Assembly (NCBI GenBank): GCA_004212735.1
Contig: SHBD01000016.1
Span: 1 to 37,426, forward strand
Direction of reading: 5' to 3'
Source of the DNA: SAR116 cluster bacterium
Lineage (GTDB): Bacteria > Pseudomonadota > Alphaproteobacteria > Puniceispirillales > Puniceispirillaceae
Length of the DNA: 37,426 nucleotides
Position 1 is the stretch's first letter, and each line of letters starts with the position of its first letter. Made by a program: the position numbers and the translations under genes. This document shows positions 1 through 37,426 of the stretch, piece after piece. The notes beneath the pieces were generated by a model. It did no database searches, was not told the DNA's origin, and worked only from the letters and a program-made list of their open reading frames with translations.

Positions 1-390
1 ATCATAGTGGCGCGTCAAAGTGGCGCAGCCAAAGACTAATAGTCCATCAAAACCTCAGAATCTCCATCGTCTGCCGCGGCTAACAGCCTGTCTGGGCCAA
101 TTTGGGCCAGATCCACCTTGCCCGACAAGGAAAAGCAGCCGTCTGTGTTTGGTAAAAAACGCGTATTGACAACTCATAACATTATTCGCATTGTGACTCA
201 TCCAAACCACGATTTTGTTATGGATCGGTAGAGATGGCTTTGTAACAATAGCGGGTTGAAAGATGAGCAGTGTTTAGAGGGCATAATAGAGTGTCAGCCA
301 TCGCAATTGTGCGGGCGGACGCTTGAACGGTACTGGATTAACGACACGAGGAGATGTCATCGGATATTGGTCGGACTAGGGGGAACTACC
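1..390. other. Left-edge non-coding stretch
   Basis: No convincing gene is visible here. One + frame is open from base 1 to a TAA at 37-39, so the extreme left could be the last dozen codons of an upstream gene, but that is too little to identify. The in-frame extension of the following ORF (256-390) is probably untranslated leader, because the good ribosome site lies just before the ATG at 391. Confidence 0.4.
166..194 (+). promoter_or_regulatory. Putative promoter for the sox-side operon
   Basis: A perfect -35 hexamer TTGACA lies at 166-171. After a 17-bp spacer comes a weak -10, CATTGT (189-194), which keeps the important second A and last T. It is about 200 bp upstream of the first gene of the rightward sox cluster. 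It is called by eye only. Confidence 0.35.
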
Positions 391-1524
391 ATGATCGAAT
401 CACAAATGAATCAACTGGCACCGCCTGACGCTAGTGGATATTTTCATCAGGATCCCGTGAGGGCGGGAGCGCAGAACCTGATTGAAGGCTGCCTTGGCGC
501 TGTCTATGGCAAAGAAATTCTAATCGTTGCGGAAGACCCGCGCCTTGGCTGGTATGACGCTGCTGCACCGGCAAGCGTTGAGGCCGCTCTTCTGGAAATG
601 GGCGCATCAGTCAAAAAATTGATGGTCGGCGCGCCACAGAACCACGCACTCACGGCTGTGCAAACAGCCATCGACGCGGCCGACGAGGTGATCTTTTTTG
701 CGCGTATCGGAGACCAGGGCCGCTTCAAATCGCAATATCAGGGCCCGCGCCCGGTGATGAGCTATGCGAGAAATGCCGCGATGCTGGCAAGCGGTTATGG
801 GCAGCTCAATCATAATGCGATGGTCGCGCTAAAAGATGTGATTGACGAGATCACGCTTGGCGCACGTCACATTCGCATCACCTGCCCGCTTGGCACAGAT
901 ATTGAGGGATCGCCCGGACAAAGCCTGGCCAAAGGTGATGAGGTTGTCGTCAGCCGCTATCCGATGGGCGTGCCGAAGCCCTTGTCTGTCAACGGGTTTA
1001 CCGGTGTGGTTAAGCTCACGCATTATTTGACGTCAGCTGGCTCCAAGGTGTATGAGCCAGCCTATCTGGAGCTGCCCGATATTGTGACGGCGCGCATTGA
1101 CGGCACGCGGATGGCCGACATTACGGGCCCGGCTGACCTTGTTGCGGCTTTTCGCGGGCATTACGAACAGGTCGCAGCAAAATTCGGGCTGGACGCTTTC
1201 AACATCGATTCCTGGCATGCGGGCATTCACCCGTTGATGGGGTATGATATGTTGGCATCTGCTGATCCCGAGCGGTGGTCACAAACGGTGTTTTCCAACC
1301 CAAGAATTCTGCATTTTCATACCTGCGGCATGGGGCCGCCGGGCGAAATCTGCTGGATGATCATTGATCCAACCATCACCATTGATGGGATCGCACTGTG
1401 GGAAAATGGACGATTGCATCCTGAACGGTTTGCCCCGACAATGGATGTTCTACGCGCCGCCCCCGAACTTGCCAGCGCCTTTGCCAAACCAGTTGGCGAT
1501 ATTGGTCTGGGAGATGCGTGTTAA
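391..1524 (+). CDS. NicX/M29-like putative metalloenzyme (function uncertain)
   Basis: This encodes a 377-aa protein with no signal peptide. The start at 391 is chosen because an AGGGGGA ribosome site precedes it. The overall layout, with an N-terminal alpha/beta half and a C-terminal half rich in His, Asp and Glu, recalls the aminopeptidase T (M29) and 2,5-dihydroxypyridine dioxygenase (NicX) superfamily. A His in an IDSWHAGIHP stretch and an FHTCG stretch sit where NicX-type enzymes place metal ligands. However, the expected distal His-x-Asp pair is not obvious: the matching place reads CWMIIDP. The substrate is therefore unknown. The gene lies 54 bp ahead of soxB in the same direction, so it is probably co-transcribed with sarcosine oxidase and may supply or process an N-methylated or cyclic nitrogen compound. 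That role is inference. Confidence 0.5.
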   Translation: MIESQMNQLAPPDASGYFHQDPVRAGAQNLIEGCLGAVYGKEILIVAEDPRLGWYDAAAPASVEAALLEMGASVKKLMVGAPQNHALTAVQTAIDAADEVIFFARIGDQGRFKSQYQGPRPVMSYARNAAMLASGYGQLNHNAMVALKDVIDEITLGARHIRITCPLGTDIEGSPGQSLAKGDEVVVSRYPMGVPKPLSVNGFTGVVKLTHYLTSAGSKVYEPAYLELPDIVTARIDGTRMADITGPADLVAAFRGHYEQVAAKFGLDAFNIDSWHAGIHPLMGYDMLASADPERWSQTVFSNPRILHFHTCGMGPPGEICWMIIDPTITIDGIALWENGRLHPERFAPTMDVLRAAPELASAFAKPVGDIGLGDAC

Positions 1525-1578
1525 CAGGTCACGATGCATGATGTTTTTGGTGCTAACGGGTGTTAGGGGTGTTGTTTG

Positions 1579-2829
1579 ATGGGTAGGTTTTCGGCTTTTA
1601 GCCTCGCCTGGAATGCCCTTAGCCATCATCGCAATTGGACCCGCTATTGGCAGAACAAACCGCTCGCCAAGAGATATGATGTGTTGATCATTGGCGCAGG
1701 TGGACATGGACTTGCATGTGCCCATTATCTTGCTCAAAATCATGGTATTTCCAACGTGGCCGTTCTGGAAAAGGGATGGCTGGGGGGCGGCAATATTGCC
1801 CGCAACACGGTGACCATTCGGTCCAATTATCTGCGCGATGAGAGCATTCCCTTTTTCGTCAAAAGCGTGTCCTTGTTTGAGGGGCTGGCGAAGGAGCTGA
1901 ACTTCAATCTGATGTATTCCAAACGGAGTATGATTGATGTCGTCCAGACCTATCCCAAAATGCGGGAAATTCGCCGCCGCATGATGAATGGCTATCTTCA
2001 CGGATCAAGCTATGCACCGATTGATGTCGCCGAACTGCGGCGCCGGGTGCCGGCACTGACCGGTGGTGGACCGGACTCTCGCCTGCCGATCATCGGGGCG
2101 ATGGTGCATAAGGAAGCCGCCGTGTGCCGGCATGATGGTGTCGCGTGGGGCTATGCGCGATCAGCAAGCGCCCGCGGTGTTGAAATTCACCAGCATACAG
2201 AAGTGAAAAGCCTGCTTCGTGACAGGGATGGAACGATCAAGGGCGTTGAGACAAACCGCGGAACCGTGCTGGCCGACAAGGTGGCCGTGGTGGTATCCGG
2301 CCATACAACGACAATCACCGAGACCGCTGGCCTGAACTTGCCAGTCAAATCCTTCAATCTGGCGGCTTTTGTCTCGGAGCCGGTGAAGCCGTTGATTGAT
2401 GTGATCGTGAACTGCCCCGATCTTGGCGTCTATCTCAATCAATCGGATAAGGGCGAGCTTGTCATTGGCGGTGCGCCCGATGCCGGACAATCATTCCGCC
2501 GCGATATGAAGCAGAGTGTCTTTGAAGATGCGGTTGTCACCATGTTGGAATTGTTTCCGGCCTTCCGGCGGTTGAAATTACTGCGCCAGTGGGGCGGCGT
2601 TCTGGACATTGCACATGATGCCACGCCAATCATTTCGGCAACCGATATTCCCGGATTGTTTGTATCCTGCGGATGGTGGGGTGGGTTCAAAGCTGTGCCT
2701 GCAGGCGGCTATACGCTGGCCCATCTGATCGCCACGGGGCAACCGCATGAAGTCGCTGCACCCTTTACCCTTGATCGTTTCCGTCACCTCGATTTCATTG
2801 TGGAATCGGGAACGACAACTGCCAGATAG
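1579..2829 (+). CDS. soxB: Sarcosine oxidase beta subunit
   Basis: This is the beta subunit (416 aa) of the cytoplasmic heterotetrameric sarcosine oxidase, which oxidises sarcosine to glycine with O2 and passes the methyl group to tetrahydrofolate. It has an N-terminal FAD dinucleotide-binding motif GAGGHG at about residues 39-44. A conserved RHDGVAWGYA stretch contains a His near residue 185 that would carry the covalent FMN in the family. A C-terminal GWWGGFKAVPAGG region closes the flavin fold. The ATG at 1579 follows a TAGGGGTG ribosome site; a TTG immediately upstream is less likely. Length matches the family. It is the first gene of soxBDAG. Confidence 0.95.
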   Translation: MGRFSAFSLAWNALSHHRNWTRYWQNKPLAKRYDVLIIGAGGHGLACAHYLAQNHGISNVAVLEKGWLGGGNIARNTVTIRSNYLRDESIPFFVKSVSLFEGLAKELNFNLMYSKRSMIDVVQTYPKMREIRRRMMNGYLHGSSYAPIDVAELRRRVPALTGGGPDSRLPIIGAMVHKEAAVCRHDGVAWGYARSASARGVEIHQHTEVKSLLRDRDGTIKGVETNRGTVLADKVAVVVSGHTTTITETAGLNLPVKSFNLAAFVSEPVKPLIDVIVNCPDLGVYLNQSDKGELVIGGAPDAGQSFRRDMKQSVFEDAVVTMLELFPAFRRLKLLRQWGGVLDIAHDATPIISATDIPGLFVSCGWWGGFKAVPAGGYTLAHLIATGQPHEVAAPFTLDRFRHLDFIVESGTTTAR

Positions 2830-2869
2830 GACTGTCAGATACGACCGTCAGATAAGAAAGGCCAGATCA
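2821..2869 (+). repeat. Short 13-bp-period repeat between soxB and soxD
   Basis: Four copies of a GYCAGAT core begin at about 2821, 2834, 2847 and 2861. They start in the last codons of soxB and run to the soxD start codon. They fill the entire intercistronic gap and look like slippage-born duplication. No function is visible. Confidence 0.6.
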
Positions 2870-3123
2870 TGTTAAGCCTGCCTTGCCCCTTTTGCGGACA
2901 GCGCGATGAGACAGAATTCCTGAATGCTGGTCCCGCCAAGCCAGCACGCCCCAACGCCGATGTGACCGACAGTAAATGGGTTGAATGGCTGACCGTGCCG
3001 GTAAATACCATCGGCTATGTCGAGGAAAAGTGGTGGCACGCCAAAGGCTGCGGCAAATGGTTCACAATCAAACGTCATACGGTCACCCACGAGATCAAGA
3101 TGCCAGATGAGGATGGCAGATGA
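2869..3123 (+). CDS. soxD: Sarcosine oxidase delta subunit
   Basis: This is the small (84 aa) zinc-binding subunit of heterotetrameric sarcosine oxidase. Cys6 and Cys9 (CPFCG) together with His57 and Cys61 (HAKGC) form the expected zinc site. The long WVEWL...GYVEEKWWHAKGC segment is typical of the family. It lies 39 bp after soxB. Its stop overlaps the soxA start in an ATGA junction at 3120-3123, so the two genes are translationally coupled. Confidence 0.95.
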   Translation: MLSLPCPFCGQRDETEFLNAGPAKPARPNADVTDSKWVEWLTVPVNTIGYVEEKWWHAKGCGKWFTIKRHTVTHEIKMPDEDGR

Positions 3124-6077
3124 CGCACAATCCTTTTCGCAATGAGACAGGCGGACGGATTGACCGCAACAGCCCCGTTGGATTTGAGTTTAACGGTAGA
3201 ATTTATGCCGGCTATGACGGGGATACGCTTGCCTCAGCCCTTTTGGCGAATGGCGTATTCCTGACGGCGCGTTCATTCAAATATCATCGCCCACGCGGCG
3301 TCATGGGCGCCGGTGTTGAAGAGCCGTCATGCCTTGTTGAACTGCTTGGCGCGGATGCGGGCGGCAATCATGCGGCAACGACGGTGCGGCTGCAACCGGG
3401 CTTGCGGGCGAAGTCAGTCAATTGCTGGCCATCGCCTAATTTTGATTTGATGAGCATCAACCAGCTTTTTGCGCGGTTTCTGCCGGCAGGGTTTTATTAC
3501 AAGACCTTCATGTGGCCAAATTGGCATTTGTTTGAACCGTCAATCCGCCGGGCGGCTGGCCTTGCAGCTGCGCCCGATGACAAGATCCCGGACCAGCATT
3601 TCGAGACGCGTTATTGGTATGGTGATGTTCTTGTCGTGGGGGGTGGTCCGTGCGGGTTGCTGGCGGCGCTGATCGCCAGCCGCAGCGGTGCCCGCGTGAT
3701 GATTGTCGATGACCACCCTCACCCCGGTGGATATCTGCGGGCAAGCCAGACCGAAATTGACGGCAAACCAGCGATGGAGTGGGTCGCGGCGGTTATTGCC
3801 GAGCTTGACACCAATCCAGAGGTTACGCGTCTGCAGGACGCGACCGCGTGGGGCTATCGTGAGAACAATCTGTTGATGATTACAGAACGCAGCCCTGCCG
3901 AATCGCATGTGTTTCAGCGTGGTTGGAAAGCCCGTGCGGGACAGGTCATCCTTGCGACCGGTGCAATCGAACGCAATCTTGTTTTCACGAATAATGATTT
4001 GCCGGGCATCATGCTGGCATCAGCGGTGCAGACCTATCTCCATGAATTTGGCGTGATGCCCGGTCGCCGCGTCATGATCTTTGCCAACAACAGCAGTGCC
4101 TATGCGCTGGCCCATGATCTACAGGCCGATGATTTGCAGGCCGCAGGTACAGCGATCGCCGGCATCATCGATAGCCGCCCAGCCGATGCCATTGGTGCGG
4201 AAAAGGACGGGCTGGAAATTCCGATTTACACGGCGCATCAAGTAACGGCTGCGCATGGCGGTAAGCATCTGCGCGCGCTCAGCATTCGTGCCGACGATGG
4301 CAACATAAAACGCGTGGATTGCGATCTTCTGGCGGTATCTGGCGGATGGAATCCGGCTGTGCATCTGTTCTCGCAGGCACGGGGCACCCTTGCCTATGAT
4401 GATGAATTGGCAAGTTTTGTTCCCGATAAGGCGGCGCAAAGGCTGGCATGTGTTGGGGCGGCGGCTGGCAAGATGAATTTGGCTTCGGCACTGGCGGACA
4501 CGATCAGCACAATTACTGCCAGCCTTGGTGAAGATGGCTTTGAAAGCCCTGCCTTTACGATGCCCATATCCGCCGCATCACCCGATTACCATCTGCACCC
4601 GCTATGGCATGTTGATGGCATGAAACCGGGCGACAAGGCGTTTGTCGATATTCAGAATGATGTCACGCTTGATGATATTGGCCTTGCCATGCGCGAAGGC
4701 TTTGACACTGTCGAGCATGTAAAGCGCTACACGACCGCTGGCATGGGCATTGATCAGGGCAAAACCGGCAATGTCAATGTAATCGGCAATATCGCCGAGG
4801 CCAGTGCCAAGAGCCCCGGCGACATTGGGACAACGACCTTTCGGTCGCCCTTCACCCCGGTTGATTTCGGATCAATTGCCGGGCACCGAAATGGCGCGAC
4901 AGTGCTGCCGTTTCGGCATACGCCAATCACCCAATGGAACAGAGACCACGGCGCGGTTATGTATGAGGCTGGCGCGCGCTGGCAACGCCCAGGTTATTTC
5001 CCGATTGAAGGCGGCGACATGCAGGACGCGATCAACGCCGAGGCCGAGGCCGTGCGGTATGGGGTTGGCGTTTATGATGGCTCGCCGCTTGGCAAATTTG
5101 ACGTAAGCGGGCGCGATGCAGCGGCGTTTATTGATCTGCTGTATACGAATGATTTTGGCGATCTGGAAATTGGCATGGGGCGTTATGGCATCATGCTGAC
5201 TGACGATGGCATGATCCTTGATGATGGCGTTACTTTCAAGCTCGCCGACAATCATTATCTGATGTCGACCTCGACCGGCTTTGCCGATCTCGTCTATCGC
5301 CATATGGACTATCTGTTGCAGGTTGAATGTCCGGGCTGGCAGGTCTGGATCACTCCGGTCACCTCGCAATGGTGCAATGCCACAATCTGCGGGCCGAACG
5401 CGCGTGACGTGGTGGAAGCGCTTGGCACCTCAATTGACATAAGCAACGAGGCGCTCCCGTTCATGGCCATGCGTGATGGGATTGTTGCCGACATGCCAGC
5501 GCGCATCTGCCGCGTCAGCTTTACCGGCGAGGTCAGCTTTGAGATCAATGTCTGGCCACGCCATGCAGAGGCAATGTGGCGGCGCATCATGGAGATTGGC
5601 GCACCCTTCGGTATTGTGCCGGTTGGCTCTGAAACCAGCCACGTTCTGCGCGTTGAAAAGGGGTTCCTGTCACTTGGGCATGAGGTTGATGCCACCGCAG
5701 ACCCCTATGATCTGGGGATAGGATGGATCATGTCCCGCACAAAAACTCATGCCATCGGCCGCCGTTCGGTTGATATCCGCAGATCATCCGGCAAGCCGCG
5801 CCGTGAACTTGTTGGTCTGATCCCCGAAACAAATGGGGAGCTTGTTCCCGAAGGCGCACCCATCACCCCGAATGGCGAGCGTGTCGCCAGTGAGGGATTT
5901 GTATCCGCCTGCGTCTGGAGTGTGGTCAATAAACAGGTTATCGCGCTTGGGCTTTTGACAAATGGCCGTGCGCGCATCGGCGAGACAATCATCATCCGTG
6001 ATCAAGAGAGAATGATAAAGGCTGTTGTCACAAAACCCTGTTTCCATGATCCCAAGGGTGAGAGGCTGCGAGGATAG
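3120..6077 (+). CDS. soxA: Sarcosine oxidase alpha subunit
   Basis: This is the large (985 aa) catalytic subunit of heterotetrameric sarcosine oxidase. The N-terminal part (about residues 15-100) is the ferredoxin-like domain that begins with the IDR..PVGFEFNGR pattern. A nucleotide-binding domain follows, with the VVGGGPCGLLAA motif near residues 172-183. The C-terminal part, from about residue 600, is a GcvT-like aminomethyltransferase domain that binds tetrahydrofolate and captures the methyl group as 5,10-methylene-THF. Length is as expected. It overlaps soxD by four bases and is followed two bases later by soxG, so the operon is tightly packed. Confidence 0.95.
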   Translation: MTHNPFRNETGGRIDRNSPVGFEFNGRIYAGYDGDTLASALLANGVFLTARSFKYHRPRGVMGAGVEEPSCLVELLGADAGGNHAATTVRLQPGLRAKSVNCWPSPNFDLMSINQLFARFLPAGFYYKTFMWPNWHLFEPSIRRAAGLAAAPDDKIPDQHFETRYWYGDVLVVGGGPCGLLAALIASRSGARVMIVDDHPHPGGYLRASQTEIDGKPAMEWVAAVIAELDTNPEVTRLQDATAWGYRENNLLMITERSPAESHVFQRGWKARAGQVILATGAIERNLVFTNNDLPGIMLASAVQTYLHEFGVMPGRRVMIFANNSSAYALAHDLQADDLQAAGTAIAGIIDSRPADAIGAEKDGLEIPIYTAHQVTAAHGGKHLRALSIRADDGNIKRVDCDLLAVSGGWNPAVHLFSQARGTLAYDDELASFVPDKAAQRLACVGAAAGKMNLASALADTISTITASLGEDGFESPAFTMPISAASPDYHLHPLWHVDGMKPGDKAFVDIQNDVTLDDIGLAMREGFDTVEHVKRYTTAGMGIDQGKTGNVNVIGNIAEASAKSPGDIGTTTFRSPFTPVDFGSIAGHRNGATVLPFRHTPITQWNRDHGAVMYEAGARWQRPGYFPIEGGDMQDAINAEAEAVRYGVGVYDGSPLGKFDVSGRDAAAFIDLLYTNDFGDLEIGMGRYGIMLTDDGMILDDGVTFKLADNHYLMSTSTGFADLVYRHMDYLLQVECPGWQVWITPVTSQWCNATICGPNARDVVEALGTSIDISNEALPFMAMRDGIVADMPARICRVSFTGEVSFEINVWPRHAEAMWRRIMEIGAPFGIVPVGSETSHVLRVEKGFLSLGHEVDATADPYDLGIGWIMSRTKTHAIGRRSVDIRRSSGKPRRELVGLIPETNGELVPEGAPITPNGERVASEGFVSACVWSVVNKQVIALGLLTNGRARIGETIIIRDQERMIKAVVTKPCFHDPKGERLRG

Positions 6078-6079
6078 AT

Positions 6080-6586
6080 ATGGGGTATCAGGCAACCATC
6101 GAAAAACAGGGCATGTGGGCGATCTTTGACATCAAGGGCGATGCCAGCGTGGCGGCCAAACGGATAGCGCCTCTTGGTCTGTCATTGCCAGCCAGCACAA
6201 ACACGGCCAAGGCAAAAGACGGCCAGCATCTCTGCTGGATTGGTGAGGATCATTGGTTGTTGCTGGCCCCCGCCGAGATGGAAAATAAGCTGCTGGAGAG
6301 GCTCGACCTGCATCATTCGTCACTTGATTGCCGCATTGTCCATGTCAGCGATGCCTACACATTGTTCACGGTCACCGGACAACAGGCCGATGACATTCTG
6401 GCGATTGCAAGCCCGCTGGATACGCGGCGCAAACATTTCCCGGATGACGGAGCCGCCTATACCGAATTTTTTGGCATTCGGGGTCTGGTGCTGCGCTGGC
6501 GTGATGGCTACCTCGCTGCGGTTGAGCGCAGCTATGCCGACATGATCAGCGCCTATTTCGACAAGATATCGACAGGCAGCCGCTAG
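6080..6586 (+). CDS. soxG: Sarcosine oxidase gamma subunit
   Basis: This is the 168-aa gamma subunit of heterotetrameric sarcosine oxidase. It is distantly GcvT-like and has the CWIGEDHWLL stretch and the C-terminal VERSYADMISAYFDKIS helix seen in the family. It starts two bases after the soxA stop and is therefore co-translated. Its TAG stop shares the tetranucleotide CTAG (6583-6586) with the stop codon of the convergent Rieske gene. Confidence 0.92.
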   Translation: MGYQATIEKQGMWAIFDIKGDASVAAKRIAPLGLSLPASTNTAKAKDGQHLCWIGEDHWLLLAPAEMENKLLERLDLHHSSLDCRIVHVSDAYTLFTVTGQQADDILAIASPLDTRRKHFPDDGAAYTEFFGIRGLVLRWRDGYLAAVERSYADMISAYFDKISTGSR

Positions 6587-7626
6587 GCCGCGTTTCTGGC
6601 TGCGGCAATTCGTTTTTCAATCATCTTGCGAAACCGCATCGAGCCCGCATCAATACCAAGATTGATGTTGCGTGTGCGTTTATTCTTCATGCCCTTATGC
6701 ACCTCGACAAGGATATCGCGGTCCTCAATGAAAGCGCCTTTCGCCGCCTCGAACATCTGTGCGGACAGCGCCTCATTGTCAGGATCACCATTGCGATGCT
6801 GGAACCAGAAATAGCGCGTGTTATCGGCATCCACCGGGGTCATGAAATTATAGGAGATATTGACAAAGCTGTTGTCTGGCAGCGCGGTATCATCACCGCC
6901 TTTTCCAACCGGCGCAAAGATCGACTTGTTGATTGCAATAGACGGGACCCGGCATTCATAATGTTGTTTGCGGTCACAATTGCCAGCAAAAGGCAGCATC
7001 GGGGCGTAATAGGGAGGCGGCTGGCGGTCCTGCATCCAGCGCGATACGAGAACGCCATCCTCCAACCGTTCGACATTCAATGGCACATCCTCGGTTCCGG
7101 CACCCGCGAAGGACGACACATGCACCCACGCAACATGTGACGGGTCGAGCAGATTATCGGTCACATAAAGATAGTGACAGGCAATATCCATGCTGCCACC
7201 CGCTGTGCGGCCCCACGCCGGATTGTCATAATTTTCAATGCGGTAGATATCATCAGAATTGGCCGCATCAGGCGCGCCCATCCAGATCCACAACAAACCA
7301 TCGCACTCCACAACCGGGTAAGATTTGACGGCGACATTGGGCGGTGCATCCTGTTGTGTGGGGGCATGGACACAACTGCCGCTGCAATCAAAGGTCAGAC
7401 CATGATAGCCGCATTCCACCCGATCCGCATGCAACCGGCCATGCGACAAAGGCAATTTGCGATGGGGACACGCATCCTCAAGCGCGACCGCAACCCCCTT
7501 GTCAGTCCGGAAGATTACGATCCGTTCATCAAGGATAGTGAGCGGGGTCAATGAATGTTCAAAATCGGAGCTCCAGCCAGCCACATACCAACTATCAAAA
7601 AGAAATTCTGTTTCGATATCTATCAT
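6583..7626 (-). CDS. Rieske non-heme iron oxygenase (VanA-type)
   Basis: This encodes a 347-aa oxygenase component of the VanA / ring-hydroxylating oxygenase alpha-subunit class. Members use O2 and electrons from a separate reductase for O- or N-demethylation or hydroxylation. The Rieske [2Fe-2S] site is complete: Cys53 and His55 (CPHRKLPLSHG), Cys72 and His75 (CGYHG). The mononuclear iron site is seen in DNLLDPSHVAWVH, with His164 and His169. The ATG at 7626 is preferred over a TTG two codons upstream. It follows the DoeB-like gene by nine bases in the same operon. No reductase gene is visible nearby, so electrons must come from elsewhere. The substrate is unknown; the neighbours suggest a modified amino acid. 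Confidence 0.88.
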   Translation of the reverse strand: MIDIETEFLFDSWYVAGWSSDFEHSLTPLTILDERIVIFRTDKGVAVALEDACPHRKLPLSHGRLHADRVECGYHGLTFDCSGSCVHAPTQQDAPPNVAVKSYPVVECDGLLWIWMGAPDAANSDDIYRIENYDNPAWGRTAGGSMDIACHYLYVTDNLLDPSHVAWVHVSSFAGAGTEDVPLNVERLEDGVLVSRWMQDRQPPPYYAPMLPFAGNCDRKQHYECRVPSIAINKSIFAPVGKGGDDTALPDNSFVNISYNFMTPVDADNTRYFWFQHRNGDPDNEALSAQMFEAAKGAFIEDRDILVEVHKGMKNKRTRNINLGIDAGSMRFRKMIEKRIAAARNAA

Positions 7627-7635
7627 CGTCAACTC

Positions 7636-8634
7636 TCAGATTTCGGTTTCACATACCAGCATTGCCAGCATATCACCACGCACGACATAGCCCCTGTTTC
7701 CATGCGCAAGCACATGCCCAGTGGCCGAAAAATGCAGCGGTATTGGCGCATTATCCAGCCGGTCAAGCGAGCGAACATAGCCGGCCAATTGCCCCTTTTC
7801 CACTTGATCGCCTGCCTGAAACCGGCGGTCAAACAACCCGGCCACCGGTGCATAGATATTATCGGCGATGGACCGCGTTTCAACATAAAGGGACGGCGCT
7901 GCCTGCGGTATATTTTGGCTGATAATGCCGGCATGAACAAGACAGCGTTTCACCCCGGCAACGGCGTTCGCAACCTCAATCGGGTCGGCTCCCCCACCGC
8001 CGCCAAGTTCAGCCGCGATCATCGGCACACCAGCATTTAGCGCCGCAGCATTCAACGATCGCGTGTCATTAAAACCACCAAGAATCCAGGTAAAAGGCGC
8101 ACCAAAAGCCGCAGCAAGATCGAGATTGGCCTGCATCAGCTGTTTGTTGTCACAGCGACTGGCAAGTGCCGATGTGGCAAATACCGACGCCTTTCCGCCT
8201 GCGTGCAGATCAATCACGAGGTCAGCTTCGGGCAGGAGAACGGACACAAGAAAATCGGCCAGCATATCGGTGGGACCGCCATCAGGATCACCCGGAAAGG
8301 CCCGGTTCAAATTGCGACCATCAAGCGGCGATGTGCGCTGGGAGGCAAGAACAGCCGGAGCATTAAAGGCGGGCAGGATAATCAACCGACCCGTTAGCTG
8401 ATCGGGGATAATCTCCTCAATCAATTGGCTCAGCGCCACCGGCCCCTCAAACTCATCGCCATGCACACCAGCAACCAATAGCGCCGTTGGTCCCGGCTTG
8501 CCAACGATGCACGCAACGGGCACCGGATAAACACCAAGGGGATTTGCATTGTCGGACCAACGCAACAGCGCATCACCGGCCCGCTTGCCCGGCGATTGAA
8601 GACATATATCTAACTCAATACGCGATTTTGCCAT
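7636..8634 (-). CDS. DoeB-like M14/AstE-AspA deacylase
   Basis: This is a 332-aa zinc hydrolase of the succinylglutamate desuccinylase / aspartoacylase family. It most resembles DoeB, the N-acetyl-diaminobutyrate deacetylase of ectoine breakdown. Zinc ligands are visible as His58 and Glu61 in GVHGDEFEGP and His144 in DLHAGG. The RTSPLDGRNLNRAFPGDPDG block and the AELGGGGG stretch are family signatures. The C-terminal third (about 245-332) is a small beta barrel-like extension resembling a biotinyl/lipoyl-like domain. It is the first gene of a two-gene leftward operon with the Rieske oxygenase. The rest of the ectoine pathway (DoeA, DoeC) is absent from the window, so another N-acyl amino acid is more likely. 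Confidence 0.82.
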   Translation of the reverse strand: MAKSRIELDICLQSPGKRAGDALLRWSDNANPLGVYPVPVACIVGKPGPTALLVAGVHGDEFEGPVALSQLIEEIIPDQLTGRLIILPAFNAPAVLASQRTSPLDGRNLNRAFPGDPDGGPTDMLADFLVSVLLPEADLVIDLHAGGKASVFATSALASRCDNKQLMQANLDLAAAFGAPFTWILGGFNDTRSLNAAALNAGVPMIAAELGGGGGADPIEVANAVAGVKRCLVHAGIISQNIPQAAPSLYVETRSIADNIYAPVAGLFDRRFQAGDQVEKGQLAGYVRSLDRLDNAPIPLHFSATGHVLAHGNRGYVVRGDMLAMLVCETEI

Positions 8635-8750
8635 GATGGTGATCCAGGTGAAGGGTGCCTGTCATTTGTTGAAATTCTGGCTTTGACAAGAGAGGGTGCT
8701 ATTAGGTTTACTTTGTTCTAATTAATTACTTAGATAGTGACAATCCGGTA

Positions 8751-8792
8751 AAAGCAGTTCAAGCGAACCATAACGTTTTTTGAAACTGCTTT
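8751..8792. promoter_or_regulatory. Widely spaced inverted repeat in divergent promoter region
   Basis: AAAGCAGTT (8751-8759) and AACTGCTTT (8784-8792) are perfect 9-bp inverted copies with centres 33 bp apart, about three helical turns. They lie between the leftward DoeB-like gene and the rightward aminotransferase gene. A TTGACA (8796-8801) follows immediately on the + strand, although its -10 is poor. The geometry suits a dimer or tetramer binding regulator such as the nearby LysR protein. That assignment is inference. Confidence 0.45.
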
Positions 8793-8845
8793 CAATTGAC
8801 ATACTCTGATGTGATGGATGGTCGTAACTCAGCGAGGCCCGTTTG

Positions 8846-9970
8846 ATGACAGTGAAGGCAACAAAATCCGTACCTGAGGCGAAATCCGGCATCGCGTCGA
8901 TCAAGCCTCATATGGTGGTGGGTGCGGCGGATGCCGTCGCCAAGATCTCTATCGCGCTCGATTCGAATGAGAACGCATTCGGCCCATCGCCAAAGGCCCG
9001 CGCCGCTGCCCTCGCCGCGACTGAACATCTTGAACGCTATCTGGAAAATCCAGCTCGTATTCTGGTCCCGGCACTTGCCTCATGCTACGGGCTTGAAGAG
9101 GACCGTATAGCCATTGGTTTTGGCTCGGATGATTTGCTAGCCCGAATTGCGCGTGCATATCTGCAGCCCGGCACGGCGTTATTACGAAGTCAGAACAGCT
9201 ATTTGAAGGTGCCAAATTACGCCTATGGCAATGATGCCGACGCAGTGGCCGCGCCGGACAGGGATTTTTGTACCGATGTTGATGCCATGCTGTCCTGCCT
9301 GACAGCGGAAACACGGATTGTCTATCTGGCCAATCCAGATAATCCATCAGGCGCCATGTTGCCGGGCACGGAGTTGCGCCGCCTGCATGCGGGCCTTCCC
9401 TGCAATGTGCTTTTGGTGATTGATGGTGCCTATTCGGAATATGTGACCGATCCTGCGTATGAGGATGGTGAGGCGCTTGTCAGGGCGCATGACAATGTGG
9501 TTGTGACGCGTAGTTTTTCAAAAATACATGGCCTTGCCGGGGCGCGTGTCGGCTGGGTCTACGGGCCGCCACATGTGATCGACACAATCAACCGCATCGG
9601 CCTGACCTTTCCGCTTGCCACCCCCTCATTGCACGCGGCACTCGCCGCATTGGAGGATCGGGAACATCGCGATTATGTGCGGAGTGAAACAGCTTTGTTG
9701 CGTGATGAGGCAACGCAAAAACTGAACGGGGCCGGCATTCATGTCTATCCCGGGCACGGCAATTTCATCCTGATGGAAATGGGCGGCCGTGAAAGCCTGG
9801 CGCGCGAGATGGATACGGCTTTGCGGGCAGAGGGCATTTCGCTGCGGCGTTTCGCATCGCCCGCTTTTGACCGGTGTCTGAGGATGACGCTTGGCCGACA
9901 TGCGGAAACACGCACCGCCACCGACGCGATCATCCGCCTCTACCAAGATATGCGGGAGGCGAGAGCATGA
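8846..9970 (+). CDS. HisC-like PLP aminotransferase
   Basis: This is a 374-aa class I/II aminotransferase related to histidinol-phosphate aminotransferase. It has the N-terminal LDSNENAFGPSP substrate motif, NPDNPSGAML, and the PLP-binding Lys at about residue 226 in SFSKIHGLAGARVGW. The ATG at 8846 is favoured over the adjacent TTG because of the AGCGAGG ribosome site. Its TGA overlaps the next start (ATGA at 9967). Because it is coupled to a two-subunit 2-oxo-acid decarboxylase and there are no his biosynthesis genes around, it probably converts an amino acid to its 2-oxo acid in catabolism rather than acting in histidine synthesis. Family members are broad in substrate, so the amino acid is open. 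Confidence 0.82.
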   Translation: MTVKATKSVPEAKSGIASIKPHMVVGAADAVAKISIALDSNENAFGPSPKARAAALAATEHLERYLENPARILVPALASCYGLEEDRIAIGFGSDDLLARIARAYLQPGTALLRSQNSYLKVPNYAYGNDADAVAAPDRDFCTDVDAMLSCLTAETRIVYLANPDNPSGAMLPGTELRRLHAGLPCNVLLVIDGAYSEYVTDPAYEDGEALVRAHDNVVVTRSFSKIHGLAGARVGWVYGPPHVIDTINRIGLTFPLATPSLHAALAALEDREHRDYVRSETALLRDEATQKLNGAGIHVYPGHGNFILMEMGGRESLAREMDTALRAEGISLRRFASPAFDRCLRMTLGRHAETRTATDAIIRLYQDMREARA

Positions 9971-10515
9971 GCGCATCAGTCGAACCCGGCCATCCAGAGC
10001 CGCCCGATGGAGAGGCCATCATCGCCCAGCTGAAAGAGGCTGGTGTGGGGGTCATCGTTTCCGTGCCGGATATCGTGACTAGTGACGGGCTGTTATGGCC
10101 AATCAGCAAAGACCCGGATTTTCAATTGATCCGCGTATGTAAGGAAGATGAAGGCGTGTCCATTTGTGCCGCCCTCTCCTATAGCGATACGCGCGCCGTG
10201 TTGTTGATGCAGCAGACGGGATTGATGGATTCGTTAAATGCGATCCGCGCCATCGCCATGGATTACCATCAACCGGTGTGCATGATGGTCGGCTTGCAGG
10301 GAAAAGCACCCGGCGAGACGGTTTTGGGATCGGCAAGCTATGGTGTGCGGATCATCCCGCCCATTCTCGATGCCATGTCATTAACGCATGTTGGCATCGA
10401 AAACAACACCGATACACCCCACATCGCACCCGCGATCAACAGCGCCTACGAAACCGGAGATGCATTGTGTTTTCTGATCGGCCAGTCACCCATTTGGACC
10501 GGAGAGAGCGCATGA
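9967..10515 (+). CDS. ThDP-dependent decarboxylase, alpha subunit (sulfopyruvate decarboxylase-like)
   Basis: This 182-aa protein matches the PYR (N-terminal) half of ThDP enzymes in the sulfopyruvate/phosphonopyruvate decarboxylase group. The VSVPD stretch and KEDEGVSICAALSY are visible; the Glu near residue 62 would activate the cofactor. The start at 9967 is set by the four-base overlap with the aminotransferase stop; a longer frame upstream is a shadow of that gene. It ends in another ATGA overlap with the beta subunit. Two-subunit enzymes of this kind (ComD/ComE) decarboxylate 3-sulfopyruvate to sulfoacetaldehyde. Whether this one uses that substrate cannot be read from the sequence. Confidence 0.8.
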   Translation: MSASVEPGHPEPPDGEAIIAQLKEAGVGVIVSVPDIVTSDGLLWPISKDPDFQLIRVCKEDEGVSICAALSYSDTRAVLLMQQTGLMDSLNAIRAIAMDYHQPVCMMVGLQGKAPGETVLGSASYGVRIIPPILDAMSLTHVGIENNTDTPHIAPAINSAYETGDALCFLIGQSPIWTGESA

Positions 10516-11087
10516 TCCGACGTGACTTTGCCCTTTCCGCATTGCGGGGCCTCATCAAACCGCGTGATCTTGTGGTGGCGGTGTATCAAAGCTGTTTTGA
10601 CTGGCTGGCGCTGTGCCCGCGTGACCTCAATTACGTGTCAACAGGTGCCATGGGGCAAGCCTCATCACATGCGCTTGGGTTAGCTATCGGAAGCCCGGAG
10701 CGTCAGGTGATTGTGCTGGACGGTGATGGCAGTCTGTTGATGAATCTTGGCAGCCTGGTCACCATTGCCACTGTGCGCCCGCAACATTTTCTGCATCTTG
10801 TGTTTGAAAATGGCGTTTATGAGGTGAATGGGGCGCATCCGACACCCGGAACCGGACATGTGGATTTTGCCGCAATGGCGATAGCCGCCGGCTATCAAAA
10901 GGCGGTGAGCTTTTCCGAGTTGGAGACATTTGAGGCAGCATTGCCCGCGTTACTGGCGGCGGACGGGCCGGTGATGGCGGTGCTGAAGATCATCCCCGGA
11001 GAGGCCTATCCGCGCGATTATGCCTATATCCATAGCGCGGCGGCACGCGAAAATTTCCGCGCTGCGCTTAACCGTAATGACGGGTGA
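10512..11087 (+). CDS. ThDP-dependent decarboxylase, beta subunit (sulfopyruvate decarboxylase-like)
   Basis: This 191-aa protein is the PP (cofactor-binding) half of the split decarboxylase. The ThDP/Mg motif begins at GDG (residues 71-73) and closes with an Asn near residue 100 in FENGVYEVNG. The STGAMGQASSHALGLAIG stretch is typical of the group. It overlaps the alpha gene by four bases and ends five bases short of the convergent LysR gene. With the aminotransferase it would turn an amino acid into an aldehyde plus CO2. No sulfoacetaldehyde acetyltransferase (Xsc) or phosphonoacetaldehyde hydrolase is in the window, so neither sulfonate nor phosphonate use is confirmed. Confidence 0.82.
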   Translation: MIRRDFALSALRGLIKPRDLVVAVYQSCFDWLALCPRDLNYVSTGAMGQASSHALGLAIGSPERQVIVLDGDGSLLMNLGSLVTIATVRPQHFLHLVFENGVYEVNGAHPTPGTGHVDFAAMAIAAGYQKAVSFSELETFEAALPALLAADGPVMAVLKIIPGEAYPRDYAYIHSAAARENFRAALNRNDG

Positions 11088-11092
11088 GCGGC

Positions 11093-11989
11093 CTAGCTGC
11101 CGACATGCGAATACTCATCCCTGACCATTTCCAGAAACTCATTCTGGATGGCCGAGAGGCCTCGCTGCGTCGACCACAAAAGCTCTGCTGTATAGGGGAT
11201 GGACGGGGTGAAGGGCACGGCTGTGCATCTTTGGTCAAACGATCCAGCGCCAAAGCCCGAATCAATAATGGATACGCCAAGCCCGGCCCCGACCATACCG
11301 ATAATGGCACCCGTTGTTTTGCCTTCATAATGGGTTAAGCGTTGCACCTTTGCCTTGTTGAAGGCCTTGTCGATATCGGCCTTGAAAATTGATCCCTCTA
11401 AATAGGATACGAAATTTTCGCCGGCAAGATCTTCTGGCGAGATGCTTTTTCTGTCGGCGAGACGGTGCGATGCAGGTAAAAGACACACAGCTTCGGTACT
11501 GATCAAATTATGCGTGGCGATGTTGCGGTTGCTCCCTGTCGAGACAGCAAGGCCGAAACTCTGATTTTCCAGCACCATCCACTCAATCCGCTCATCATCC
11601 GATTGAACATCAAGACAGACATTGACATTGGGATGTCGCTTGGAAAATTTTTTAATCAATAAAGGCGCCAGGGTGGGGGCAAAGGACGGAGTGCTGACCA
11701 AGCGAAGCTGCACATGATTGAAGTCACGGATGTTCTGCGCCGCCTGTTCGATCCGCTGTAATCCGGACATGGATTGCACCACTTCCTCGAAAAAAAGGCG
11801 TGCCTCAAACGTTGGCTCAAGCTTTCGGCCAGACCTTTTAAACAGCTTGAAACCCGCTGTTTTTTCAAGGTCTGAAAGCAACCGGCTGACCGCTGGTTGG
11901 GAGGTTCCAAGAATAGATGCTGTCTTGGTTACCGTTCCCGAGGTAATCAGCGTTTGAAAGGCATCGATCTGGCGGAGGGTGATTTTCAT
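11093..11989 (-). CDS. LysR-family transcriptional regulator
   Basis: This is a 298-aa LysR-type regulator. The N-terminal winged helix-turn-helix covers roughly residues 1-60 (LRQIDAFQTL...GTSQPAVSRLLSDLE), followed by a two-lobed effector domain. The start at 11989 is chosen because it gives the canonical MKITLRQIDAF beginning after an AAGGAT ribosome site; an extension to 12055 is unlikely. It is transcribed away from the amino acid importer operon and towards the decarboxylase genes. The usual LysR arrangement suggests that it controls the divergent importer and possibly the catabolic genes. Confidence 0.88.
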   Translation of the reverse strand: MKITLRQIDAFQTLITSGTVTKTASILGTSQPAVSRLLSDLEKTAGFKLFKRSGRKLEPTFEARLFFEEVVQSMSGLQRIEQAAQNIRDFNHVQLRLVSTPSFAPTLAPLLIKKFSKRHPNVNVCLDVQSDDERIEWMVLENQSFGLAVSTGSNRNIATHNLISTEAVCLLPASHRLADRKSISPEDLAGENFVSYLEGSIFKADIDKAFNKAKVQRLTHYEGKTTGAIIGMVGAGLGVSIIDSGFGAGSFDQRCTAVPFTPSIPYTAELLWSTQRGLSAIQNEFLEMVRDEYSHVGS

Positions 11990-12188
11990 CTTTATCCTTT
12001 TACCAAGAGGGCCGTGAGGGCCAAGATAGCAGAGACTGCCCTGCCAAGGTATCACGACGACACTTCGTTCTTGTCAGATTGCTCACGGCCAGCCTTACTC
12101 CATAGAGTGAATAAAAAGATAGCCAACAGAGTCTTTGCAGATATTGTTTAAGACAGTGGCATTTGCAAGATGCGGAGGATCTAGATAA
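11990..12188. promoter_or_regulatory. Divergent control region, LysR / amino acid importer
   Basis: This is 199 bp between the divergent LysR gene and the first permease gene. It contains a short inverted pair TTGCA...TGCAA (about 12135-12167) that could be a LysR-type site, and a GGAGGA ribosome site at about 12175. No strong promoter hexamers stood out. The operator role is positional inference. Confidence 0.3.
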
Positions 12189-13052
12189 GTGACACAGATC
12201 CATCCTGAAATCCCTTTTCTGGCGAAACTGCTCGGGGTAGAGGGTGTTCGGCATCCAAAGGACCCTGCATCGGCTCAAGTCGCACGCTCACTGTGGCAAA
12301 TCGCGCAAGCGGTCATTCTGTTTGCCGTCATTGCATGGCTGATACATGCCGGTGCTGCCGCGATGGAGTATCGCTGGCAATGGTACCGTGTAGGGCCGTT
12401 CTTTTACCGGATCATTGATGGTGAATTTATTCCCGGCCCGTTGATTAAAGGCATCATCGTGACGTTGCAGCTGGCTGGCGTCAGCAGTGTTTTGTCCATT
12501 TTGATTGGTGCGCTCACTGCCATTGGCAGACTGTCAAATTCGATTGCCGGGCGCGCCATTGCCACCACCTACCTCGAGATCATTCGCAATACCCCCCTGC
12601 TCGTTCAGCTGTTCATGTTTTATTTCGTACTGGCACCAATTTTCGGCATTGATCGGTTCTGGGCCGGTGTTTTGTGCCTTGCCGCCTTTGAGGGGTCATT
12701 CGCCGCAGAAATCATCCGGGGCGGCATTCAAGCTGTTGAGCGCGGCCAATATGAAGCCGGTGATGCAACCGGTCTCTCGAAATTCGACAAATATCGTTAT
12801 GTGATTATCCCGCAGGCGTTGCCGCTCATCCTGCCGCCATTGACCGGCCTGCTTATATCCCTAATCAAACATTCTGCCATTGTCAGCGTCATCGCCGTCG
12901 CCGAATTGACGACCGAAGGACTCAATTTGATATCTGACACCTATATGGCCTTTGAAATCTGGTTCATCGTCGCCGGAATGTATCTTGTCCTGACAACCAG
13001 CCTTTCCGTGCTGGTCAACATCCTTGAAGTAAAGATGAACAGGGCACGATGA
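12189..13052 (+). CDS. Polar amino acid ABC transporter permease 1
   Basis: This is a 287-aa inner-membrane permease of the HisM/GlnP family. It has a hydrophobic segment near residues 38-57 and a core of several helices. The cytoplasmic EAA loop is EAGDATGLSKFDKYRYVIIP (about 196-215), which contacts the ATPase. NTPLLVQLFMFYF is typical of this family. The start is a GTG at 12189, supported by GGAGGA just upstream. It is the first gene of a permease, binding protein, permease, ATPase operon. The stop lies just beyond an ATG that could extend the next gene upstream. Confidence 0.9.
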   Translation: MTQIHPEIPFLAKLLGVEGVRHPKDPASAQVARSLWQIAQAVILFAVIAWLIHAGAAAMEYRWQWYRVGPFFYRIIDGEFIPGPLIKGIIVTLQLAGVSSVLSILIGALTAIGRLSNSIAGRAIATTYLEIIRNTPLLVQLFMFYFVLAPIFGIDRFWAGVLCLAAFEGSFAAEIIRGGIQAVERGQYEAGDATGLSKFDKYRYVIIPQALPLILPPLTGLLISLIKHSAIVSVIAVAELTTEGLNLISDTYMAFEIWFIVAGMYLVLTTSLSVLVNILEVKMNRAR

Positions 13053-13093
13053 GTTCACCACAATTAACAACCGCCCAGAAAAAGGAGAGACAA

Positions 13094-13927
13094 ATGAAAT
13101 TCACTAAAATCTTGAAAGCACGGGTCATCATGGCTCTTGTGGCAATCTTTGGGGTTGCTGCAACGTCATTGCCAGCCATGGCTGATGATCTGATTGCAGA
13201 CATCCAAAAACGCGGAACCCTGAAGGTCGGCATGTCAACATTCGTTCCTTGGGCGATGCGTGACAAAAAAGGCGATCTGATTGGCTTTGAGATTGACGTT
13301 GCCTCTAAGCTGGCAGCCGATATGGGCGTTGAAGTTGAATTTGTGCCAACAGCATGGAGCGGAATCATCCCCGCGCTTCTGGCGAAAAAATTTGACGTCA
13401 TCATTGGTGGTATGTCGATCACGCCACAACGTAACCTGACTGTGAACTTCACCACACCATACGCGCATTCAGGCCAAATGATGGCAGCGAACAAAAAACT
13501 TGCCGCCAGTTACACAACTATGGATGATTTCAATCAGGCGAGCGTAACCATTGCTTGCCGCCGTGGTGCAACGCCGTGTAAGGCCGCACAAAAGCTGTTT
13601 CCAAAATCAACGCTGCGCCAGTTTGATGACGATGCACAGGCGTTCCAGGAAGTTGTGAACGGCAATGCACATGCGATGATTTCAAGTGCACCAAAGCCAC
13701 GCTTCTGGTCTGAGGCATATCCAGATGACGTGTTCGTTGCATTTGACGGTGAGAATCTGACCCGCGGAAATGAAGGCTTCGCCCTTCGCAAAGGTGATTC
13801 AGATGCAATGAATTTCTTCAGCAACTGGATCGTTGTGAACACCAGCAGCGGATGGCTGAAAGAGCGTCATGATTTCTGGTTCAAGAACCGTTCAGGCTGG
13901 AAAGATATGGTGAAGCTGGAGCAGTAG
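13094..13927 (+). CDS. Periplasmic amino acid-binding protein
   Basis: This is a 277-aa extracytoplasmic solute receptor of the polar amino acid family (SBP_bac_3). The signal peptide spans about residues 1-28: basic MKFTKILKAR, a hydrophobic core, then an ALPAMAD-like cleavage site. The mature start IADIQKRGTLKVGMS and the FDVIIGGMSITPQR segment are diagnostic of the family. The ATG at 13094 is chosen because AAGGAGA precedes it and it places the signal peptide at the N-terminus. The ligand cannot be read; hut genes and the decarboxylase cluster on either side make histidine or a modified amino acid plausible. Confidence 0.9.
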   Translation: MKFTKILKARVIMALVAIFGVAATSLPAMADDLIADIQKRGTLKVGMSTFVPWAMRDKKGDLIGFEIDVASKLAADMGVEVEFVPTAWSGIIPALLAKKFDVIIGGMSITPQRNLTVNFTTPYAHSGQMMAANKKLAASYTTMDDFNQASVTIACRRGATPCKAAQKLFPKSTLRQFDDDAQAFQEVVNGNAHAMISSAPKPRFWSEAYPDDVFVAFDGENLTRGNEGFALRKGDSDAMNFFSNWIVVNTSSGWLKERHDFWFKNRSGWKDMVKLEQ

Positions 13928-13962
13928 CCCGGCATCAGACCCTAAAAAGTCACATGAAAATA

Positions 13963-13990
13963 ATCACCGGCAGGCATTCCTGCCGGTGAT
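13963..13990 (+). repeat. Perfect hairpin after the binding-protein gene
   Basis: A perfect 12-bp inverted repeat, ATCACCGGCAGG and CCTGCCGGTGAT, has a 4-base loop (CATT). It lies 35 bp after the binding-protein stop and just before the next permease start. No U-run follows, so it is not a classical terminator. A hairpin here is expected to protect the upstream mRNA so that the binding protein is made in excess over the membrane subunits, as REP-type elements do in other importer operons. Confidence 0.8.
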
Positions 13991-14001
13991 CACCCCCATA
14001 A

Positions 14002-14910
14002 ATGAGACACCGCATGACCGAACCACCTTTACAGACACGACGCAGACTAACGACCGTCGATTATATTTGTTTTGGTCTGGTGGGTGTCGTGATTGCCTAT
14101 GCAATTTACCGGGTAAGCGACGTTCTCGTTTATAACTGGAACTGGTCCCGCGTTTTTAATTTTGTCATTTATTACGATGAGGAAACGGCACGCTATGTGC
14201 CCAATCTGTTGCTGGAAGGCATTGCAACAACATTACGGCTGGCCTTTTGGGCCACCATTGTCGCCGCCACCATCGGCCTTGTTATGGGCTATATGCGGAC
14301 CAGCAAGAACCTTGCGATGCGCATGATCAGCCGCTGTTATGTAGAGCTGGTGCGCAATATCCCGCCCGTGGTGTTCATTTTCATCTTCTATTTTTTCCTG
14401 TCAGGTCAGTTAATGCCGCTGATCGGCATTGACGATATCGACAAGAATGGCGCGTTTGTAAGTTCCTCCCTTTTCTATGTGATGTTTGGTGACCCAAGAT
14501 TATTTTCCAATTTTGTGGCAGGTGCCTTGTGTCTGGCGCTGTTTGAAGGGGCCTATATCACCGAGATTGTGCGGGCCGGCATTCAATCCATCACCAAGGG
14601 CCAGTGGGAGGCGGCGCGTGCTGTCGGCCTGTCACCGCTGAATGTTCTGCGCGACATTATCTTTCCGCAGGCAATCCGCAAGATTTTGCCACCGCTTGCC
14701 GGTCAATTCATCACCCTGATCAAGGATTCGGCGATTGTCTCGCTGATCTCCATTCAGGAACTGACCTTCCTTGCAACGGAGGTCGCATCGACCACGACCA
14801 AGGTTTTTGAAACATGGATCATTGTCGGGGCGATGTATTTCGTTCTCTGCTATTCCTTTGCCACGCTGTTTGGCCATCTTGAAAAACGCGCCATGCGGAC
14901 ACGCCGCTAG
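14002..14910 (+). CDS. Polar amino acid ABC transporter permease 2
   Basis: This is a 302-aa second permease of the HisQ/GlnP family. The first membrane span lies near residues 18-36, and the translocation core begins near residue 70. The EAA loop [20 protein letters not shown] lies near residues 200-219. [18 protein letters not shown] is the family helix. The start is uncertain between 14002 and 14014 because neither has a good ribosome site; the preceding hairpin ends 11 bp upstream. It pairs with the permease at 12189 to form a heterodimeric channel. Confidence 0.88.
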
Positions 14911-14918
14911 GAGACATC

Positions 14919-15692
14919 ATGTCAAACTCATCAGCCACAGCCCCAAAAATGGAGCCCGATACCCTGATTTCCTTTGACGGTGTCAGCAAATGGTTTGACC
15001 ATTTTCAGGCGCTGAAAGACATCAATCTGTCAGTCAAACAGGGCGAGCGGGTTGTTGTTTGCGGTCCGTCTGGATCTGGCAAATCGACCATGATTCGCTG
15101 TGTCAATCAGTTGGAGAATCATCAACAGGGGACGATCCATGTTTGCGGGCGTGAGGTCTATGGCAACATGAAACAGCTGGAACAGGTGCGCCGTGAAGTT
15201 GGCATGGTGTTCCAGAGTTTCAACCTGTTCCCGCATATGTCGATCCTGCAGAATGTAACGCTTGCGCCGATACGCAACAGCAAGCTGTCGCGCGCCGAGG
15301 CAAATGAGATTGCCCTGCATTATCTGGAGCGCGTGCAAATTGCCGATCAGGCAGATAAATTTCCAAGCCAGCTTTCAGGCGGCCAGCAACAACGCGTTGC
15401 CATTGCACGGGCGCTGGCGATGAAACCACGGGTGATGCTGTTTGATGAGCCAACATCCGCCCTCGACCCAGAGATGATCACTGAGGTTCTGGATGTAATG
15501 ACCGAACTTGCCAGTGACGGTATGACGATGATGGTTGTCACGCACGAGATGGGATTCGCCCGCGAAGTTGCCGACCGCGTTGTCTTTATGGATGAGGGAC
15601 GGATCGAGGAAAATTGCACAAAAGACGAATTTTTTACCGGTGGACGCGGCGAACGGGCCGAAGCGTTCCTGTCAAAAATCCTGCAGCATTAA
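14919..15692 (+). CDS. Polar amino acid ABC transporter ATPase (GlnQ/HisP-like)
   Basis: This is a 257-aa ABC ATPase. Walker A is GPSGSGKS (about 51-58), the signature is [15 protein letters not shown] (about 154-168), and Walker B is [14 protein letters not shown] (about 174-187), followed by the switch His in [12 protein letters not shown]. The sequence grouping is that of GlnQ/HisP/ArtP importers. It starts eight bases after the permease stop with GGAG upstream. It is the last gene of the importer operon and converges on hutU. Confidence 0.93.
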
Positions 15693-15769
15693 GCTGGTTT
15701 CAGCCTGACAGCAGAAGCAATCACAGAACCGGTTGCGGGGCCGATTGAACCAGTGGCGAATAAGAGCTT

Positions 15770-17443
15770 TTATGCCCGGTCGAGAATACCCGGCAAGTTC
15801 AGCCCCTGTTCACGCGCACAAGCCAGCGCATCATCATATCCGGCATCAGCGTGACGCATGACGCCGGTGGCGGGATCATTCCACAACACATTGGCAATGC
15901 GGCGGTCTGCATCCTCGGTACCATCACAGCAGATGACCATGCCGGAATGCTGGGAAAAGCCCATGCCAACACCGCCGCCATGATGCAGCGACACCCATGT
16001 TGCCCCGGAAGCCGTGTTCAGTAGCGCGTTCAGCAATGGCCAATCAGACACCGCGTCCGAACCATCCTTCATCGATTCAGTTTCCCGATTTGGCGACGCA
16101 ACGGACCCGCTATCAAGATGATCGCGTCCAATGACCACGGGCGCAGACAACTCGCCGGTGCGCACCATTTCATTGAATGCAAGTCCCAAACGGTGGCGAA
16201 CGCCAAGCCCCACCCAACAAATCCGCGCCGGCAAGCCCTGAAAGGCGATGCGTTCACGGGCCATGTCCAGCCAGTTATGCAGATGGGCATCATCGACCAG
16301 TTCCTTGACCTTGGCGTCGGTCCTGTAGATATCCTCCGGATCACCCGACAATGCGCACCAGCGGAACGGACCAATTCCCCGACAGAATAACGGCCGGATA
16401 TAGGCCGGCACAAAGCCCGGAAAGCTGAACGCCGTCTCCAGCCCTTCTTCGGATGCGACCTGTCTGATGTTGTTGCCGTAATCCAGTGTTGGCACACCGC
16501 TATTCCAGAAATCAACCATCGCCGCCACATGTGTTTTCATGGACGCTCTGGCCGCTGTTTCGACCTCTTTTGGATGGGTTTCCTGTTTTGCCCGCCATTC
16601 AGCCACGCTCCAACCGAGCGGCAAATAGCCGTGCAGCGGATCATGCGCAGATGTCTGGTCGGTGACCATATCAGGCTTGATCCCGCGGCACACAAGTTCA
16701 GGGAACACATCGGCAGCATTGCCAATCAACGCAACCGACTTGGCCTCACCCGCATCACACCAGCCCCTGATCATTGCCAGCGCCTCATCAAGAGAATGGG
16801 TCTTTTCATCGACATAGCGGGTTCGAAGCCGGAAATCTGCCCGAGACTCATCACATTCAACAGCCAGACAACTCGCCCCAGCCATCACAGCAGCAAGTGG
16901 TTGCGCGCCACCCATGCCGCCAAGGCCTGCCGTCAAAATCCAGCGCCCGGACAGATCGCCATCATAATGCTGGCGACCCGCCTCAACAAAGGTTTCATAT
17001 GTACCCTGCACAATGCCCTGTGTGCCGATGTAAATCCATGACCCTGCTGTCATCTGGCCGTACATGGCAAGGCCGCGCTTGTCCAATTCGTTGAAATGAT
17101 CCCATGTGGCCCAATGCGGCACCAGATTGGAATTGGCAATCAGCACGCGCGGGGCGTCCTTGTGTGTGCGGAACACCCCCACCGGCTTTCCCGATTGCAC
17201 CAGCAGCGTCTGATCAGATTCAAGGTCTTGTAAGGCTGCAACCATCTTGTCGTAATCTTCCCATGTTCGGGCGGCACGGCCAATCCCACCATACACCACA
17301 AGGTTATGCGGATCCTCGGCAACGTCAGGATGGAGATTGTTCATCAGCATTCGCATTGGTGCCTCGGTAAGCCAGCTTTTTGCCGTGATCTGGTTCCCTG
17401 TCGGCGGAAAAACATCGCGGATATTATGGTGTTGATTCGGCAT
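15770..17443 (-). CDS. hutU: Urocanate hydratase
   Basis: Urocanase converts urocanate to 4-imidazolone-5-propionate in histidine breakdown and uses tightly bound NAD+ as an electrophile. The 557-aa length is exactly typical. The NAD-binding [13 protein letters not shown] motif starts near residue 171, and the [17 protein letters not shown] block is present. The ATG at 17443 is placed six bases after GGAG; a GTG one codon upstream is less likely. It follows hutH by 14 bp and is the last gene of hutIHU. Confidence 0.97.
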
Positions 17444-17457
17444 CACACTCTCCTTTA

Positions 17458-19008
17458 CTACGTGGTATGGGCTGTCGGACGGCCAAGAATATAGGCCGGC
17501 ATTTCAAGCCCATGAATCAGGCTGCCATCCGCAATCATTACAGCCGCCTTTTGCAGATCCGGGGCCATGAAACGATCTTCTGAAAGCGACTCAACGTGTT
17601 GGCGCACGCGGGCAATCACATCCTGTAATATCGGGCTGGATTTCAACGGGGCGCGAAAATCCACGCCCTGGCATGCGCACGCAAGCTCAATTCCGAGGAT
17701 CATATTCAAATTGGCATTCATCTTGTGAAGCCGTCGGGCGCCATGCGCTGCCATGCTGACATGATCCTCCTGATTGGCCGAAGTTGGCGTGCTGTCAGTC
17801 GAACAGGGATTGGCAAGATGCTTATTCTCGCTCATCAGAGCGGCACTGGTAATCTCGGCAACCATAAACCCCGAGTTGAGGCCGGGATCTCTGGTTAAAA
17901 AGGGCGGCAAGTCAAAACTGAGGGACGGATCGACCATCAATGCAACACGCCGTTGCGAGATTGACCCAATTTCAGCCAGCGCAAGGGCAATCTGATCAGC
18001 TGCAAAGGCCACCGGTTCGGCATGGAAATTGCCGCCCGAGACAATCCGCCCTTCTTCAACCAGAACCAGCGGGTTATCAGTCACCGCATTGGCCTCAATT
18101 TCCAGTGTCTGTCCGGCAAAATGCAGCAGATCCATCGCCGCGCCGGTGACTTGCGGCTGACAGCGAATGCAATAGGGGTCCTGTACGCGGCTATCACCCT
18201 CGCGGTGCGTCTCACGAATCTCCGAACCTTGCATGATTGCCCGCTGCGCATGGGCAACCGCAATCTGCCCCTTATGACCGCGAAGCGTATGGATCGCATC
18301 AACCAGTGGTGCCGTCGAACCCATGATTGCATCCGTTGACAGCGCTGCCGTTACCACCGCTGCACTGGCATTCCGCCAGCCATCAAACAATGCCGCCAGC
18401 GCACAGGCCGTGGAAAATTGCGTGCCATTGATCAGCGCAAGCCCCTCTTTCGGGCCAAAAACCACCGGCGATAGACCGGCCGCTGCAAGCGCCGCCCCAC
18501 CAGGCATCACCTCGCCCTCAAAGCTGGCCTCCCCCTCGCCAATCATGACTGCCGCCATATGGGCAAGCGGGGCCAGATCACCCGATGCCCCAACAGACCC
18601 CTGCACTGGAATTTGGGGGAACACTCCCTTATTCAGCATATTGGCAATCAAATTCACCGTCGCCCACGCCACGCCAGAGGCACCGCGACCAAGCGACAGT
18701 AACTTTAGAACCATCATTATCCGTGTCGTTGGCGCTTCGAGTGCCTCGCCAACCCCGCAGCAATGCGAGAGCACAAGATTGCGTTGCAGACTGGCCGTCT
18801 GGTCTTTTGCGATGGGCACGTTAGCAAGCTTGCCAAAACCAGTATTGACGCCATAAACCGCAGCACCGCCAGAAGCTGCCTTAGCAACAAACGCCGCCGC
18901 CGCCTCGATTGGGGCCCTGGTATCGGGATGCAGGGCAATATCATCATTGCCACGCCAGATTTGTTCAAGCTGGACAAGCGTAACCTCACCTGGAACCAAA
19001 GTGATCAT
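17458..19008 (-). CDS. hutH: Histidine ammonia-lyase
   Basis: This enzyme deaminates L-histidine to urocanate, the first step of the pathway. The Ala-Ser-Gly triad that cyclises to the MIO electrophile is at residues 141-143 in [14 protein letters not shown]. The catalytic Tyr lies in [10 protein letters not shown] near residues 52-61. Its 516-aa length is normal. Its start codon overlaps the hutI stop (ATGA), so translation is coupled. The NQEDHVSMA stretch near the C-terminal third is also family-typical. Confidence 0.97.
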
Positions 19009-20321
19009 GTGATTTGCCCCCCATAAATACGGCGATACAGTGGATTGAAACCAATCCGGTAGGAAAGCTCAGCCGGATGCGCCACATCCCACAGCGCGAG
19101 ATCAGCCCGCAAGCCGGGACGCAACATGCCGGAGTCAGACACCCCAAGCGCCCGGGCCGCGTTCCTCGTCACCCCGGCAAGTGCCTCATGTGGTGTCATG
19201 CCGAATAGGGTACAGCCCATATTCATGGCCAACAGCACAGACGTCAAAGGCGATGATCCGGGGTTGGCGTCAGTGGCAAGCGCCATCGGCACGCCATGTT
19301 TGCGAAACAGGGCCACCGGCGGCTTTTGGGTTTCGCGCAAGGTATAGAACGCCCCGGGCAACATGACGGCCGCGCTGCCTGCGACACCAAGCGCAATCAC
19401 ATCATCTTCATTTGCATATTCAACATGATCCACCGACAGTGCCTTGTGACGGGCTGCCAGAAGGCTGCCGCCGCACCTCGTTAATTGTTCGGCATGAAGC
19501 TTGACCGGCAGGCCGAGTTCCGCTGCCACATCAAACAATGGCGCGATCTGATCTGCACTAAAGGCAATCGATTCGCAAAAGCCATCCACTGCATCCACCA
19601 GCCCTTCCTTATGCGCCTGGCGCAACGCCGGAATGCAGGTTTTTTCAATGTAATCCTCTGGCGATCCATCTTCACCCGGGGGCATCGCATGCGCCCCAAG
19701 AAAGCTGGTAACGACACGCACCGGACGCGCCGCCTCGATGGCCCGCGCGGCTCGCAACATCCGCAATTCGGTTTGCACATCCAAGCCATAGCCAGATTTC
19801 ACTTCGATCAGGCTAACCCCCTCGGCAATCAGCGCATCAACCCGCGCCAATGCCCCCTCAAGGAGCTGTTCAACCGATTGCGCGCGTGTGGCGCTGACGG
19901 TAGAGACAATGCCGCCACCGGCCTTTGCCACTTCGGCATAGCTTGCCCCGTTGAGGCGCAATTCAAATTCCACCGCACGATCACCGCCGTAGACGATATG
20001 TGTGTGGCAATCAATCAAGGCAGGCGTCAATAGCCTGCCATTCGCATCTATCGTCACATCCATATGCACCATGGCCGTATCATTGGCCGTATCATTGGCC
20101 ATATCATTGGCCAGATTTTTGGCCAGATTTTTGGTCAGATATTCGGCCAGATATTCGGGAAGTGCTGACATTGGGCCAAGCGCGCTAATCAGGCCATCCT
20201 GGATCAACAGATAGCCATTCGGGATAAGACCATAAGACTCGTCAACAACGCCCTTTTCAGCCGCATTTGTGATCTGATCATCCAGCAGCGTCATCGCTGC
20301 ATTTGTGATTAATGCCTTCAT
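19005..20321 (-). CDS. hutI: Imidazolonepropionase with repeat-born insertion
   Basis: This amidohydrolase opens imidazolone propionate to N-formimino-L-glutamate. The metal motif is [12 protein letters not shown] (about 104-115), and LHAEQ and [10 protein letters not shown] supply further ligands. The start at 20321 follows AAGGA by six bases; the preceding GTG is discounted. The 438-aa protein is about 30 residues longer than usual. The excess equals a 28-residue run (about 56-83) of seven four-residue repeats ending in Ala or Thr, encoded by a 12-bp minisatellite. The insertion sits in the N-terminal beta-sandwich region, before the catalytic barrel, so activity may be kept. Confidence 0.95.
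20077..20160 (-). repeat. 12-bp minisatellite inside hutI (7 units)
   Basis: Seven consecutive 12-bp units run from 20077 to 20160. In the + strand they read GTATCATTGGCC twice, ATATCATTGGCC, AGATTTTTGGCC, AGATTTTTGGTC, AGATATTCGGCC and AGATATTCGGGA. The period is a multiple of three, so the hutI frame is kept. In the protein they give [24 protein letters not shown] and NDTA. Confidence 0.92.
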
Positions 20322-20342
20322 CACGGATCCTTGCTTTGCGCT

Positions 20343-20381
20343 TTGAATTCATTAATATGTACATACATAATACCCTGTCAA
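20343..20381. promoter_or_regulatory. hutF/hutI divergent promoters with palindromic operator
   Basis: On the + strand TTGAAT (20343-20348), a 17-bp spacer and CATAAT (20366-20371) form a promoter for hutF. On the - strand TTGACA (20381-20376), an 18-bp spacer and TATTAA (20357-20352) form one for hutI. The perfect palindrome TATGTACATA (20356-20365) lies against both -10 elements. Its neighbourhood contains GTATGTAC on the - strand, one base off the HutC-subfamily GntR consensus GTnTAnAC. HutC is encoded in the same cluster and is the obvious candidate repressor. Confidence 0.6.
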
Positions 20382-20393
20382 CAGGAAACGCTG

Positions 20394-21764
20394 ATGCCAA
20401 AAATTCACGCTGAAACTGCGCTTCTGCCTGATGGCTGGACGGAAAATGTCCTTGTCGAACTTGGCGATGATGGGCGAATCGCCACGGTAACCCCGAATGT
20501 TACCGACGCCGCAGCCAAAACCCACGTCTCCTGCCTTCTGCCAGCCCCGGTGAACGCCCATAGCCACGCCTTTCAACGCGCGATGGCCGGATTGACTGAG
20601 CATCGCAGTGACAATCCCACAGACAGTTTTTGGACATGGCGCGCGTTGATGTATCTGTTCCTTGACCAATTGACGCCAGATCATGTTGAAGCCATTGCCG
20701 CCCTAGTGCAGATGGAAATGCTGGAGGCGGGCTATGCCACCAATGTGGAGTTTCACTATCTGCATCATGCCCCCGACGGCAACACCTATGACAACCGAGC
20801 TGAGATGGCTGAACGCATCATGGCGGCCACCGAGACAACCGGCATCGGGCTGACCATGCTTCCCGTGCATTATCAATATGGCGGGTGCGATAGGCGCCCT
20901 TTGGTGCGGGGCCAATGCCGGTTCCATAATGATCTGGACAGTTTTACCGCCTTGTGCGACGGCGTTCGTGACGGGCTTGGCAATTTGCCAACCGACACGG
21001 TTTTCGGCGTTGCCCCCCACAGCCTGCGCGCGGTGTCACCTGACAGCCTTGCGCTTACCCGTGCGCTTGCCAATGGTGGGCCATTCCACATGCACCTAGC
21101 AGAACAACGCGCTGAAATTGAAGAGGTCAGCCATCACCTTGGCGCGCGTCCTGTTGAGTGGATATTGCATAATTTTGAGGCAGGCACCGATTGCTGCTTC
21201 ATCCATTGCACCCAAATGCAGCCGCATGAGACAAGTGGGCTTGCGGCGACCGGCGCAATTGCAGGGCTATGCCCGATTACCGAGGCCAGCCTCGGCGATG
21301 GTATTTTCGATGGGGTTGGCTGGTTTGAGGCGGGCGGGATGATCGCCATTGGGTCTGATTCCAATATTCGTATTTCCCTATCCGAAGAATTGCGCAGCCT
21401 TGAATATTCCCAGCGCCTGCGCGACCGATCACGCGCGGCACTGGCCACATCAACTGCATCAACAGGCCGCCATATTCTGGATGCCATGATTGCCGGCGGT
21501 GCAAGGGCTGCTGGACGCCACACAGGCCAGATTGCCGCCGGCTATTGGGCCGATTTGATGGCCCTTGACACACAATTGGTATCCCTTGCTGGCCGAAGCA
21601 AAGATCAGGTGATTGACAGCTTTATCTTTGCCGGTGATGACCACCTCGTTCGTGATGTATGGTCTGCCGGTCGGCATCTGGTTACCGGCGGCCGCCATAT
21701 GAACCACGATAAGATTACATCAGCCTATCACGCGGCGCTGACATCGCTACGCTATGATCTGTGA
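20394..21764 (+). CDS. hutF: Formiminoglutamate deiminase
   Basis: This enzyme hydrolyses N-formimino-L-glutamate to N-formyl-L-glutamate and ammonia, the branch used by many Proteobacteria. It is a 456-aa amidohydrolase with metal-site motifs APVNAHSHAFQR, PHSLRAVS, MHLAEQ and GSDSNIRISLSEELRSLEYSQRL. The ATG at 20394 has AGGAA upstream; the longer frame to 20331 crosses the promoter. It is divergent from hutI and is followed 18 bp later by hutC. The next enzyme, N-formylglutamate deformylase (HutG), is not in this window. Confidence 0.95.
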   Translation: MPKIHAETALLPDGWTENVLVELGDDGRIATVTPNVTDAAAKTHVSCLLPAPVNAHSHAFQRAMAGLTEHRSDNPTDSFWTWRALMYLFLDQLTPDHVEAIAALVQMEMLEAGYATNVEFHYLHHAPDGNTYDNRAEMAERIMAATETTGIGLTMLPVHYQYGGCDRRPLVRGQCRFHNDLDSFTALCDGVRDGLGNLPTDTVFGVAPHSLRAVSPDSLALTRALANGGPFHMHLAEQRAEIEEVSHHLGARPVEWILHNFEAGTDCCFIHCTQMQPHETSGLAATGAIAGLCPITEASLGDGIFDGVGWFEAGGMIAIGSDSNIRISLSEELRSLEYSQRLRDRSRAALATSTASTGRHILDAMIAGGARAAGRHTGQIAAGYWADLMALDTQLVSLAGRSKDQVIDSFIFAGDDHLVRDVWSAGRHLVTGGRHMNHDKITSAYHAALTSLRYDL

Positions 21765-21782
21765 TCCGGTGGGCCGGTGGTG

Positions 21783-22484
21783 ATGAACAATTCCGCAAGA
21801 ACAAACTGGCGAGATGTAATGGCCGAGGTGGAGCGCCGTATCTACACGCGGGAGTGGCAACCCGGCCAGTCGATCCCGAATGAGGCCGACCTTGCCATCG
21901 AATTGGGGTGCGCCCGTGTTACCGTGAACCGGGCGCTTCGCACGCTTGCCGAGGTTGGCCTGCTTGACCGGCGTCGCAAGGCCGGCACCCGGGTTGCGCT
22001 GCATCCGGTGAGAAAGGCAACCCTGTCCATCCCCCTTATTCGCAGCGAGATTGAGGCAAGCGGTAAATCATATGGCTATCACCTTCTGAGCCAACAGACC
22101 GAGCCCGCCCCCGCCCCCGTAACCCAGAAATTCGCCCTCGCAAATAATACCCAATTGCTTCACGTGGTCGCGCTGCATGAGGCGGATGGCGACCCCTTTG
22201 TAATTGAGGACCGATGGATCAACAGCAGCATCATGCCACATCTGGTGGATGTCAGCTTCGCCGAACTCAGCGCCAATGAATGGCTGTTGCAAAACACCCC
22301 CTTCACGCATGGCGACATTGATTTTGGAGCCAAAAATGCCAGCCAACGTGAGGCAGAACTGTTGGCCACAGAGCCTGACAAAGCGCTGTTTGTGATTTCA
22401 CGCACAACATGGGATCAGACTACAGCCGTGACGATGGTCGAGCTGGTGTTTCATGCGGGTCATCGTAAGCACACGCGGTTATGA
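21783..22484 (+). CDS. hutC: Histidine utilisation repressor
   Basis: This is a 233-aa GntR-family regulator of the HutC subfamily. The N-terminal winged helix covers about residues 7-75 (NEADLAIELGCARVTVNRALRTLAEVGLLDR), and the UTRA ligand domain follows from about 90. In characterised cases urocanate releases HutC from hut promoters. Two GTG codons precede the ATG at 21783 and none has a clear ribosome site, so the exact start is uncertain. It is probably translated by coupling to hutF. Confidence 0.93.
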   Translation: MNNSARTNWRDVMAEVERRIYTREWQPGQSIPNEADLAIELGCARVTVNRALRTLAEVGLLDRRRKAGTRVALHPVRKATLSIPLIRSEIEASGKSYGYHLLSQQTEPAPAPVTQKFALANNTQLLHVVALHEADGDPFVIEDRWINSSIMPHLVDVSFAELSANEWLLQNTPFTHGDIDFGAKNASQREAELLATEPDKALFVISRTTWDQTTAVTMVELVFHAGHRKHTRL

Positions 22485-22719
22485 GCGGGTTTAGTTGTAA
22501 GCGCGCTGGATGATCCAGCGGTCACTCCGGGTTGGGTGCCCAGCCCCAAAACCCAACTCAAAAGCCCAGTCCCAAAACCCAACTCAAAAGCCCAGTCCCA
22601 TAAAAAAGGGTTGCAAAAAAGGCCGCCGAAATAAACCAGAGGCTTTTTTTGGCAAGCCTGTTGGTCTATTTGCCCGGCTGCTGTTACGATTGTCTCGCAC
22701 TGTCAACGGAGGTGATCTT
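22485..22719. other. Intergenic stretch with 26-bp direct repeat
   Basis: There is no gene here. Two identical 26-bp copies starting CCCAAAACCCAACTCAAAAG lie at 22545-22570 and 22571-22596, with a partial third start after them. The repeat is C- and A-rich on the + strand and lies between hutC and the probable terminator at 22615. Confidence 0.8.
22615..22650 (+). terminator. Probable terminator after hutFC
   Basis: AAAAAAGGCC (22615-22624) can pair with GGCTTTTTTT (22641-22650), with one G-U pair and a 16-base loop, and ends in a T-run. It lies 130 bp after hutC and could work in both directions because of the A-run on the left. Confidence 0.5.
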
Positions 22720-23022
22720 ATGTATCTCAACATCAAATCTGATGGATCGCTAACGCTTGAGGAAACCGACGATTTTGGTCGCTTTGAAATAAGGTCCGCT
22801 ATCGACTTGGCGTCGGGAGACATCAGTGACGAGTTTTCCAGACTTTCCGAGCCGACCGATGATGATCGATATTGGATTGATGCAGACGCCATCGTGACCT
22901 TGTCATCACGGGCAGATGATTTGGAGTGGTGCGGCACATTCTGGGCCATGCTGGAAAATGCAGAACCCTATGGGTTCGCCGATGTCGCCCGAAGACGGAT
23001 TAAGTCGCATGTCGCAAAATGA
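22720..23022 (+). CDS. Small acidic hypothetical protein
   Basis: I do not recognise this 100-aa protein. It begins MYLNIKSDGSLTLEE and has many Asp and Glu residues (DDDRYWIDADAI), a single Cys, and no signal peptide or membrane span. The ATG at 22720 is firmly set by an unusually complete ribosome site, GGAGGTGAT, at 22709-22717; the longer upstream frame crosses the terminator and is not used. It stands alone between hutC and a cupin gene. Two small hairpins (23039-23055 and 23056-23071) follow its stop. Confidence 0.65.
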   Translation: MYLNIKSDGSLTLEETDDFGRFEIRSAIDLASGDISDEFSRLSEPTDDDRYWIDADAIVTLSSRADDLEWCGTFWAMLENAEPYGFADVARRRIKSHVAK

Positions 23023-23038
23023 CTATCCGATGCCGAGA

Positions 23039-23071
23039 CACCGAAGTTATCGGTGATCCCAATGGTGGGAT
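23039..23071. terminator. Two back-to-back small hairpins
   Basis: CACCGA/TCGGTG with a 5-base loop (23039-23055) is directly followed by ATCCCA/TGGGAT with a 4-base loop (23056-23071). They lie 16 bp after the stop of the small acidic protein. No T-run follows, so termination is only possible, not shown. Confidence 0.35.
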
Positions 23072-23129
23072 ATGATAGAATTTTGCTCACCTCAGATGTG
23101 TATCAAGATCGAAAATGGGATAATTTACG

Positions 23130-23486
23130 ATGATCAATCTGCAAAGTTTTGGCGATCTTGCGGCTTTGCCTGCGGGCACATACGGCCCGAAGCCAACCAC
23201 ACTGACCGATGGCCAGGAGGAGGCACTTGTCCCCTTATGGGAGTCACTTGATGGATTGACCAAAATTGGCATCTGGGATTGCACACCCGGGCGTTTTACC
23301 GCCGACCGCACCAAGGCTGCTGAAATCTGTCACATTCTGTCTGGCAGTGCCTCGGTGGTTGACGCCGATGGCACTGGCAAGCGTGATATCAGCGCAGGCG
23401 ATATGTTGATTTTACCCATTGGCTGGATTGGTGAATGGACAATTCATGAGGCGATGCGCAAAACCTACATTCTGATTGCCGAATAG
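23130..23486 (+). CDS. Cupin-domain protein (DUF861/cupin_3 type)
   Basis: This 118-aa single-domain cupin starts MINLQSFGDL. It shows the beta-barrel pattern of the cupin_3 / EutQ-ureidoglycine group: DCTPGRFTADRTKAAEICHILSG, then DISAGDMLILPIGWIGEWTIHE. Such proteins are small enzymes or sugar/amine-binding barrels, and no substrate can be given. The first cupin motif lacks the usual two-His metal set. The gene appears monocistronic, followed by a hairpin at 23636. Confidence 0.75.
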   Translation: MINLQSFGDLAALPAGTYGPKPTTLTDGQEEALVPLWESLDGLTKIGIWDCTPGRFTADRTKAAEICHILSGSASVVDADGTGKRDISAGDMLILPIGWIGEWTIHEAMRKTYILIAE

Positions 23487-23563
23487 CCCACCCCGAAAAA
23501 AGGGCCGTCAAACCGCTCTTGGTTAGAGGGCGGCGGCGGGTGGAAGTCAGCATCAGGAACAGA

Positions 23564-23648
23564 CTGATTGAAACCGCGAAATAAACAGAGTTGAACGACT
23601 GGAGAGCTATGTGATTGATGCTGAGTTGGGTGTCTGAGGCAAACAACT
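23564..23648 (+). pseudogene. Decayed copy of the small CxxC gene's 3' end
   Basis: These 85 bases match 24933-25017 at 82 of 85 positions. In the intact copy they encode the last 23 or so residues, ending in the stop of the small protein at 24815. Here the Trp codon of the intact copy is a TGA and no upstream reading frame remains. It is a relic of duplication or recombination. Confidence 0.75.
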
Positions 23649-23663
23649 GTTGCCTCTGCTTTT
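23636..23663 (+). terminator. Possible terminator
   Basis: GAGGCAA (23636-23642) pairs with TTGCCTC (23650-23656) across a 7-base loop and is followed by TGCTTTT. It may end transcription from the cupin gene. The right copy of the 85-bp repeat shares the left arm but not the right arm. Confidence 0.45.
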
Positions 23664-23934
23664 AGTGGTGTTCCCGAAGTTTTAGGTAATTGCAGACAGG
23701 ATACTTTGCCTTTCAGTATCCGGCGGTGGTCTGTGATCACCGCATCTCAAGGCAGAGGGTCTGTTGGGCACCTCTCAGTCATACCTCAGTCATATCTCAG
23801 ACACAAATGTGTGAGTGGTACTTTAATCCAGAGGCTCAACAGGTACCAATCCACCCCTAACAACAACGTGTCTGTGACGGGCATCAGAAGGCGAAAAAGC
23901 TGAATGACATCGGCGGTCTGAATGTAAAGAGAGA

Positions 23935-23978
23935 TGGTAGCAGAGGAAGGAGTTGAACCCCCGACACGCGGATTATGA
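23935..23978 (-). tRNA. tRNA 3'-end relic, Met(CAT)-like
   Basis: Read on the - strand, this gives CATAATCCGC, a GTGTC variable loop, a T-arm with GGTTCAA in the usual context, and an acceptor end CTCTGCT-A-CCA. That is the 3' half of a tRNA with a possible CAT anticodon. The matching 5' acceptor strand and a pairing anticodon 5' strand are not found next to it, although a TTAAAGCAG stretch vaguely recalls a D-arm. It is most likely a partial copy of the kind left at integration sites rather than a working tRNA. Confidence 0.55.
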
Positions 23979-24085
23979 TAAGACTGCTTTAACTTTTCCT
24001 GTTCTATTACAGTACTGTGTAAGCGTGGAAATCAGCTGTGTTAGAAAGTATGAAATGATTTTCTTTCGGCAAGAACCAAGCACCA

Positions 24086-24430
24086 CTAGTTCAGCCAGCC
24101 TACAATTTGCCTATGAATAAGGTAACCACACCCAAGCAGAACGACTCCCGTCAAATATAGTGACCAGAATCCATACTTACTTGCCGATGGCAGAAAAAAC
24201 GGGACAAAGAACAGATACGACACCGGCACGCCAATCAGGATGCTTCTCGCAAAAACGATACTGACCTCACTATTTCCATGCTGCAGATGGCCCAGAGCAA
24301 GTGCAATCAGACTCGCTATCGGTAAGGCGATAATGAACCCTGCAAGTTCTGGTTTTTTTTGCGACAACCAGCTGGAAATGACAATGATTGACGCCGTAAA
24401 AAGGAGTTTTAAAAACAGCAGATATGACAT
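24086..24430 (-). CDS. GlpM/DUF3147-like small membrane protein
   Basis: This 114-aa integral membrane protein has about four hydrophobic segments. The first half (LFLKLLFTASIIVISSWLS..KPELAGFIIALPIASLIALALG) has the look of the GlpM/DUF3147 family. The start at 24430 gives MSYLLFLKLLF after a purine-rich GGGGAAGAGG; an extension to 24511 overlaps the upstream gene's end and is less likely. It lies 58 bp after the CsoR-type regulator in the same direction, so it is probably under its control and may act in metal handling. That is inference; no transporter motif is visible. Confidence 0.6.
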   Translation of the reverse strand: MSYLLFLKLLFTASIIVISSWLSQKKPELAGFIIALPIASLIALALGHLQHGNSEVSIVFARSILIGVPVSYLFFVPFFLPSASKYGFWSLYLTGVVLLGCGYLIHRQIVGWLN

Positions 24431-24488
24431 CCTCTTCCCCAAGTTGAATATCTGGCCCGGCACTTCCAAAATTACCCTTACGTCGCAA

Positions 24489-24749
24489 TCACAGATATTT
24501 TGCAATTTCACGCAGTTCTATCAAATCGGCGGAACCGCTGTCATCTGTGAGACAATGATCCAGATGATCATGGATAAGCTCACGTTTTGCATTGGTGATG
24601 GCTTTCTGGACAGCGTGGAGCTGCTGGGCGATATCAAGGCACGGCTTTTCAAGTTCAAGCATCGTCACAACACTTCGCAGATGGCCTTCAGCCCGTTTCA
24701 GCCTATTGATGATCTGCGGATGACTTGTATGTGTATTTGACGTTTCCAT
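24489..24749 (-). CDS. CsoR/RcnR-family metal-sensing repressor
   Basis: This is an 86-aa all-helical repressor of the DUF156 family. The core INRLKRAEGHLRSVVTMLE is conserved. The sensor residues are Cys37, His62 and Cys66, the Cys-His-Cys pattern of copper-sensing CsoR rather than the Cys-His-His type of RcnR. Extra His residues at 7 and 10 leave a nickel or cobalt role open. It would leave DNA when metal binds. A matching operator lies 10 bp upstream of its start. It probably leads an operon with the membrane protein at 24086. Confidence 0.85.
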   Translation of the reverse strand: METSNTHTSHPQIINRLKRAEGHLRSVVTMLELEKPCLDIAQQLHAVQKAITNAKRELIHDHLDHCLTDDSGSADLIELREIAKYL

Positions 24750-24757
24750 CGGCTCTT

Positions 24758-24780
24758 AATATCCTCCCTATGGGGATAAT
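24758..24780. promoter_or_regulatory. Probable CsoR-type operator
   Basis: The core TATCCTCCCTATGGGGATA (24760-24778) is a quasi-palindrome. C- and G-tracts sit inside TAT/ATA ends, the arrangement of known CsoR-family operators. It lies immediately upstream of the repressor gene and at the 5' side of the divergent small gene, so it could control both. Confidence 0.6.
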
Positions 24781-24814
24781 GCAAGGTAGGATTGATTTGT
24801 TGATTGAGCTTGGG

Positions 24815-25006
24815 ATGATCTCCGCGAGACATGGTGTTCTGTCCAATCAAAAAGACAAACATAGGCTCATTGCCATCCTGAAATTCAAAGACGCAGACGC
24901 TTGTAAAAATTGCATGGAATTGAGTGAGGCTGCTGATTGGAAACGCGAAATAAACAGAGTTGAACGACTGGAGAGCTATGTGATTGATGCTGAGTTGGAT
25001 GTCTGA
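24815..25006 (+). CDS. Small CxxC protein, unrecognised
   Basis: This is a 63-aa protein if it starts at the ATG at 24815; ATGs at 24770 and 24779 would add 15 or 12 residues but overlap the operator. I do not recognise it. It has a CKNC motif in DADACKNCMELSEAADW and a charged helix-like end (EINRVERLESYVIDAEL). Its position divergent from a metal-sensing repressor and its CxxC make a metal or redox role thinkable. Its last 85 bp are duplicated at 23564-23648, so it could itself be a fragment of a larger mobile or duplicated gene. Confidence 0.4.
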   Translation: MISARHGVLSNQKDKHRLIAILKFKDADACKNCMELSEAADWKREINRVERLESYVIDAELDV

Positions 25007-25017
25007 GGCAAACAACT
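24933..25017 (+). repeat. 85-bp direct repeat, right copy
   Basis: This copy differs from 23564-23648 at only three positions over 85 bases. It covers the end and stop of the small CxxC gene and 11 bases beyond. The two copies bracket the tRNA relic and the metal-regulated gene pair. Confidence 0.85.
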
Positions 25018-25286
25018 TAATGGTGTCGAGGATGTTTATGACACTCTCAGCCTACACCCTCAGCCTACACTTTCAGCCTACACAATGACACAACATCATC
25101 ACGCGAGAATTCACCTATTGAAGACATTCCCAACAGCAACAATCGTCAAACCACTTAACGGACTTTTTGAAATTGTGTTTGCGTTTTTTTCACTGGGTAT
25201 GTCTTTTCACCAGTATGGACCCAGAATGTTATCAAACACGCAGGCGCGGGCGCTACCGGTGCCACCGTCAATTCCGGCAATGGCCG
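25018..25286. other. Intergenic stretch with 13-bp minisatellite
   Basis: There is no convincing gene. TCAGCCTACAC occurs three times with a 13-bp period at 25047, 25060 and 25073. A 90-codon frame that starts at 25085 runs into the antisense of the next gene and shows no family features. Confidence 0.6.
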
Positions 25287-26012
25287 TCAAAGATCGACCG
25301 CATTCGGCAAAAGGACAAGATCCCGAATGGTTACGTTGGGTGAGCGGGTCAGCATAAAGACAACGCATGTTGCGACCTCATCGGGCTGCATCAAGCTGCC
25401 TTCAGCCAGCGCTTGGTCCATTTTAGCCTTGGGCCAATCGTCCAAAAGTGCCGTCACAACAGGTCCTGGCTGAATGGCACCTACACGCACGCCATGCTTG
25501 GACATTTGGCGGCGGATGGTATGGGTAAAGGCCTGCACAGCATGTTTCGAGGCTGTATAAATCGGCTCCCACACAACCGGGATCATGCCGGCAACTGAAC
25601 TGGTCAGGATAACATCACCGCTGCCCTGTTTGGCCAGATGAGGCAACACCGCGTGAACCGACCGGAAGGCGGCGTTGATGTTCAGGTTCAGCATTTGATC
25701 CCAAACGTCAGCATCGGCCTCTAGAACATCACCGCCGACATAAGCCCCGGCATTCGCATGAAACGCGTCAAGTCGTCCAAGCTTGTCGAGGATGTTCGGT
25801 AGCATCTGTGCGACGCTCTGCTTATCCATCAGATCGGTGATGATTGGCAACGCGTTTGGTCCGAGATCGGCGCAGGCCTTCTCAAGCGCGGGCACATCAC
25901 GATCCACAAGCGCAACCTGCGCCCCCTCCTCTATACAGGCCTTCGCACACGCAAGTCCAATCCCCGACGCTGCGCCGGTTATGGCCACCACCTTTCCAGA
26001 CATTTTTGACAT
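25287..26012 (-). CDS. rbtD: Ribitol 2-dehydrogenase
   Basis: This 241-aa short-chain dehydrogenase oxidises ribitol to D-ribulose with NAD+. Recalled Klebsiella ribitol dehydrogenase shares long stretches with it: [34 protein letters not shown] and [17 protein letters not shown]. The cofactor motif is TGAASGIG (about 12-19), and the catalytic Tyr and Lys are in YTASK. The ATG at 26012 has GAGG eight bases upstream. It is the last gene of the leftward pentitol operon, 127 bp after the previous one. Confidence 0.9.
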
Positions 26013-26139
26013 TTCAGTTTCCTCGCAAGTTAGTGTTTAGCAGTTCAGATCAGGCCATATTGCGGCGCTTTCCCCTAAGAAATTGCAGGTGCCCAAGCCA
26101 AACGTCCCCCGAAGCAGCCGCGGTTGATGCCAAATCCCC

Positions 26140-26892
26140 TCATACGCTGGAATATCCTCCTTCGATCATCATCAATGCGCCATTTACCAGGTCAGACGCG
26201 GGCGAAGCCAGATACAGCGCCATATCCGCGATCTCGATCGGCTCGCCAAAGCGACCCAGCGGTGTTGACTCAATCATCGGGCCGGATTTCTCGGGCGGGC
26301 TCCATATTTCGCGCCCCATCTCGGTCATCACCACAGTGGGGCAGATTGCATTAACCTGAATATTGTGCGGCGCGAGTTCGGTCATCAGGGATTTGGTCAA
26401 CGCGTTGAGCCCTCCCTTAGACGCAGCATAGGCCGCATGATCAGCCAAGGCGATAACACCCGTTTGCGATGAAATATTGATGATCTTACCCGCTTTCGCG
26501 GCGATCATTTGCCCAGCAAGACCCTTGGCCAAAAGGAATGGCGCACGCAGATTGATGGCCATGGTGCGATCCCAGTCGTCGACAGCAAACTTGAGGACAG
26601 GCCCGACCAAGGCGACGCCCGCGGAATTCACCAAGATTTCGATCTTTGGCGAGAAAGCGAGCGCGTCAGTCACGAGGCTTTGGCATCCTTGCGTCGTCGC
26701 AATATCGGCGACGATCATCTTGCATCCGGTTTCTGCCGCAAGCGCCGCCAACCGGTCATGTGATTGACCGCTTGCAATGACATGCGCACCCGCATCAGTG
26801 AATACGCGGACAATTTCTGCGCCTATGCCCGAGGAGGCCCCGGTAACAAGCGCCGTCTTACCTGAAATCGAAAATCTGTCTGTCCAACCCAT
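26140..26892 (-). CDS. L-xylulose reductase / polyol dehydrogenase-like SDR
   Basis: This is a 250-aa classical short-chain dehydrogenase. The cofactor motif is TGASSGIG (about 17-24), then NSAGVALVGP, and the active site is SSQTG...YAASKGG. The NAICPTVVMTEMG and PLGRFGEP parts recall L-xylulose reductases and D-threitol dehydrogenases. It most likely interconverts a pentulose or tetrulose and its polyol. It starts three bases after the SIS-domain gene stop with GGAG six bases upstream. The exact sugar cannot be told. Confidence 0.82.
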   Translation of the reverse strand: MGWTDRFSISGKTALVTGASSGIGAEIVRVFTDAGAHVIASGQSHDRLAALAAETGCKMIVADIATTQGCQSLVTDALAFSPKIEILVNSAGVALVGPVLKFAVDDWDRTMAINLRAPFLLAKGLAGQMIAAKAGKIINISSQTGVIALADHAAYAASKGGLNALTKSLMTELAPHNIQVNAICPTVVMTEMGREIWSPPEKSGPMIESTPLGRFGEPIEIADMALYLASPASDLVNGALMMIEGGYSSV

Positions 26893-26895
26893 GCG

Positions 26896-27447
26896 CTACT
26901 CCAAGTTCGTATGATTGGAACGCATGGCCTCGGGCGACACACCGAGGCGGTCTCGAAGGTCCAATACCAAAAGTTCAAGGAACAGGAACATCAAGGCTTC
27001 GAAAAGCGAGCCCATGGGCAAGATCGAGCTTCTCTTTGCACCCTGATCTGCGGCCATGGTTTGCGCTGGTAGGTGGATCACCATGTCGGTAGAACGGGGC
27101 ACGGCACCATCCGGTTCCGCGGTGATGCAAATCACTGCGGCCCCGGCATCTTGCGCTACGCCAACCAGCGCAGCGACGGTTGAAAAGCTGCCCGGTCCGG
27201 CACTGACAAACAGTACATCGCCCAGTCCCACAGGCGGCGTTGTCATATCGCCCTGTACATGCGCATCGAGGCCAAGATGATAGAGCCGCATCGTCAATGC
27301 CCTCATCATCAATCCTTCGCGTCCAACCCCGTAACATACAACACGCCGGGCCGTGGCAAGCCGTTGCGACAAGTTGGGGAGCTGAGCCAGAACCTCAGGC
27401 GCCAGTCCAGGACGCAATTCGTCAAGGACTTGGTCGGCAAGGGTCAT
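26896..27447 (-). CDS. SIS-domain sugar isomerase (6-phospho-3-hexuloisomerase-like)
   Basis: This 183-aa protein is a single SIS (sugar isomerase) domain. It has [24 protein letters not shown] and the [14 protein letters not shown] phosphate-binding loop, close to the HxlB/PHI layout. That enzyme isomerises 3-hexulose 6-phosphate and fructose 6-phosphate. No partner hexulose-phosphate synthase is present, so it may act on another phosphosugar in this polyol operon. It overlaps the dehydrogenase stop by four bases. Confidence 0.78.
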
Positions 27448-28487
27448 GACTGGCCGACCTTTATCTGGATTTTTACATCGCTTGGCCGCGCCTCGACTGC
27501 ACGATCAAAAGCATCGATGCTATGCTGAAATGCAAAGGTTTCAGAAATGAGCGGTTTGAGATCCACCTTGCCAGAGCCGATCAGCGCAATAGCTCGGTCA
27601 TACATATTGGCGTAACGGAACACCGTCTCCATACGGATTTCCTTGGATTGGGCCAGCACGATATCAACCGGAACGGGATCAACAGGCATACCCACCCAAA
27701 CGACGCAGCCTGATGGCGCCACAGCCTCAAGCGCGGTCTGGATCGAAGCGGCTGCTCCGGCGCATTCAATCACCACGTCGGCACCCCAGCCTTCGGTAGC
27801 ATCTTGCAACGTTTTCGAGACATCATCCTGCGGAACCAGGATGGGTTCGACATTGTCATATTGCGCGGCGACCTGAAGCTTTTGCTCGACAAGATCGGTT
27901 ATAAAGACCTTGGCGCATCCACCCGCCAGTGCCGCAAGCGCGCACATGACGCCAATCGGCCCGGCACCCGTGACAAGCGCAACATCGCCCGGTTTGATCT
28001 TGGCCCGCGCAGCAGCCTGCATACCGATGGCAAATGGTTCAACCATAGCCCCCTCGGCAAAGCTCACATTGTCTGGCAGGCGATAGGTAAAGGCGGCTGG
28101 GTGGACAACGGATGGAGTGAGGCATCCATGCACCGGTGGGGTGGCCCAGAACTGAACATCCGGGTCCACGTTATAGACACCAAGTTTCGACGCCTTGGAG
28201 GCAGGGTTCGGAATACCCGGTTCCATACAGACCCTATCGCCGACCGTGAGATTGGTCACGTCCGCCCCAATCTCGGTCACCACGCCCGAGGCTTCGTGTC
28301 CCAGCACCATAGGCGCCTTCACGACAAAGGGACCGATCTTGCCGTGGGTGTAGTAATGCACGTCACTGCCGCAAACTCCGACCGTATCGACGGAAATGCG
28401 TACATCGCCCGAACCGACTGTCGCGGGCAGGTCTATCTCCCGAAGCGCAAGTTTTCGTTTTTCCTCCAGAACCAATGCTTTTGCCAT
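27444..28487 (-). CDS. Xylitol/sorbitol dehydrogenase-type zinc enzyme
   Basis: This is a 347-aa medium-chain dehydrogenase of the sorbitol/xylitol (D-xylulose reductase) class. The catalytic zinc residues are the Cys in [10 protein letters not shown] and His-Glu in GHEASGVV. A Rossmann motif GAGPIGVM lies near residues 175-182. The [10 protein letters not shown] stretch is typical of polyol dehydrogenases. It probably oxidises xylitol or arabitol to xylulose. It overlaps the SorC gene by one base (TAATG) and the SIS gene by four, so it is tightly coupled on both sides. Confidence 0.88.
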
Positions 28488-29479
28488 TACGCACCTCTTT
28501 GTGTTTGTTGCGTCGCCGTTACGTCGACCAGCGCTTTTGCTGTGTTTTCATCCGTGACCAAGGTATTAACCAGACCGCGCTTAAGAGCTGCGGCAATGAC
28601 AGGTACTTTATGCACCCCCCCTGCGGCCATGATGACATTTTCGATCTTGTCCAATTCTTCCAGCGATAGCCCAATAACCCGGCTGTTGATTGGGTGGTCG
28701 ATCAAACCACCATCCGCATTCAGTATATAGCCCATAATGTCACCGACGCCGCCGAGGGCGATCAACTCGGCTGGCTCGACACCGGAAGGAATGGCATCAC
28801 GGACCAGCAATGAACTGTTCAAGTCGCCTGTGGCCAGACCAACCGCACCACAGGATTGTATTTTCTTCAGCATGTCCTTGATCACATCCTGCTCCAGAAA
28901 CATTTCCTGACTTTCTGCGCTGCTCGCATAGAGCGGGGCAGTGAAAAAGCTGTGATCGGCGTTGCACAAATCGGCCAGTCGCGTGGTGATCTCGTAGCAG
29001 TTCACATCAGAACCTCGTGAGACCCCACCCATTATGGACAGAATTTCCAGATCTGGCCGATTAAGTGGCTGCATATTGCGGGTGGCAAGGTTTAGTGTAT
29101 TTCCCCAGGACATCCCGAAACGTGTCAACGATTTGTCCTGCAATATATCCCCGAGAACAGCGCCCAGCCCCGCCGCAACAAGGGGCGTGACGGAAGCGGC
29201 ATCTTCAGGGGATGGTACGACAACCGCACGCGTTAAACGAAAGCTGTGTTCAAGTTCCCATTCAAGTTCTGCCGCGGCGGCATAAATGGAATCGACGCTG
29301 ACCCTCAAGATGCCCCTTTTGCGTGCTTCGCCAAGAGCTTTGTTCACCCGCAAACGTGTGATGCCGAATCTCTTTGCCGCATCCGCCTGGGTCATACCTT
29401 CGACTTCACAAGCCCAAGCAAGCCGAGCCAACAACTGTTCCTCAGGATTGATCTGTTCGAGCTTGATGAACCGTGACAT
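28487..29479 (-). CDS. SorC-family sugar-responsive regulator
   Basis: This 330-aa regulator has an N-terminal helix-turn-helix ([29 protein letters not shown], about 29-57) and the large SorC effector domain related to sugar-phosphate isomerases ([26 protein letters not shown]). SorC proteins sense phosphorylated or free sugars and control their own operons. It lies within the pentitol operon. Its most likely target is the pair of TACAwTTGTA sites between the binding-protein and ATPase genes; that is inference. Confidence 0.9.
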
Positions 29480-29540
29480 GACAACTCCTGTTTTGGCGCA
29501 GCCTATGTGTGTCGGGGGACAATAGGAATACGGGCCATGA

Positions 29541-30359
29541 TCATTTTACCGCCCCCATTGTCAGCCCGCGGACCAATTGCTTCGAGGCTAATAGAGCAAA
29601 GATCAAGACTGGTATCACAATCAAAGTCGAGGTGGCCATGATCTTGCCATAGGGCAGGCTGTATCCTTCCATAAAACTGACCGCCATCGCCGGGGCCGTC
29701 TTCGCCTCGGTCCGGGTCAAGATCAGGCCAAACATCAACTCGTTCCAAGAAAAGATAAACGAAAATATGGCCGAGACCGCAACACCAGGCATCGCAAGCG
29801 GGAGACAAATTTTGCGCATGATGGTGAACTGTGACGCACCCTCCAGGCGCGCAGCCTCGTCCAGATCGTATGGAATGCCCCGGAATTGGTCGGTTACAAT
29901 CCAAATAACGATTGGTAGATTGAAGGTTAGGTAAATCAGGATAAGCGTGATGTGCTTGTCCAAAAGGCCCAAATTGCGGGCAATCAGGAAGAACGGCAGC
30001 GCTAGGACGATGGGTGACACCATGCGGTTCGTAATAAACCAGAACCAAAGGTCCTTCTTACCTCGAAACTCGAACCGAGCCAGCGCGAATGCGGCCGGCA
30101 CTCCAAGGATCAGAGCAAGCAGCGTTGTGGAAATGGCGACGACCAGCGAGTTGATCAGGGTGCGCAAGACACCATCTTCAAACAAGGCTTCGCGGTAATT
30201 GTTCAACGTCGGCTCGAACAGCCAAACCGGTGGTGCTTCCAGCGCGACAATCTGGGTTTTGAGCGACGTTGTCACCATCCAATAGAAGGGGAATACACAA
30301 ACAGTGATGATCACAACAAGCAGAACAATCTGCGACCAAAGAGACCGCGGCGCCGTCAT
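29541..30359 (-). CDS. Sugar/polyol ABC transporter permease (MalG type)
   Basis: This is a 272-aa inner-membrane permease of the carbohydrate CUT1 family. It has a hydrophobic N-terminal helix (about 10-30) and several core helices. The EAA loop is DLDEAARLEGASQFTIMRKICLP, about residues 160-182, and is the ATPase contact. It starts three bases after the other permease's stop. Context assigns it to pentitol uptake. Confidence 0.92.
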   Translation of the reverse strand: MTAPRSLWSQIVLLVVIITVCVFPFYWMVTTSLKTQIVALEAPPVWLFEPTLNNYREALFEDGVLRTLINSLVVAISTTLLALILGVPAAFALARFEFRGKKDLWFWFITNRMVSPIVLALPFFLIARNLGLLDKHITLILIYLTFNLPIVIWIVTDQFRGIPYDLDEAARLEGASQFTIMRKICLPLAMPGVAVSAIFSFIFSWNELMFGLILTRTEAKTAPAMAVSFMEGYSLPYGKIMATSTLIVIPVLIFALLASKQLVRGLTMGAVK

Positions 30360-30362
30360 AGC

Positions 30363-31229
30363 TCAAACCTCCTTGTAGAAAACACGAATATAAATCTGCG
30401 CCAAAATGATGGTGATGATCAGTAGGATAATGGCTTGAGCCGAGGCGAGACCTTGGTCGAAGCCGCGGAAGCCAACCCTCTGAATCATCAACGAGATGAA
30501 CTCTGTCGATGATCCCGGACCACCTCTTGTCAAGGTGAAAACCATGTCAAACAGCTTCAACGTATCCGCTGTGCGCAGGATCAGCACGGCGACTAACCCG
30601 GGAAGCAGGAACGGCATCTGCACGTAGCGCAAAACGGTCCATTTGGATTTGGTTTCCAAGCGCGCGGCCTCTTCGACTTCGCCCGGCACCATTGTCAAAC
30701 CGGCCAGCAGGACCAGAGCCACGAACGGAGTCCACTGCCAAACATCCCAGAAAACGATCATTGCAAAGGCATTTTCCGGATCGCCAATCCAGTTGATGTC
30801 AGCCCCACCGAGGAGTTGATTCATCACGCCGAATTTCTGGTTGAACATGACCTGCCCAAGCAGGCCGACCACGGCGTAAGTCGTCGCCATGGGCAAAACG
30901 AGACTGAGGCGACATAGCGTTTTGATCAGGGTCAGGCCGGGCTGATGCAGCACAAGCGCTATGCTCATGCCAAGGATGATTTGCAGCGGCAAAGCCGTAA
31001 CCAGAAGAAAAAAAGTGCGGCCCATAGCCTGCCAAAACACCTCGTCAGTAAGAACTGTCGAATAATTTTCAAAGCCAATAAATTTGACCTTTTTCAACTT
31101 GGTCAAATTGTAAAAATGAAGAGAGGTCCAAACAGCATAAATCAGCGGTGCAATACCAACAGCCGCCAGCCCGATCACGGCGGGGCCGACAAAGGCAAAA
31201 ATGGTTTTGCGGGACACTTGACCGCGCAT
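30363..31229 (-). CDS. Sugar/polyol ABC transporter permease (MalF type)
   Basis: This is a 288-aa inner-membrane CUT1 permease with six or so spans. The EAA loop is VPGEVEEAARLETKSKWTVLRYVQMP, about residues 180-205. FWDVWQWTPFVALVLLAGL is the common helix before it. It pairs with the downstream MalG-type permease. It is separated from the binding-protein gene by the 39-bp hairpin repeat array, which probably lowers its expression relative to the receptor. Confidence 0.92.
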   Translation of the reverse strand: MRGQVSRKTIFAFVGPAVIGLAAVGIAPLIYAVWTSLHFYNLTKLKKVKFIGFENYSTVLTDEVFWQAMGRTFFLLVTALPLQIILGMSIALVLHQPGLTLIKTLCRLSLVLPMATTYAVVGLLGQVMFNQKFGVMNQLLGGADINWIGDPENAFAMIVFWDVWQWTPFVALVLLAGLTMVPGEVEEAARLETKSKWTVLRYVQMPFLLPGLVAVLILRTADTLKLFDMVFTLTRGGPGSSTEFISLMIQRVGFRGFDQGLASAQAIILLIITIILAQIYIRVFYKEV

Positions 31230-31245
31230 TACATACCTCCCCAGT

Positions 31246-31258
31246 CCCCAGTTTGGGG
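31246..31258 (-). repeat. Small hairpin before the permease
   Basis: CCCCA and TGGGG with a GTT loop lie between the 39-bp repeat array and the permease start at 31229. The hairpin may be part of the same intercistronic control structure. Confidence 0.4.
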
Positions 31259-31259
31259 T

Positions 31260-31421
31260 ATCAAGGGCGCCGTTCTGGCGCCCTTGATCAAGTTAGATTG
31301 TTGGGGCGCTGTTCTGGCGCCCTCGACCAAGTTCCATTGTTGGGGCGCCGTTCTGGCGCACTCGATCAAGTTAGATTGTTGGGGCGCCGTTCTGGCGCCC
31401 TCGACCAAGTTACATTGTTGG
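31260..31421 (-). repeat. Four 39-bp tandem repeats, each with a GC-rich hairpin
   Basis: Units start at 31266, 31305, 31344 and 31383, exactly 39 bp apart. Each carries GGCGCC or GGCGCT, a GTTCT loop, then GGCGC, giving an inverted repeat. The unit nearest the permease extends to a perfect 12-bp stem, ATCAAGGGCGCC / GGCGCCCTTGAT, with a 5-base loop (31260-31288). The array fills the space between the binding-protein stop and the MalF-type permease. Stacked hairpins here would shield the upstream message or partly stop transcription. Confidence 0.92.
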
Positions 31422-31423
31422 CG

Positions 31424-32767
31424 TTATTGCGCCAGCGGTTTTTCACCCGAATAATAGCCTGCCTCTTCAAGCACAGACTCCATCCGTGTGCCGATCTCTG
31501 TCGCGCCTTCTTCGGTGGTCACATCTCCGAGCATCATCTTGGTGCCCCACTCTTGCACGATCTCGGTGATTTCTGGCCACTCTGCGAAACGTGGACGGAA
31601 TTCTGGCACACCATCCTGCCAGCTTTCAACCAGAGCCGGGACAAATTTGAACGCTTCCAGATCATCACCCTCGTAAACAGACTGACGGGCCGGAACACCG
31701 CCACGCTCAAGATATTCGCGGGCATTGGCTTTGGATGTGGCCCACTGGATAAAGAGATAGGCTGCGGCCTGTTCTGCTTCATCTGCCTGAGATGCAACGG
31801 CGAGGGAGAAGCCACCAAGAGCAGGCTTACGGCCTGCAGGACCCATTGGCTCCGGCGCAATTTCCACACAATCTGCGACCTTGGATGTGTCTGGCGACAC
31901 AACTGAGGAATAGAAAGCAGACCATTCGGTGATAATCGCAATGTCACCCTGGCTGAAGCCGTTTACCGTTTCAGCGTGGTCAAAAGCCACGATGCCGTCC
32001 GGCATATATTGCATCAGGTCCTGACGGAACTTCAGGCCAGCCTGACTTTCCGCGCTGTTGAGGTTTGATTTGAAATTGGCGTCAAGAAATGAGCCGCCGA
32101 ATGGCCACAGAACGCGCGCAAAGCTGTCCGCAGACTGGGTTTCATTCCGCTTGGACTGCAAAGCGAAAGCGTATTTGCCATTTTTGGTCAAGGCTGGACC
32201 GTAAACGTCCTTTAACTCTTGCCAGGTGGCGGGTGGGCCGTCAAAGCCAGCCTCTTCCAGCATACAGCGATTATAGAACATCAGGCCCGAGTAATTATCA
32301 AACGGCAAACCATACACGGTGTCATTCCAGCCACCAAAGGCGTTCAGGACCAATGGAAAGAAGTCATCCATGTCAAGCTTCGGGTCAACTGCATCCGGGT
32401 ATTTTGCCTGAACGTCCGCCAGCGGAAGGATCCAGTCATTTTCTGCAAAATTGCCGATCCAGACAAGGTCGATCAGAGCAATATCGAGGTCCCCGCCCGC
32501 GACGAAATCGCGAACCTGCTCACCCAAGGCATTCTCATAAGGGTGCTTGATGATATTGATATTGATGCCTGTCTCTTCCTCAAAGGCCGGCAGCATCGCT
32601 TCAATTGCCTCATAGCCGGGGCGCAAAAGGAATACAACATCGACAGTTGTACCTGCATAGGGTGCGGCTGCCTTTTTCAGGCTCCATCCGTGACCATCTG
32701 CCATTGCACCTGTCGCTGTAAGGCTGGCCAGAGCCGCCGAACAAAGTAGATTGCGTAGCATTTTCAT
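31424..32767 (-). CDS. Periplasmic polyol/sugar-binding protein
   Basis: This is a 447-aa extracytoplasmic receptor of the SBP family 1. The signal peptide is about residues 1-23 (MKMLRNLLCSAALASLTATG..AMAD). The mature start has VVFLLRPGYEAIEAMLPAFEEETGIN, and the family's VYGLPFDNYSGLMFYNRCMLEEAG block follows. It would deliver ribitol, xylitol or a related sugar alcohol to the two permeases. It is the first gene of the leftward operon. The start at 32767 is two codons upstream of a second Met (32761); either is possible. Confidence 0.9.
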   Translation of the reverse strand: MKMLRNLLCSAALASLTATGAMADGHGWSLKKAAAPYAGTTVDVVFLLRPGYEAIEAMLPAFEEETGININIIKHPYENALGEQVRDFVAGGDLDIALIDLVWIGNFAENDWILPLADVQAKYPDAVDPKLDMDDFFPLVLNAFGGWNDTVYGLPFDNYSGLMFYNRCMLEEAGFDGPPATWQELKDVYGPALTKNGKYAFALQSKRNETQSADSFARVLWPFGGSFLDANFKSNLNSAESQAGLKFRQDLMQYMPDGIVAFDHAETVNGFSQGDIAIITEWSAFYSSVVSPDTSKVADCVEIAPEPMGPAGRKPALGGFSLAVASQADEAEQAAAYLFIQWATSKANAREYLERGGVPARQSVYEGDDLEAFKFVPALVESWQDGVPEFRPRFAEWPEITEIVQEWGTKMMLGDVTTEEGATEIGTRMESVLEEAGYYSGEKPLAQ

Positions 32768-32796
32768 GATTCTGATTCCTCCCAGAAAGTTTTGCC

Positions 32797-32874
32797 AGGA
32801 TGCAAATCCATATGCATCCTTTAAATTACAATTGTAAATGTACCCTTGAAAGTCAATACATTTGTATCTATAAG
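32797..32874. promoter_or_regulatory. Divergent pentitol promoter with twin operators
   Basis: On the + strand TTGAAA (32846-32851), a 17-bp spacer and TATAAG (32869-32874) form a good promoter for the ATPase gene. The perfect palindrome TTACAATTGTAA (32826-32837) and the near-palindrome ATACATTTGTAT (32856-32867) share TACAwTTGTA and have centres 30 bp apart; the second sits inside the spacer. A further inverted pair, AGGATGC (32797-32803) and GCATCCT (32814-32820), is closer to the binding-protein gene. SorC is the likely binder. Confidence 0.6.
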
Positions 32875-32922
32875 TTTACACAGAAAACGCGGCTGATGCG
32901 CAGCGATCAAGGAGGATCCCTG

Positions 32923-33939
32923 ATGGCAGGTATTAAGATCGAAGGTTTGAACAAGTTTTACGGTCAAACCCAGGCCCTTTTTGATGTGACCCTCGATGTC
33001 GAAGACGGAGAATTTGCAGTTTTCGTCGGTCCTTCGGGATGCGGTAAGTCCACTTTGCTGCGTTGTGTTGCTGGGCTCGAAGGTGTCGAGACGGGCAAAA
33101 TTATCTTGGACGGGAGCGACGTGACACACGCTGAACCTGCGGATCGCGAGCTGTCGATGGTGTTCCAATCCTACGCTCTATACCCTCACATGACTGTGCG
33201 CGCGAATATGGAATTTGGGATGAAGGTGAACGGTTTTGCTCCCAAGCTGCAAGAAGAGCGCATTGCCGAAGCGGCGCGCATTCTGCAACTGGAAGACTAT
33301 CTCGAGCGCAAACCCGGGCAACTTTCCGGCGGGCAGCGTCAGCGCGTCGCCATCGGGCGTGCGATCGTGAAAAACCCAAAGGTCTTCCTGTTCGATGAAC
33401 CACTCTCCAACCTTGATGCCAAACTACGCGTTCAAATGCGCGTCGAGTTGGAGGCTTTGCACAAGCAACTTGGCGCCACGATGATCTATGTTACCCACGA
33501 CCAGGTGGAAGCCATGACAATGGCGGACAAGATCGTGGTGCTGAATGATGGCCGTGTCGAGCAGGTCGGGACCCCGATGGATTTGTACCATAAACCAGTC
33601 TCGCGATTTGTTGCTGAATTCATCGGCTCACCCGCCATGAATGTGTTTTCGGCGGACGGCGGTGTCCAGGGCCTGACCCTTGACCCAAAGGCATCCTATG
33701 TCGGCTGTCGCCCCGAACATCTTGAGCTTTTGCCAAGCGGTAAGGGGCAAATCAATGCAACCGTCCGGGTGAAAGAGCGACTGGGCGGCGAATGCCTTCT
33801 TTATCTCTCAACGCCCGGTGGCGGCCAACTTGTTGCCCGTGTCGATGGCGATGACAAAACTGAAAACGGTGCCGAGATTGGCTTGCGTATTCCCGAGCAT
33901 CGCTTGCATCAGTTCGATTCAAACGAACGGGCTTTGTAG
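32923..33939 (+). CDS. Sugar/polyol ABC transporter ATPase (MalK/UgpC type)
   Basis: This is a 338-aa carbohydrate importer ATPase. Walker A is GPSGCGKS (about 37-44), the signature is LSGGQRQRVAIGRAI (about 134-148), and Walker B is VFLFDEPLSNLDAK (about 153-166), followed by YVTHDQVEAMTMA. The C-terminal part from about 240 is the TOBE/MalK-type regulatory domain. The start at 32923 is fixed by AAGGAGGA; the longer frame crosses the promoter. It is transcribed divergently from its permeases and binding protein. Confidence 0.93.
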   Translation: MAGIKIEGLNKFYGQTQALFDVTLDVEDGEFAVFVGPSGCGKSTLLRCVAGLEGVETGKIILDGSDVTHAEPADRELSMVFQSYALYPHMTVRANMEFGMKVNGFAPKLQEERIAEAARILQLEDYLERKPGQLSGGQRQRVAIGRAIVKNPKVFLFDEPLSNLDAKLRVQMRVELEALHKQLGATMIYVTHDQVEAMTMADKIVVLNDGRVEQVGTPMDLYHKPVSRFVAEFIGSPAMNVFSADGGVQGLTLDPKASYVGCRPEHLELLPSGKGQINATVRVKERLGGECLLYLSTPGGGQLVARVDGDDKTENGAEIGLRIPEHRLHQFDSNERAL

Positions 33940-33948
33940 GGTCTTTCT

Positions 33949-34689
33949 TTGGTACAATCGCAACTATTACCCTCTGTGACAGGCTCCCGCATCACCGATG
34001 CACTCGATGGCGTCGAATTGGTCGTCTTTGACTTTGACGGCGTGATAGCTGATAGCGAAGTCCTGTCCCTGGACACATTGCGCGATGCGCTTGCCGATTG
34101 CGGCCTACGAATGCCGCTGGAACAGGCCCGCAGTCTGTTTCTTGGGAAATCACTCGCGTCAATCTCGGATTACATTGCTTGTCACGGCACCGAAGGTGCG
34201 TCGGACGGTTTTGCAGATCGCTGGCAAAACGAACTTTTCCAATTGCTTCGTACCGAATTGAAACCGATGGCGGCGATTTTGCCGCTTCTCAAATCCCTCG
34301 ACAAGCATAATGTTCAATACTGCATCGCATCCAGCAGTAGTTTCCATCGCATCAGGCTGTCATTGACCACCATGCACCTCGAGGATCAGTTTCCCAATCT
34401 TTTCAGCGCAGAACAGGTGAAAAACGGGAAACCGGCCCCTGATCTGTTCCAGTTTACAGCAGAGCAAATGAATATGGACCCAAGCGCTTGTCTGGTGATC
34501 GAAGATTCTCCGCACGGCGTCCGGGGAGCAAGAGCCGCGGGTATGCGTGTCTTCGGGTTTGTCGCTGGTGCGCATCTGAATGACATCCAGAAAACCCATG
34601 GGGACCTGTTGTTGGACGCGGGGGCCGAGCATGTTTTGGGGAGCTTTGCGGAGCTGCAGTCTGCGCTAACGAATTACAGCTCCGATTAG
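33949..34689 (+). CDS. HAD-family phosphatase (beta-phosphoglucomutase-like)
   Basis: This 246-aa HAD hydrolase has the nucleophile motif DFDGVIADSE near residues 29-38, the CIASSSSFHRI motif II, a motif III Lys (KNGKPAPDLF), and IEDSPHGVRGA motif IV. That is the pattern of sugar-phosphate phosphatases and phosphomutases. The start is uncertain: TTG at 33949 or GTG at 33976, both without a strong ribosome site, ahead of the first Asp. It follows the ATPase by nine bases, so it is probably co-transcribed and may remove misphosphorylated pentitols. Confidence 0.82.
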   Translation: MVQSQLLPSVTGSRITDALDGVELVVFDFDGVIADSEVLSLDTLRDALADCGLRMPLEQARSLFLGKSLASISDYIACHGTEGASDGFADRWQNELFQLLRTELKPMAAILPLLKSLDKHNVQYCIASSSSFHRIRLSLTTMHLEDQFPNLFSAEQVKNGKPAPDLFQFTAEQMNMDPSACLVIEDSPHGVRGARAAGMRVFGFVAGAHLNDIQKTHGDLLLDAGAEHVLGSFAELQSALTNYSSD

Positions 34690-34692
34690 CGC
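34663..34692 (+). terminator. Possible weak terminator overlapping the HAD gene end
   Basis: GCGCTAA (34663-34669) pairs with TTAGCGC (34686-34692) over a 16-base loop. It overlaps the last codons and stop of the HAD gene. No T-run follows. Confidence 0.3.
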
Positions 34693-34769
34693 TACCACGA
34701 TTAGGGTGGTGATGGATGCACTTTCCAGTAAACAATCTTGGCACCTCAGGATTGCGCACTTATGAAAAG

Positions 34770-35300
34770 TCACCATAATTCTGGTTTAGATAGTGGGCTA
34801 ACACACTCAAACTTGACTGGTGTGTCAGGGACCGCAGTTTCATTCAACATCATACCTGTCCACCCAAATGGATATTCCAGCGGGTATGGTGGAACGAATG
34901 AGCATCCAATTTCTTGAGTGAACCCAAACCGTCCATAGTAATCTGGATCACCATAAACCAATAGAACACCAACACAATCGTTGGCGAGCAAATCTATCCC
35001 AGATTTGATGAGTTTCGAACCGACACCCCGTTTCTGATGTTCTGGAGAGACAGCAAGTGGGGCAAGAATATATCCGGAGATACCAGAGTCAGAGTCCAAG
35101 AAGATTGGACTGTAGGACACATAACCAATTACTTGGTTATCAACTTCAGCAACCAATGACTTGATTAAAGGACTGGAAGTTTCTCGGGAGAGTTCAGCAG
35201 CAAAGTTACCAATGACTTTGTTCTCTTCATCAGAAAACGCAGTTTCAATAACCTTCTGGATTGGGTTCCAATCTGTTTCTTGAGCCAGTCTGATCAGCAT
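34770..35300 (-). CDS. GNAT-family N-acetyltransferase
   Basis: This is a GNAT protein (about 176 aa) of the YhbS type. The acetyl-CoA loop is QKRGVGSKLIKSG (about 87-99), preceded by YILAPLAVSPEHQ; GDPDYYGRFGF is also characteristic of the YhbS subgroup. The start at 35300 gives MLIRLAQETDW; an ATG six codons upstream is possible, and neither has a good ribosome site. Its A+T-richer codons differ from the pentitol genes to its left and suggest acquired DNA. The substrate is unknown. Confidence 0.82.
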   Translation of the reverse strand: MLIRLAQETDWNPIQKVIETAFSDEENKVIGNFAAELSRETSSPLIKSLVAEVDNQVIGYVSYSPIFLDSDSGISGYILAPLAVSPEHQKRGVGSKLIKSGIDLLANDCVGVLLVYGDPDYYGRFGFTQEIGCSFVPPYPLEYPFGWTGMMLNETAVPDTPVKFECVSPLSKPELW

Positions 35301-35318
35301 AATAACCAAGCATAACAT

Positions 35319-35779
35319 GACAAAAAACAGTGAGGGATACCATTGCTCTCATAAGGCTGATTTTTCAATTTGGGTTCACCGACCCAAATCCATGTTGCCT
35401 TGCGATCACCTAAATTGCATGTCCCCATTCACAGGACAGTTACAGCGAGTCTGTACGAGGCTTGTAGAGGGCTGCTGTCTGGCTGTTGGTATCTCATGCA
35501 AATACAGGCTAGCTGTATGTTTGCAGGGCATGACAAAGAAAAGTTCCCGTAATGGACAAGTGTCTTGTTATTCCAATCGGAACGAACATCCGACTGTATT
35601 CCTACAGCTGGCTATAAATCCACTTGAATGTAGACATCAGACTATCCAGTCAGGATGTCCCTGAAACTAAATCCGACCATCACCTGACTGCCAGTTCATG
35701 TCTCTGTAGCCATGCTTGGCAGTGTCTATAGTGGGTGACGCTGGGTAGTTGGAAACTCAGTCGAAGCAGGTGGTGGTGA
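35319..35779. other. Gene-free accessory stretch
   Basis: About 460 bp have no supported gene. A 115-codon + frame from 35317 is rich in Cys and His with no family pattern and no ribosome site, so I do not call it. No clear repeat or promoter was seen. Confidence 0.5.
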
Positions 35780-36580
35780 CTAGACGTTGCTTTGCAGGTC
35801 ACGAAGGAAAACATGAACATCCTTGTCCAACTGAAGGTCACCAATCGCGTGTATTGGCATAATGCCCCAATTCAATATCTTGTTCGTCTGGGAACTGGCA
35901 AAGAAGCGTGACCTTAGTTCGTATGCGTATCGCATTTCTGGATTGCCGTAGTTATGCTGTGCCTTGTTTACGCATTGATATAGTGCGTGGGCTGTCAAAT
36001 CCCCCAAACATAACAGCGGTACGTCTGTCTTGCCTGCAGTCAAGATATTGCTTGTGTCTATGTGTGACAACAAAGCTGTCTGGCGGCGGACTGGATTTTG
36101 CTGACATCTGCTTACAAAATATTGGAATGTCGAAAGTCTAATGTGATTGGAGCCTTCAAAGACGATGCGAACCGTTTCTTTCGGGATATTATGCTTCTGA
36201 AGAAATCGACCTAGCCGTTCCAGCAGATATTGTGCGCATTTGTGATAATATCGCCAATATTCGTCCCCAATATCTTCTTTATATTCCTCTAGCGTTTGCT
36301 TGAATGAAATGACACCGAAGCAAACAATAGGTTGAGCCGCCGAACTTCTAGCGTAATGCACCTTTCTTTGATGGTTCATATCGGCACAGTAAAGTGTCCT
36401 AATTCCAAGATCGGAAACCAAACCAGTCAAAAATTGCTCTACACCATGCGCATCGCTATCGCGCACCAACACGCCGCCTAGTGTCATGTATGGAGATGCA
36501 CCGCCTTCAGTGCCAGACCGAACCCGACTCGTTCCAGCATCGCCACTTTCATCGATATAAAATGTGTATGTCTCAGGCAT
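35780..36580 (-). CDS. DUF3800 protein
   Basis: This 266-aa protein begins MPETYTFYIDESGDAG, the DUF3800 hallmark with an acidic IDESGD motif. The middle (VRIVFEGSNHIRLSTFQYFV) and the C-terminal LLCLGDLTAHALYQCVNKA fit the family's nuclease-like fold. The ATG at 36580 is chosen because GGAGG lies five bases upstream; an ATG four codons earlier is possible. The biochemical role of the family is poorly established, and members often occur in mobile or defence contexts. No partner gene is visible here. Confidence 0.8.
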   Translation of the reverse strand: MPETYTFYIDESGDAGTSRVRSGTEGGASPYMTLGGVLVRDSDAHGVEQFLTGLVSDLGIRTLYCADMNHQRKVHYARSSAAQPIVCFGVISFKQTLEEYKEDIGDEYWRYYHKCAQYLLERLGRFLQKHNIPKETVRIVFEGSNHIRLSTFQYFVSRCQQNPVRRQTALLSHIDTSNILTAGKTDVPLLCLGDLTAHALYQCVNKAQHNYGNPEMRYAYELRSRFFASSQTNKILNWGIMPIHAIGDLQLDKDVHVFLRDLQSNV

Positions 36581-36592
36581 CCTTGCCTCCAT

Positions 36593-36826
36593 AAGGAGAT
36601 GCCTAAGTCGACATTAGCAATGAGTCAACATACAGATAATAAACAGAAAAATAAGATTTTTCTAATATGTCCAGCAACAAGCAGTCACTTGCCTTTATGG
36701 CTATAAGTCGCAGAACCCAGACAAAGATTGCGCCACGTCACAATATTGTCACTTGAATGCAACCATGCGGTAACAAGAATCAACTCTTTTCTTCATCCCT
36801 TAATATCGAACAGTGGAGTTATTAGG
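36593..36826. other. Intergenic stretch between divergent genes
   Basis: This is 234 bp between the leftward DUF3800 gene and the rightward secreted-protein gene. It is AT-rich. A GGAG at 36815-36818 is the ribosome site of the latter. No promoter hexamer pair was convincing by eye. Confidence 0.4.
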
Positions 36827-37426
36827 ATGAAAAAAAAATTAGTGACACTTCTTGCCACAACATTCCTGTCGACTGCAGTTACGTATGCTGCAAGTGCAGA
36901 TGCTGATCAAAAGGCTATTGGTCAGACACAGGCACTGATTGCCGAAGCGGGTCTTTCAACTATTTCTGACGCGAACTCAACAAACAACAATCTTAGAGAT
37001 GGGGAAAGCGCAAATACAAATTTCCCATTTGCAAATTTCAAGGCGATTGCCACAGTCGGAGAGGTTGACGCTATCTCTGGTTTAGCGCTGACAGGTTATC
37101 CTGACGGACAAGCTGCATGGCTCTCTGACGAAGATACCGTTCGCGTGGTTTATCAGAGCGAATCATATGCCACTATGGGCCGGGCACCCAAGCCTGAGAC
37201 ATATCCGTGGCAGATGATGAATGGAGTGACTTTCACCGGGTCACATATCCACACCATCGACTATGACCGCGCGAAATTTGCAGACTTCATGAATAACGGT
37301 GATTCTGCACAAAGCATGGTAAAGGGATCCGGTAAACTTTTTAACAAAGTTTACAACGGCTTTGGTGAAATGGTATCAGCCCCTTCCTTCGATCCGGCAT
37401 ATCTGTCCGGCAAGTGGGGCAACCAG
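36827..37426 (+). CDS. Secreted protein, unrecognised, cut by window edge
   Basis: A frame of exactly 200 codons is open to the last base, so the C-terminus is missing. The ATG at 36827 follows GGAG. A signal peptide is clear: MKKKLVTLLATTFLSTA, then TYAASAD, with cleavage near residue 23. The mature part contains GYPDGQAAWLSDEDTVRVVY and ETYPWQMMNG. I do not recognise the family. It is probably periplasmic or extracellular. Cys is absent from the visible part. Confidence 0.7.
   Translation, partial: MKKKLVTLLATTFLSTAVTYAASADADQKAIGQTQALIAEAGLSTISDANSTNNNLRDGESANTNFPFANFKAIATVGEVDAISGLALTGYPDGQAAWLSDEDTVRVVYQSESYATMGRAPKPETYPWQMMNGVTFTGSHIHTIDYDRAKFADFMNNGDSAQSMVKGSGKLFNKVYNGFGEMVSAPSFDPAYLSGKWGNQ

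Follow-up and report, generated by a model that had tools for sequence, protein, structure and literature searches.

Solute-binding proteins (SBPs) are needed in excess relative to their translocators. The locus described here, in which four tandem hairpins separate an SBP gene from the first of its permease genes, raises the question of whether such hairpins could bring about this excess, and whether four of them would do more than one. As a natural four-copy variant, the locus makes the value of a second or third protective hairpin directly testable by reporter; should the extra copies do nothing, it would be a case of hairpin arrays arising as by-products of tandem duplication.

The element is of a known kind, in an unusual copy number and tandem form. 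Excerpts of an E. coli study (PMC5927463) report that 26 of 34 gene pairs with a stabilised first gene have a 3' end just past a stable hairpin lacking a U-tract, and that such hairpins, including the one at malE-malF, are taken to resist 3'-5' exonucleases. The malE-malF junction, as described there, shares with the present locus an SBP gene in first position, translocator genes after it, and a stable structure without a U-tract in between; it differs in that the hairpin reported here is conserved in relatives and occurs in four tandem copies. Counting against the likeness, 17 of the 26 E. coli structures in these excerpts are located within the downstream gene and outside the gap. The Rhodobacter capsulatus puf operon, as excerpted in PMC5927463 and PMC6238624, offers an intercistronic hairpin affecting the stability of an mRNA segment in another alphaproteobacterium; it is a photosynthesis operon, and the likeness is one of description. 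A search of titles and abstract openings in open-licence PubMed Central articles met no tandem hairpin array after an SBP gene.

The array in the SBP-permease gap

The window analysed here is a 37,426-nt stretch of DNA from a SAR116 cluster bacterium and makes up an entire contig. Its minus strand carries, in order, genes for an SBP, two permeases, a SorC/DeoR-type regulator, a zinc alcohol dehydrogenase, an SIS protein and two short-chain dehydrogenases (Table 1), and the SBP gene lies directly upstream of its translocator genes on the same strand, as at a malEFG-type junction. The gap between the SBP gene and the first permease gene is 194 nt long, and a scan of 31100-31600, limited to the sigma-70 type, found no promoter-like site for the permease. 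For the divergent ATPase gene, the start given is the ATG that fits the family model, the listed open reading frame (ORF) beginning at 32800. Beyond it, positions 34700-37426 form a stretch of low G+C content (45%) with genes for a GNAT acetyltransferase and a DUF3800 protein.

Table 1. Features of the operon and of the SBP-permease gap, in window coordinates
Feature	Position	Strand	Details
UgpC-type ATPase gene, divergent, upstream of SBP gene	32923..33939	+	NF008653, 452 bits from residue 42
SBP gene, first of the operon (SBP_bac_8/SBP_bac_1)	31424..32767	-	Pfam PF13416, 1.5e-33; PF01547, 7.2e-33
Unit 1 (SBP-proximal)	31382..31420	-	core 31382-31400, 7-bp stem, -14.9 kcal/mol
Unit 2	31343..31381	-	core 31343-31361, one broken pair, -8.3 kcal/mol
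Unit 3	31304..31342	-	core 31304-31322, innermost pair broken, -10.8 kcal/mol
Unit 4 (permease-proximal)	31265..31303	-	includes 5' arm of ancestral hairpin
Ancestral hairpin	31260..31288	-	perfect 12-bp stem, 5-nt loop, -23.0 kcal/mol, pairing probabilities 0.85-0.98
Small C4/G4 hairpin	31246..31258	-	gap alignment: like sequence opposite in two Marivita relatives (L026, L028)
Putative ribosome-binding site of the permease, GGGGAGG	31236..31242	-	sequence; putative role
First permease gene (BPD_transp_1)	30363..31229	-	PF00528, 1.2e-08
Second permease gene	29541..30359	-	PF00528, 7.2e-16
Remaining operon genes, SorC/DeoR-type regulator to two short-chain dehydrogenases	25287..29479	-	same order on Ruegeria plasmid

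An earlier note on this DNA had described a four-unit, 39-bp hairpin array between the two genes, and Tandem Repeats Finder, matches to the hairpin core and RNA folding all confirm it. Four head-to-tail units occupy 31265-31420; Tandem Repeats Finder returns 31265-31421 with a period of 39 and 4.0 copies (88% matches, score 258), and an alternative with a period of 78 and 2.0 copies (94%) that scores higher (286). The 19-nt core recurs at 31265, 31304, 31343 and 31382, at a spacing of exactly 39 and with 0, 1, 1 and 0 mismatches, respectively; 100 shuffles of the window gave no match to it. The perfect 12-bp stem that the note had placed in the unit nearest the permease is likewise present. 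Its statement that every unit contains an inverted repeat holds insofar as there are four hairpins, but the 12-bp stem is confined to the permease-proximal one, the others having a 7-bp core, with a broken pair in two of them. Nor does the array fill the entire gap, as had been proposed: with its outer arms (31260-31420) it takes up 161 of the 194 bases.

Six of the 39 positions in a unit vary. Four of these lie in the 20-nt linker and the other two in the stem, the five nucleotides of the loop being the same in all four copies. Both stem changes break a pair without compensation, and thereby affect two of the three extra hairpins. Folded as RNA, the 194-nt gap reaches -86.3 kcal/mol, compared with -60.7 +/- 4.4 in 200 shuffles (z -5.84, none as good), and ensemble folding of the entire gap has each of the four hairpins forming locally, with pairing probabilities of 0.7-0.98 except at the two broken ends. 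A search of Rfam with 30900-31800, accepting E values up to 1, gave two matches far under their gathering scores (22.8 against 70, and 18.1 against 270).

The junction hairpin in relatives and the history of the copies

Relatives of the operon were collected by scanning a genome collection with the SBP; 104 were found and 80 kept, their SBPs 71-91% identical in the best segment. One of them (L023) has an interrupted SBP frame, and its stop was set by hand. A permease gene follows the SBP gene in all 80, across a gap of 52-295 nt (median 79), and every gap contains a hairpin whose energy is -15 kcal/mol or lower (median -23.6; the weakest best hairpin, -16.0), which starts at a median of 19 nt past the SBP stop and ends at a median of 29 nt before the permease start. 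The strength of these hairpins exceeds what base composition leads one to expect, because they outdo both kinds of control: 73 of 80 beat all shuffles of their own gap (30 each, or 8 for three gaps longer than 200 nt), and all 80 beat each of ten same-length pieces of their own SBP gene, only 27 of 800 such pieces reaching -15. Stem sequences vary widely among the relatives, and the presence of the hairpin in every one of them despite this may point to a junction structure that is kept for a purpose.

Covariation was assessed in 22 disjoint pairs of similar gaps, drawn from 44 of the 80 relatives. Among 247 comparable base pairs, 199 were unchanged, 13 had changed on one side, 9 had changed on both sides and still paired, and 26 were broken; 22 further cells met alignment gaps. 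Two-sided changes were thus more frequent (3.6%) than in six slid controls (7 of 680, 1.0%), whereas broken pairs were as common (10.5%) as in those controls (71 of 680, 10.4%). Of the broken cells, 23 fall in pairs of gaps no more than 67% alike, in which the alignment is doubtful; in the nine closest pairs (at least 73%), 103 cells were unchanged, 6 had changed on one side and 1 on both, and 3 were broken.

More distant loci (SBP about 56-63% identical, n = 10) give no uniform picture. A strong hairpin is lacking in L139 (-7.6), and L138 and L137 have hairpins of -16.5 and -23.0. In the other seven loci (L018, L140, L142-L146) the gap is 699-788 nt long, and in five of these a strong hairpin begins no more than 65 nt past the stop; one of the 13 further loci considered, L141, ended before the permease gene. 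Counted without a chance control, five of eight further SBP_bac_1 genes in this genome with at least 30 nt before the next ORF are likewise followed by a hairpin of -15 or better (12 matches including that of the window, with L130 unreadable and two gaps below 30 nt left out). In relatives of the host, again counted without a chance control, such a hairpin follows 18 of 23 other SBP genes among the loci listed (29 new loci among the matches listed, from which five without an SBP end or a next ORF and one with a 29-nt gap were dropped); repeats were sought there as exact 12-nt words, and both counts take the next ORF whatever it encodes. Together these counts make a hairpin after an SBP gene an ordinary feature of the host and its relatives.

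The tandem form is a different matter. No tandem hairpin array was found in any of the 80 relatives by a search for exact 10-nt words, which badly diverged arrays could escape; one relative (L072) has short G+C-rich direct repeats in its gap, and nine contain, besides the main hairpin, another of -10 or better that does not repeat it. Three Chelativorans loci (L079, L081 and L097), with gaps of 245-295 nt, carry two different hairpins each, the best at -24.9 and the second at -13.6, -15.4 and -22.4.

Position identifies the old copy. The permease-proximal hairpin of the window ends 30 nt before the permease start, much as in the relatives; removal of three units shortens the gap from 194 to 77 nt (a loss of 117), close to the relatives' median; and when this shortened gap is aligned to those of L019, L026 and L028, the sequence after the hairpin lines up too. 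The permease-proximal hairpin is therefore the ancestral one, and the three further units were added on the SBP side. The copies resemble each other in an ABAB-like fashion, units 1 and 3 and units 2 and 4 agreeing at 37 of 39 positions and neighbours at 34-36; because of this agreement, and of the higher score of the 78-bp period, the simplest history is probably duplication first of 39 bp and later of 78 bp. The duplicated segment would have run from near the SBP stop into the ancestral hairpin. None of the extra hairpins (-8.3 to -14.9) matches the best hairpin of any relative in strength, and, given this weakness together with the two uncompensated stem mismatches, the extra copies look like decaying duplicates, two of them eroding.

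What the hairpins may do

The reading that we favour, and hold to be fairly likely, is that the conserved junction hairpin shields the 3' end of the SBP mRNA, and that tandem duplication added three weaker hairpins serving as back-up stops at most. Once an endonuclease had cut the polycistronic mRNA within its permease part, the strong hairpin, 30 nt ahead of the permease start, would bring PNPase and other 3'-5' exonucleases to a halt; the SBP mRNA would outlive the remainder, and SBP would come to exceed permease, by the mechanism proposed for malEFG. The host encodes both PNPase (1046 bits) and RNase E/G (537 bits). The extra hairpins lie upstream of the strong one, and an exonuclease would therefore meet them only after passing it, which would make them back-up stalling sites at best.

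The earlier note's interpretation of the array as a form of mRNA-stabilising hairpin is well backed by comparison: the structure lies at an SBP-permease junction, it lacks a U-tract, and the absence of conserved hairpins in relatives, named there as a refuting observation, is contradicted by all 80 relatives examined. The part concerning copy number does not fare as well, as discussed below.

Protection by the conserved hairpin is compatible with the view that the three added units arose by neutral tandem duplication and leave expression unaffected, the two readings differing only in what the extra copies do; we see this neutral view as evenly poised between true and false. The confinement of the array to the window, with none in the 80 relatives, and the uncompensated mismatches in two extra hairpins speak for it, as does the abundance of tandem arrays (score at least 50) in the host: a 200-kb sample contained 36 of them (18.0 per 100 kb), and 567 kb surrounding the operons of the relatives contained 22 (3.9 per 100 kb). 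The excess is small, however, for arrays with a period of 20-60 bp (5 in 200 kb, or 2.5 per 100 kb, against 9 in 567 kb, or 1.6 per 100 kb), and the samples compared are not of one kind. The identity of the loop in four copies that all fold locally also argues against neutrality, if weakly, the sites being few.

The main rival, which we regard as unlikely, is that the hairpins act chiefly as partial internal terminators that cut transcription of the permease genes, as in cellulolytic Clostridia. Excerpts of the Clostridial study (PMC9045158) describe a stem-loop right after the SBP gene and propose an excess of SBP, as here; in R. cellulolyticum, all 16 predicted stem-loops led to at least some premature termination, with efficiencies of 20.7-96.1%, some of them with few U. 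Stem-loops in a Clostridium operon are also the subject of PMC10311766, again as excerpted. The Clostridial elements in the excerpts of PMC9045158 are single stem-loops with U-rich tracts (many of fewer than 5 U), in contrast to four tandem hairpins none of which is followed by a U-tract: after the main hairpin comes ACCCCAAA, with no T in eight positions, and after the other three CAACAAT, with one T in seven. Ordinary intrinsic termination is therefore disfavoured. At least five T in the eight nucleotides after the hairpin, as termination would lead one to expect, occur in seven of the 80 relatives, but 73 have fewer. A terminator scan of 31100-31600 likewise returned no site in the array, its one hit, against 0.8 in shuffles, being a weak 5-pair stem at 31457-31472, inside the end of the SBP gene.

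According to a further proposal, close to the earlier note's suggestion that copy number could tune the ratio of receptor to permease and could vary between strains, the array is a dial adjustable by slippage: each added hairpin would be another stalling site, the gain or loss of 39 bp would quickly shift the SBP-to-permease ratio, and the number of hairpins would have risen by tandem duplication after the operon entered a new host. We doubt this strongly. The tuning claim is not supported: a tandem array was seen in none of the 80 relatives, and a stem pair is lost, uncompensated, in two of the added units.

It is highly improbable that the units serve to bind the SorC/DeoR-type regulator encoded in the operon. 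Each unit does contain a near-palindrome, CTTGRTCRAG, exact only in the array, and with at most one mismatch this motif has 22 matches in the window (6 in the array and 16 elsewhere) against 8.2 expected, a number reached in none of 100 shuffles. Half of each array site, however, is hairpin stem or, in unit 4, its flank, and the presence of the motif in the array needs no other cause. At the same tolerance, moreover, it is missing from 32193 to the end of the window, and so from the SBP-ATPase intergenic region, the expected site of the promoter.

The malE-malF junction itself holds two REP copies. That the present units, which are palindromic, extragenic and tandem, are copies of a mobile or dispersed REP/BIME-like element is largely refuted, in that a 17-nt core with at most one mismatch recurs in the 2.49-Mb genome only at the four array sites, that with up to three mismatches it has 33 matches against 23 for a reversed control pattern, and that the gap sequence has no significant match in 60 host relatives (best E 0.02), plasmids (best E 7) or phages (best E 8). 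REP elements, as excerpted in PMC12306157, are likewise short extragenic palindromes; a genome carries multiple copies of them that share a motif, whereas the unit described here occurs at one site.

Origin of the operon

The SBP is absent from all 60 other genomes of the host's order (E 1e-60), and the permease is absent from the same 60. Of these genomes, 40 have a completeness of 90% or more and little contamination, whereas the four of the same genus are only 57-73% complete. Among 384 other genomes of the host's class, the SBP is present in one. In a tree of the SBP with 79 relatives (L023 omitted), 51 are labelled Rhodobacterales and 16 Hyphomicrobiales, and the SBP of the window nests with full support, in a bootstrap that had not settled, among 17 relatives, 15 of them Rhodobacterales and two Hyphomicrobiales. 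The SBPs of this group are at most 92% identical to that of the window, as in one of Roseobacter type. A mobilizable Ruegeria plasmid, pTHAF33_b, one of the plasmid matches (5 of 14 examined), has the same gene order and a 69-nt gap with a hairpin of -23.7.

The soxA-like gene of the contig is 95, 87 and 87% identical to its counterparts in three genomes of the same genus and 45% in a fourth. The contig thus fits the genome, its left part being native, and the ABC operon looks foreign. A mis-binned contig is rejected on the strength of these same-genus identities; the assembly may be chimeric at the operon border. Because the SBP and permease are absent from the order, and in view of the tree placement, the gene order on the plasmid and the native left part of the contig, transfer is the probable source of the operon, with Rhodobacterales-type bacteria as candidate donors. 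The region that looks acquired, a polyol/sugar ABC operon, spans 25287-34689.

Past the 3' end of the operon lies an 85-nt direct repeat (23564-23648 and 24933-25017, 96% identical, 1369 bp apart), which could be the mark of an insertion or a gene remnant. Other tandem repeats in the window include 12-bp repeats at 20072-20152, within an amidohydrolase gene (19005-20324) beside histidine-utilisation genes; a 26-bp unit repeated 2.4 times (97%) at 22538-22600, overlapping the start of a mechanically called ORF; and short repeats at 25041-25083 (13 bp, 3.3 copies) and 23774-23800 (11 bp, 2.5 copies).
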